Positions 1-64,000 of a stretch of DNA of 64,000 bases are shown here, piece after piece. The position numbers and the translations under genes are program-made. The stretch covers positions 9,612,501 to 9,676,500 of the forward strand of contig CM038925.1 of the NCBI GenBank assembly GCA_021904315.1, in the 5' to 3' direction. The first letter of the stretch is position 1; every line of letters starts with the position of its first letter. The notes under the pieces are model-generated. The model made no database searches. It worked only from the letters and a program-made list of their open reading frames with translations, and was not told the origin of the DNA. This DNA is from Sphagnum magellanicum (taxonomy: Eukaryota > Streptophyta > Sphagnopsida > Sphagnales > Sphagnaceae).

Positions 1-269
1 CCTCACATGTTCTCAATTCAGTCATCTCCTGGGAATGATTCTCCCCTGGCAAAATCACATCTTTTGAGATTTGGTCATTTACTTTTATCAGAATCTTGAC
101 CCAACTTCTCTTCCACCTGCATCCCTTCAGACTCCAAATTCATGTTGTATGTTTCTGGTTATTTACCCAACTCAAATTACCTCAGAGGTGGGCATGGACA
201 TCATCTGCACAGTTTGAAGCTTTGAGTTGGTTCCTGAGCTACCATAGTTACCAGATCAATGATCAAAGG

Positions 270-705
270 TAAACCCTGCAAGCCGCTGGGCTACCTAAGG
301 GCTACCAAGCCCTGAACTACTTGAGCCCCTAATCTACCTTAAGCCCTGAACTACTTGAGCCCCTAATCTACCTTAAGCCCTAAACTACATGAGCTACCCT
401 AAGCCCTGTGCCCCTAAGCCCTGCTACCCTAAACCTGAGCTACCCAGTCCTTGAAACCTTGAGTTGTTGAGCCCTTAAACCTTGAGCCCTTGAGCCCTTA
501 AGCCCCTGAGCTACCTTAAGCCCTTGAGCCCTGCTACCTTAAACCTGAGCTACCCAGCCCCTGAACCCCTGAGCCCTTGAGCCCCTGAGCCTTACTATCT
601 TAAACTTGAACTACCCAGCCTTTGAGCCCTTGAGCTACCCTGAGCCCTATTACCTTAAACCTGAGTTACCCAGCCCCTGAGCCCCGCCTTGAGCCCTATG
701 ATCCT
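270..705. repeat. degenerate minisatellite (GAGCCCTTGAGCCC / GAGCTACCCAGCCC type)
   Basis: This stretch of roughly 430 bases is built from imperfect copies of short units such as TGAGCCCTTGAGCCC, AAACCTGAGCTACCCAGCCC and CCTAAGCCCTGAAC. One longer unit, ACTACTTGAGCCCCTAATCTACC, occurs twice in a row near 310-370. Unit length varies, so this is an old, drifting tandem array. No open frame or known family is visible. The flanks (1-270 and 705-1944) show no recognisable gene. Confidence 0.75.
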
Positions 706-1369
706 ATTTCTTTTTCACTCTGCCTCACTATTGTCTTCTTATGCTTTCTTGATCAACGTTTTAATATTAGACTAGGGTATGATAGTGTTACTGGAATGTG
801 AAATTTGTTGACAATGAGGACATTGGCAAAAGTTACCAGTCAAATGGCTAGCGTTTCTGTGGATAGTATCTGCTCCATAGTCAAGAGAATGAAGGATTTG
901 TTTTGTAGAGTGAGTGCTGCATCACATGTGACACCATCAAACCGCTTCCCAAAAGGATTTTATATTGAGACTTCCTATTGCATTTGTAAGAGGACCCTTT
1001 GCAACACAAACTTGCACATTGAAGGATCAGTAGCACCCATACAGATGTAAGTTCAATTTCATCGACTTGGAACATGAATATGTTGTTTCCATACATGTTT
1101 TCCTTTCCTTTCTTGAGATGGAAAAACAACAAGAAGAAGTAGTAGTATGTGGAATAACTTATGTTTAACAACATACAAATGTACAATATGGAAGTTTATA
1201 TATATATTGTAAAGGACGTTGGGATGAAAAATGAAGCTTCCCCTGAATCCGTCCGGTCGTCCATCCCGTCATCCCTCTGTCCATCCGTTCCGTCATGGTC
1301 TGTTTAGTCCGACAGGGCGGAGAAAACAGTGATGTACAGACGCGACGGATGCTCAAACCAGATTTAGAC

Positions 1370-1520
1370 AGTGAGTCCGTGTAGTTTGCCTAGATTTAGG
1401 CAGGATTGCAAAAAAAACTCTACTGTCTGCTTAGGACAATCGTCATTTAATGTAAATTAAAGCTGGGGATCCTTGCCATTGCACCTACCTAAGGAATTTG
1501 AAAAAAAAATTCCCTATTAT
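1370..1520. repeat. dispersed repeat, copy 1 (matches 50525-50680)
   Basis: A segment around the words CATTTAATGTAAATTAAAGCTGGGGAT and CCTAAGGAATTTG is matched, at about three quarters identity by eye, by 50525-50680 in the same orientation. Both copies are AT-rich, non-coding and about 150 bases long, and both lie upstream of gene regions. They probably belong to a short non-autonomous transposon family. I saw no terminal inverted repeats or target duplications. Confidence 0.45.
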
Positions 1521-1944
1521 ACAAGGTTTGCTTTCTTTCAATTTTTGTGATTAGTTATCCCACAAAGAGGATTTAGCCAAATTAGGCTATAGACCATATT
1601 AATGACAGTGAATAAAACATTTAAAAATATTTATGCTTTATATGTATTTGGCGAATTAATTTTTTTATAATAAATTTGACGATTAGGGCCATTCCTTTTC
1701 ACAAAAAATGTTAGAATGTGTAGAAAAAATAAATTTCAAGTTAAAACAATGAAAATAAATTCCCCCAAAAAGAACCTAGCAATGTGATATATAGAGAGGT
1801 TTTGGAAATGTAGTTTGTAGTTGTAATTTTGTAATATGTACCGTCAAATACACACACACCTGTGCATTAGGCACGGGGTTCAAACTAGTATATCTTATGT
1901 GACAATATGTTATTACATGTCCTACTTCAAAGGTTTTCATTGTC

Positions 1945-2571
1945 ATGGTCAACTCGGAAATGGATGACAACCGGCGTAGCACGATTGAACCCATTCCAGA
2001 AGATGATGAGAAATTCCATACGACAGAGTTAGGTCAGATTCTTCTTCCTTCGTCTTCGGCCTCACAACAAATCACAGAGCCAACTAGACTTCTTTGGAGT
2101 GTCGATGGAGAAGCTCTTGTATGGTTACGGGAATGTCGGAGGACCCGGTAATTCAGTTTTCTTGCCCCGAGATTCTGCACACTTGTTTGTCGTCGCTGTT
2201 GTTGGTTTTTCTGTTTTTTTCTCCCATCTCTGTAACTAACTAATTTGTTGCATAGGTCTGTAGCATTATGATCAGTGTTTGCCGCAATTCGTGGACGAGC
2301 ATGTCGAGGAATTGCGGTCTTGAAAGCTTTCGATCTATAGTGGCCCAATTGCTCTGGTGAGTATAATTACAGTACCGCCTCTGAGAGAGAGAGAGATTTG
2401 TGTTTGTAGGTTTTTTTTCCTCACATTTCTTGGGATTGGATTGATTTGTGCATCCAGACCGTATCTCCGTTGGAATTCTGTAATGGGTTTTTTTCTGTCG
2501 TTTTGCATTGCAGCGCTCCTACAATTGTGAAGAGAGCTCGCAAACTTGATGTTTTTGAGTTTCTCTCATAA
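1945..2571 (+). CDS. possible small three-exon gene of unknown function
   Basis: The model starts at ATG 1945. Exon 1 runs to 2147 (GT donor), exon 2 from about 2263 to 2356 (after a TAG acceptor, before GTGAGT), and exon 3 from 2514 to the TAA at 2569-2571 (after TTGCAG). With these junctions the frame stays open and gives about 117 residues. The N-terminus is acidic and Ser-rich. The C-terminus reads APTIVKRARKLDVFEFLS. I do not recognise the family. An alternative acceptor at about 2274 also keeps the frame. It could instead be 5' untranslated exons of the F-box gene just downstream. The support is splice-signal and frame consistency only. Confidence 0.3.
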
Positions 2572-2919
2572 CAACAACCCATTGAAGTTTCTCTACTTGT
2601 GGTGTGTGGATGTGTGGGCGAGTTCCAAAAGGTGTGAGCTCTTTCTTCTTCGAGGTCCAGATTTTCACGATCAGTTTTCTTTTGCTCTGTTGTCGTTGTT
2701 TGACATTAAGCTGATTAACATCTTCAGAGACTAAAATGAGAATGAATTTCTGGTTGTCAACTACTTCATGTTCTTCTGTTTTCATGTCGTTCTCAGATGG
2801 AGATGATCACTTCTTGAGTCAGACTTTATGGATTTAGGGTTTTCTAGACTCTCTCTGCACATGCCACAAAGTGCCACTTGGGATCATGTGTTTTGGCAGT
2901 TAGCAAGAGCTGTGTTGAC

Positions 2920-4041
2920 ATGGAGTGTATGTCCCCTGCTGCTGCTGCTGATGACACGAGAATGGAGCATCCAACTCTAAGTCACTTGCCAGATGAGTTA
3001 CTTGAGAATATCTTTGTCAGGTTGCCTCTCAAGTATGTTGTCCGGCTTCGGTGTCTCAACAAAAAGTGGAGGTTTACCATTTTCTCCAACCAGTTTCAAA
3101 AGGTGAATGCAGCTCTTCCTGCACAGAGGATTGGAATATTCAGAGTCAGGACTCCCAGCAGATCTGGAGGTTCGAATGTTGCCAAAATCTTCCAGATATG
3201 TGTCTATGATGTGTCTGCGAATGAGTGGTGCAAGATCCCACTTGAATCAGCTCCTTTGAACTTGGAGGCAATTTTGCAAGTGGATTCAGGCATTGTCTGT
3301 TGGAAGGGTTTCCATCAGATTCATCATCATAAGTTCAGCACATGCAATCCTGTGATGGGGGTCTGGTGTGAACTCCCACCCTTGCTGCAAGGACCAGAAT
3401 TCCCCACATTGGAGAAGATGGTGAGCAATACAAGCTCAGGCATGTACAAGTTGCAAGTGCGAACCTTTGGCTGTACTTGCAAGCAAGTTGGTTGCAGGAG
3501 TGTACATGAATCTGTGGAGATTTTTGATTCTAGTACCCATTCCTGGAGCATTGGCAATTCAAATTCTCTTGAAATACCAAAAATTCGGAGCAGTCGCCTG
3601 CAAGTGTGGGATCCCAAACAAGAGCGAGTACAGGTAACTGACATTTGCGACCAAGCACCTCATAGGACTGTGTATCATGGCCGCAGCCAAGATCGTTGGT
3701 ACATTCTCAGCTTAAATTCAGATACAGAGGGGATCTGGGAGTGGGAGGGAAAAGGCATGATGCAAGGTCCCAGCCTGTTGAAGGTGTGTACCCTGCCTTT
3801 AGGATGTAAATTCAGGACTTACAAGAATTATTTCTATGTGCATGCTGAAATCTTCATCATCCTTACTGTTTTCGAATCTCTCGATGCTCCGGATCTCAAG
3901 CAAGTTCGAGTATTGACATTCCAAACAAGCACACAAGCATGGGATGAGAGGTGGCCACAGGAGTTAGCACACAGTAGACTGGAGTGCTGGGAGTTTGAAA
4001 CTGAACTGACCTTTGAGCCTTCTTTCAGTGCAATGCCATGA
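2920..4041 (+). CDS. F-box protein, single exon (about 373 aa)
   Basis: This is an intronless F-box protein, the substrate-recognition subunit of an SCF (SKP1-CUL1-F-box) ubiquitin ligase. The F-box lies at about residues 20-62 and begins LSHLPDELLENIFVRLPL, with the typical later RLRCLNKKWR. The remaining 310 residues look like a Kelch/FBA-type substrate domain, with spaced W and G positions such as NEWCKIPLE, MGVWCELPPLL and THSWSIGNS. I cannot assign a Kelch repeat count. The first in-frame ATG is at 2920. An upstream ATG at 2861 is out of frame and could act as a uORF. The open frame extends upstream of 2920 to 2878 without an ATG. The 3' side to 4150 is probably untranslated. The target protein cannot be deduced. 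Confidence 0.85.
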   Translation: MECMSPAAAADDTRMEHPTLSHLPDELLENIFVRLPLKYVVRLRCLNKKWRFTIFSNQFQKVNAALPAQRIGIFRVRTPSRSGGSNVAKIFQICVYDVSANEWCKIPLESAPLNLEAILQVDSGIVCWKGFHQIHHHKFSTCNPVMGVWCELPPLLQGPEFPTLEKMVSNTSSGMYKLQVRTFGCTCKQVGCRSVHESVEIFDSSTHSWSIGNSNSLEIPKIRSSRLQVWDPKQERVQVTDICDQAPHRTVYHGRSQDRWYILSLNSDTEGIWEWEGKGMMQGPSLLKVCTLPLGCKFRTYKNYFYVHAEIFIILTVFESLDAPDLKQVRVLTFQTSTQAWDERWPQELAHSRLECWEFETELTFEPSFSAMP

Positions 4042-5018
4042 CAGTCATGCAGTGCAGCATTACCACAACATTCTGTGGGGTATTTATTGGGTCTTGATCA
4101 TGGTGACAGCAACTTTAGTGTGTATTTATGTAGCTCTAGATTGAATTCACAACATGACGTCATTGTGGCAAAATAATATTTCTGGATGGTAATCGAATTT
4201 ACACATTTTTAGCAATGTCCACTTGTCATAGTCCTTGTGCAGCATCCATTTCTGCAAGTAAATTCTTACTAAGCTCTTCTTGAAAGCAATCATTATTGCA
4301 GCTATATGCAGGCTAGGCTTCACTAAGAACATGACAGAAATTGGAAAAAAATATTGGTGACAGAGTTGGGTTGAAGATATCTCAGTACCTGCCTCTTGTG
4401 GTGAGATGAAAAGCATGCAAAATGTGCAAAGACTTTCTCTCAGGAGATCAATTTGATATTGAAGCATTTCATTTTGTGCCTATCACTACTTCAGTAAATT
4501 TCACTTGCAGAACCGTTATTGGTTTCAAATTCAAAACTCTTAGCATACCTCAATTGAATCATTGCAAATAGTTAAAATGTAAAGGGTGCACAATGATTTC
4601 CAACTATTGCTTCTTGGACTGTAGAGCTATCTTTGATTGATTTCTTGCAATTCATGGAAGAACAAGCTCTCCACTTTTGTTGCCTGAGTGCATTGATGAT
4701 GTGCAGCAAACACATCATAATCAAAACCAACCTTATTCTTTTGAGTACAGAAGTGCATCTGCTAACCAATCTAACTTGCACACAAAGGAATCATAAGTTG
4801 CCATTGCTACAAATCTTAGTCATTTGAGTAACAGCATTCCTGTGCTTGCAAGCTTTGGTTGATGATGCTGATCAGCAGCAATTATGTATGGTTTGAAAGG
4901 CATGCATAGCTGCAAAGTTTTTCAGTGTCAACATATGGTGTATAGAGTACACGATAGAGCAGATTTATGGTGCAGATTGTGTTCATGACAGCTAAAAAGC
5001 TTGGCACAATGCAGATTT
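4042..5018. other. intergenic: converging 3' ends of the F-box and RidA genes
   Basis: This gap separates the stop codon of the plus-strand F-box gene from the stop codon of the minus-strand RidA gene. The two genes converge here, so it should hold both 3' untranslated regions. The short open frames inside have no recognisable protein features. Confidence 0.6.
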
Positions 5019-6473
5019 CTACAAAATGGTGGCTATGCACTCGATCTCAATCCGTGCATTCAAAGGAAGGGCTGCAACTTGGTATGTGGACCGAGCAGGT
5101 GCTGGAGCTGGGAAATCTGAAGCACACATGTTCACTGTGAGATAATCACACAAATGAGAATCACAGCCAAAGAGAACTGTTTTCTGAAGATATAGAAGAG
5201 CAGAATTCCAGTCAATTGCAAATACAGATCATATGAAAGGGGTACACAAGGGAGATCACTTACACTTCTTGTAGATTTCATTAACTTCCTTGAAGTCAGC
5301 GAGATCAGCCAACCTACAAAAAAAAGAGTACAATCAGAAACCTAAACTGAGGCTCAACCATGTGCTTCTACACCTCACAACCTCAAACCTAAATTCTTAA
5401 ATCATTCTGCAAAAATTCCCAAGATGAGACCTAGGGAGATCAAGTCATGTCAGGAGATGTCAAGCAATGGTCCCACAGAAATCCCAGGTTCAAGCATGTT
5501 TGCAGCCTGTCTGCCAAGTATGGAACTTACATTATGGTTGTTTTGACTACAGACTCATAGCTAGCACCTCCCGCTTTCAGAATCTCTCCCATGTTCACCA
5601 TCACCTGCATTGAAGACACCCCTGAATTGCAGAGTTCTATCTATAACCTAAAGGTGCCACCAAGGTATGTCAAACAATGTGCTGCTGCTAAAGAAGACTT
5701 TCTTCCATACAGGAGAAAGGTTGAGTATTCAGATTGAAAGAAAGGAGCAGCTATCTGATGGCAAGAGGAAGGGGAAGGGGAGCCATTACCTGCTCTGTCT
5801 GACCTTGTATTGTCTCTGAAGCAAACTTTCCCGTCTGCCAAGACACAATAATATGTGTCAGAATGGCCCTATTCTCCTGAATACATCAGACTTGTGATCA
5901 AAAGGTCACAGAAGCAAGGACTAGAGAAGGAGAAAGGCAGTGAGAAGAAGAGGGGGCGAGGGAGAGAATGGCAGACATACCTCAGGAACAAGGCCCAAGA
6001 CTCCAGAACAGAAGAGAAGGTTGTTTGCTTTAATGGCCTGAGAGTAAGGCCCAAGAGCTGCTGGTGCCTTGTCCGTCACCACCGCTTCCTTCTGTACAGC
6101 AGCTACGCATCATCCTCCTTTCCCATCAACAAACCACATCCTACTAGAACTATTCTCCGAAACTCCAACTTCAAAAGAAGGAAACAAACAAGAAAAAAAA
6201 AATCTCACGGGGAAAGAGGAGAAACTTACTGGTAGTAGCAGCTCCAGACAGACTGCTGCGAGCTGCTCCTCCGATACGCGAAAGAAACAAAGGCGGTTGA
6301 AATCGCCTCCCTGCCTCCGACTTCCAGACGATACAGCAAAACCCCGCACCCTTCCCTGCGAGACCTGCAAAACGCCGCGAACCACTCAACAGTCCCTGGA
6401 TTGATGATGGCAACGCAGCAGCAGCAGGTGTAGCCAAAGCTCCTGCAATCAAACTGCACGACGACGACGCCAT
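5019..6473 (-). CDS. RIDA: chloroplast-type RidA / YjgF-UK114 reactive intermediate deaminase, six exons
   Basis: RidA hydrolyses reactive enamine/imine intermediates made by PLP enzymes such as threonine dehydratase, protecting branched-chain amino acid synthesis in plastids. Exons on the minus strand are 6473-6230, 6102-5981, 5834-5790, 5604-5531, 5313-5264 and 5134-5019. All have GT-AG borders, the phases agree, and the total is 216 residues plus stop. Residues 1-80 are Ser/Ala-rich with basic residues, like a plastid transit peptide. The mature part has the family landmarks APAALGPYSQAIKANN, FCSGVLGL, GGASYESVVKTTIML and PAPARSTYQVAALPLNARIEIECIA, including the conserved Arg and Glu of the active-site cleft. 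Length fits plant RidA with a transit peptide. The start is the first ATG in this frame. A (GA)n tract and a telo-box lie just upstream. Confidence 0.95.
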
Positions 6474-6510
6474 CGCTGCAATTCCCCACCCTCTATACGT
6501 GATAACAACT

Positions 6511-6512
<2 letters not shown>

Positions 6513-6541
<29 letters not shown>
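6513..6541. repeat. (GA)n microsatellite upstream of RidA
   Basis: An uninterrupted run of GA dinucleotides lies about 40-70 bases upstream of the RidA start codon. On the RidA coding strand it reads as CT, a common feature of plant core promoters and 5' untranslated regions. It is followed by a CpG-rich GCGCGCGGGCGCG stretch. Confidence 0.8.
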
Positions 6542-6594
6542 TCTTGTGCGTGTGTTCGCGCGCGGGCGCGTTTGCGTCTGTTGCGACGATCAAA

Positions 6595-6603
6595 TTAGGG
6601 TTT
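6595..6603 (-). promoter_or_regulatory. telo-box AAACCCTAA
   Basis: The motif AAACCCTAA is present on the minus strand about 122 bases upstream of the RidA ATG. In plants such telo-boxes often occur in promoters of housekeeping and translation-related genes. Function here is inferred from sequence and position only. Confidence 0.4.
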
Positions 6604-6699
6604 AAGAGAGAGAGAGATACTAAAATGCTGCAAAACTTTATTTATAAACACATCCCAGATTCGGAAATTATACAAAGGTACAAGGGAAAAAAAAAAAGC

Positions 6700-8037
6700 T
6701 AGAATTTAAAGGACGTGAAGTTAGCACAAACTAAATGTCAAAATCTCTCCATCTCAAAACAGAAAGAGGAAGGCCTTTTGGCATTTTGAGGTTTTAAATG
6801 GTATTGGCATAATCATATAAAAACATATCGGCCTATTTGTGTAGACATCCAAATACTTCAATTTGTAAAGGGAGGAATCAATTGACGAAATGTCAATTGT
6901 AATAGCTCATTTTTTTTGGCTTGAACTACATTGAAGGTAATAAATATTTGAGTTGTGCAAGATTAAGGAAATAAATTAAAATGTGTTTGATCAACAATGA
7001 CAACATCAACTAAGGTGTGAATTTCATCTTTGGTGAGCACAATGCTGATTTATCAACAAAAGGAATTGAACATGGTTGAAGGAAGCATTATAGTTGTTTT
7101 CATCTTATGTGAAAGTTAACATCTTGTGCAATGGCAACAAAAGGTTGCAAACTGCATCATGGGTTTTTGTGTGTCCATTGTCATGGGTGCAACATAAAAG
7201 GTCGATATTCAAAGGGTCGATAGGATGTGTGCACACACATTGAAAAAGGGTTGTAAGTGAAGGATGTGGTAGTTAAAGTTGTGTTTGAAGTGATGTGAAT
7301 AAAATTGGGGAAAACAATCAAAAGGATTGGAAAACTAATCAAACTATAAGTCAAATGTTTGCCCCATGGTTAAAACATGATAAAATTTGAATATGATGGG
7401 CTTCAAGTATTTTATCAAAAAACATGCTAAAAATAATATGATGGTGTAAACACTCCAAGATGGAATCCTAAAGTTGAACCATTTGTTACCAATGAATTGT
7501 TCAAAATGAAAAAAACATGTGTTTGCTAAGGCTAGTAAAAGATCACATGTTGCCTTAAAATGTTCTTAGAAAAGGAAGGTGTTGTTGTTAACTTGTGTTA
7601 AGGTTTCAAGAAGGAAAGGATGTTAATCAATCATAAACCTAGTAGTTATGATTGAAATTACAAGGGCCTAATTCTTTAAATAAGATGTCAAGGTAATGGT
7701 GGTTGTTGGTATGTACCCAATGGCATCAAGAGATATTGGGAGACAGGCATGTTTATGAACTATAAATCTTTCTAGGCTATAAAAGAACCTTGGACCCAAG
7801 ACGCATCCAAACATTTGAAGGAGGGAGGAGTGAAAGGAATCAAGGGAGTCTATGAAGGTGGAAGAAGAGGTGTGCATTGTAATAAATACTATCGTCATTG
7901 CATGAAATAATGAGTTAGAATTTCAAAAGCTACCTAAACATCACCCAGTCTAAAAAGAAGGTTAATAGGTCAAACATCTTTTAACATCACATCTTTGATG
8001 AAGGATGATGTGTTCAATGGAATTTTCAAGATTCTAA
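6700..8037. other. intergenic, no gene recognised
   Basis: AT-rich sequence between the RidA promoter and the 5' end of the gypsy element. It holds no open frame with recognisable features, no RNA gene and no clear repeat. A short internal part may be old transposon debris, but nothing supports a family. Confidence 0.5.
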
Positions 8038-8350
8038 TGTCATGCCCGTACATGGCCTCATACATGATGGCCAATTACGGGCATGCCCATCATGCCTTTT
8101 AAAGTTAATGTACACTTTTAGGATAAGTGTACGTTCATAGGTGATTATACGTTATTAGGTACTTAGGGTTTCAGTTTGTTGGCAGCTGTGTAAAATGCCA
8201 AGACCTTCCTTTTTTTTTTAAATTTTTCTAAAATTCCTTTGTCAAGAGAGTTTCCTCTATAATCAGATAGGATTTCTAGATGTTCATGGCGGCCATTGCA
8301 CGACCACTGTTTACATACATTACATGTTTTTCTTTTTTTGCAATTTAATT
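8038..8350 (+). repeat. 5' LTR portion of the gypsy element
   Basis: It starts TGTCATGCCCGTACATGGCC and is colinear with 15679-15988 at roughly 87% by eye. Shared blocks include GGGCATGCCCATCATGCCTTTTA, TTAGGGTTTCAGTTTGTT and AATCAGATAGGATTT. The match stops at about 8350. The 3' copy continues for another 178 bases that are not found here. Confidence 0.8.
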
Positions 8351-9386
8351 TTAGAAAAACTCTAGTTTTTGTTGCTTCATGTTGAAAACGACAGATTTTT
8401 GTGCCTTTGAGTTCTTGAGTTGTTGTTACTAGTGTTGTTACCGAAGGTAACATAAGTTGCTACTAGTGTTGTTACTAATGTTGTTGGAAGGAGCTTGTGT
8501 TGTTACATTTCTACAACCAACATAGCAAGTTTCAAACCTCCTCCTTTTTTTTCTTTCTCTTTCTCTCACGCAAAAACACGGAGTTGAAGACTTTGAAATT
8601 GCCATCTAAAAAAAAAAACAAAAATTCCGACAACGGCGGTCGCCATCGTTGCCAGGTAGCATTGTTGCAAGTTGTAATGACGCAAGCTTGCAGCACTACC
8701 ACGAGTTCCAATGTCGTTGCAAACTATAATGTTGCTGCGAGTTCCAACGCCCGCAAACTTATAACGTTAGGAGCTTGCAATGCTTGCAGCGTTACAGTGA
8801 GCTTGTAGCACTATGTTGCCATTGGCCATCGCCGTAGAGCTCATGGGCGTTTTGCGGTGCTATGACCTCCAACGTCACATTACCGATTTTTGTCCGTCCA
8901 CGGACTTTCGTTTTTCCAGGGACATCTGTCAAACTTTTGTCCATCGAAGGACGTTCATCAGACTTTTATCCATCCACAGCTTTTGTTCGTCGAACTGTTG
9001 TTTTGTGTCTTGTTGTCTTGTTACCTTACCATCTGCATCTTACATTCTGCGTTTTACCATCCCACCGTTTCATCTAACGTCCATTTGTCACCGTTCATTC
9101 CCATCAAAGCATCGTATTTTTCAAACCATACGTTGTGTTAGAACTTTGTAATTAGTTCTCTGTATTATTACAAAATTTTGGGGCATGGGACAACACCATG
9201 TCTTTAGATGATGAAAGCACTACCGCTTAACCATAGCCCATGTATTAGCTACGAAGTAACACACAATCCTTCGAGTCGATTTTTTTAAGCTCACGATCTT
9301 CATGACGATACCATTAAGTGTTTGTAACACCACCATCATCCAGTATAATTCCTACCAGGGATTTAGGTTCAGGTTAAATTACATTA
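8351..9386 (+). other. gypsy leader region with short internal repeats
   Basis: Non-coding part between the 5' LTR match and gag. It holds loose tandem repeats: GTTGTTACTAGTGTTGTTAC units near 8430-8500, GCAAGTTGTAATGACG-like units near 8660-8780, and TTTTGTCCATCC-type units near 8884-8985. I could not identify a primer binding site with confidence. Confidence 0.5.
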
Positions 9387-10507
9387 ATGATACATCAAAG
9401 TCCATTTGGAGGGGCTCATCAGTGGGGTACACTTCTTGCCACACGTACTTTCACACCATCATCATGTATTTTGCTGCAACTTGTGACCTCAACACCCATA
9501 TACACCATGGAGGTCAGCAGTTTTTCTAGGAGAATTGAAAAGTTCAGTGGAAGGCCATTTACTATTTCTTTGAGGGAGTTCAAGGGAACTTTCTCAACTG
9601 TGGTCTGTGAGTTAACGCTCAAATATGGCACTAATTACACAGAAGCGTTCACATTCAAACAATTGGGCCGTTATGTGCATTATGAGGCATTGAATGTCTA
9701 TGAATAACATTTTTTAAGAATTTTGGGTGTCACCCAAATCCCTAATCCAGTTTATGCCACAACCATTGCCACCGCCTCTCAAACTGCATTGTTAGCTGCC
9801 ATTGCACATCATGGGACTGTGCTCAATAATCCAGATCCGGTACTTACTTCAGTAAACCTTTCTCCTCAACAACTCATTGTTGCTACCACAAACATTCCTC
9901 CCACCATTAATGCACAAGCTTTTGCTAATCCAGTGGGGGAATTATTTCGAGTTTTTGAACTGGAATTTTCAGTTAAGAGTTTTGAAAATATTATACAACT
10001 TACCATTTTCTTTCGACAAAAGGATGAAACCTTCAAGATGCTCTGTAGGAGCCTTTTCAAGCTTAAAGAGGATACTCAGAGCATCATAGACCTGGAAGCT
10101 GCACATCGATATCTTCGTTCATTAGAAGGTACTCCGACACTCCATGTGCAGGTTTTGCAACGAATTTTCACAAAATTTGAAGACTCGTACACTTTGCTGG
10201 ATGTGTACAACATTTATAAAAAGCTAGAACTAGTTCATGCACACTATGAGGCTAGTATTATGAGGCCTCCTCACGTTCAAGGCCTTAGGCTCCACCAATT
10301 GTGCCAACCAGATCATCACATTCTTCTTCAAGTGCTAAAGTAGTGCACTTGGCTACACTCATCCTACTTTCTTGCAACTATTGTGGCAATCCTACCCACA
10401 AAGCAAGTGAGTGCAACATTCCTTCCGAGGATCTCTTTTGTGATTACTGTGGGAAAGAGGGACATCAAGAAGTTATTTGTTTTGCCAAATTTTTGAAAAG
10501 GAGGTAA
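9387..10507 (+). pseudogene. gag-like region with zinc knuckles (gypsy fossil part)
   Basis: Retrotransposon gag part. The beginning resembles plant gypsy gag proteins (FTISLREFKGTFSTVVCELT), and about 9900-10230 has a capsid-like, Leu-rich helical composition. The C-terminal part carries two CCHC-type motifs, CNYCGNPTHKASEC and CDYCGKEGH, at about 10370-10475, typical of nucleocapsid domains that bind RNA. This is a fossil part of the element at 8038-16166. Confidence 0.75.
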
Positions 10508-10690
10508 CTCCGACTACCACGGCAAAATCTCCCAAAATCTTCCGTTTCCCCTCAACCAAAAGTTAAGGCACCTTAGGCTTCCACTCAAACTTTCCCCACC
10601 AAAGGTAATTCCAGTAAGAGTGCTAAGAAGAAGGAACACAATGCTGACAAAAGGGAGGTGCTTTAAGCCCATGCTGCTCAAATTCAAATT

Positions 10691-11140
10691 TTGCAACATG
10701 AACTTGAATCATTGAGGGCCCAACGTACTAATTTAAAAGGCAAGTATTCCCAACCAGCTAGTCATGCCCAACTTGTACAAGGTTTAGGATCATGGAAGGG
10801 ATCTCTTAGGTCATTCTATGGCTTCCCACATGATGCCATGGTTGGGGAATATGTTCTTTCCAAGACTAATGGCTACCACTTGGGATACATACCCCTTGAT
10901 TTACGTGGGAACCATAGTCCTATGGCTCACCATTATATGCTCAAAGAAGCACACACTATTTCTTACATCTAACAAACTAGCCAAGAGTGGATAGACAGAG
11001 ATGAACAGGAAACAGCTTACGCCCAAACTACTGAAAGCTTGAGGGTGGTTGCTACTAACATTCAACACGAACCAAAGGTTTTATAAAGGTTCAAAGCAAC
11101 CCACGAGCCCTTGGTCAAAACTCTATCTAATTTTGAGAAC
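10691..11140 (+). pseudogene. uncharacterised segment between gag and the methyltransferase remnant (gypsy fossil part)
   Basis: This stretch reads as protein-coding in style, for example DAMVGEYVLSKTNGYHLGYI and HHYMLKEAHT, and sits directly before the methyltransferase remnant in the same orientation. It begins with a possible coiled coil (LQHELESLRAQ). I do not recognise the domain. By position it could be an N-terminal accessory domain of the methyltransferase or a linker in the polyprotein. Confidence 0.45.
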
Positions 11141-11204
11141 ATGGAGAGCCATGGCGGACTAATTAAGCCAATACTTCGTCAATTAATCGATTGGACACCA
11201 CCTA

Positions 11205-12005
11205 AGTAGGGGATTACATTACTAGAGTTTTTTTGTGGTATTGGTACAGGTCTCAAAACCCTATTATAGTCAGGGATTGTGGTTCGGAAGTATTTCTACG
11301 TAGACATTACTCCTATTGCAAGGCAAGTGGTGACATCAAGAATGATGGAGCTCATAGCTAGATTTCCACAACAGTTTTCAACCACCGCATGGAAAGCCAG
11401 TTTCACATTTTTGCCTTCTAACATACAACTGATTCAGAAGAAGCATATGGAATTACTTGGCCATGTAGACCTCATCATTTCAGGTTGGGAGTATCAAGGA
11501 TTTTTAACGCCTGGATTTGGAGAAGGCTTGAGTGACACAAGATCTGGACTTTTCACGGACATGGTATGATTGATCACTTGGGCTTAATCCATTTTTCTTA
11601 CATTTGGTTATGTAATTAAGAACACCCCTTCTTAACTTGACCAAAGGGAGAAAGTCCAGAAGCACTACACTCTAATCGAGCATTACCTTGGAGAGCCCCT
11701 CCTACTCGATGAAGCACGATGCGATTCCTATGTGCACCAGTTGTGCAACTGGTGGACCAACTTGGCACCATTCTCAGTTCTGCAACTGGCTCTAAAATAC
11801 ACCATCAGAAACCCCAACTTGCAGGTTTCTCACATATTGGATGATTAGAGCTCTTGCCAACCAGTTACAAGGCAAAAGAAACCTCCTTGGTTTCCTACGA
11901 ACACAATAGGAAAACCAAGAGGTGTTTGGCCCACCTTTGTTTCCTTCCCAAGAGCACATGCGTTTGAAGGAGATGGACCAGGCTTGTGTATTGTCATGTT
12001 TTAGC
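11205..12005 (+). pseudogene. C5 DNA cytosine methyltransferase-like remnant inside the gypsy element
   Basis: C5 methyltransferases transfer a methyl group from S-adenosylmethionine to cytosine. At about 11215-11265 the translation reads LLEFFCGIGTGL, which matches SAM-binding motif I. About 20 residues further, KYFYVDITPIARQV fits motif II. At about 11468-11500, VDLIISGWE and following residues lie where catalytic motif IV belongs, followed by EGLSDTRSGLF. Downstream, to about 12005, a region with NWWTNLAP and a Cys/His-containing stretch fits the target-recognition and later motifs. Overall length (about 265 codons) fits the catalytic domain alone. The order of motifs, not any single one, supports the call. 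It is a broken fossil part of the element. The closest methyltransferase class cannot be settled by eye; a DNMT3/DRM-like or retroelement-specific type is possible. Confidence 0.72.
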
Positions 12006-12044
12006 ACTTAGGATGAACCAAGCCTAGAAGAAAGAGAAAGGGTT

Positions 12045-12590
12045 ATGGGGTTCCAAGCTAGCACTACTAGTCACACTAAAGTGACTAGATTGAAGCGTAA
12101 TGTTCTACTGGGGAGAAGCATGGACCTAAATTCCCTTACATGGTTGTTGGTAACCTGTGTACTCTTTCAAATGTACACAACACCAACATTGATTCAATCA
12201 GTTTGCGGTTCTAGTGATGCAACCACATGGCACCCCGACCAAGTACACTTGCCTATCTTCAACATTTTACATTTCACTCTTAATGTTGGGGGGGAGGAGG
12301 TACCATGTAATTTGACTCAAGTTGTGTCTAATACACTTGGAGGTACATCATCTTTTGAAGAAATAATTACAACCTTCTATGAATCTGCATAGTTGGATAA
12401 TGGAGAACCCAATACACCAAGTTCTTCAAACACACTTTCCAACTCCATTCCATGTGTTTCCAACTACCCTTTCGTTATGGGGAACCAGTTCACCAAGAAG
12501 GAAAAAGACCAAGTCACAGACTTGCTAATTAAGTATGAGAATGTGTTTGCATACTCATTAAAAGACTTAGGTAGGTGTAAGACCATGTAA
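12045..12590 (+). pseudogene. protease-position region before reverse transcriptase (gypsy fossil part)
   Basis: This lies where Ty3/gypsy elements carry the aspartic protease and the link to reverse transcriptase. A stretch like LPIFNILHFTLNVGGEEVPC is compatible with a protease or linker, but I do not see a clear catalytic triad. The end, FTKKEKDQVTDLLIKYENVFA, matches the usual entry into gypsy reverse transcriptase. Confidence 0.45.
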
Positions 12591-13860
12591 TTCTCTATAG
12601 ACCTTACATATGAGATAGCCATCTATCGGAGGAGGCCAAGGTTGAACAAGCATGAGTGGGAACTGGTAGATGAAAGATGCAAAAAACTCCATGAAGTTGG
12701 TCTCATTCAGCCATCAAGTTTTTATTTCGTAACCGCTATAATAATGCAAGTAAAAAAAGATTTAGTTGGATTATGGACTGAAAAAAGGATGTGCGAGGAT
12801 TATAGGCCTTTGAACCTAATTACACCTCAGGACAGGTACCCTATGCCCATCCCTAAAGAATTATTTGATCGCATTGGTGATTCAAACATTTTCACAATTG
12901 TGGATTTGAGGCAAGGTTTCAACTAGATTGTGTTCGTTGTAAAGATTCGCAAGAAAATGACATTCATGGAAGCAACAAGTTGTGGGAATGGCTTGTGATG
13001 CCTTTTGAATTGAAGAATGCACCTGTCTTCTTTCAGCGAGTCATGGACCAAGTTTTCGAAGGGGCAGATTTCCTGAAGTGTTACATAGATGACATCCTAG
13101 TGCATAGCAAGGGACTCCTGCAACACTTGGCTCATCTTGAGAAGTTATTCAAGATATTCCATGAAGTCAATATGAAGATCCATCTTAAAAAGTGTGAGTT
13201 TGTTATCACTTCAATAGTTTACCTTAGACACAGAATTTTGCCAAATGGTATTATGGCTCATTGGGCCAAAGTAATAACCATTTTGAAGATGCCCAATCCT
13301 ATTGATGTTCACATGTTGAGGATTTTCATCGGACTATGTAATTACTACATAATTTATGTCCAAGACTTCAGTACTATTGCTCATCCTCTCTATGCATTGT
13401 TAAAAAAGGATGTTGTTTGGACATGGAGTGATGAGGCTTAGGAAGCTTTCAACACACTCAAGGAAAAGCTTTCAGAGTTCCCCATTTTGAGAAGACCTGA
13501 TTTTGACAAGGTCTTCATTCTACACATTGACTGGAGTGCTCTTGGTATTGGAGCTATTCTTGGCCAACTTGATGAGGAAGGCAAGGAATATGTTATCGCC
13601 TATGCATTCCGAAGCAACAAGGCTAAGAGTAACTACTCTTCATACGAAGGGGAGTGCCTTGTTATTGTATGGATCATCATACATTTCAGGCCCTATCTTT
13701 ATGGCACCAATTTCATTTTGTATATCGACCACTAGCCTATCAAGTGGTTGATGACCAACGATAAGCTTACTAGTAAGTTAACTCGTTGGGCGCTTATGTT
13801 TCAAGAGTATTAGTTCACGGTTATTGGATGACCTGGTATTATACATCAGAATGTGGATAC
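12591..13860 (+). pseudogene. reverse transcriptase and RNase H (gypsy fossil part)
   Basis: The finger and palm regions are visible: CEDYRPLNLITPQDRYPMP, then MPFELKNAPVFFQRVMDQVF, then CYIDDILVHSK, which holds the YIDD catalytic box at about 13080-13110. The connection continues into FILHIDWSALGIGAILGQ and YSSYEGECLVIVW (13510-13680), the RNase H of Ty3/gypsy elements. Fossil part of a broken element. Confidence 0.85.
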
Positions 13861-14158
13861 CATGTCACAGAAACCCCTCACTATTTCTAAAGATTTTTTA
13901 AAAGTAAGGCAAAATTTTGACCAGATTCCAACAGTACATGTATATGATGCATTTAGTTATCTTGCACTATTGCAATGTAATTTGGTTGAACATCCCATTA
14001 TGGATTTATGGGAGGACTTGGACACTCTGAGGTTTCTTTAGCATGGGGAATACCTTCCTTAAGTTACATTAAGTCAACGGGATCGCATGCAACATTCGTC
14101 CAAACACTACTCATGGAGGGACAATCACCTCGTCTGATGCTTACCACAAGGCAACATA

Positions 14159-15100
14159 GTGGTTCCACCACCACATGAATGGCCTGGTCTTATTCAAAAG
14201 GTATACTCGGAGCTTGGACATTTTGAAGTTAAGTGTACTTATAGCCTTCTCGCTCCTCATTACCATTGGAAAAGTAAGTATGCTCAAGTCCAAAATGTCA
14301 TTGCTAGGTGTGAACAATGTGATAGAGTGAGAACTTCTTTCTCTTTTCAACAACTCACATTTTTTCCACTCCCTATTTAGGGCATGTTCTACCATTGGTC
14401 ATGTGATTTAGCTGGAATGTTACCACAAACTTCCAGGGGTAATGTTTACATCATGATTATGATTGAGCATTTTTCAAAGTGGGTTGAGCTTGTTGCGCTA
14501 TCGGACAAGTTATCACATAACACCAGCCATGCTTTTTTATAATAGATTTTAAGTAGGTTTGGGGCTTATGATGAGTGCCTCACTTATCAAGGATCAGAAT
14601 TCAAGGGAAAATTCCAAGACCTATTTGACCATGTTCTCGTTGACCATCGTCAGACTTCAAGAGATCATCCCCAAGCTGATGGCCTTGCAGAGAGGATGGT
14701 TCAAATGTGCAAGAAAGGACTTTGGAAGATTTGCCTCATCAAGAACAAAGAGGATTGGGACCTAGCCCTCCCTTACATTGCCATGGGTTACAGGATGTCC
14801 AAACACGCCTCTTTATCTCATTTCTCTCCTTATTTTTTACTTTTTGGGAGACATCCCATTCCACCCTCTTCCATTACTACTCAAATGGACCAGGTTGTGG
14901 ACTTGGACTCCCCAGCCACTTGGGCTAGGGTCATTGCAGAAAGGGCTGCTCTATTGAAGAAGGCTATGCCCATGGCCATGGAAAACCTGTCCATTGCACA
15001 ACATCGAAACACCTTATGGTATGCACACACACGAGGTGGTAGTTACAAACCTAAAGTGAGACAATTTGATGTTGGTGATTTTGTGTATCTCCAACGGTAA
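14159..15100 (+). pseudogene. integrase (gypsy fossil part)
   Basis: The zinc-binding N-terminus is visible as GHFEVKCTYSLLAPHYHW with the later CEQCDRVRTSF. The catalytic core follows, with EHFSKWVELVAL, then the late core region ALPYIAMGYRMSKHASLSHFSPYFLLFGRHP, ending with the C-terminal VRQFDVGDFVYLQR (GPY/F-like region). This order is typical for gypsy integrase. Fossil part of a broken element. Confidence 0.85.
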
Positions 15101-15139
15101 CCCAATGATACTCTAAACATTTCTTCCAGTCGCACTATC

Positions 15140-15451
15140 TTGATGATTAAGGGAATCAGGCCTCCAAATGTGTTGGAGTTGCAAGGAGCTAACGGACGCA
15201 CAATTCAGGATCATTCCAAAAATTGTGCGCCCTACCACCTACCGAACTTGGATCCTACCATCATCACGTCAACTTGGATTCCTCCACTTGATTATCCATA
15301 TCAGGTATGTCAGAGGACAAATGATGTTGATCAGATCCTGCTTTGCAATAACTATAATGGTGGATACCATCTCTTTTACCTCAAGCCAGAGTTCATTCAA
15401 GTTCTCACTAGCAATTGGTATTGTTCATCATGTTATCCTAAAGCACCTTGA
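15140..15451 (+). pseudogene. PHD-finger-like C-terminal segment after integrase (gypsy fossil part)
   Basis: The segment starts with a retroelement-type tail (NVLELQGANGRT and NCAPYHLPNLDPTI), then at about 15308-15440 shows a PHD-like layout: CQRTNDVDQILLCNN, GGYHLFYLKPEF, then NWYCSSC. PHD fingers bind two zinc ions and read histone H3 tails. Many gypsy elements carry a chromodomain at this place, so a PHD finger could play a similar chromatin-targeting role. The copy is decayed, so zinc binding cannot be judged from it. Confidence 0.6.
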
Positions 15452-15499
15452 TTCCTACTCAGACCATGCCATGCTTTTCCCAGCTCAGGTCCGGGGGGG

Positions 15500-15677
15500 A
15501 TACATGAGAATTTCATTTCAGCCTCCTCTTGCGCATTGTATATATATATGTGCGTGCATCTCTTTTTGGTTGATTAGTTTATACCTTTGACTGGCTTTAG
15601 TATTTTTGTTTAGTAAAATTTATTATGGATTTACACCCTTATGACATTATACGTCAAGACACTACACGTCATGACAG
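15500..15677 (+). repeat. extra copy of the LTR 3' part, upstream of the 3' LTR
   Basis: It starts CATGAGAATTTCATTTCAGCC after a G-rich tract (CCGGGGGGGA) and is about 90% identical by eye to 15990-16166. The 3' end of the element is therefore arranged as a partial LTR end followed by a full-looking LTR. This could be the tail of another LTR left by unequal recombination or template switching. Confidence 0.7.
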
Positions 15678-15678
15678 T

Positions 15679-16166
15679 TGTCATGCCTATACATGGCCTC
15701 ATACATGATGGCCAAATACGGGCATGCCCATCATGCCTTTTAGGGTTAATGTACACTTTTAAGGTAAATGTACGTTCATAGGTGATTGTATGTTATTAGG
15801 TATTTAGGGTTTCAGTTTGTTAGCAATTGTATAAAAGGCCAAACCCTTCCTTTCTCTTTTTAGTTTTTTTAGAATTGCTTTGTCAAAAGAGTTTCCTCGA
15901 TAATCAGATAGGATTTTTAGATGCTCACGACGGCCATTGCATGACCACCATTTATGTAATTACATGTTCTTCTTTCTTTGCAATTCAATACATGAAAATT
16001 TCATCTCAGCCTCCTCTTGTGCATTGTATATATATGTGTGTGCGTGCATCTCTTTTTGGTTGATTAGTTTATACCTTTGATTGGCTTTAGTCTTTTTGTT
16101 TAGTATAATTTACTATGGATTTACACCTTTACGACATCGTATGTCACTACACTACACGTCACAACA
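15679..16166 (+). repeat. 3' LTR of the gypsy element
   Basis: About 488 bases, starting TGTCATGCC and ending CACGTCACAACA. The first 310 bases match the 5' end of the element, and the last 178 bases match 15500-15677. The TG...CA borders fit an LTR. A TATA-like TATATATATG lies at about 16028. Confidence 0.75.
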
Positions 16167-16659
16167 TTAATTTTTTTTAATGGGGTGTTAAATTAGGATA
16201 GGGTGTGAAAATCTGAAGATAGGCCAAAGGCTAAAAGACCATGCTACACATTTTTTAAGTTGGATACAAAAAACCTATCGCATAAAATTCAGTTTGAAAG
16301 TGTTTATATGCAAATAATACAATTAAGGGAATAAATAAGAAGGACAATGACTAGTTATAGAACACAATGCCTTAAAATGAGTTAAGGCAAATAGTTCGCC
16401 TTTCAAGGGATCACCTTGATGGGTTCCCATGGTAGGTGGGATGACCATGACATCACCTTCACAATTTTGGTGATTATAAAATAAAAAAGATTCAAGTACA
16501 TAAAATGCATGAATAAAGGGTTGAGTTGAATGATGTCCTTACTTTCTGCAAATAGTTTCAAAGATATGGCCCTTCTTAACATTGAATTGAAAGCATTTGC
16601 CATGTCCAATTAAAGAACAATTTAGTTAAAGTGAATGTCCAAGGTTGTTGCAACCCCAC

Positions 16660-17470
16660 TTTGAAGGAAGTGTGAGGATGAAACTCACACTCCCGAAATT
16701 GGGACTTGGGAGTCCTCCAGGACTCCCAAAATTTTAGAGTTCAATTGCAGGGGTCAAAACACCTTGCATTGTAGTGTGTTTTATATCATTGGAAAGCTAT
16801 TGAAGTGTAGATGTTGAAAATGGCCTCGCATGGGCCATTTGGACATCTGCAGCCCAAGTTATGGCAAAAAGAAGGGCCGAGAGTCAAACTTGCAATTTGA
16901 CTCCCGACCATTAAAAGTCGAGAATCGACTCGACCTCGGTGCATGCAGGTGGAGTGCGACACACGGTTGGAAATCTCTCGAGGAGAGCTACAAGTTTGCT
17001 TTAGACCTCATCCCGATCGGAAGTTTGAGCAAAGAGTTATGATTACTCAAAGTCCCGGGAATCCAAACCGGGACAATTTCGGGAGTCCTCCTTGGGAGTC
17101 CCGGGACAAAAAGCCATTCGGATGTGGGTGCTGCGGAGAGGCACAAAGTATACCATATGGGGGAAGGTGGTGGCTTCCCCCAAGTCCGGGCCGTAGTGAG
17201 TCAAGTGAGTCCAGAGTTGCCTGTGGTTTGTCCTAGCACCAAGGGTGCTCCAAAATGTGATCTAACCAACTTGTTGGTTGGTTTGATGCAAGTTCGAGTA
17301 AGTGAATAAGCTTGTCACTTCTTCTTAGTCCCATCCCGAAACTTTAGCACCCCCTTTGCCCCTTTTAGTGTTGAGAGCTGGGAGCGTGCCCCGAATCCCC
17401 CACAATTCCACAACTTGAGTAACTTAGGCCCAACTTGGGGCTAACTAAAGACTTGGGAGCGCGTCAAAGG
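16660..17470 (+). repeat. dispersed repeat of about 0.8 kb, copy 1 (inverted copy at 37030-37760)
   Basis: Shared blocks with the reverse complement of 37030-37760 include the AAAAGCCATTCGGATGTGGG region, GGGGGAAGGTGGTGGCTTCCCCCAAGTCC, CATTGGAAAGCT, the CTCCCAAAATTT/CTCCCAAAGT region and GGGAGCGTGCCC. The sequence is non-coding and rich in GGGAGTC words. It is probably part of an LTR or other transposon that is incomplete here. Confidence 0.65.
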
Positions 17471-19540
17471 TGCACTTAATGTCATAGATTATTACTTCAC
17501 ATCCACCTTTGGTTACTACTCCAAATTGGTGCAATGAGAAATATGTTATGAAAGTATCGTGAAATTGATAACATAAAGTATAGTTTATGAATTGATACAA
17601 CATTTTCCCCATGGCAATGGGACAAATTCCATTTGAAAGCTTGGTCACGATTAAAAAGTAGGCCACCCCAAAAACATTGGTAATTTGATGTGAAATGTGA
17701 CCTTGTGTGATATGAAAATAAAGTTGAAACAATTGTGGGAATTCACTTGTAGAATTTTTTGGGTGAAACCACATCCCAAAAGGACCACTTGTAAATAATT
17801 GTGGCATGAATTATAATGTTAACTTAATGGAATTAGATGAAAGTTCGAAGTCTTGGTCTAGTTCATAGTTTTTGAAAAAAATGGGGAAAAACCATTTGAT
17901 TCAAGATGTAAAATGGTGAAAGTTGAACTAATGTTGGAGGACGCGGGTGCAAAAAAAAATGGTGCTAAAGCCTGAATTGTTTAAAAAATTCACCTACACA
18001 TCAAACAACTAAACTATGGAAAAAATGTTTATGAGCTTGAAGATCATCTTGGGGAAAAGGCATGTTTAAGTTCAAACTTGCCACCAAAGTAGCTTGGGCA
18101 TTTAGGAAAAATTCCTCTTGCAAGTTTTCCTAATTATTTATTAAAAAATGTTTAAATTAAATTCATATTTTATGTTTGATTATTTTGCTTCAAAGGGCCA
18201 AAACAAAACATCATTAAGGTAATAAGAAGAACAAATGCCAAGTTGTCACATCATATGCTAGCTTATCTAGTGGAAAACAAAATGTCATTTGTACATCACT
18301 CCGTAGAACAATAGGATGTAGTTGTATAGTTGAAAACAATGAAAGTTTAAAAGGAAGGACCCAAAAACATTTAATGTCAAAGCCCAAGCCTAAATTGATG
18401 TAGCCAAGGTGGAAAGAAAGGAAGGTATTAAGTTGGGATGGTCACATGGGTTTGGACTAAATGTATTGAATGTTTCACAAGAACGATGGTGATAACTAAC
18501 TTTCAAAAGGTAAATTGACACCCACATGTGGGGCAAGAGGCTTTAGGTGGAGGTTGTGCATGTGTTGGGGAAATGGGGGTAGGTTGAAAGGTCTAATCAT
18601 GAACAATTGCCAAGGTTGATAAAATGGAAGGGGAAAAAGTTTTACATGTGCATTATTTAGCAGGATTGGGAAAGTGTAAGGTTAGGGCCTCACATTATCA
18701 CAAAGGGTTGAAAGTTGGTAAGGGAAACTTATGGTGGTGCATGAAAAGGCAAACGGGTGATGAAAATTACAAGATTTGATGAAACATGATGAATTAAGGG
18801 ACATGAGACACTTATGAGGTTTACTAAGAGCACAATTACAATAGGCTTCACTTTCTAAAAACAACTTACTTCTACACAACAATCTTAAATCTATAGAGCC
18901 AACAACACCAAACTAAGTGAATTAAAAGGGGGAAAAAAAAAAACCTCCTTGGTTTACTAGCTAGTGTGTTATGCCAATGTTAAACCTTAACTTCGTCATA
19001 GTCTTGACACCATCATTACTATTTTATTGGATTCAACACAACCTATACACTTTAATATCAAAACATCCCATGAATGTCATGGCAAGGGATCAAGTGTTAA
19101 GTGAGATAAATTTGTAACATGCCTATGTCATTGTTTTGAGAACATGGATCATAGGTTATGGGAGTTTGCCCATTTTGTTGATGTCATGCAATGCTAATAG
19201 TATTGGAGATACTTTTGTATCAGACACAATCAATTTTTTTTTGACTTATTTAATATTTTCCAATATAAGGCCATTATTCTACATGAGACTCTTGTGAGGA
19301 ATTTGGGTGAACGTATATGTGGCATGCTCCAATTAATATGATGGTTAGGAAAGACCATATGAAAACCATTATGACAATTGGAGTATACCTAGTACATTAT
19401 TATAATTGCAACTAGTTGAGGCTTTGGATAAACATGTATAACCTAATGCAATACTACATACCACATTGAATAATTTAAAAAGGCCACCAATTCTTAACAC
19501 AAATGTTGGTTATGTAAGTCGACAACTTAAGTATAAGTAA
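17471..19540. other. intergenic, no gene recognised
   Basis: AT-rich sequence between the 0.8 kb repeat and the MITE. I see no convincing coding frame, RNA gene or clear terminal repeat. It is probably old transposon-derived DNA. Confidence 0.5.
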
Positions 19541-19898
19541 GTTAGAGCATATCTAGTAATGCTCAGTATGTGACCGTGCAAAAATATTTCTCACATCCAA
19601 ATTTAATTGTGTACTTTTTTCCAACCCCACCCATAAAACTGGGACTGCAAATATGTGGGAGACTAACAAACCACCTGGACCAATCATTATGATCGACCAA
19701 TTAGAAATAGGGGGTCATGTTTACTAAGCTTTTCTTTGACAAGTGGTAGGCTTTGTTGTGGCCTTTACCAACCCTTGCAAACTGTGCAAACGTACCATCT
19801 AAACCATGTTGTTGAGCCAAACTGACATGTTTTGACTTTTCTTCATTCAATTTTAATTTGCAGGGTCACATATTGAGCACTGGTGCACTTGGTCTAAC
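19541..19898 (+). mobile_element. MITE-like non-autonomous DNA element, copy A
   Basis: About 358 bases with imperfect terminal inverted repeats. The left end reads GTTAGAGCATATCTAGTAAT followed by GCTCAGTATGTGACC. The right end, reverse complemented, reads GTTAGACCAAGTGCACCAGT followed by GCTCAATATGTGACC. The inner part (TTTCTCACATCC, ACTGGGACTGCAAATATGTGGGAG) recurs at 27781-27939 on the other strand and at 53053-53240. There is no coding capacity. The target duplication is unclear. Confidence 0.7.
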
Positions 19899-20684
19899 AC
19901 AATTATCTAATACAATTATTACACTCAACATTGTGTACAACTGTTTCTTCTCAACTCTCACATGTAAACATGGAAAATGGGACAATATAAGGTAATACAC
20001 TATGGTGTTTTAAGGTTAATCACATTGGCCAAAGATTATAGCTAACCAATTAAGAGCAATCATTTTATTGTGCAATGTTTATTGTAAGCATTGAATCTTG
20101 TGTAAATTTAGTGGCCAAAATGGTATTTGTTGTCTCGAATTAACATATGAATATTGCATTTTGCTCAAATTATATTGTGGAGGCCATTGATGGAGTTGCT
20201 CTTATATTGAATATGCCCATTTGGTATTTGAGTATATTTCACCATCATTGTTTCATTAGAAAATATGGACAACACACAAACATCACATCACATCACAAAC
20301 AAGTTAGAATAAAGATTAATTAAATGTCATCACATGGACCAATCATTATGACTGACAAATCAAAGCTAATCAAATTTTTTGATTGATCAAAACTTGAGAG
20401 AATGTTACAAAATAGACCGGTCAATGATCAAACATTTAAGCACTCAAGGCAGGCTGGATCCAAGGGGAGGGCTCCATTGTTTTTGGTGTCCCAAAAAAAC
20501 TTGAACCCCTTCTCTTTACACATCTGACACATTAACAATTGTTGAAAACGAATTTAAAATGAGAAAGTTGGAAGCCCCCAAAGTAAAGGGGGTCAAGAAC
20601 TCCAAAACAAACCACCAAACTACAAAGGCTGATTCTCAAACACTCAAAAAATTCTTTGTATGTTGTTATGTTGTTAGTAGAGTT

Positions 20685-20910
20685 GAAAGATGATTTGTAA
20701 AACTTCAAGTGACACTCCTATAATGCTTTAAATCATTTAAAATGAATAAGAAGTAAGAAAGTTATCAAACACATTTTGCAAGTTGGAAAGCTTTTTTTTT
20801 TCTTGTTATTTTTTAATTACTCTTTTTCCTTTGCACTTCAAAGATGATCCCTAAAGCTTGAAGTAACCCTCCCATAACATTTTAAATCACTCAAAATGAA
20901 GCACATATGA
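20685..20910 (+). repeat. imperfect direct repeat of about 75 bases
   Basis: 20685-20750 (AGATGATTTGTAAAACTTCA and on) is repeated in weakened form at 20838-20910 (AGATGATCCCTAAAGCTTGA and on), including the TTTAAATCA..CAAAATGAA block. It lies just upstream of SDHAF4. It is an old local duplication with no known function. Confidence 0.45.
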
Positions 20911-21028
20911 TGAAGATATAAATAAGTGTTCGGTCATAGGCAGGAGATCCGTGATGAGCCGATCTACCCTAGTGGAGACTTCTTGTTGGTTTTGCAACGC
21001 ATCTGTGTTGTGTCCTTTGCTTGTCGCG

Positions 21029-21421
21029 ATGGCGTTGTCTAAGACGACGTCGACAACGCTCCTCTCGCGTGCACCTCTCGTCTCTAGTGTTCTGCTCGCA
21101 CCTTCGTTTCCTTCCTCTTTGGCATGGCGTCAGATTCCGGCGTTCTTTTCCAGTGCGTCCTCGGCTGATCATTACGCGCCCAACAACAAGGTGTCCGTGG
21201 TTGTGGAGGAGATTCGACAGGAGTCAGCGGTGGTGGCGGAAGAGAGCGAGAAGGAAAACCCTGAAGAACATGGGGAGGAAAAGCGGGATGCGGACAGAGA
21301 TGACGGTGATGAGGAGGAGTTGGACATTAATCCCGAGACCGGGGAAGTGGGAGGACCGAGTGGACCAGAGCCCACGCGCTATGGTGACTGGGAGAAGGGT
21401 GGCCGTTGCTACGATTTTTGA
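21029..21421 (+). CDS. SDHAF4: succinate dehydrogenase assembly factor 4 (SDHAF4), mitochondrial
   Basis: SDHAF4 binds the flavinylated SDHA subunit of complex II in the mitochondrial matrix and helps its assembly with SDHB. The C-terminal 33 residues carry the family signature [32 protein letters not shown] (split here: [19 protein letters not shown], then [13 protein letters not shown]), ending the protein as usual. The ATG at 21029 gives 130 residues starting [20 protein letters not shown], a good mitochondrial presequence. An in-frame ATG at 20954 would add 25 residues with three cysteines and looks less suitable. The middle is a very acidic Glu/Asp-rich linker, which is variable in this family. 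Single exon. Confidence 0.92.
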
Positions 21422-23780
21422 TCTAGCTTCTTTGAAATGAATGTTGTAAATAGATAGTTAGCGGAAAAAAAAATTTGAAGGTGCTCTCGCTCATATTGTC
21501 CTTGAGATAAACGTCTTCGATCGCAATGTTATTTTGCGAGATTGCGGTTGGTTGCGTAGATGTGATTACGTAGCAGAAAGATCTTCTGTGCCTTGCCCCG
21601 TGAATCGAGCAGGCATAATTAGGTACGCGAAAGGCAGAAAACAAGGACACCGAATTCAAAACCCTAATATGTAGGTATGTGTACTGCACAGAGACTCTTG
21701 CGACAATTCTTGTTGGCGTACTGTGTACGTAAATCTTCCTGTGACCTATGTGGAAATCAGACTAAAGATCTCGTCTTTTTTCTACTCGATTGTCGACTCT
21801 GTGTGGGAAAGTAGTTGTTGATGTTATTACTTCCAACAATTTCTTGTTGGCATGGTTATCAATAGCAAGCCGTGAGCAAGATTTGTCTACAGCATTTTCG
21901 ACCTTTGAGCAGGGTTGCTGTGACTTTCCCCCTTCTTTTAGCAAGTGCTCTGCAGGTCCCAAACTTTAGGGCAAGGATGGATGATGCCCCCTGGAACTTT
22001 GAAACTTTGAAAGAAAGTGGTACAAGATCAATTCTGTTCCAAATGTAAGTTTGATGCCCTAATCAGATACCTATCTGTTATTATACAATCTCAGACAAAG
22101 GAAATGCATGCTGTCTTTTAGTTGATGATAATGGTTTGGGGTTGTTATTGCTGGTTTTAGAAGCTCCTTTGCAGTTCTTGCTTCTTATGGATCTTGGAAG
22201 TGCAAAATCAAAGTGATGGTCAAATTGCAGTGTCCAGTTATTGTCTTCTTTTGAATGTGGGCTCTCTGTTCTAGCTTCTTCAAAAAAATTCCTACATATT
22301 GTCTCCATTTTGAGATGGTTCTGTACATATGTGTTCTCTTCACACAACCATTTCTCTTCGAAGGTGACTTATCCTGGCATCCCAAGATGTACTTTCAGCC
22401 CAGGATGCTAAACTCAGGAGTTCATATGGTTGTTCTGTGCTCAACCTAGTTAGTCCATAATTCATGAGCACAACACTACTCAAATAGTCTGATTGCCTAA
22501 TATTTTTTTCAAAGATGTTGCAGTTACCTGTAGGTTCAGGACCTAATTGCCCCACTCCTTTTTGTGAAAAGCTTTGTTCTATTCTGCGAAGCTCCAACGG
22601 CTTGTTTTCAAGGAGATTGAGTCTTGAATTGTAAGCATGAGGATTTCATGCCTGACCCTGGCAGCCACTAACTGAATAGTCTGGTTGCTTGATATCTTCT
22701 TCAAAGATATGGCAGTTGCCTGCAGATTCAGGATCTAATTGCTCCACTCATTTTTTGTGAAGAGTGGTGTTCTTCTCTGCAAAACTCCAATGGCTTTGTT
22801 TTCAAGAAGATTTAAGTCTTGAATGGTAAAGAAGCATGAGGATTTTGTGCCAGACTCCTGCAGCAAACTTTTGGTGCTCTTTTTGCAAATGCATGTAATG
22901 GAATCTGCTTCCTTCTCCAACAACAGCACACAACCCTAGGCCATAGATCTTCTAGTGTATAATGCATTCTTTCTTTGCATGCAATTTACAACTTGGATCC
23001 AAAACTGTGATTAATTCTTAAGTTTTCTCAGGCAATAAGAGAGCTTGAATGACAATTCTGGGATATTCTGACAATTCTTTGTTCTGTTTTCTTTTTTGTT
23101 TCAAAATTCTGCAACTGGCATGTTTGAGGGAGTGAGGAGTGAATTGCAAAGAACACTAAGAAAGCTGCATTTTGGTGATGTTAAAGGCTTTTTTGTTACC
23201 ATTGTTAGGAAAACAGGACACAAAGATTGGAATGGATTAGCCTGTTTGGAAGAACTACATGTTTGTGTGCACTCAACCATATATTATGTAAGTAGAAACT
23301 GATGGGTGAAAGCAATATGTACTTTCTGGTGATCATGTTTGCCTTTGGACATGATGATAGACTAGTTTTCTCTTGACCTAAAAGCTTGCATTCCTTGATC
23401 ACCAAGTTAATGTTGTTTGCCAAACTTCATCCAAATGCTTTCTTGTTCTATTGACATAGAAAAGCTCATGGGAGAGAAGAAAGTCATACTACTAATTTGT
23501 TCTTCACCTCTAAAAGCTTGAATTGCTTGATCATTATGCTCTTGTGGTTTGCCCATGTCATCTGAATCCTTTTTTGCTCTATTCACTTTGAATATTATGG
23601 ATTGAGCTTCTGTCTCATCATTTTATGACACATGACCTTCATTTGGGGCTGCCTTGAACTTGTGAAGAACCTGAGACAGCATTGGATCATAGTGTCTTCA
23701 ATTTCAAAGAAATCTGGAAAGGATGTATACCTCTTTGATAAACTACTTAAGGGATCTGTTTTCTATGCCTGATTTGTTAG
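21422..23780. other. intergenic between SDHAF4 and the PPR gene, with local duplications
   Basis: No gene is supported here. It contains the tandem duplication 22475-22865 and a second weak pair (23372-23425 and 23508-23560) sharing CTAAAAGCTTG.ATT.CTTGATCA and GTTTGCC. A short protein-like reading MDDAPWNFETLK at about 21977-22012 cannot be joined to anything. Confidence 0.4.
22475..22865 (+). repeat. tandem duplication, two units of about 190 bases
   Basis: Unit 1 (about 22475-22660) and unit 2 (about 22668-22865) share, in order, ATAGTCTG.TTGC, TTCAAAGAT.T.GCAGTT, GATCTAATTGC-like, GTTTTCAAG.AGATT and GCATGAGGATTT. By eye they are about 80% identical. They are non-coding. Confidence 0.65.
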
Positions 23781-23888
23781 GAGCTTGCAGTGCTGTTACC
23801 ACAGTTCAAGAACATCAAGAGTGGCTCAATGGCAGAGCCTACTCTTTTTGAAGAAGACAATTTGTTTGCAAAGAAGCCGAATCCTCAG
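23781..23888 (+). other. isolated exon-like open segment
   Basis: Bounded by a TTGTTAG acceptor and a CAG|GTACC donor, this 108-base segment reads as 36 codons without a stop. The protein looks real in composition (LPQFKNIKSGSMAEPTLFEE, then DNLFAKKPNPQ). A further short reading, EPGIFGSQGVQ, begins at about 23983. I do not recognise the protein and cannot find a full gene around it. It may be a gene fragment. Confidence 0.25.
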
Positions 23889-24176
23889 GTACCATTTATC
23901 AAGTATTCTGTGTAAAGTAGAGAATCTACAGAACAACCTTCTTTCAATTCTCATAGTATCTATTATTGAACTGACCTTTGAAGGAACCTGGAATCTTTGG
24001 CTCTCAAGGAGTGCAGATCCTGATCAGAAACTGCAAATTCACCTGTTCAGTTATCGTTTTTGCATCATCCAGATCAAATGATCCACCTTTTGCTGTATAC
24101 TGGAAACTGCAAAAGTATTTTCTGCATGTGGATAAATCACCATATGCAAGTAAAAACTTGTATAGTCTTCCTTACA

Positions 24177-27100
24177 CTACAATCGATCTTTTGTGTATTT
24201 CGTGAGGTAGGCATATTGCTCCTTATGCTGGGAGATAAGCCTCTGGCAGAAGACACTGTCAGGATCACCATGTTGTAAGATGTAATCATAGTACTTGAGG
24301 CCCTCATGAAATTGCTCTGCTGTTGCAAATGCCCTCAATAGCACCCCGTATGTTACATAATCTGGGATAAATCCAGCATCCTCCATTTGCACCAATAAAT
24401 GCTCAGCTTCCTTGTATAACCCAGCTCGCCCATAAGCGTCCATGAGAGCAGTGTAGCTCTGCATGTCTGGTTCTATGCCATAATTTTTCATCTCTTGAAA
24501 TGTTGATAATGCTTCCTGCATACAGAGAGATCATTTTTGATAAGCTGCAATTGAAGAATGCAACACCTTGATATTACATCAAAGCTCTTTCACTTGTGTA
24601 ATGCCCATCTTAAGTAGCAGCATCTGAAACTACAACCTGACATAAAGCGCTACCTCACTTGTCTCAAGTTGAAATTTGGTGCTGAGAAATCACCTGATGC
24701 ATACCATGGTGGCTGTAGCTGTTGATAAGTCCACAAAAGACAGTGGCATCAGGAACACAACCTGCAGCTTGCATCTCTTGCCACAATTCCTGAGCTTCAG
24801 CAAAGAGACCCCATCGCCCAAAGGTATTGATCATGGCACTGAAGCTCACTAAGTTAGGAGAGTGGCCAGCACTTTTTAGGTCATCATACAACTGGGCAGC
24901 TTCATCAATGCAGCCCGCTTTGCCCAGCGAATCAAGAAGAATGTTGTAGGTCCAAAGATTAGGTGCACATCCTGCCTGCTTCATGTTGTCTAGTACTTGC
25001 CGTGCCTTCACAAAGTGGCCACCTTTGCTGTATGCATCAAGCATGGTATTGTATGTCACCTGCAACAAGTTGAGAAACTGACAATAAGAGACACATACAG
25101 ATGGTACCTGCATGGGTGAAAATGTACAAGAGCCATAGCACATCACATGCCTTAAATATCAAATCAGACTGGTTCTGTAAGTCATTCATCATGTCATGTT
25201 TGACAACGTGTAATAGACTTTGCTGAAAATATTTCAACTGTATGAAGTTCAGAGGTCAAGCTAAGTATGTTTCTGTTTATTGAGTACCCGATCAGGAGAG
25301 CAACCTTTGCTCTGCATTTCAATAAACACACCCTCAGCTTCCTCAAATAGCCCGCCTCTTCCACACATGTCAATCACAGTGTTGTATGTGTACAAATCTG
25401 GGAGGCATCCCGCACCCTCCATTTCCCCATATAAACCCATGGCTTGCTCATAGCATCCTTCAATTGAGTATGCTTTCAGCAAAGAGTTGTAAGTCCAGGA
25501 AGTAGGGGCACGCCCTAATTCCTTCATCTCTTCAAACAATGCTACTGCTTCCTGCAGTTTTCCTGACTTCCCATAGCAGTTGATCATTGCTGTGTACGTC
25601 ACAACATTTGGCAAGCAGTTCACAGCTTTCATTTCTGTCAGAATTTGTGTGGCAGCATCCAAGAGTCCATGGCGAACACATGCGTTGACCATACAATTGT
25701 ATGTAATATCATCTGGTTGGATTCCCTGCTTTTTCATCTCCTCAAAGAGAGCCACCACCTTGTGCAATCGGAATCCATTCTTGGCACATGCATGGATTAG
25801 TATATTGTAAGTTACAATATTTGGTTCACAACCATCCTTCTTCATCACTTCAAAAATCTCCCAGGCTTCTTTCAGCAATCCTTGCTTTGTATACCTGCAG
25901 ATGATCATGTTTTGATTAGGTTACCCAACACAGAAAACCCAAGACACAACCTTGCATCTTGCACCAATGCACATATCAATCACTAAAATGAAATCAGAAG
26001 CAACATCTGCATTTTTTCCTGTGAATCTTACAGGTGAAGATGAGTAATTGTGAGATGTCAGAACCCACCCGCTGATCAAAACTGAGTAAGAGTGGACAGT
26101 TGGGGTTATCATTGCATCTCTCATCTGATCAAATATCTCTTTGATAAGACCTAGCTTGCCTTCTTGCCCAAGAATGGACATTATTGTGACATAGTTTTGC
26201 TCACGCATTTCAAACTTTGATTGGGCTTGCAGAAAGCGAAAGACTTGCAGAGCTTGTCTTCGAGCCCCACGACACTCCATCTGCTTCATCATCTAGAAAA
26301 CAATCCAATGTAATATCCTTTAGTCAAATTTCACCTTCAATTCAAGTTCCACAGGGATTATTAGTTAAGAGAGTTGGGAACCTGGAAGCGGAAAATTTCA
26401 GCAACAGAATAATAGGTGGGTGGGAGTTCAATGTGCAACAGTTGGAAGGGAGATCTGATGCTAAAGGCATGTCCAAACTCCATGTAATCCAACAACCAAC
26501 ACTAGAGGTGTTGAATGAAGTGTGTGGACCATGGACCAACAATACACTCAGTGCAAGTCCAGGCACAGAGTTCAAGCTGACAACTTAGAAACCTCAGAGT
26601 AGGTGAGCTCTTTGACACTCCAAATGTGCAAAGGTTCCAAGTTTCCAGCTTGTACAGTCAGGCTGTCTTCTATATTGTCAAGAGCATCAGCAGTGATTTT
26701 CAGTCCTTTCTATTCAATTGAACACATTCTCATTCCATAAACCAACTCATGCAATCCTTGAGAAGTTGCAATTGTCATCGTACTCTCTCACATTCACAAA
26801 CAGAATCATTGATCAACATTGAACATTTGAACTTGCCTGATTCCAAAGAGAGAAATCACCACCGAGTGCAGTTGATGCCCTCTGCAAAGCATCACCCATA
26901 TTATCACTATGTGCCAAAACATCAATCACCGCCTTGCGCACAATTTCCATGGTCTTATTATTATTGCCTTTGGCTTCACTTCTCCTGTTGTTGGACACTC
27001 TTTTGCGTTTGCTCAAGAGACCGAAAGCTTGAGGCTTCAACATATTTGCTGGAGGACTCTCTCTTTCAGAAACCTTATTGGGATTCTTATTAGATTCTGT

Positions 27101-27400
27101 GACAACCACCTCACTTCTGTGGTTCTCCAAAGTTACTTCTCTTGCAACTTCTGTGTCATAGGGTTTTTGTTGCAACCTGTTATTCTTTGTCCTGACATCA
27201 CCATCCCTAATCCCATTTCTCGACTGTGTAACTTCTGCTAATATACTTGCTGCCTCACTTCCTGCCTCCCTTGTTGAGCTATCAAGCTCCCTCAATTGCT
27301 TTGACAGTGGTGCATGTTCAAAAGGCTTGTAGCCATCACTTGCTTGACCCACTCCATATGTTTCATCTCTATGGTCTTGAGCTTCTGGCAAGTCTCCCAT
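24177..27400 (-). CDS. P-class pentatricopeptide repeat (PPR) protein, at least five exons
   Basis: PPR proteins bind organelle RNA one base per repeat and act in RNA stability, splicing or translation. Minus-strand exons are 27400-26837, 26292-26069, 25894-25288, 25059-24694 and 24515-24177. Phases agree and give about 699 residues. From about residue 190 on there are a dozen or so 35-residue repeats, such as CEPNIVTYNILIHACAKNG, CLPNVVTYTAMINCYGKSG, CAPNLWTYNILLDSLGKAG and IEPDMQSYTALMDAYGRAG. No E, DYW or SMR domain is visible, so it is P-class. The first 190 residues are polar and charged. Intron 1 has a GC donor (CAG|GCAAGT). The N-terminus is unsettled: a TTTACAG acceptor sits at 27413, just before the chosen ATG, so an upstream transit-peptide exon may exist, perhaps within 27977-28354. 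Confidence 0.92.
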
Positions 27401-27780
27401 CTGCTGGAATCTGTAAAGCAACAATATAAGGTGTATGCAACCAAGAAGAATTTACACTCCTGATGGACTGGACCTGTAACCAATTTCTGTTAAAGGAGGG
27501 GTGTGTGCAGCGTGGCTGGTATGAGTGTGCCTGCCATGACTTTCCCATTCACAACTCTATCTCAATTCGCATTCAAACCTGGGCATCAATTCTTCTCTTA
27601 GAGCATTTGCAGCAGTGCTCAGCATATGACCCTGCACTGAAAATCTTTGATGAGGTACAGCAGTCAAATCCAGTGGATTCACTGGAAGACTGTGGTGACA
27701 CTGGAAAAATGCACAGCTTCCTGGAAAAATACAGTCAATTCATATTTATTCACTGCTCCCTGTTTCTGATTGGCAAGATA

Positions 27781-27939
27781 GTTAGATTGGTCTGGATGGG
27801 TTGCTATTAGGTAGTCGTCTCCCACCTATTTGCAGTCCCAGTTTATGGGTGCGGTTGGAAAAAAGTAAATAACTAAAACTTGGATGTGAGAAATATTTTT
27901 GCAGGATCACATACTGAGGACCGCTGGAGATGGTCTTAC
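27781..27939 (-). mobile_element. MITE-like element, copy B (short)
   Basis: The reverse complement starts GTAAGACCATCTCCAGCGGT then CCTCAGTATGTGATCCTGCA, and contains ACTGGGACTGCAAATAGGTGGGAG as in copies A (19541-19898) and C (53053-53240). The plus-strand left end GTTAGATTGGTCTGGATGGG is the partner terminal repeat. It lies about 370 bases upstream of the PPR start and may sit in its 5' region. Confidence 0.65.
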
Positions 27940-27976
27940 GGCATGGCACCCAAGCACTCAATCTTTCACAGCAACC

Positions 27977-28354
27977 TTACAATTGCGAACCACAAGACAC
28001 AATAATTTCCTGTTTGAAAATCTCGCAACAGAGGTCAATGGATGATAACCTGGAAACTTGAGAGGTTATGAAGCTGCTGCTCCTGTTGCTGCTGATGCTA
28101 TCAGTGGCACAGTTGCTGTTGTACTTCAACCGCTGAATGTGGTGAGTATTATAGACTTCTGCACTATGATAACCCTTGCAACAATACTTGTGTGCCTCAA
28201 TCAAATTCCTATAGCCTCCCAGCAACAGCAGCAGCGACCTCCTCTTCCCATCTGCCTGTTGTTCACCTACACCTAACGCGCAACTGGAAGGCGGCTTCAC
28301 AGCTTGTTGTAGCACCACTCCCCCTCCCCAACCTTGTCCGCGCGGCCAAGCCAT
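27977..28354 (-). other. possible upstream exon region of the PPR gene
   Basis: An ATG-initiated frame on the minus strand, in the same orientation as the PPR gene, begins MAWPRGQGWGGGVVLQQAV and is Arg/Ser/Leu-rich before the Lys/Ser-rich part. It could provide a transit peptide. No clear donor that would join it in phase to the exon at about 27412 was found, so it remains tentative. Next to it, 28500-28560 is CT- and CG-rich and resembles a promoter. Confidence 0.25.
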
Positions 28355-28399
28355 CTCTGCCTAATTACTTGTTCTCCCCACACCTCACTTCACCTCAAT

Positions 28400-29576
28400 T
28401 CTCTTTCTGATTTTTGTTCTTCCCCATTTTCACCAACACTAGTATTGTTATCAGAAACTGCAGCCCATTCAAGCCACTCAATCTTCAACCCATTCACGAT
28501 TGCTACCTCCATCTCTCTCTCTCTCGCGCGCGCACTCGCTCTCTTTTTCCCAGCGCTCTGTCACACACACAGAGAAGCAGCTGCCGTGGATAGACCATCG
28601 AATCAGGAATTCGGATGAAAAAGTGATGGATGGAGTAATAAATCGTCTATTTTTATAGAAGTTCTTCCAATGTATGGACTACGTAACGTGTGAATAGTCA
28701 TGGTGCATGACCAGTGCGGTCGAGCTGGTTACCGGACACAACCATCCCTCTCTTCATCCACGTAGAGAGTGATTATAAAAATTTTCATCAAAGGTTTAGG
28801 GAATGATTAAGCCAATGAGAGCCAAATGTGGTACTTTGTGCTAAATAGTAGGTCACTAATAAAATGCAGGAGGTTGAAGGTTATGGGTTGTAACTTGCAA
28901 CCTCATAGCCAATCGTAGCATCAAGATTCTTGTGAGGGATGGTTGCGTGTAGGGCAAAGCCCTAGGATGAGGGGCTGTAACAAAAAAATGGGGGTGCTCA
29001 ACTTCTTGCAACACATCATTCAACAAAATGTTATGAGAATTCCTCAACATCAAAATTCTATTATTACTCATATGGAGAACATCATATGACAATCTTGAAT
29101 GTGATTTCAAGCTCCTCTACATAACTACTCACCTTAATTCCATGGGTTTCCAAGAATCAAAGCTCTCTAACCTCACTTTCTTGAGCTTCAATAGATCATG
29201 ATCAAGTGTCTCCTTTCACAAAGCCCTCTGACAACCACACACACACAACTCCACCATACAATTTGATTGAATTCTATTGACTGCTACTACACCCAGTCAC
29301 TCAACAATCCAATCCACTTAGATGACAACAACATTGTACAATGAATATGCCTAAACCCCATTACCAACATTAGAAGCTTGGACAAAGAAAATTGACACTT
29401 CTCAATCTTCACATCAAGGTATATCTTTGCTATTGAAATACCAAATTTCCTTCAGAATGCCCATAAGACCACGTTCTCATTCTTTTTTTGTGACTTGAAG
29501 AATTGACAAAAACAAACCAACAAACAGACACATACAATAAGTAACATACTTCACAACCGTTCCGAGATCTAGGCCT
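28400..29576. other. intergenic between the PPR gene and the hAT element
   Basis: No gene recognised. 28502-28545 has a TCTCTCTCTCTC(GCGC) tract. At 28951-28990, AGGGCAAAGCCCTAGGATGA resembles one arm of the small inverted-repeat elements at 43587-43641 and 52684-52793. Confidence 0.45.
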
Positions 29577-29874
29577 CAGCAAGGTAAGGTAGACAACTAG
29601 TTGTTACCCGGTAAAACGGTAAAAGTTAGTGGTAAAGGGAGAAGGGAATGCAACAGGTAAGGTAGCGGGTAGAGTAAAGGTAAAGCCGAACGGATTACCC
29701 GATTACCCGGTAATTACATGTAACTAGGTAAATTATTTATTATGGCCCCGGTGCCTTAATGGAGTCCGTCGTCAGTCCGCACGAAGTCCACCATCAGGCT
29801 TGAGTCCGCCATAGAGTCCACCTTGCGAGTCGCCACGATCTTCCGCTGTGGCGCTGAGGGAGCTACAAAGTACA

Positions 29875-31989
29875 ATGTCGAGCAACGGTGATCCTGCTAT
29901 GAGCATGGTCGTTGGTGAGGACGTTACTGTCGTCGTTGCGTCCGATGACAACAACGACAACATGCAAGCGGCCGTGCATTCTGTCGCCAAGTCAAAGCGG
30001 AAGCGCCAAAAACACCAGTTTCCATGGGAGTATGTCAAGGATTGGCAAGACGGCGACTCCGCCAAGCATTGCGAAAAGCGCCAGTGCATGGTGTGTCGCA
30101 ATTGGTATTCCGGATCGACCAATGCGTCAGGCTGGAAAGCCCACATGAAGAGCGCGCACGGCATCACCGGCAACGACATCGCGTTGTCTGCCTCGTCCGG
30201 CAAGCTCATATTCCAGTCGACACTCAGTAGCAAGCCCGTGTTTTCGGAGCCCGTTCTACGTAAGTACGAGAATGCCGTCGTGGACTACGTCGTCGAAGGT
30301 GGCGTCACCCTGCGCGCGGCTGGCGGCGTTCGTTTCAAAAAGTTCATTGTCTCGTTGACAAACGGATATGAGCCGCCATCGACTCGAACAATCCTACGAC
30401 GGATCGCCGAGTTGTACCGCATCTTGGAGCCATTGTTGGCGGCATTTTTGTGCAACCTCGACGTCGCCATCTCCCTAACGCTAGACGGTTGGTCGAATCG
30501 CAACCTGAAGGGCTTCTACATTGTCACCGCGCATTGGGTCGACGTCATTTCTCTAACCAACAAGAACATTCTCTTGACGATCCTTGATGTCAAGTGCAGG
30601 ACTGGCGTCAGCAACCGCGTCGGGGCTGCCCTGTTCAAGTACCTGAAGCACCTAGGCCGGGATGTCGTGACGCGCTTGCTCAACGTTGTCAGCGACAATG
30701 GGACAGACGCGACGGTTGCTGTCGCGCGGCTCTTCCAGCTGGTCAATACCTTCGTCGGCTACGAGCAGATGCGCAAGGTCAACCACGTCTAGTGTGCCGA
30801 CCACTCCGTCCAGCTCGCTGTGCTCAAGGTGTTGACGTTCATTAAGGAGCCCACCGAGCAGCTGCGAGATGCGCTGATCAAAATCCGCCGTAGCAAAGTC
30901 ATGCGGCAGCAGTATCGCATCCAAGTCGCGGCAACCGGGCTTGCCAGCAAGGAGCCGACGCACCAGGACTCGCCCACGCGCTGGAACTCGACTCACGAGA
31001 TGTGCGCCGACGCTTCTAGCAAGCGCATCATTTTGGACTGCATCATGGACCAGTACGCGGTCGACATTGGCCACGGTGCTCTCCCAGACCTAGAATGGCA
31101 TGCCATTGACGGCGTGTCGACATTCCTTCGCACGCCGCGCCAGGTCATGGAGAGCCTCGCGGCCGATCACAAGCCGACGCTTGACCTGGTGTCGATGTCC
31201 GTCTTTCTGCTCTTGAAGCATTGTGACGACAACGAGCAGCAGTTGCAAGAGATCAACGGCAAGCTGACGGCGATCGGAATGAAAGCGAAGCTTGAGAAGT
31301 ACAAGAGCAAGCTGGTGCAAGAACCAGCGATCATTGCGGTGTACTTGAACCCGCAGATCCCCAAGCCGACCGACTCGGCGGAGCTAAAGCTCGTCGTCGA
31401 TCTCGTTTGCAATTCACTGCAACGTCGCTACTCAGCCGAGATGAGCTCTCACCAGAGCATCGAGCAGGAAGCGGCCGACAACTCACTTTTTGCTGCGATG
31501 TTTCAGCTGCAGCACGACGTCGATGGCAATGGCGACGAGGTCGACCAGTATCTCTCGATCGGCGTCGTCCAGTCATCAGGGTTCATCGACGTCTTGTCGT
31601 GGTGGTCGGCCCAAAAGGAATTGTTGCCGGGCCACTACCAGATGGCCATGGACTACCACGGAACACTGGCGACGTCGACGCCATCAGAGCGGGTTAATAG
31701 CGCTGCCGATCGTGAATTCACATGCACCCGACAGTCGCTATCATCGTCGGTGTTCATCATGACAATGTGCCTGCGTTCATGGATGAATGCCGGTATCCTC
31801 AAAGTGCCGGCGAATCAAGCGCAGGTGACGGCTGCCCTCGGACAGGACAACACCAACAATGTGGAGTCAGTCGTCCAGGAACTTGAGGAGGAACAGGAGG
31901 AGTGGGACGAGGAGATCCTTGACGATGGTGTCGTTCAGATACTCCACAACCAATTCGCCGACTTGGTCTCTGAATGCCAAGAACTTTGA
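29875..31989 (+). pseudogene. hAT-family transposase with one in-frame stop
   Basis: Starting at ATG 29875, the frame runs 704 codons with a single interruption, TAG at 30790-30792. It then continues in the same frame (CADHSVQLAVLKVL), which is the usual conserved CxxHxxxL region of hAT transposases. A BED-type zinc finger lies near residues 70-95 (CMVCRNWYSGSTNASGWKAH). DGWSNRNLKGFYIVTAHW and LLNVVSDNGTDATVAVARLF mark the catalytic fold. The C-terminal hAT dimerisation region is TLATSTPSERVNSAADREFT. The coding region is clearly more GC- and CpG-rich than its surroundings. Apart from the one stop it looks whole, which suggests recent activity. An upstream GTG at 29848 is not a likely start. 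Confidence 0.9.
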
Positions 31990-32164
31990 GAGCTGAAGAT
32001 GAAAGTACTGAAGAGAGAGGGAAAAGCGATCAAATGTTCAGATTGTTGAAAATAGTTGAGCAGCAAGGTTGTGACTCGGCAATGTTTGTTTGATCCATGT
32101 GAACTCTGTACGAGATCAGAGCTCCTCCTCAATTTACATCTTGGCCCATCAAAATCTCTTGTTA

Positions 32165-34085
32165 TTACAATGTCTAGTAAGGAATTAGGGTTTGAGCAGC
32201 TAGAACATCATTTCATCGATGAGTACAAATCAATTGCCACCTTGTATTGACACCAAAAGACTGGTGCTGAGATCATGTTAGTTACCAATGAGGATGAGAT
32301 AAGGTCTTTGGCATTGTCTTTCACACCTCACCGTAAGTGACTATGGAGTTTTTTTCATCTGTTCGCCCCTGCCCAGAGCATTTTGTGAAGTCACCATCAT
32401 ATTCTGTTCCTACTGTGAACCACATGTAGTACCATGTACTGATGCCAATGGAACTGCCTGCCATCTGCTGTTGTTTTTGATGATGCAAAATTCAAACAGT
32501 ACCCTTTTCCAGAAACTGGCATCCCTAGTTTTGGTCTATAGCTCTTGTTGGTTTGTGTACGAGGCTAGAAGGTGGAAGGCAGGAATTCATTTTCTTGAGA
32601 TGTCTGAAATTGCAGGAATGACTCCACAGGGATACCACACATATTGGAACACAGTGTGCTGTGCGGCTCAAGGAAGTATCTGTTGAAGGAGCCATTTGTA
32701 GAACTGCTTAAGGGGAGTCTCCACACTTTCCTGAACACCTTTACTTACCCTGATCGCACCTGTTACCCTGTCACATCCACAAACATCAAGGTATTTGTTT
32801 GTTTTGTTGATTGATGAACTGCATATTCCAATTTCAGAAATTGTTTGTCTACTTCATTCTTGTAGCTCATCACAGGAGGAGGAGCAGTGTATTATTATCA
32901 TGAAACTGAGAACTAGCAATGTCTTTGAGTTGTTTCTGAAAGCTATTTGACTAAAGGAATGAGAGTATTAGGAACTCTAGTACCTCTGCCACAGCACTCT
33001 GCTGCACTACAGTTCTAACACAATTGAACTTGCCCTTTGTTTTCCTGCAAGGTTGGGACTTGGGTCTTCTGGGATGGTTTAGGGTTTAGGGTTTAGGGTT
33101 TAAACCCTAAACCTTCTACAATCTGGTGGATGTGTATCTAGATGCTATATTCCACCCTCATTCCGTGGATGAGGTGCACACCTTTCAACAGGAAGGGTGG
33201 CACTATGAGTTGAATGACCCATCTGAGGACATTACCTATAAGGGTAAGAAGGCTACCTGTGGTACACAATGATTCTGTTGTTGTCTGCAATTCTATTTTT
33301 CTTTGTAAAAGTTGCCATTGTGACCAGGAAATTGAATTGCTGATTATGTAACATTTGGTATCTGAACCTGAAAGTGACAGTATGTGAAATGATGTTACTT
33401 CGATAAAGAGGTTTCTGTGTATATTCTGAGGAGGGCTACCTTTGATTATACATTGTTGAAGAGGTGATTGTGTCAAGTGTCTGACAACCATTCATTTTGT
33501 CTTGTGATGTTGTTACATGAATGGTGTTTAATGAGATGAAGAGTGTGTATTCACAACTTGACAATGTGTTGGGCCGTGTCTCTCAGCAGGCTTGGACCCT
33601 AGTTCAAAAATGGATTTGTTATTAGGTTTTTGTGGTTTGTCTTCATAACATGGCAATTAGAAATTTTTCAAGGTTTAATCAAGTTGGGTTTGAGAAAGAT
33701 ATGGTGACCGATGAAGTATAAAATTTGCAAGTGCAGGTTTTATTTCCTGACAACGTGTATGGTGTTAATAGTGGTGGAGATCCCACTGTTATTCCAAATC
33801 TGACCTTTCAACAATTCCAGGTTTGTTTTTTGTTTCTTTGTGGGTGGACAAGCAAATAAATGTTCCAAGCTATTGTTGGAGCAGCACTAGGCAAGTTCAA
33901 GATGTTGGAGTATCAATGCTGTTTGTGGTGATTTTTTTTCTGGCTAGAAGCATGGTACATTTTTCTCCACATGAAACTGTTTTGTGTGTGTGAAGGCAAG
34001 TCTTACTGCCCCATCCTCAGCTCTCCTTTATGTTCATGACAGGAATTTCATGCCAAGTTTTATCATCCAAGCAATGATCTAGTAA
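32165..34085 (+). pseudogene. captured piece of presequence protease (PreP, M16C) with introns, broken
   Basis: PreP degrades cleaved targeting peptides in mitochondria and plastids. Colinear pieces of its N-terminal half are visible: ELGFEQLEHHFIDEY (about 32180-32225), KTGAEIMLVTNEDE (about 32257-32330), IPHILEHSVLCGSRKYLLKE with the zinc-binding HxxEH box (exon 32615-32790), FYNLVDVYLDAIFHP and EGWHYELNDPSEDITYKG (33114-33241), FNEMKSVYSQLDNVLGRVSQ (33516-33600), PDNVYGVNSGGDPTVIPN (33736-33821) and EFHAKFYHPSN (34043-34075). Introns with GT-AG borders lie between pieces, so the capture was from genomic DNA and not from a transcript. An in-frame stop near the first piece, at least one phase mismatch and the missing C-terminal half show it is not a working protease gene. 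Confidence 0.88.
33078..33116. repeat. interstitial telomeric repeat with inverted partner
   Basis: Three to four TTTAGGG units are followed directly by CCCTAAA in the opposite sense (GGTTTAGGG...TTTAAACCCTAAACC). It abuts the PreP-like exon that begins TTCTACAATCTGG, where the intron acceptor would be expected. TTTAGGG is the usual plant telomere repeat. Confidence 0.85.
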
Positions 34086-34283
34086 TCCTACACAATGATT
34101 ACTAGGTAATTACCCGGTTGAAGGGGTGGGGAAAGATAAAAACATTTTATTGGGTAATTACCCGGTTGAAGGGGTAGGGAAAGGTAAAAGTAAAGGTAGG
34201 CGTGGGCGAATTGGGTAAGGGTAATGGTAAGGTAAGGGTAAGAGACAATGTATTACACGTTAACCTTTTACCCTACCTTGCCG

Positions 34284-36080
34284 AGGCTTACCGAGATCCA
34301 TGTAGCTCTCATTCTCTTTCTGTCATCAACCCATATTTATTGCCATACATTCTTCCTAGGAGAAACATAGCACCACAGAGTACCATTTCTCCTACAGAAT
34401 GCAATCTACCATCTCCAAATCCACAACCACAATTTTTTTATACTAATGCAAAGAAAAAAAACATTCCCCTTAGTTTTGTCCCTGTAATTGGACTAGTTGC
34501 GCCCTTTTATCTTCATCCAACTCCATTGCTTAACAGACCACCATCAAAGCTCTAGCGAAAAAATCACCAAACCTCAAAACATGCAACCAAGGAGGGCACC
34601 TCACCACATAGTAGGTGCCATTGACAGTGAATAACCAATATCCTCATAACAAGCAAAAAACAAAGGTCATGAACACAAATGTCACATATATAATTTCAGG
34701 CTTCACATCACCATCAATTGTCGAAAGTTTTGTCCTTTTGCAACTTTTGGTTGTTGATGGTGCTTGCCTCATCCATCTAGAGCTTCATCTGCCCCCTTCT
34801 TTTCATCACAGGGTATTCTCAAAATAAGGGGCCTTGGATGAGGCAAATTTAGTCTCCCATTTTGCACCTTGGGCTTTACTTTATAACTAAAGCATGAGGC
34901 AAAGGTTATTATGAACCTAAACATATATACATAAATCATGAGGTGTAGGAGAGGAGCCATTTACACCTAGTTGAGATTGGGAGGGATCTTAAGGTGCATT
35001 CACACTTGGTGTTAGGGACTCTAGTGTCAAGTCCCCTAACACCATGTTAGTCATTTAGAACTTACACCTACTTCCCACAAACATTTTATATTAATTTAAA
35101 ATTCACTTAACATTAATCTTTTGCCCATTTAACATTGGGTGCCACCTAGGATGCCACCTAGATTTTCATGCAACACTGACTTAACAATATGTGTGAATGC
35201 ACCATTACACCTGCTACAAGTACAAGCATAATTTCCCTCCCACTCTTAAGGAATAGGCATAAGGTGGCTTCCTCTTTTGTAAGAGGGATATTCAATGAAT
35301 GTAAGGTACCCTCCAAACATACAATAAGTTTTCTCAAAGTGTTTTATGGTTTAAGTAAAAAATAGGACCTAATTATAAATTTAAGCAAGATGAAACCCAA
35401 AAAGGAAAGGGGTTCTTTACTTGTAAAACACCGGTGGAAATTTTTTAGTTATGTGGAGGCTCCATTATTAAATGTAATTTTTCATCTACTAAGAGGGAGG
35501 ATGCTTCATTTTTGGGGGCGAATGTTTGGTTTTGGAGTAGGAAATTTCATTTTGAAATATCCTTACAATTTAAAAATCTTTCCATTAAAATCTTTCTTTA
35601 TCATGTTTTAACTTATTTTTAAATAAATAGTTAAAATATTATTCTAACATTAAACTTATATTTTATTTATTTCAAATAAAATTTCGAATTTTTAATTAAT
35701 ATACAATGTAAGAATTAAAAACATTATGAGATTTATCCATTAAAATATATTTCTAAAATGGTAAAATATGCACTACACAAAATAAAAGTGTTTCATTCAC
35801 AAAGTATTTCAGAATGAAATTCAAAAATTCAAATACATCAAATTTAAAGTATATTGTGTTTGTTAACAATTTGTCAAAATTCAATATGTGTCAATTCAAA
35901 GTTTCTATTTCAAAAACTAGTAGAAATGCAAACATTGAACAACAAGTGTTGGGATCATATTTTTTGGAGCTTGCATATTCCTCAAGAGATCAGATGCAAC
36001 CTTAAGATTAGAAATTGCAAGGGTGATGTTCCATTTGTTAGATTTTGAAAGTTATGGCCCCCTATGTGAGTTACTATCAC
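34284..36080. other. intergenic, AT-rich, no gene recognised
   Basis: Between the hAT right end and a minisatellite. 35560-35760 is extremely AT-rich. Short open frames have no recognisable features. Confidence 0.45.
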
Positions 36081-36081
36081 T

Positions 36082-36300
36082 GGTTTCCATTCAAGTTTTT
36101 CCATCTCTCTTGTGTGAAAGCATTCATTTCTTTCAGGAGTTCTAGTTATGTTCATCATCATAGTTTTTCCATGTCTCTTGTATCAACACATTAATTTATT
36201 CCAAGGAATTCTAATAACCTTCATCATCATAGTTTCTCCATGTCTTTTGTATCAACAAATTAATTTCTTCAAAGGAATTCTAGTAAGTTTCATCATCATT
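36082..36300 (+). repeat. minisatellite, three units of about 70 bases
   Basis: Units share TTCATCATCATAGTTT.TCCATGTCT.TTGTATCAACA.ATTAATTT.TTC and AAGGAATTCTA. The second and third are about 85% identical by eye, and the first is more diverged. They are non-coding. Confidence 0.7.
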
Positions 36301-37029
36301 CACTTTATTCATATTCAACTTCATAGGAAGAATATTTTCCTTCTACAATGGGTGTTCAACAATTGTCATCAAGGAACAAGAGGAAATAGAAACAAAGCCC
36401 TGCAAGACAACATGCATTTAGAATAAATCCAAACAAAGGGAGAAACAAGATGTAAAATACAAAATACACATAACCAAACATACCTCTTGCTTTTTGGAAG
36501 GTGTTAATTCTTTGATAACTATTATAGAACCTATCACATCAAAAGCCTATAAAATAAACACAAACCTATTAAATCATGAAAGAAGAAAAAACACACAAAT
36601 CTTACAAAATAAAACAACAAAAATACCTCACACTTTTTGAAGGTCTTTTATTCCTCATTTAGTACCTCCATGTAGGTTAAAGCATGATCTCCGAGTACCT
36701 CCTTGGAGATAATGTGATGCAATGCACAATGTTAAATTTTTTGGCCATTATGTTCACACCTACAACACATAAAAATTAAAACTAGTTTCGACCAAATTCA
36801 AAGAGAAAACAAGACAAAAACACATAGGATGAAAAACTTATTTTGAATAATTATTGGTGTTTTAATGGCTAAATATTTTCATTGCATATTCAATTGGCAC
36901 CGTAGCTTTAGTCAACCTTGTGATCATAATGCCCTTGCTAGTCTTGTTAGAAATTTCTTTTCTTTTGATGACGCACTTTTAACTCCTTGAAGGATTCGAA
37001 TGTGAATCCAAGTAAAAGATAACGAAAGA

Positions 37030-37760
37030 AGGAGGAGTCAGGGCACGCTCCCTAGCTCACAACATTTTGAGGGGTAGAAGGGTGTGTTGGAGTTCTGAGA
37101 TGGGACTAGGAAGAGTTGACAAGCTTCACTCACTCACACGAGCTTGCACACAACCCACACAAAGTGGTTAGTGCATAGTTGGAGCACCTTTGGTGTTAGG
37201 ACGAACCACGGGCAACATGGACACATTAGATTCACCACGGCCTGGACTTGGGGGAAGCCACCACCTTCCCCCTTATAGTATATTATGTGGCTGGCCATGG
37301 AGCCCACATCCGAATGGCTTTTCTTTCATGGGACTCCTAAGTGGGAGTTTTGAAATCGCACTAGTTGGGACTCCCGCGACTTTGGAGCCCCATAACTTTA
37401 CGAGCAGACCTTGAATCGAGATGTGATTTAAAACAAAGTTGTAGCTTTCATCAAGAGCTTTCCAATGGTATGTTGCACGCCCTTTGCAGCCAAGTAAATC
37501 GGGTCGATTCCTGACTTTTTCTGGTCGGGAGTCAAACTGGTAGTTTTTCCATAACTTGTGTTTTAGAGCAATGCAAGCCCATTTTAGACATCTACGTTCT
37601 AAGAGCTTTCCAATGTTATAAAGAACGGCACAAGCCATTGAGTTTTGACCCTTGAAATTGCTCTCTGAAGTTTGGGAAGTCCACCGGGACTTGATCTCCC
37701 AAAGTGGGAGTTGCCTTGGGAGTGTGAGGGTTCACTCCCTCATACTCCCTCACACTTTCT
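37030..37760 (-). repeat. dispersed repeat of about 0.8 kb, copy 2 (inverted relative to 16660-17470)
   Basis: The reverse complement matches 16660-17470 over several blocks: the region around AAGCCATTCGGATGTGGG, the GGGGGAAGGTGGTGGCTTCCCCCAAGTCC box, and the GAGCGTGCCC end. The two copies are 20 kb apart in opposite orientation. Next to it (37782-37875) a 43-base tandem pair, CTCTCGG.CTTC.TCTTG.CCCGCA, is present. Confidence 0.65.
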
Positions 37761-37909
37761 TACACTCCCAGGAGTATGTGATGTGACTCTCGGACTTCTT
37801 CTTGACCCGCACCCTTGCGACTTCTTTGCCTTGACTCTCGGGCTTCCTCTTGGCCCGCAACTTTGTAACCCTTTTACCTTGGTTGCAAACCCAAAGCTAG
37901 GGTTGTGAC

Positions 37910-39124
37910 ATTTGAATTCACACAAATCCTCAATTGGTTTCACACTCAACAAGTGCAATGTATTCTTGCCAATAAGTATTTTCAAAAACCAAACCTTTTC
38001 CCTTCCACTTAATAATTTGTGTTTCAGGGTAAGGAACAAAGGATGTGGACCACCTTTTGCTCATCACAACCATGGCTTTGACAGTTTCGACCACATAAAA
38101 AATGTGAAAAATTCATTAGAGGATGATGGTCTTCAATACCAAATTGGTTTACATTGAATATCCATTTCTTTCATAAACTTTATTGGTACCTACACATATG
38201 AACAACAAAAATAAATATAAATTGAAAAAGTAAAAATAGAAAAAAAAATTGAATTATCTAAACTAGTAAACTCCAAATTCATTTTCATGCAAAACAAAAT
38301 TGTGATCATCCACATTTTTCAAATCAATGGCACTTCAAATGATGAAGTTTCAAGTGTAAAAATATTTGAATATGAAATTCAATGTGTGAAGAATGTTCAT
38401 TTTACATTTATCTTGTTTTAACGTTATTTAATCTTCTGCAAGAGTTAAAACATGTGATTTATTATCATATTTTTCAAGACTAAATGATCGATGACCTCAT
38501 TAGCAACAAACGTGATTAAAACATTATTGGTTTGTTTGTTAAACTTTCAATTGGCAGTCCTTAATGTAACAACATTAGGGACCTTTTAGGATCGTATAAT
38601 TTTACCAAAAGTTTGAAATAGAAGCACATTACTACATTCAACAAAGATTTTTTTTAAAAAAAATTCAAATTACAAAAAAGAAAAGAAAAAAAGAAAAAAG
38701 ATATAAGGTGATTATGTAGTCTTAAAATAAAGGTCATCATCTTTTTGAGTTATTTGGAATATGAATTCACACAACTAATCAACCAAGACTTTGAATCATT
38801 TTGGTGCAAATTTCAATGGGCATTGATATATCCAATTTCATGTGTCTCCTCCAATCATTGAACTTCTCAATCTATATGTTTATTCCTTCATTGGCCTATT
38901 ACTTTGATGTTTTCGAGCTTGCATGAATCAAGGTTTAATAATTGTTAATTCAAAACTTTATCATAATCAACATTTAGATCAACAAAGTCAACCATGCAAC
39001 TTCATCATACTTATCAAAATCTAAAAAATCATGTTTAACAATAGAATAAACAAACCAATGACATAAACATTAAGGACAAAATCACAAATGTGATCAAACC
39101 TTTCAACAACATCAATGTTGTTAG
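37910..39124. other. intergenic, AT-rich, no gene recognised
   Basis: Low-complexity A/T-rich DNA between the 0.8 kb repeat and the copia element. No gene, RNA or clear repeat was supported. Confidence 0.45.
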
Positions 39125-39129
39125 CATTG

Positions 39130-39331
39130 TGTTGGATGATAATTCAACATTTACATTAAGTCGAACATAACTTTCTAAAGAGCTTTCATGAATAGTCATA
39201 ACCTTTCATGTCCTGTCATTGTTTCCTTTATTTCTCTCAATTTGGTGATAATAAAATTCATTTTTACATGTGCATATATTTTTCTTTTTATCACATCATC
39301 CTTATGTTTGGATACTTAGAGAAATCTTACA
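39130..39331 (+). repeat. 5' LTR of the copia element
   Basis: 202 bases, TGTTGGATGATAATTCAACA to AGAAATCTTACA, preceded by CATTG and followed directly by the primer binding site. Confidence 0.9.
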
Positions 39332-41742
39332 TGGTATCATAGCGAAACATTTTGATTTTCTTGCCAATTTGATTCTCCACAAATGTTTTATAAGCTTGAA
39401 AAATGGCAAAGACATTTGATTTTTGGTGAATGAAATAAACAATAGTAAGTCAAGAATAGTCATCAATGAAAATAACAAAGTACTTGGCACCACCATGAGT
39501 TAGTGTTTGCATTAGACCACAAAGGTCCATGTGTACCAACTCCAATAACTCTGTTAAATGTGAATTGGATTAAGAGGGGAAACTTGATACATGATGTTTG
39601 CCAAGTATGCACCATTCACATATTGAAAAGCTTGTTATTGCCCCACCAATCCCTATCACCATTTGAGAATTTTTCATTTGTTTGATGGCATGTAAATGTA
39701 AATGCTCCAAGCAATTATGCCATAGGATACTTTGCAATGTTGGTACTTTGGTAGTGGCAAAAAGAGCAAATGTAACATTAGATGTGTTGGTCAAATATGC
39801 CACACCAACACTAAGTGGATAAAAACTACCTTCTTGTTAGCAATGGAAAACATATTGTTTACCATTTTTATCCATTAATATTGCAACCTATTGGCCCAAG
39901 TACTCCTACACAATTTGTTATTTTTCTCCCAATGGATCCTTTTTCAAGTTTTATCCCATTTGATCTTGATGTTATATATGAAATTGCTCCAAATTTGGAT
40001 GATGTCAATTCCTTCATGACTCCACAATTACCTTCCACTTAACCACTTAGGACCTCATAACAAAAGGTCAATATTTTTTCACAAAGTATCAAGATATGGA
40101 TTTCACATGATCAAAACATAATTTTTTTTTGCACAAACACTTGCATCTCATGTTGATGACCCAACTTCAATTGTTGTTGTTTTATCAACACTTAAAATTA
40201 CATAATGGCAAGCTGACTTGGATGTTGAAAATCAATCCCTAATTTTTAACAATACATGGAGGTTAGAGGATTTACCTTCAAATTGGTCCATGGCTTTTCA
40301 AGCACAAGTATCATGCTGATGGAACCTTTGCAAAATACAAAGTTCAACTTGTGGCTAAAAGGTTTTCTCAAGTTGAAAGGCTTAATTATGGTGAAACATT
40401 TTCTCCTATGGTCACATTTACTTCTATTCGCATTCTCATTGTTTTAACTACCACTTATGATCATCATATCCATCAATGGATGTGCAAACAAGTTTTCTTC
40501 ATGGTCACTTCAATGAAAAACTTTTTATGCAACAACCACCAAGTGATGTACTTGTTGGTCAAGAGACCAAGGTGTGTTGATTATTGAAAACCCTTTATGG
40601 TTTGAAACAAAGTCCTTGTATGTGGTATGAACGGTTCACCACTCATCTTTTACATATAAGATAGAACAAGTGTAATGGAGATCCTAATGTTTACATTTGA
40701 AGAACAAAAGATGGAGCTTTCATCCTTCTTGGTCTATATGTTGATGATTTGGTGATTGTTTCACCTAACTTGGCGTACCTTGAACAATCCAAAGCCAAAT
40801 TGGCCAATGAGTTTGACATGACTAATAGTGGTGATTTATCTTATTGCCTTGGTATTCAAATGATGTAGTAGAGGGAATCAAAATCCATTTTACTCACACA
40901 AGACAAGTACATTTTGCATATCCTTACACAGTTTCACATGAGTGATTATAAGTATGTTTCTACCCCCATGCCTTTTGGAGCTAAACTCACAAAAACAATT
41001 AGTCCCATTACTCTTGCTAAACAACTTGACATGTAAAATGTTCCATATGCAACTATTGTTGGCAAACTTATGTACTTAGTTACTAGTATTTGGCTAGACC
41101 TCACATATGTGGTTAGTCATTATGCTCAATTTATGGCCAATCTTGGTCCTTTACATTCGGTTGTTATCAAACAAATCTTCCATTACTTGAAACATTCAAG
41201 TACTTGGAAAATTTCTACTCTATAGGCTTTAAACAAGATTCCCTCAAGGTTGGATAGATGCCGATTGGGTTGGAGATCTTGAGTTTTGTAAATCCACTCC
41301 TATATGTTTTTTTATTTGGTGGGGGGGGGGGGGCGCAATATAATGGCAAAGTAGAATGCAAGCAACATTTGTTTTTTCATCTACTAAAATTGAGTATAGA
41401 CTTGTTATTTCAATTGCAAAAGAAGCCATGTGGCTTCGTAAATTATTCAATGATTTTTAAACAATCAAAACCTTTATCATTACATTGTGATAATCAATCA
41501 TGTATCGCCTTGACTTTAAATCCTTGATTCCATGATCGCACCAAAAATATTGAAATTCAATATCATTTCCTTTGAAAAAAAATGGAAAATAAGGAGCTTG
41601 AGTTACTTTATTGTTCCATTAAAAACATGTGGGATGATGTTTTCATAAAGGCACTTCCAAAGCCTAAACATGACATATGTTGTGATGCAATTGGACTTAG
41701 ACATTCAATAGGATAGTTCTAAACATTTTCATTAAGGGAGGT

Positions 41743-41977
41743 TGTTGGATGATAATTCAACATTTAGATTAAGTTGAACATAACTTTTTGGAAAACTTTC
41801 ATGAATAGTCATAACCTTTTGTGTCTTGTCATTGTTTCTTTTATATTTTTCAATTTGATGATCATAAAATTCATTCTTACATGTGCAAATATTTTTCTCT
41901 CTTGACCAACCTTTCAGGGTAAGATTAAAATTTTTATCACATCATCCTTATGTTGGGATACTTAAAGAAATCTTACA
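41743..41977 (+). repeat. 3' LTR of the copia element
   Basis: 235 bases with the same ends as the 5' LTR and an extra stretch of about 33 bases in the middle. It is followed by CATTG, which completes the target duplication. Confidence 0.9.
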
Positions 41978-41982
41978 CATTG

Positions 41983-43586
41983 AAGGCTTAGAAGTCTAGA
42001 AGGTTGAATACATCAATCACATTTATTAATTATACAAAACAACACAAAGATAATAACATTGTACACTTGCATCATTGAAATCACAAAAATGATTGAAAGA
42101 AAACAAATGAAAACTCAAGACAAAATAGATTGATTTGGGTTTTGAAGTTGCAATGGTGTCAAATTGCACAAAATAAATTCATTAAAATACATTAGATTTG
42201 CAAATTACAAAGAGAATTTTTTAAAAAATAAGATAGCACATAGAGTTAGTTTCAGTCAAAGCGGTAAAAATGAAAGGAGTAGAAGCATAATGTAAGAGCT
42301 CAACAACAAGCATGTAAAACAAAGGGGAAAAAGAAACTATGAAATGTTGAGACTTCATTAACTCTGAAAGGTAGAGATTGGTAGTGAAAATGAATTCAAA
42401 AAGAAAAAAAGAACGAGTGACATTTGGAACCTTGCCTTGAAAGATCTTTTGTTCTCACTTGAACTTCACAAGTGGTGAACTACTAGAATGCAAAAAGAAA
42501 ACCCACAACATCATGACAAAACACTAGCAAGTTTCAACAACATGACAACACAATAAATTTTTTTTTGCACAAGCACAAAGAGGCTAAATGTTTTGCAAGT
42601 GTTAACATTTGTACACATTTGCCTAATTGCTTGATCATCTAGATCCAAAAAAATTGACTATCAATTAAAAGCATTCATTTGGAACCATTGATATGGTGCA
42701 TTAACAGAATAAACAAATCCTAGCCACTAAGATCAATCATATCAATTTAAAACATTGGATTAAATGCATCTGATTGGTCAATTTCCATAACCCTAAGTTG
42801 TAACCTTGGCTCATCACATTGTAATATAAAAAAATGCACGGTTCTTTAATTGTTCATTTGAGTGTTCAAGGCTGGTTACATTTGGTTATTTAAAAAAATT
42901 CACAATGGTTGTTGTCAGATCCCTCACACTCCTAAGCCTTGTAAACTATGAATGTTTAGGTTCACGGAAACATTTTCTTGCCTTTACAGGAGGTTCAAAC
43001 TTCAAACTTAGAATATGCCTCATTGAATCTTAGAACTTCTCATCTAGATCCGTGCACTTGTATGAAACATGCCCATCCATCATATGCACACAGAATACTT
43101 CCAGATGTGAAGTTTGAGCCAACATTTTATGCCCGAATCCAACACCAATTCATAGTCTTTTCCTTATGTGCAGGGCCAGCAAACTAAAAATGTTAGTGTC
43201 ATTTAACCACTTTCATCATAGTTATGAACCTGGAGTCGGTGGCATATAGGATGACTTAGAAATGTGGTAACAAGTCTTCGACCCAATGTGAAACCTAATG
43301 GATTTGAATGAAGGCACTATGGGTAGACCAAAATATGTGTTTGGCTGCAGGTTCATACTTCATAGCTAAATAAACCTCATTACATGTGTTTATTTAGATG
43401 AGTGAATAATTTCCTTTGCATGTCTTAATGGTTAGAAATATAGAATAAGGAACAACATGAAAAGTTTATTCAAATTAGGACATCAACCTTGTGTTGAAAC
43501 GTATGCAATTTTAGAAACATTATCTTCTCACAAGAGCCTTTCCTTTTAAAAGAAAACCAGTTTTGGATGTGCTAATTATGCGTAGT
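41983..43586. other. intergenic, no gene recognised
   Basis: AT-rich sequence after the copia element. Short open frames, such as the one around 42978-43187, have no recognisable protein features. Confidence 0.45.
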
Positions 43587-43641
43587 GCAAAGCCCTGGGA
43601 GCTGGACCAAAAGTGTAAATGCCCTGCTCCCAGGGCTTTGC
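43587..43641. repeat. perfect 16-bp inverted repeat with 23-base loop
   Basis: GCAAAGCCCTGGGAGC (43587-43602) is exactly complementary to GCTCCCAGGGCTTTGC (43626-43641). The arm is related to that of the inverted repeat at 52684-52793 and to 28951-28990, so these probably belong to one small foldback element family and not to a terminator. Confidence 0.75.
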
Positions 43642-44390
43642 CCCTCATATCAATCTAGGCCCATATGATAGGTCTTCACACCTGTACAGGCCCACCTCAT
43701 GGGAAAGCTTTTTGCAATGGCAAATTCGGAAGGCAATATGCTACACAGCATCAAACATGTTGAACCACATGGAATCTTCACAGTACTTCTATTATGATGA
43801 AAAGATAATACAACCTCTTTTCCTTAGATTTTTTTACCCAATGGTAACCAATGAAAAACAAACCAAAATGCAAAATGAGAGTTCAACTATGAAGTCAAGA
43901 TAGGGAAAAACTGAACTAACAACACAAATATGATACCTACCATCCAAAACATAATTGATTTGCCTCTTTTGTTTCTTGCAACATCAATGCTTGTCCCACT
44001 TATCCGATGTTATGATATTCCACTTTGGAAAAATCCAAAAGGAAACATCAAGGTCATTATTCATTATACACAATCACAATAGACATGGTCCTATCCTGTT
44101 GAAGAAGGTTTCAACAGAACCTCCTAAGATCCAAGTTACAGCAAAATTTTGACACAATGTTAATTCAAGAGCAACCTTGGATGCATGTGCATTTGTAGCT
44201 CATTCTGAATGCATGTGAAGAGTTCCCATACAATGTGGTGCCATACCACCTGAAGCAAGACTGAAAACTTTCTTTCTCGTATTTGCATATTGCAATACAA
44301 ATAAAAGAAATGTTTGTGTACATAAAAGCTTATACAATCTAGCAAAGACAAAGCCCATGGTACTACCAGGAAAAACAAACAGAATGTGAT

Positions 44391-47300
44391 TTAGGCTTGT
44401 GATATTAAATGCCCCTTGACTTTCCCAGCAGCAGCGGGTTTTATGCTTGGTATACCAGTGATTTCACGCCCTGTGACAAGCACATTAACTTCATATGTTC
44501 CCTCATATGTGTAGATGGGCTCCAAATCACAAAACGCCTGTAGGAATACCATTTCAAATTATGGATCAGGATTTTGGGTCTACAGAGCACAATGCTTGAA
44601 ATGAAGTCCACACTGTTCAAACTCACTTTCATCTCAAAATATGATAACAACACCACAATTGAACAAGCAATTTTGGCACTGTGGTTCACTATGATTTCTT
44701 GAATGTAAAGTGACCAACCTTGGCAACAAGAAAGTCTGCCAGAATGCCATTGCCACCCAAAAGCTCCCGGCCCAATGCTACTGTCTCTCTTGCTCGTAAA
44801 CTGTTCCAGGCCTGCACAACAAGTTCCACCAAAAAGATTGACCTCATGTCAGACCTTCCAGTGCTGACTGATTAATACCTTAAACCCTTAGTCCCAAAAC
44901 TGAGCCCTCCATGAGCTTAGAACCAGATCTCAAACCTTGCAAAGGCTGGCTTGGCCTGGAGACATAGTCCCTGCTTCATACAGCTTGCAAAGGCGCCAAC
45001 CAAGGAGTGACATTGCCTGAATATTTCCAAGCATGCGCACCAGTTTTTCTTGACTTATCTGAAGCGCTGCCAGTGGTGCTCCAAACTGTTTCCTTTCTTG
45101 CAAATACCTGTTCTCCCCATGCCTTACTAATCAGTATGACTTCTTGGAGGTATCAAGTCATTTACAACATTGTCACATGGAAACCTGGGCCTTACTTGGA
45201 AATATGTTTAAGAGGATGAAAACTGAATCCCAAGCCAGTTTCTGTTTATCAAGATCAACTTTTAACCACTGTGGATCACACAGATCCATGCAACACTGAC
45301 AGAATTTGGATCCATGAGATCAAGGTGGCCCAGGACTGCTGGATACCAGTGCAAAGCGTGAAACAAGTACCTGGAACAGAAAAAAGTGATGAAGCAGATC
45401 TGTTGTAAAAGGAAAAATGGTAATAACAAAAAATCAATCATTGATAAGTTCACAACAAAAAATAAAAGGGCATACCTGTGGCAAACATCATAAACGCCCA
45501 TGGCAATCCCAACAGGCTGCCATGCCACCATGATACGTGACACTGCCAAGACCTGCCCACAAACCCCATAATATTTAACTGAAACCTTTTAACAGGCCAA
45601 CATAGCAAATAAATCATTTCAGAAACAATTCTTTGATTCTGAAAGTGCCTCCTATAATAGGGATACTTCTGGACATGTCTGAAAGCCTCCAAAATTTTGA
45701 AACCATCAGGTGGACTTCTGGATAACCTGTATTAAGCTTAGCTCCTCAAATTCAAGCATTCACTCTTCACTGTACTGCATATGTGCCGTAGGGGTTCAGG
45801 GTGCAGAACTAAAGAGATACAAAACAACATAAACCATAAGGCATATTGACACATGTCAAACAAATGATAGTCCACATCTCACTCACCTTATTGGTATCTT
45901 GAAAGGAGTTGATACCCGGCAGGCGGTCTTCATCAGGGACAAATACATCCTCCATGACAATGTCACCATTCTGCACCATCCTCAAACCTATTTTGTTCTC
46001 GATCTTGGTTGCCTTGTACCCAGGTGCCCCTTTCTTGACAATAAACCTTACAATTTTTCCACCCAAATTGTCTCAGAAAGGAAGATCTATAAATTTGTTC
46101 AGTTAAAAAGAGGCTCTCTATGGGACCAGGAAACTCTACTGCCAATCTGCCAACACTTAGTGGAACTATACACACTAGGAGATGGAGGAACAAATGACAT
46201 GCATGCAATAACACTGACCCATTAATCTGATTTGTCCTTGTATTGCGTGCAAAGATGATAGCAACATCAGCAAATGTGCTGTTTCCGATCCACCTCTTTT
46301 GTCCATTTAGTTGCCAACCCCCATCCACCTGCTCATGCATTCCCCAGCATTCCCCACTCTTAGTCTCATGGCTGCACACTGATCCAAGATTACTTCACCA
46401 AAAGTCATTTACCCACAAAAATGTCACTTGAAAAGAATTGGTAGACAACTACCCCATACCTTCACTGCAGTTGTGTTTAAAGAGCTTGCATCACTTCCAT
46501 ATGCAGGTTCAGTTAAAGCCTGCCATATAGCCAGTCAAGCTCAATTTTAAACTGGAGAATCAAGAGCAGAGGCACAGTTTACATAAGTAGGTAATGGGAA
46601 ACAAATAGCATCATGCCAAGATATGACAATTTTGCATGTGACTTCCACAGACCCCTTTTCTAGAATGTATTATACCAACAGCATCAAGAAGCTATGGGAC
46701 ATTGGCAAATCTATTAGTTCATGTATGCCAATCACTATCTACAACAAAATCTCTTGGGTAACAATGGCATCATATGAACCCACCCAGCAGCCAATTGTGT
46801 CCAAACGAGCAAGGCTGGGAAGGTACTTCTGCTTCTGCTCTTCACTCCCCAACATGGCTGCCCACAAAAAGTACCCCCCATATGATAAACTACCTTCATG
46901 TCTCATGGGTATAGGCCACATAACTCTGATTCAAAAAGATGGAAGGACTGCTTAAAAAGTGACAGATACGAAAGTAGACACACACATACATACCAATGGT
47001 GGCCATGCACAAGCTGGAGTGGACAAGAAAAAATGTGGAGCAGCTTGCATCAACTCGTGCAATCTCAGCAGCCATCAATGCATTCCCCAATACTGATAGC
47101 CCTGGACATCCATATCCCTATCACAAACGACTATCACTATTCAATTGATAGGAAATTTTGGCATTTTGCCAAACTGAGCAGCACGTATCAACTCTTGCAA
47201 TCTCAGCATCCATCAATGTATTTCCCAATATCATAGCCCTGGACATGCACAGCCCTCTCACAAATAACTATAACCTTTCAGTTGATAGGGAATTTTAACC

Positions 47301-48315
47301 TCTTGCCAAACTGATCCACCTATAATATGCAGTAGTATCTACTTGCATCAAAAAATTGTTGTTGTTGCTCTCTCTCAAGCAATTCAATACCCACTTTCGG
47401 AATCTGCCAATCCAGGAATCTCGGTCACTGTAATTGACCACAAGTATAGAGTTTCAACAGAAATTCTATCTTCAGTGCCTCTCAAGTATACAAATGTGAT
47501 TATCAACTTGCTGTTTTAAATGCAAGGACGCTGTGTTGTAGGCCATTAAGGCCTTGCTTCAAATCACTTGAAAGTAACTTCAGTGGTCTGATGATTTCTT
47601 TTGCACTTTCATGTCCAATGTTGAAGACAGACCTAAATACATTCTTTGTCCAAGATAATTGAGGGTGCAAACCTTGACTGTGCCTCCAGCTACCATAAGG
47701 CTTGCTAGTTTTGGTACCACTTCAAATGGAAACTCCGCCTTTTCCCAATACTGTGCATTGCACAATGAAAAGTTGTGAGAAACTCCCAAGCATTATTGAA
47801 ATGCATGATAACTGCAATATGAATCAGAAGGCTTGACTTGCATGCCAGCAACCTCTTAAAACACTGGATTATTCAAGTTCACATTCTTCCTGAACTGTTT
47901 CAGACCATTGAATTTTGAATTCCCTCTCTCTTGCCTGCATCAGGACTAGAGCAACTGTTTCATGGAACACACTAACCTTGGTCATGACAGGTGCAACATG
48001 TGTCTCCATCACATCTCTCACTCGCTCACGTAGTGCTACATCCTCCGGTGACAACAAGCCATCCAATTGATAATAATCTGACACTGTATGCACCCAAAGA
48101 ACAGCACAGAGGAACCTTAGAAGAATTCCCAAGCCCAATCTCTTTGAAACCACAGATCTGTAGGAAAGTGATTCCCTACAGGAAGTCTGGAATTGAAAAT
48201 AGCTCGAATTGGAACAAAAGGAATCACCGGCAGGGGGAAAGATTGATGCAGGTGTTGCTTGTGGAAATGCAGTTGCCAATTCCAATGCAGGCTGTCCTAT
48301 TCCCAGTGTGGCCAT
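44391..48315 (-). CDS. ACX4: short-chain acyl-CoA oxidase, ACX4 type, twelve exons
   Basis: ACX4 oxidises short-chain acyl-CoA to enoyl-CoA in peroxisomal beta-oxidation, using FAD and making hydrogen peroxide. Minus-strand exons: 48315-48228, 48077-47977, 47750-47673, 47117-46994, 46857-46784, 46519-46460, 46328-46219, 46046-45887, 45552-45476, 45107-44936, 44811-44719, 44537-44391. All are GT-AG, the phases agree, and the total is 427 residues (plant ACX4 is about 436). Landmarks include [121 protein letters not shown] and TYEGTYEVN, which holds the catalytic Glu. The C-terminus ends HLISQA and shows no SRL/SKL-type peroxisomal signal. An in-frame ATG at 48375 is preceded by an acceptor-like site, so 48315 was chosen. 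The intron at 47118-47672 contains a decayed extra copy of the neighbouring exon. Confidence 0.93.
47045..47310 (-). repeat. tandem duplication covering part of an ACX4 exon
   Basis: About 135 bases (47045-47172) that include most of the exon coding for GCPGLS...[10 protein letters not shown] are repeated at about 47175-47310. The second copy keeps GCTGAGATTGCAAGAGTTGAT and a GAGAG acceptor-like border but has diverged (about 80% by eye). It is likely a dead exon in the intron. If spliced in, it would add an altered piece. Confidence 0.8.
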
Positions 48316-50524
48316 GAACTCCAATTGACCTGTAAGCCATCCAACAGAACAAATGAAAAGAGCTGACAGAAGCATTAGAGTGAAGCAAGGACATCCTAGT
48401 AGCTCACTGGGTAGTTCACAAGGCTCTCAAACATATTTTCTGTTCCACCTTCCAACATGCTAATAATTCTCAGAACACAAGAGTTGCTCCAAAGTGATCT
48501 TCAACTGAGAAGATTTCCCTTTGTTTTCAAATTGAGGAAATCCACATTACTAGACATCAAAAGCAAGTATGAAGTTGAGGGACTGTAATCTTTGCAGTAG
48601 CCTAATCACATTTCTGAATGTTGACAAGTTCAAGCTTGCATCAAATGTGTGTAGGTCATGGGAATTTAATCTTTAGGATACGCATAATGATTGATCATAG
48701 GATAGGAAACCAAACAAACTGCTGAAGGCCAAGCCCTACAATGAATCCACAGGTGCTTGTGCTCTGATGTAATGCCAAGACTTAAGCCATAATGATTTAA
48801 CACCTTCATGGCCTTGATACACATAATACCAAAGCCCCCGACCTCTTAACCAGTGTTAGCAGGTTCTTGGATTTCAACAGGTTCAGGTCCAGGTTATATA
48901 GGTCAGGTTCTAAGGCCTCTGGACTGAAGGTTCCAAGTTTTCTTGGAACCACCATTGGAACCTCACCATGGAACTGGCCTATTTTCAAAATTGAAGTGGC
49001 ACTTGAGCTGGGGTGCTGCCCCATTTTAAAAAGGTTCAGGTTCTTTAGGTACATAAGTACAATTTTACTAAAAAAATATAAGCTTGGCCCTACATTTTAG
49101 ACAAGTTATTGCATTTGATTGATTGTACATTATTAATATTACATAATCTTTATCTTGAATTGTGAATTGTGTGCACTAGTTGAACAAACTAATATATGTT
49201 TGATTTAGTTGTGTGCAATGGAGATGGAACCAGACCTTGTCTTAAACTAGACCGACTATAAACTCTTTGTGAAAATGACTGGAACCAGAGGTTTTAGAAA
49301 TCCAAAGAATTGGTCCCAAGACTGGACTGGATGTTCCATCCCAAAAAAAAAAGGAGGGAAAAGTAAAAGTCAGAACTGGGAAAAGTAAATGGACAAAGGT
49401 TCGTTTCGAAATCAAGAACCACACAACACTGCTCTTAATCCCCATACAAGAAATTTCTGGCTTCAAAGCTGTAAATGTTTTCTTCAATTTTCGGTGCAAT
49501 TTTTCAAAAACTTGAGTTTTGTTGTTACGACATTAGATTTTCCTGTGAGAGAATGAGAGGTATTTGCTTGGCTAGGGCTTACCAGGAGAGCACAAGGGCA
49601 GACCGGGCCGAAGATGATGCTGGATCCTCGCCAACCTATGACTACTCCTCCTCTCGTCCATTTCTTTGTCTCTTGGTTCCCAATCCATCTTCCACACACC
49701 TGCCAGAAAAAAATTAAAAATTAAAATCGAAATCGTTCACCAAGAAAAAAAGAAAAAAAAATCGATTCACGAGCTCTTGCGAACCTTTTCTGATATCTGC
49801 AAAAACACAAAAATTGCAAAAAAACACCTTCTCTAGCTCTCAGGTTAAACATCAAACCTCTTCTCCCGCCACTGCTCTCTCCCCGCTTCGCTTCCTCCAC
49901 AAAAGAATCAAAACCTCCGACAATTGATATGGAGATCGGTTGTCGCTTCTTCTTCTTCGCTGAGACGAAATCGACAGCATGCTAGTGAGTGAGTGAGTGA
50001 GTGAGTGAGTGAGGCTGAAAAGAAAACGAAACATGAACTCCCGGAAAACGTTTAAAGATCAGCAAACACACCTGATTTGTTACTGAAAACTTGACAAATC
50101 GTACATCGATGCTTCACAGAATTGGATTTGCAATCGGCGCAGAACCACCGTGGCTGCACTTGTCGCAGAGAGAGACAGGGAGAGGAGAGAAGGGAACGAG
50201 AAAACGCTCTCTGGAAGGAGTGTTTGTGTGTTCGCGCGCGCGCGTGCGTGCGGTGCAAAGCGACGAAAGCGCGCACAAAAGACAAACATCCATCCCGCCC
50301 TACCACCGCTACACGTCTTCAAAATAGTAAAACAATAATAATAATAATAATAAAAGTTTTTTTTTCAATTTTCTAATGTAGTTACTACAACTAATCCATT
50401 TTAATTTTTTTGGGTGGCGAAATTTCGTAACTCGGTGATTGTTTTTTCAGAAAATGAAAAACAAAAAAAGCATGAAAATTTTGGGATTGTTTCGCCATTT
50501 TTTGAAATTAATTAATTAAAGTAG
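48316..50524. other. ACX4 upstream region and probable promoter
   Basis: No separate gene is supported. 49850-50330 looks like a promoter and 5' untranslated region: (GTGA)n at 49985-50013, CpG-rich CGCGCGCGCGTGCGTGCG near 50234 and GA-rich stretches. The small open frames here overlap these simple repeats and are not credible genes. Confidence 0.45.
49985..50013. repeat. (GTGA)n microsatellite
   Basis: Seven successive GTGA units in a likely promoter or 5' untranslated region. Confidence 0.85.
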
Positions 50525-50680
50525 CCACATCTACACCCAGGCTCTTCCTAGGTAGCCACTTGTAGCAGCACTTGTGTAAAAATGCTACAGTCCACCTACG
50601 ACAGTTGCCATTTAACGCTAATTAATGCTGGGGATGCTCGCCAGTGGACATACTTGAGGAATTTTTTTAATAAAAAGCCT
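50525..50680. repeat. dispersed repeat, copy 2 (matches 1370-1520)
   Basis: It shares CATTTAA.G.TAATTAA.GCTGGGGAT.CT.GCCA and AC.TAC.T.AGGAATTT with copy 1. It is non-coding and of unknown family. Confidence 0.45.
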
Positions 50681-51884
50681 CTGGAAATTACCAGTAGCCT
50701 ATTGAGGACTTTTTCAAATTTCTGATATAAAAAATTGGACGATGTTTTAAATTAGCAAGATTATCCAAATTTAAACCAGGGGAAAAAAAAAATCATTTTT
50801 TGCTATGAAATTTTTTTCGCTTTCTTAGTTGAAAAATTCCGAAAAGAATTCCAAAAGTAAAATTGAGTGAACCTAACCCATTTAGGCCTAAACTATTTTT
50901 GTATTTTTACCAGTTAACAGCTGCTAGGTCTTATTCCGCCTGTTCCCATGCTGCGTCATTGAGGGCAGCTTATGGCCGATTCCGGCTCCTTGATCGCTCT
51001 GCGGTCTACCACATACTCATTATAAGCCGGAATCGGCCCAAGCCTGCCCAGGCAAAGTTATCTCTGACAACCACTCCCACAAGGCCCATTCTCTATTCCA
51101 TGCAGAATAGCTAGAGGCTGATGGAAAACTTTGCTTGACTCATTGGCATTCCATTTTCCAAGAATTTGAGTGATTCCTAATTTCCCAAAGCATTTCATCA
51201 ATTGCTAAGGCTTTGCCCTCTCTATGGGTGCCCATAGATGCCCACCATCAACCCTCCCTTGCTTGAATAACCAAAAACATGGTTGAGAGCCAAAAATAAA
51301 TAAATAAATAAATTTGGCATCCAAGGTTCGGCATTCAACTTTGAAGGTCAAGAGCAGAAAAAATGATTTTCAGCCTTCAAAGTTCAGCATTAAAAATTGA
51401 AGGCCAAGACCAATTTTTTTACCACTCAACCTAAGGTTTGATATTTCTAATATCAAAATATCTCCAATTTTGCAGAAAATATTTTATTGATATTAACACA
51501 TTCAAAATTGTAGATCCAAATTGCATGTCATGTGTATACCAGTGTTGGGTCATCCTTTACTTTTATGAAGAACCTCCGGTTCCGGTTGTAAAAAGCAAAT
51601 TAGAATTGTGTCAATTCCAGTTTCACACATAAATGGAATTGAAAATCTAGTTCTAGATCCAAATCTTCAAAATTGAAAATTTTGATTTCTGATTTTTGAA
51701 AATCAAACCCACTTTTGGTTCGATTCTTACTAATCGGGACCAAAACCAACAATTGACTATCAATTAACGTCCAATTGACCCCTGGTTCGAGTCATGATTT
51801 TTATGATTGGTTTTTTTTATTATGATTGAAATGGGCTCATTGTTTATGCCATTTTCAGTTTTTAAAAAAAGTCATGAATGCATG

Positions 51885-52290
51885 TTTGATGGGGATAAAA
51901 TTTGCACTTGAAGATCAGGGCAGGTTTCTGTCCAAATACACAGAAAGTTAAGGAACGCTTTTGTTTGACCTTACCTCTCACTCACATGAGCACTCTTGCT
52001 GAACTCATGCAGATTACGAACACGGTCGCCCTGGCCAAATTTGTGGCATGCTACCAGTACCAGAGAACAATCTGTCCTCCATGATCTACCTTTCGTCTAA
52101 TGGACTCTCTGGTCCCAAACGAACATAAAATTATAAACAAAAACAGTAAACAATTCATGAACAGACCATTGATAATGGATAGATTTTTTTTTTTTTTTTT
52201 GGGGTATATAATAATGTTATAGTCATATAGGACAAGTCATGAATGACATGTCAAACCTGATCTTCAAGTGCAAATTTTATCCCCATCAAA
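51885..52290. repeat. perfect 35-bp inverted repeat flanking about 336 bases
   Basis: TTTGATGGGGATAAAATTTG and the following bases at 51885-51919 are exactly complementary to 52256-52290. The inner part has a weakly protein-like reading (LTLPLTHMSTLAELMQITN) reminiscent of a retroelement gag, but too short to assign. Perfect arms in otherwise drifting DNA point to a recent foldback or MITE insertion or an inverted duplication. Confidence 0.7.
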
Positions 52291-52683
52291 ATAACCATTA
52301 CAACAAATCCTTTCAAGATATTCTAAACATGTTTAAACCCACTATGGATTACATATTTTGTATACTTGATCCACTTATTGTTGAAGAATCGGCCTATGAT
52401 TTTGATGATGTCTCACAACTATTAATGGAAAGGAAACTAGGTCCTTATTTAAAAACATATCCAAATTTTTTTCCAGAGATATTATCATGTACAACAAAGT
52501 CAATAAGAATATTGTTTTTTCTTCTTGGAATTGTAGGGGTTAGTGAGTTTTTAAATTTACAATATAGTTTTCTAGACTTAAGGTTTTTTTTTTGAAAGTC
52601 GAATTGTCATATGTGTGGCTCTTCTGGCACCATAGCTATGATGGGTTATCCTCAGCGCTAAATGTGGGATTAACAACTGTAGG

Positions 52684-52793
52684 GTAAAGCCCTAGGTTGA
52701 GGGCATTACCAAAATAAGAGTGCATGAGGAGGCCTCAGTTGATAGTCGAGTGTAGGCCCAAATTTTGGTAATGCCCTATACCGAGGGCTTTAC
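52684..52793. mobile_element. small foldback/MITE-like element with 32-base arms
   Basis: The arm 52684-52715 (GTAAAGCCCTAGGTTGAGGG and CATTACCAAAAT) pairs with 52762-52793 with a few mismatches in its middle. The arm is related to 28951-28990 and to 43587-43641. It is non-coding. Confidence 0.65.
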
Positions 52794-53052
52794 CTGCCAT
52801 AAGGACCTGCTAGAAATTCAGTGAGGAATTACGTTCCCTTGTCATCCCTGGAAATTACATGCCTTGTCAAGAATTGGTAAGCGTTGTGCCAAGATATTAA
52901 TATATATATAACAAGAACCTCTTCTTGAACCCTTTGTTGCAATGGGGTCGACTCTAAGCACCTTTGGTACTTAAAGAAACTCTGCCTAATTCACGTCCAT
53001 CCATCCCTTCCTTCCACCACATATAACACCACCATTAATAAGCACATAGCAA

Positions 53053-53240
53053 GTTACATGACTTAAGAGAATGACTTAGTATGTGACCTTGCAATAATAT
53101 TTCTCACATTTAGTTTACTAATTTTTATTTTGCCCAATTCCACCCATTAAAGTGAAACTGGGACTGCAAATAGGTGGGAGACTAGTAATAGCAAACCACT
53201 TAGACCAATCAAACTATCTAGCCAATTCACAAACAGGGGG
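53053..53240 (+). mobile_element. MITE-like element, copy C (truncated)
   Basis: It begins GTTACATGACTTAAGAGAAT then GACTTAGTATGTGACC, and carries ACTGGGACTGCAAATAGGTGGGAG as in copies A and B. The right terminal repeat is not seen. Confidence 0.6.
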
Positions 53241-53244
53241 AGCA

Positions 53245-54762
53245 GTCAATAAATACGATTTGACTGCGTTTATTGCACACTCGTCCAGGGCTCTAAAACC
53301 CACAGCCAACATGGGTTTTGAGAAATCATATTGGTCCTCTCTTTTTTGTTCTTCCCTTTCCCCTTGGGGATTGGTGGCTTTTATTTGATAAAGTTTGGCA
53401 GAGATTCATCAGAAGTATAAGAAGAAGAAGAAGAAGAAGAAGAGGCTAATCGAGGAATTGGACAATTGGGGGAAGAATTTCATGACATGATTTCCATTGA
53501 GATTTTGTATCACGCGTCGATGGATGGGTTTTGACTTGGAATTTTGAAGTAAAAATCCAAGGGGAACTGTGACAATGGTGTTTGTGTTTTTCTTGGTTAT
53601 GATTTTGAAGCAATGGGAAAAAAAAATGAAATCCTTGGCTGCGGTGATGATGTCAGTTGTGTCGATGGAGTTTTCTCCGTCTCTTTGTGTATGTTTGTAT
53701 CTGCAAAACTGCGCATGGTATCGGCTACTGCACTTAGTTTTTGTACCCCGAAACCCAAATCTGAATTTCCACAATAATCTGAAGAGTTTCGGAACGAGAA
53801 TGGGTGGCAAGCCGTCCGCGATTCAAAGGAGAGATCATCATTCAGAGGAGAGCTCGTTCTGTGGAGTCCAGGGAGGAGACGCCAAGTTTCTTCAGCTTTG
53901 CTCCTGAAGTTGTTATCTAAAGAAACCCAACGAGGTTATCGCTGCTGCTTTTAAAGGGATTTTTCTTGCGGGTTTCTTGGATTACAAGATAGATGTCGGG
54001 TTTCAAACCGGTTCGGGGTTTAGGGTTTAGATTTTTTTCGCTTGACGACGGGATTGCTGATCGATGATAGTTTTTTTTTTTGCAGATTCCAGTCACGGAC
54101 CCATGCATGGCATGGCATGCAGATTACTGTGTGGGGTCCAGAAAGGAAATCCCTCGCCCAGTTTCGTCACCGTTTTGTCCTGGCGTTTTGTTCTTGTCAA
54201 GAGAAAAACACCCAACGTAGTCATGGCTATTATATAACTGGATTTGCAGCTCTTCCTGGATCACAGTTGCATATCAAGTTCGAGTGGTGCAGAGACAGAA
54301 TTTTCTGGTTGGTTGAAGAAGTGTTAACCTCGCTTTGCCTTTTCTTAACCGTGAGAATGGAGGTTTCTTGATTTTTATGAGACATATTTGCAGCAGGTGC
54401 TGCAGGGTTGTGTATATTTCCAGTTTGAGCTGAGTTGATTTGCAACAGTGAAAAAATTTATAGGTCGTTGCAGCTTGAAGGGCTCATGTATGTTTCCATG
54501 AGGGTGGATTCTTGAGTGCTAATAGTGTGTCATAGCTGCAGCTCTTGCAGATTTGCATCTGAGACTTGAGTTTGTTGGCTGATTCACAGATTGAAGCAAT
54601 TGTTATTATTGGGTCAAGATCAGTGCTCATCTTGGGTTGATGATGTTGTTGTATCAGGTTCATTAGCTTGGTTTGAGGGTGGTGTGCTTTTTCCACGGCT
54701 TGAAGGATACCCAATTTGAAATTGGAGCTTGGTGAGGCTGTTGGAGAAACTACTAGAGAGCG
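53245..54762. other. region upstream of the TolB-like pseudogene
   Basis: It contains an (AAG)n tract at 53420-53443 and a telo-box-like GGGTTTAGGGTTTAG at 54016-54030. The region resembles a former promoter and 5' untranslated region. No coding exon could be supported. Confidence 0.4.
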
Positions 54763-57700
54763 ATGACCATGGGGCATGAAGAATGGAAATTGGAAGGGAC
54801 AATTGCATTTTCAACAGTTGGGCATAGCAACTACGCATTTGATCTGTTCTCACTGCCTGTGACAGCAGCAGCTTTAACCTCGTCTTCCTATTTTGAGCCC
54901 CTCTCTCTCTCTGAACATGATCATCAGCTATGAGAAGTGTGGCTGACGGACTCCAAAACGGTGGGGTACAATGGCCACATTGTTGAACCCAGTGAGCAGA
55001 AATTGGTTCTGGAGCTGAAGGTTGATGGGTTCAAAGCACTTGCAGCTACCAACCATTTGCAGGAGCTCAACAGTGGTTTGATGCTAGCATACATGTCAGA
55101 AGATGATGGAAGTCTGCAGATCCATATCTGCTTCAATGGGTGAAACCATGGCAGCCAAAATGCTTCTGAGAACAATGCTGTGATGATGGACACTGTATTT
55201 CGGACTGTTACTCCAGCTCTCCATGACAGACCATCCATCGCCGGAGGCAGATTGGTTTATGTCTCAACGCAAGAACCATCTGGTCGAGCTTGAGATTGCT
55301 GGAATGCAGTCTACAGCATAGATCTCAAGACTGGAATCACCAGGTGAATTACTCCACCAGGGGTGGCAGACTTCAGCCCTGCAATCTCCCCATCAGGTCA
55401 GCTCTTGGTCATGTCCTTTGCATTGCCATCTTTCTTAGGGAATCTTGACGACGTTAGAAAGCTTTGTAATCTCACAGGGATCCATGCCCTTTCAAGTTGA
55501 GAAAAGTGCAACGATATATTTCACTCTGTGTCATCTTAAGTTCCTAAGCAGATCTTGTCCACTCTTTTGAGCTGTCACCCTGTTCTGTCTTTATTCCTCT
55601 TCTGGCACTATCATCTTTGCTGTTTCTGTTGGCAGTCTTTTTTGTAGACTTTTGAAAGGGAGGCATTTGAGTTCTGCACAGAAGAATCTTTGAATGCTGA
55701 CTGAAGGCTTTTGTCTTTCTCATGACACTGTTACATTTTGGTTTTCCAATTTGGTGTTCTCAATGAGAAAGTGTGGCCTTGTAGGTAAGTTGGTGATGGT
55801 TGCATCAACTGAAGGGAAAGGTTGGCATGTGGAGATTGAAGCACTGTGTCTCGATCTGTATTTGTTGAGTGCTGTTGATGGTTCGGGTCGGTGTTTGGTT
55901 GCCAAGGATGGTGGTTGGCCTTGTTGGGCTGATGAGTCGACTGTCTTCCATCGCCAGGCTGATGATGGCTGGTGGAGCATCTTTCAGATCACTCTCTCTG
56001 AACAATGTACTGCATAATAGTGAAAGAAGTATGGCTCACCCAGAAAGAGAACATGACTGTGTTCAATGCTGAATCGTTTTGCAATTCTTGCTTCTGATAT
56101 TGTCATCAATTGTGTGAAATACATCAGCAGATTTGGAACAACTATTAACAGTGGCTCACATGGTTTCTACACATTTGCATCTAATGTTCAAGAGCTTGGT
56201 GCTGATTGAGGTTCATGACTGCTTCTGGCACACATGATGCATGTGTGAGCCTTGGAACATTGTGTATGTTGTTTCATTTTTAGGTGCAAGTGAGCCAGAG
56301 CGCATCACACCCCCTGGTGTACATGCCTTAAATACAGCAGCATTGCAAAGAGGTGACTGGATTGCAGTTGCAACTCGACAGTCAAATTGTGAGTACCGTC
56401 ATGTTGAGATTTTCAGGCTTGAAAGCAACGAGTTCATGAAACTCACCGAGCTTGTCAACCCCAACACCCATCATTACAACCCTTTTGTCTTTTCTGATTC
56501 AGACTGTTGGATACCACAGATGCTGTGAGAATTTGAACCCTACGAAAGTGAATGGGTACAATGATGTGAAAGAAACAGCACCTTCTGTCAATACCCTAAT
56601 TCCTTATCTGGAGCCAGTCTTGTCACCACTTCCTCAAGTGTCCCTTATTTGTGTTGATGGAGCATTTCCATCATTTTCTCCTGATGGATCCATGATAGTA
56701 TTCATTAAAGCTGTATTTCAACCAGCATTGTGGGTGGTAAACTTGAATGGGACAGGAATACAGAAAGTAGTTGAACAAGAGGTGTTTGCATGCAACTCGG
56801 ACCCAATAAGGAAAAGAACAGTCTATGTAAGTCTTGGGCCTTTGTTTGTTGCAGAGGACAAGACTGTGCACATTCTAGCAATTCATGATGTTGATACTAT
56901 TGATTTGAAGCCTCGAGAGAAAAACCTGGCAGTGACTTTACTCACAAAGCCAGGTACAAAGAACAATGCTTTTCCAGCTATTTCACCAGACAGAAAATAC
57001 ATTGTCTTCAGATCCGGCCATAGCGGGCACAAAAACCTGTGGATAATGGATGCCGAGGAAGGGGAGGAAAAATATCTGCGATGCTTGACAGAAGGAGAGT
57101 GGACAGATACAATGCCAAATTGGTCACCAGATAATGAATGGATTGCTTTTTCTTCTGATTGAGAACAGCAAGGTGGTAAAACTGAAACCATTGGTCCTCT
57201 CTCAAGAGCCATCTGGGTGATCTAATGCTATACCTTGTTTTGTAGTGCAAATTGGACTGTAGAGTGAGAAACACAGAATGCACGAAAAGAAAACCCAGTT
57301 TGTCCATCAAGACAAAAGGTAGATAAGAACTTAAATCCTGTATTAACATCTTGCTGGAAGTTTTTGCAGACAGTTTTGCAGTGTATTATATACATCCAGA
57401 CGGAACAGGCCTGCACGAGGTTCTGGAGAGTGAAGGAGGTGAGCGTGTGAATCATCCATGGTTTAGCCCTGACTCCAAGAGCATTGTCTTCACCTCTGAT
57501 GAGGCTGGTGTGCCTGTGGAGCCAATTTCTGTGCCAAATCAATTTCAGCCCTATGGTGATCTCTTTTTCTCCAAAGCAGATGGAACTGAGGTGCAACGCC
57601 TGACACACAATGCTTATGAGAATGGCACACCAGCATGGGGATGCACTTTCATTCCCCCACATGATCTTTCTGGAGAAGGGAAGAAGCTCAGCAGCCAGTT

Positions 57701-57770
57701 TGACGACAGCCATTTTTTGAAGACTGAGCCAAAACTTGTCACACCTAAAAGTGTGTGTGGTCAGGTCTAA
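54763..57770 (+). pseudogene. TolB / DPP6-N-like beta-propeller protein, decayed
   Basis: Plants have a family of large beta-propeller proteins related to TolB and the DPP6 N-terminal domain, of unclear function. The decayed copy shows family blades in order: EGTIAFSTVGHSNYAFDLFS, LTDSKTVGYNGHIVEP, PPGVADFSPAISPSGQLL, GGWPCWADESTVF with HRQADDGWWSIFQ, RITPPGVHALNTAAL, GYHRCCENLNP, GAFPSFSPDGSMIVFIKA, AFPAISPDRKYIVFRSGH, NWSPDNEWIAFSSD, then VYYIHPDGTGLHEVL and NHPWFSPDSKSIVFTSDEAG. In-frame TGA stops lie at 54931, 55141, 55291, 55345 and 57160. A one-base frame slip lies near 56500 (between FSDSD and VGYHRC). Intron-like gaps remain, so it is a former gene in place, not a processed copy. The long intact last exons suggest recent loss. 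Confidence 0.82.
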
Positions 57771-57773
57771 ATC

Positions 57774-59447
57774 AAGTCTCATGCACTTTGTTTAGATGTT
57801 CTTGGAGTGTTGCTCTTGATGATGGGTCCCTGGACTAGTGATGAATGTCTTGATGTTCATAACACATACTGAATTACATACTTCTCAATAGCCTTAATCC
57901 TTCGCTTTTACATGAACTCCTTTTTCAGGTGATCTTGGTTTCTGCTCTCTCAGTTTTATATCTCTGTAAAACCATCCTCTCTTAGTTCTGATTCTTCCAT
58001 GTACTCTTTTAAACTTTAATCTAAAACCCCTCCACCAAAGCTTCAGAGATGGGATTAAGTCATTTTAGTTAAGCTGATTAGGTGTTCTGCAGTTATGCAC
58101 ATTGCTGATCTGTATGATTCTACTATTATATCTCCCTGTTCAGTTCTTTGCACTGCTCTGTTACATGGAGAGACCTTGACAATGAACTCAACAAAAGCAC
58201 TAGAGAACAGAAACTGATCATAAGAGAGTACCTGCTATATACAACCTGCTGCTGCTCATGGTACTTTTCCTGGGGAAAAGAACAGACCCAGATTTGTACA
58301 ATTGCAAATGAGCATCTAGATTGCTAAGGAAGGAATTTTTCAGCAGCTACTTACAGGCCCACCCATTTAGTGCAGATGATTGTGGAGAGATTTTCTATGC
58401 TCTGCATTAAGTTTGATTTCTAGATCCTTGTGCTGTGGAACTGGCAATTTGAATCTCAAAACATTATGGGGTTCATTTTCAAGCCTTGCAAATCTCCTTG
58501 CTGCAGAAAGATGACATCATCATCATAATCATCTTCATCTTCATTGTACTCATCTATAGGTGCAGCAGGACAAGACTAGCATGAGTGTGCCTTCTTCCAG
58601 TTTTGTAACGAGACATGTTTCTGCAGTTCCTGGCATAATGCAAATTTGTTTTCTCTCCACTGTAAGATCATGGGAGCAGAAACAAGGAGGGAGATCCTCT
58701 AGAGGTTTTTCCTTCCAATGTTGTACTCTTGGCAGGCTCAGAGCTCTCAAGGGCATATGTACAAACTGTGAAGCATGGCCCGTTGTTTCAAATGATTCTG
58801 CACTCAATATACACAAGCAAAGGTGACCATCCAGTGATGAGGATGCAATGAAAAACATGAACCTAGACCAAGACCACCAGAGGCAAGGCTTCCACTGCAT
58901 CTCTGAAAATTGCACTCCATCTATTCCATTGGCAGATCCAATATCAAGATCTTCCAAGGAGAAAACTGAAGCCTCTGCTTTCTGCCAACGAACTAAGCAT
59001 GTCATATCATTTGGAAATCTGATGAGGATACTCTTATTGGCATACAAGATTTTTGTTCTATTCGAGATACATCTGGTTTTATGATCAACTTCCTTGATTA
59101 TGTTCTGCCAAGGTTTAATAGGATCTTTGCAACAGACTGGGAAAAAATCATGGCAAGCTCAGCATATTTCCATCAAACTCCACAGAAGAAGACTTACAGC
59201 CCAAGAAGGCAAGGATTGTATCTACAGGTAGAATCACTTGGACACTAAAGGGGAAGGACATTGTTAGACCTTAGCAGGATCTTAGGTGCTGAAAATTGTG
59301 CACCAACTGGTATCAAATGGTTTGATGGTTGTTCAGCATTCTGATAGAATTTGTATTGTGTGTTTTTTAACCTATGTATATACATCTCAAATGCTACTGA
59401 ATGCCAGCTACATGAACTTCAAAGAATAGAAAGTGTGATTGGTGAAA
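57774..59447. other. intergenic, no gene recognised
   Basis: Between the TolB-like pseudogene and the START gene. The longest open frame (58550-59047, minus) lacks an early ATG and any known feature, so I do not call it a gene. Confidence 0.5.
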
Positions 59448-61538
59448 TCAGGATTTGTCATTTTTCAGCCTCCACCTACTCTTCCTACTTTTCCGCCTGT
59501 TCAGTGCCGATTTCTTAGCTGAATCTCTAAGCTCGTCAGTGAAAGCTGTGGTGAAAGCTGCCTTCCTCACATAAGCATCTTCTTGGTGGTCATTCATATC
59601 AAGATCCTCTGGCATTGCTTCACGTAAGCGTCTTCCTTCAGCCTGCAACTCATGCATCAGATCCTCAGTTGTCTTTGCAGTAATGCCACGCACATAACCT
59701 TTGAATGGTGGGGGCGGCAAGATTGCTGGTTGCACCACCTGCAATACACCCCCTCACATCAATCGTGATCAATTAGCTTTCAACTTGTGTCTTCCTCGTA
59801 GGCCTGATACATGATGACCAAGGCAGCAGCATGGCCACCAAGAAGCCCTCATGAAACACATAAGTTGCTCATTATTGAGGTTTACAACATCATAGAGATA
59901 CTTTCATTTAAGCTTGTTGATCAAAATCACTCAGGTCCGTTAGGATGTTGAATCTGGTTGGAAGGATATGGAGGTTTCAGTTGTGTGACACCAAAACTGC
60001 ACACCTGCTGCAAGGATACAATTGATGCCACTCGGTTGGCATTGTCTTCTGGAGCAGGGCCACCATCTGAATCAACATATAAAGGTTGAACTTTCCAAGA
60101 CCCTTCAAACTGCTTCATAAACCCTGGCTTTGCCAACTGAAACTTCACCTGGTAACACCAGGAATTGAGTAAGCAAAAAAACTGTTCACAATCACAGCTT
60201 GTTTGTGTGCAGATTATCACAGGCACCAGTGTAGAATGAGCAAAGATTATGAAGATTCTTTGTTCATTCCACTTGTGTGCAATGAACAAAGGGTGTCCCG
60301 TCTCACTCAGTGAGCCAGGACACCTTCAGAAGTTTGATAACAGAACTGGTCAGATTGCACAGCACTGGCCAGCAACTGGATGATGATACGTAAAAGACAT
60401 TAGGTTGAATGGAATCCACTACTCACAGTGCGTGTTCGCCGATCCTGGTCCACCATAACACAGACACTGAGAGTGCCAGAGAAACACAAGAATCTCCAAA
60501 TTGCTGCCTGGTCCACCTCCACTAATTGGTGGTGACCATTATCTTCTATCACTCTCCGGCTTCTCACTTCCTGCAGGGTTTCAAACAGGGTAAATCAGTC
60601 AGTCAGTCAGTTCCCTGTCCACTAAAAGCCTTCCAGGCCAAAAAAATCCATGGGATTCTTTCTACCACAACAATCCACTCAAGGTTTTAAATATATACAT
60701 CAATGAAGATTGCAGTGATACTATCTGTGTGTTGCACCTGAGCACAGCTCAGGAGGTCCCCTACTTACTGTTGTCACAAATGAAGCTTGCAGCAAGAGAA
60801 CATGTAGCCTTCCAATTGAGAGTATCTTCCAACTTGTAGGGGAAAAAAAGAAGCCACTATGAGCTCCAGGTGATCACCTGTATGTTCTTGAAAACACGCT
60901 TGTTTCCAGGATCTATGAGTATGTTGTAAACTGCATCAGGAGGAATTCCAATCTTGAACTCTGAATTGACTTGGCAGAAGGCCCCCTGTGGCACGGTAAC
61001 CTGCAGTAGTCATAAACAAAAACACATTCACCATGAGACCTATCACTTTCCATGGTCACAGAGATCCCCTTTCCCTAGGCACCAGTGAATGAGTTGGAGC
61101 CAGCTTCCTGACCAGAAAAAGCTGTGATGTGTTTTGAATGCAGCAAGTGCTCCAAATGGATATCCCATTGACAGAAAACTTTGTTCTACTTGAGACTTTA
61201 CACATACAGAAACGTAAAGGACTCATGTCCCTTTTGAACGTTGTGATCTTCAGTAACATTACCACTATCAATGGTGAACACCAGAAGTTTAGCATTCAGG
61301 TTACACCATGAGACACAAAAAACATGGGATTTTTTACCTGAATGACCGGGCTCTCATCAACCCATGAACTGTTGCGCCTCCATGCCTCCAGCTCCTTTTC
61401 AAGAGATCTCTGGCTTGGTGGCAGGATCTGGTCTGGAATGTCTTCTGGCTTCAATGGTGCTACTTTAGCATTGCCATCCATAAACATCCCAGGATGTGGC
61501 AATCCCTGATGGAACTTTATCACTGAGTGTTGCACTCC
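59448..61538 (-). CDS. START/COQ10-type (polyketide cyclase-like) plastid protein, core exons
   Basis: This belongs to the plant family with a COQ10/START-like lipid-binding fold, thought to act in plastids. Exons on the minus strand: 61538-61338, 61000-60878, 60570-60427, 60148-60005 and 59738-59448, all phase 0 with GT-AG borders, giving 300 residues plus stop. The helix-grip domain spans [80 protein letters not shown] and [20 protein letters not shown]. After it come a conserved [19 protein letters not shown] stretch and a basic, Arg/Lys-rich tail. The start is upstream of 61538 (acceptor GACAG), probably in 62227-62397. The ligand is unknown. Confidence 0.88.
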
Positions 61539-61667
61539 CTGTCAACAACTCCCCTCCCCAACACCAGATTGGAATTGTTCATCAGCATCAAACTATTGTG
61601 AAAGAAAAACAAACTCCCTCCCCTGCACCAGTGGAATTGTCATCAGCATCAAACTATTGTGAAAGAA

Positions 61668-62007
61668 AGACTCTGATTTCACACCATCTCTTTTGATGCA
61701 TTCTATTGTCTAACCATGAGTCCATCAACCCTCTGTGATGCTGCTGCTTCTTTCTCCAGCTCAGTAACCAGATCATGGATGGCAACAGCAATTCTTCTTA
61801 AGTACCCATATGTTTTAGGGTTTAGGAGTTTGTAAAGAAAAACTCTGATTGCACACCGTCTCCTTTGACACATTCTATTGTCTAACCATGAGTCTGACAA
61901 CCCTCCATGCTGCTGCTGTTTCTTTCTCCAGCTCAGTAACCAGATCATGGGTGGCAACAGCAATTCTTCTTAGGTACCCATATGTTCTAGGGTTTAGGAG
62001 TTTGTCA
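61668..62007 (-). repeat. tandem duplication with an exon-like part inside the START gene
   Basis: Two units of about 165 bases (61668-61830 and 61843-62007) about 88% identical by eye. Each contains an open segment reading LRRIAVAIHDLVTELEKEAA (unit at 61703-61815) or LRRIAVATHDLVTELEKETA (second unit) up to CTCATG|GTTAGAC. In the gene's orientation they could be alternative or mutually duplicated exons, but the upstream acceptor does not fit the phase of the neighbouring exons cleanly. Confidence 0.7.
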
Positions 62008-62110
62008 GTCCAATCCTGATTATAAACCTTCTTCTTCCCTCAAGGCTGCAGATAGTTTTCTTCCAGCAATTCTGTAGATAGTTTTCCTTCCAGCAAGTCT
62101 GTAGACTCTT

Positions 62111-62138
62111 GGGGGGGAGAGAGAGAGAGAGAGAGAGC
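62111..62138. repeat. (GA)n microsatellite in a START gene intron
   Basis: A G-run followed by about ten GA units, within the likely first intron of the START gene. Confidence 0.8.
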
Positions 62139-62226
62139 GAGAGGCAAAGCAAAGAAATCAGAGAAAAGCAAACACAAAGGAGATGGGGAGAGGAGTAGGG
62201 GAATTGCAGAATGCGCTTGAGCTGAC

Positions 62227-62397
62227 CTGCAATGTCTCCTGCACTCTGTTGTGCATCCATGCTACTGCAGCTTTCCCTCTCTCCAGTCCATTGAATTTAA
62301 TGGTGGCAATTGGTGATCTATTTTCTGCTCTTCTTCCTTTTTCTGCCATTTCTGCGACTTGCTTGCGCGATTGCCAGCTGCTGTTGGATTGTTGCAT
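62227..62397 (-). CDS. probable first coding exon of the START gene
   Basis: An ATG at 62397 opens 57 codons ending at the donor CTGCAG|GTCAGC, phase 0, matching the phase of the exon that starts at 61538. The peptide reads MQQSNSSWQSRKQVAEMAEK and ends GKAAVAWMHNRVQETLQ. It is Ser/Arg-rich at the start but not a textbook plastid transit peptide. Joined directly to the core it would give about 357 residues. Whether the duplicated segment at 61668-62007 lies between is unsettled. Confidence 0.55.
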
Positions 62398-64000
62398 TTT
62401 TGTTGCCGTTTCTTCTTCTCCTCCTCCTCCTTCTCTCTCACCTACTCCCTACTCCTGTTATCCTCTCCTTACCTTGCAGTCTCTCTCTCTCTCGCTCTCT
62501 CTCGTGCTATTAATTGCAGATGATCACAAATTGCCTTGAGTCTTCTCTTCTGTGGGCTGAAAAGCTTGGCCGGATTCCTGTCGATGATGGATTTCGGTTC
62601 TAGTTCACTGCGGGAGACAGCAGATCGATATCATCACAGCAGCGAAGCCATTGGAAAGATGGAGAAGAGGACGCCAGGTTCACACAACAACAGTCGGTGC
62701 AGATCGATCAACACACGGAAGGCGAAAAAGGCGAAGAAGTTATGAGAGAAGAAGGAGAGATCGTCGAAAGAAAAAGCCTACGAAGAACACCTACTGCAAC
62801 AAGCTCCGTGCAAACAGCGATACGCAAAAAAAGGCAACGCGGAGGACGGATTCCCGGTCGAACAATCTTCTCTCTGTGGACGCGATCGAGGGATAAAGCC
62901 GATCGATGACGCGCATCACATACGCGATTGCAACAACAAACAATCAGAGGTTTGATTCCTCCTCCTCATCGCTTCCTTGGATAACAGAAGTTGGAACACA
63001 CTCTCAGAGCATCATTAAGAATGCATTCGGATCTCCTGTCTTGGTTTAGGAAAGCTTCTGAGCAAAGCCGTGGTAGCCTCGAGCCATCCTGTTGGAAAAT
63101 CAGGCTCCTCCTCCTCCTCACAGAGTAGTACTGGGGGCCTTGCAATTGTAGAAGACAAATGAGGAAAGGGAGGAAGGAAGGAGACGCTGCAAGAAGACAT
63201 ACACATCCTCTTCATTCTTTTTCTGAATGGCTGCTGTTGCTGTTTGAAAGACATCTCCTTTGCTCCTTTCTCTTCTCAAGAAGTTGACCAAGGATTTGTT
63301 CCCCTGCAGGCATAATATTACTGCATGATGGACAGATACATGGTGGTGACAAGCTTCAGTTGCACAAGCTGTTGTTTTTTTTTTCTTCAGCTAATTTCCA
63401 GGTTTGTGCATGCCATTTTTCCATCCACAATTGCAATATTACTTGCTTGGTTTCTCTTATGCGCAATGTGTGATTATTTCTGTCTGCCAGTTATCTGATG
63501 CACTTTTGTTAGGATACAAATTGCACCATCACCTTGATCCTGAGAGAACTCATGGTGTCTGCTAATCCAAATTTGAAGTGCATGGTGCAGGCATGAATGC
63601 AGTGCCATTTTTGCATGTTCTATGAATGTTGTGCATATATATGCCATCTTCTTCTCAGAGGCACAATGTGTCTTGATCAGGATCAAAAAAAGCACAAAGA
63701 TGTGAACAAAACCCTGGTGTGGCACCTCTTTTGTGCAGCTTACCCAAGTCCATATCTTGCTTGGTTGAGATCCAAGAATGAAGCTTACTGTCACAAGCTT
63801 GCTACAGCAGCTTGGATGAGAATACTGTTGAGCAGCTGCACCAAGAACAAGAGCAGAGGTTTCTGTAGAAGAAGAGCTGCTTGATCAGTTAAGATGATTT
63901 CTTACATGGGATCCTGTTCTCTAGCTTGTTCAAGGCACCAAGAGGCTGCATTGTTGCTTTCTCAATGTCTGATGCCTTCTCTTCTTATGCCTTGTCATGT
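62398..64000. other. START gene upstream region; no further gene recognised
   Basis: CT-rich promoter-like sequence at 62410-62510 is followed by A/G-rich sequence. Open frames here are rich in Arg/Lys or Ser because of base composition, and none has family features. The window ends without a clear gene. Confidence 0.45.

Follow-up and report, generated by a model that had tools for sequence, protein, structure and literature searches.

An old, decayed Ty3/gypsy retrotransposon at about 8038-15992 of the analysed window (the whole stretch of 64,000 nucleotides from the land plant Sphagnum magellanicum, contig CM038925.1) contains a DNMT3-like C5 cytosine methyltransferase domain between gag and reverse transcriptase (RT), and a probable PHD finger at the C-terminus of its integrase. 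We propose, with a probability of about 45%, that it belongs to a land-plant Ty3/gypsy family carrying both as an epigenetic module, in which the chromatin would be chosen by the PHD reader and the copy or its target methylated by the writer. The features of the element, in order along the window, are as follows.

8038..8349, plus strand: surviving part of the 5' LTR, 87% identical to 15679-15990
9708..10343, plus strand: gag-like open stretch (an ORF, assigned to gag by its position ahead of the zinc knuckles)
10373..10480, plus strand: two CCHC zinc knuckles (10373-10414 and 10439-10480), from the translation; PF00098, E 0.00018, two stretches
10667..11209, plus strand: segment sharing the frame of the methyltransferase, with 3 stops
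11210..12001, plus strand: C5 cytosine methyltransferase domain, covering motif I through the VIII/IX region; strongest part 11219-11584; 5 in-frame stops
12012..12150, plus strand: C-terminal methyltransferase tail resembling motifs IX/X, in a different frame, by comparison with the DNMT3A tail
12591..13441, plus strand: reverse transcriptase (12881-13441 by RVT_1, 12591-12926 by place and sequence)
13442..13735, plus strand: RNase H (PF17919, E 2.9e-27)
14138..14380, plus strand: integrase zinc-binding domain (PF17921, E 2.5e-11)
14381..15100, plus strand: integrase core region (Ty3 Gag-Pol match)
15302..15433, plus strand: PHD finger at the integrase C-terminus (PF00628; WSTF PHD match)
15505..15992, plus strand: 3' LTR; its probable boundary is placed by TG...CA ends and by a G tract (15493-15499)
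15993..16161, plus strand: beginning of another LTR copy, with 90% identity between 15988-16161 and 15500-15671

These domains lie in this order on one strand, and the copy is unable to make an enzyme. The assignment to Ty3/gypsy follows from the RT, RNase H and integrase order, from flanking LTRs (of which the 5' copy looks truncated) and from RT and integrase sequences that are closest to Ty3 among solved structures. The RT stretch 12881-13441 matched RVT_1 in Pfam (E 1e-16), and its top solved matches were 4ol8 (E 4.5e-19), which is named only as reverse transcriptase/RNase H and which we take to be Ty3, followed by Ty3 Gag-Pol 7q5b (E 1.7e-18). The latter was also the only solved match of the integrase core at E≤0.001 (E 3.4e-7). 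The gag region ends with the two CCHC knuckles. Pfam searches gave zero matches for the gag-like stretch 9708-10343, for the segment 10667-11209 between gag and the methyltransferase and for 14546-15097 within the integrase core, and no RT match for 12591-12926. An aspartic protease was sought by Pfam in 12012-12392 and by DSG/DTG motifs in the three forward frames of about 10481-12600, with no match in either; since the copy is broken, this absence may be a loss. The polyprotein order of the intact ancestor was probably gag, the segment 10667-11209, DNMT3-like C5 methyltransferase, RT, RNase H, integrase and PHD finger.

Two readings of the LTRs were considered, i.e., a 312-bp LTR starting at 8038 and 15679, or a 488-bp LTR (15505-15992) whose 5' copy is truncated. 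The 488-bp reading is preferred because a G tract precedes 15505 and another LTR start follows 15992; under these probable boundaries the 5' LTR is missing the initial 174 bp seen in the 3' LTR. Over the 311 aligned bases of 8038-8349 and 15679-15990 the K2P distance is 0.14, and the differences are mostly transitions (33 against 6 transversions). A second LTR start of about 174 bp, with 90% identity, stands head to tail right after the 3' LTR (15505-16161). Searches by tblastn with pieces of the element found no second copy within the window.

The methyltransferase domain was identified from motif peptides on the plus strand, i.e., LLEFFCGIGTGL (11219-11254), KYFYVDITPIARQV (11288-11329), VDLIISGWE (11465-11491) and GEGLSDTRSGLF (11519-11554), and the order of what we take to be motifs I, IV, VIII and IX/X is that of a C5 cytosine methyltransferase. 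A profile HMM was built from 35 bacterial and archaeal C5 methyltransferases, being the confirmed subset of 184 pattern matches from an alignment-based scan of GTDB genomes, together with 3 phage enzymes, and was searched against 426 six-frame chunks of the window; a second, viral profile was seeded with 28 IMG/VR methyltransferases out of 80 loci. The first gave 27.3 bits (E 6.1e-8) at 11219-11584 and the second 32.8 bits (E 1.2e-9), E-values that flatter the match because the seeds had been collected by similarity to the query domain. The comparison of the match with other places and with controls still stands: the runner-up in the window scored 1.4 bits with either profile, and the top score of the first across five shuffled windows and one reversed window was 3.6 bits. 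Between motifs I and VIII the domain aligns colinearly with enzymes of phages and bacteria.

General databases gave fainter signals of the same kind. PF00145 reached E 0.17 and 11.7 bits, below its cut-off of 22, with one 141-residue piece of the four tried; no Pfam match was obtained at E≤1 for the 264-residue piece or for the longest open stretch within it, nor at E≤10 for a 324-residue joined piece. TIGR00675 dcm (E 0.011) was the only NCBIfam match at E≤10, phrog_363 (E 0.0042) and phrog_116 (E 0.026) were the only PHROG matches of the long piece, and all of these are cytosine or DNA methyltransferase families. With tblastn at E≤10, both plasmid matches were annotated as cytosine methyltransferase, and among the 60 listed of 88 phage records 43 were methylases or methyltransferases, 15 had no functional name and 2 were tail fibre. 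A phmmer search of PDB returned no methyltransferase and a single weak match, to NADH dehydrogenase (E 0.26). In IMG/VR, single queries with the RT, integrase and methyltransferase ORFs confirmed no relative, and a pattern search for the tryptophan-type motif IV of the window gave zero matches. A further IMG/VR pattern, GEGL..RSGLF, was found on two contigs that were rejected, their translations showing no methyltransferase.

Taken with the motif order, the profile matches make it very probable that the element itself bears a methyltransferase domain. The sequence-only reading had recognised a sense-oriented C5 methyltransferase remnant between gag and RT of a Ty3/gypsy element; the peptides that it quoted are present in the plus-strand translation where it placed them, and both profile searches bear out the identification. 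Its extent of 11205..12005 does hold the domain and ends too early, as the tail continues at 12012-12150 in a frame other than that of 11210-12001. It had also named the lack of a PF00145 hit as grounds for refutation, and formally the Pfam score falls short, a result that we consider outweighed by both custom profiles.

The affinity of the domain points to DNMT3, through a DNMT3-like motif I and C-terminal tail. Motif I reads GIGTGL in the window and GIATGL in DNMT3A, and GIGTGL occurs also in the top bacterial match (L006), a protein whose own solved relatives were DNMT3A (97 bits), HaeIII (61 bits) and HhaI (49 bits), with 4onj, titled 'DNA methyltransferase' (42 bits), and DRM2 (39 bits) below them. 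When the DNMT3A tail was scanned against 1278 six-frame chunks, 12012-12150 came first with a score of 59 (runner-up 48), which none of 500 shuffles equalled; the tail alone has no Pfam or PHROG methyltransferase match. An AlphaFold model of the domain was modest (pLDDT 60.6, pTM 0.53), and when compared with PDB it gave 'DNMT3' in the titles of 50/50 listed rows (82 at E≤0.001) with TM of 0.42-0.44. In a 66-row tree without plant DNMT3, the window domain had a branch length of 10 and no supported place. DNMT3 genes are present in plants other than angiosperms (PMC6453930, accessible part), so the domain could derive from the host if that belongs to these plants. The ancestor of the element may have acquired a DNMT3-type domain by way of processed RNA. 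The alternative origin, horizontal transfer of a C5 methyltransferase of bacterial or phage type instead of descent from a host DNMT3, is unlikely, as the DNMT3A match of the tail (59) stands above all of 67 prokaryotic and viral proteins (at most 45) in a comparison set without plant DNMT3 or DRM.

It is less likely still that the methyltransferase piece was gained by this one copy, through transduction or template switching in reverse transcription, and was never part of a spreading family. Only one copy was seen in the window, as such a gain would have it, but the piece lies in sense orientation between gag and RT, in the same strand and frame as the preceding segment 10667-11209, and it is a nearly full-length domain with no flanking repeats of at least 14 bp, as expected of part of a polyprotein.

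The copy seen here is a dead remnant: it has in-frame stops and frame changes, and its motif IV lacks Pro-Cys. Over 264 codons the methyltransferase frame is interrupted by 5 stops, fewer than the 8 to 18 found in the other five frames. CHG sites are depleted in the element (9500-15500) to 0.57 of expected, against 0.91 in the window, while CpG stands at 0.31 of expected in the element, 0.39 in the window and 0.25 in the F-box gene. The scarcity of CHG and the transition bias in the LTRs fit long methylation followed by deamination, whatever the methylating agent. Absence from the alignment of the catalytic Pro-Cys of motif IV could speak for a domain with a non-catalytic role, for example as a DNA-binding part or in disturbing host methylation, as a decoy to DNMT3 or RdDM factors of the host. 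We regard such a role as quite improbable, because in an old copy with damage throughout the loss of Pro-Cys may be plain decay, and because 21 alignment columns invariant in 17 bacterial and archaeal relatives are retained in the window. A chance likeness between noncoding sequence and methyltransferase motifs, which Pfam alone, making no call, would allow, has a negligible probability and was rejected at the level of the shuffled, reversed and window-wide HMM controls, given profile matches of E 6e-8 and 1e-9 (flattered by the choice of seeds) with nothing near them in the window and dcm as the sole NCBIfam match.

The reader half of the proposed writer-and-reader module is the PHD finger behind the integrase. 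In the ORF, PF00628 scored 23 bits (E 8.4e-5) at 15302-15433 against a cut-off of 24, and in a 58-aa piece 25.1 bits (E 1.8e-5), above it. The region matched 46 solved sequences at E≤0.01, with the WSTF PHD on top (E 1.3e-8), and in a PHD scan of 1278 window chunks it scored 108, the next place 39. In its alignment with WSTF, the window PHD has Tyr at two or more Cys positions. With an integrase that ends in a PHD finger, the element has both a writer of methylation and a fold that reads chromatin. Neither the PHD finger nor the C-terminal tail figured in the sequence-only reading.

Plant chromoviruses are Ty3/gypsy elements with an integrase chromodomain; they are alike in having a chromatin-reader fold at the integrase C-terminus, and the window element differs from them in having a PHD finger in place of the chromodomain, plus a methyltransferase. 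No PHD-bearing plant Ty3 element appeared among the papers listed on PHD fingers and the integrase of Ty3/gypsy elements, where the PHD passages, as far as their text was accessible, concern host genes. Plant Ty3/gypsy clades of the REXdb survey share the LTR layout with gag, RT, RH and INT domains (PMC6317226, accessible part), and neither 'methyltransferase' nor 'PHD' was found in the main text of that survey. The accessible parts of PMC9033089, PMC9861306, PMC10508981 and PMC10952607 hold nothing on land-plant retrotransposons bearing a methyltransferase or PHD finger.

Retrotransposons that carry methyltransferases are known from dinoflagellates and one charophyte alga, and the work that describes those of Symbiodinium and Klebsormidium also demonstrated de novo CG methylation by retrotransposon DNMTs (PMC5890265, accessible part). 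The closest parallel, compared by description, is KnitGypsy-Dnmt3 of Klebsormidium nitens (PMC5890265, same part), which likewise joins a Gypsy-type Pol to a methyltransferase domain that is DNMT3-like and non-rearranged. It is reported there to have a DIRS-like repeat arrangement, conserved key residues and purifying selection, against direct LTR pieces and one broken copy here, and its host is a charophyte, not a land plant. The window element further has a PHD finger, and 'PHD' is absent from the main text of PMC5890265. SymbioDIRS-Dnmt3 and SymbioLINE-Dnmt of Symbiodinium, as described there, are also retrotransposons encoding a C5 methyltransferase, but they belong to the DIRS and LINE classes and to another host lineage. 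A brown-algal DNA transposon encodes an N4/N6 methyltransferase (PMC12477816, accessible part), a case distinct from the C5 enzyme here. According to the accessible part of a 2019 paper, methylase-encoding transposons do not occur in land plants (PMC6338049). No land-plant retrotransposon with a C5 methyltransferase was among the matches listed in the open-licence literature, and the pairing of methyltransferase and PHD finger was not found described there for land-plant elements; the view of the sequence-only reading that such a domain is unusual in these elements agrees with both.

By analogy with known systems, the integrase-linked PHD finger would bind the histone H3 tail and steer insertion, and the methyltransferase, delivered in the same particle, would methylate the new DNA copy or the insertion site de novo. 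Such methylation would label the copy at an early stage and lessen the harm done to the host. Methylation of self or target is put forward here tentatively. A C5 methyltransferase is the enzyme type behind retrotransposons' own silencing, and a land-plant element of this kind would offer a concrete setting in which self-methylation as an aid to the persistence of a parasite can be tested; if a PHD finger is paired with it, reader-plus-writer targeting could be tested as well. A land-plant case would extend methyltransferase-bearing retrotransposons across the origin of land plants and raise the question of domain exchange between DNMT3 genes and such elements, and a family-wide module, if true, would contradict the published view cited above.

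The surroundings of the element contain F-box/kelch, PPR repeats, a hAT transposase domain and an acyl-CoA dehydrogenase piece below the Pfam cut-off, a gene content that by itself points to nuclear DNA of a land plant; scans of the window with Rfam (gathering threshold) and for tRNA were empty. At 29815-31986 a single stop separates two long open stretches, and a hAT dimerisation domain (E 2.9e-12) lies in the second. CpG observed/expected in this region is 1.20, against 0.39 in the window, and GC is about 50%, which suggests a young insertion. Outside the element, 16720-17401 and 37031-37682 are inverted copies of about 680 bp with 71% identity.
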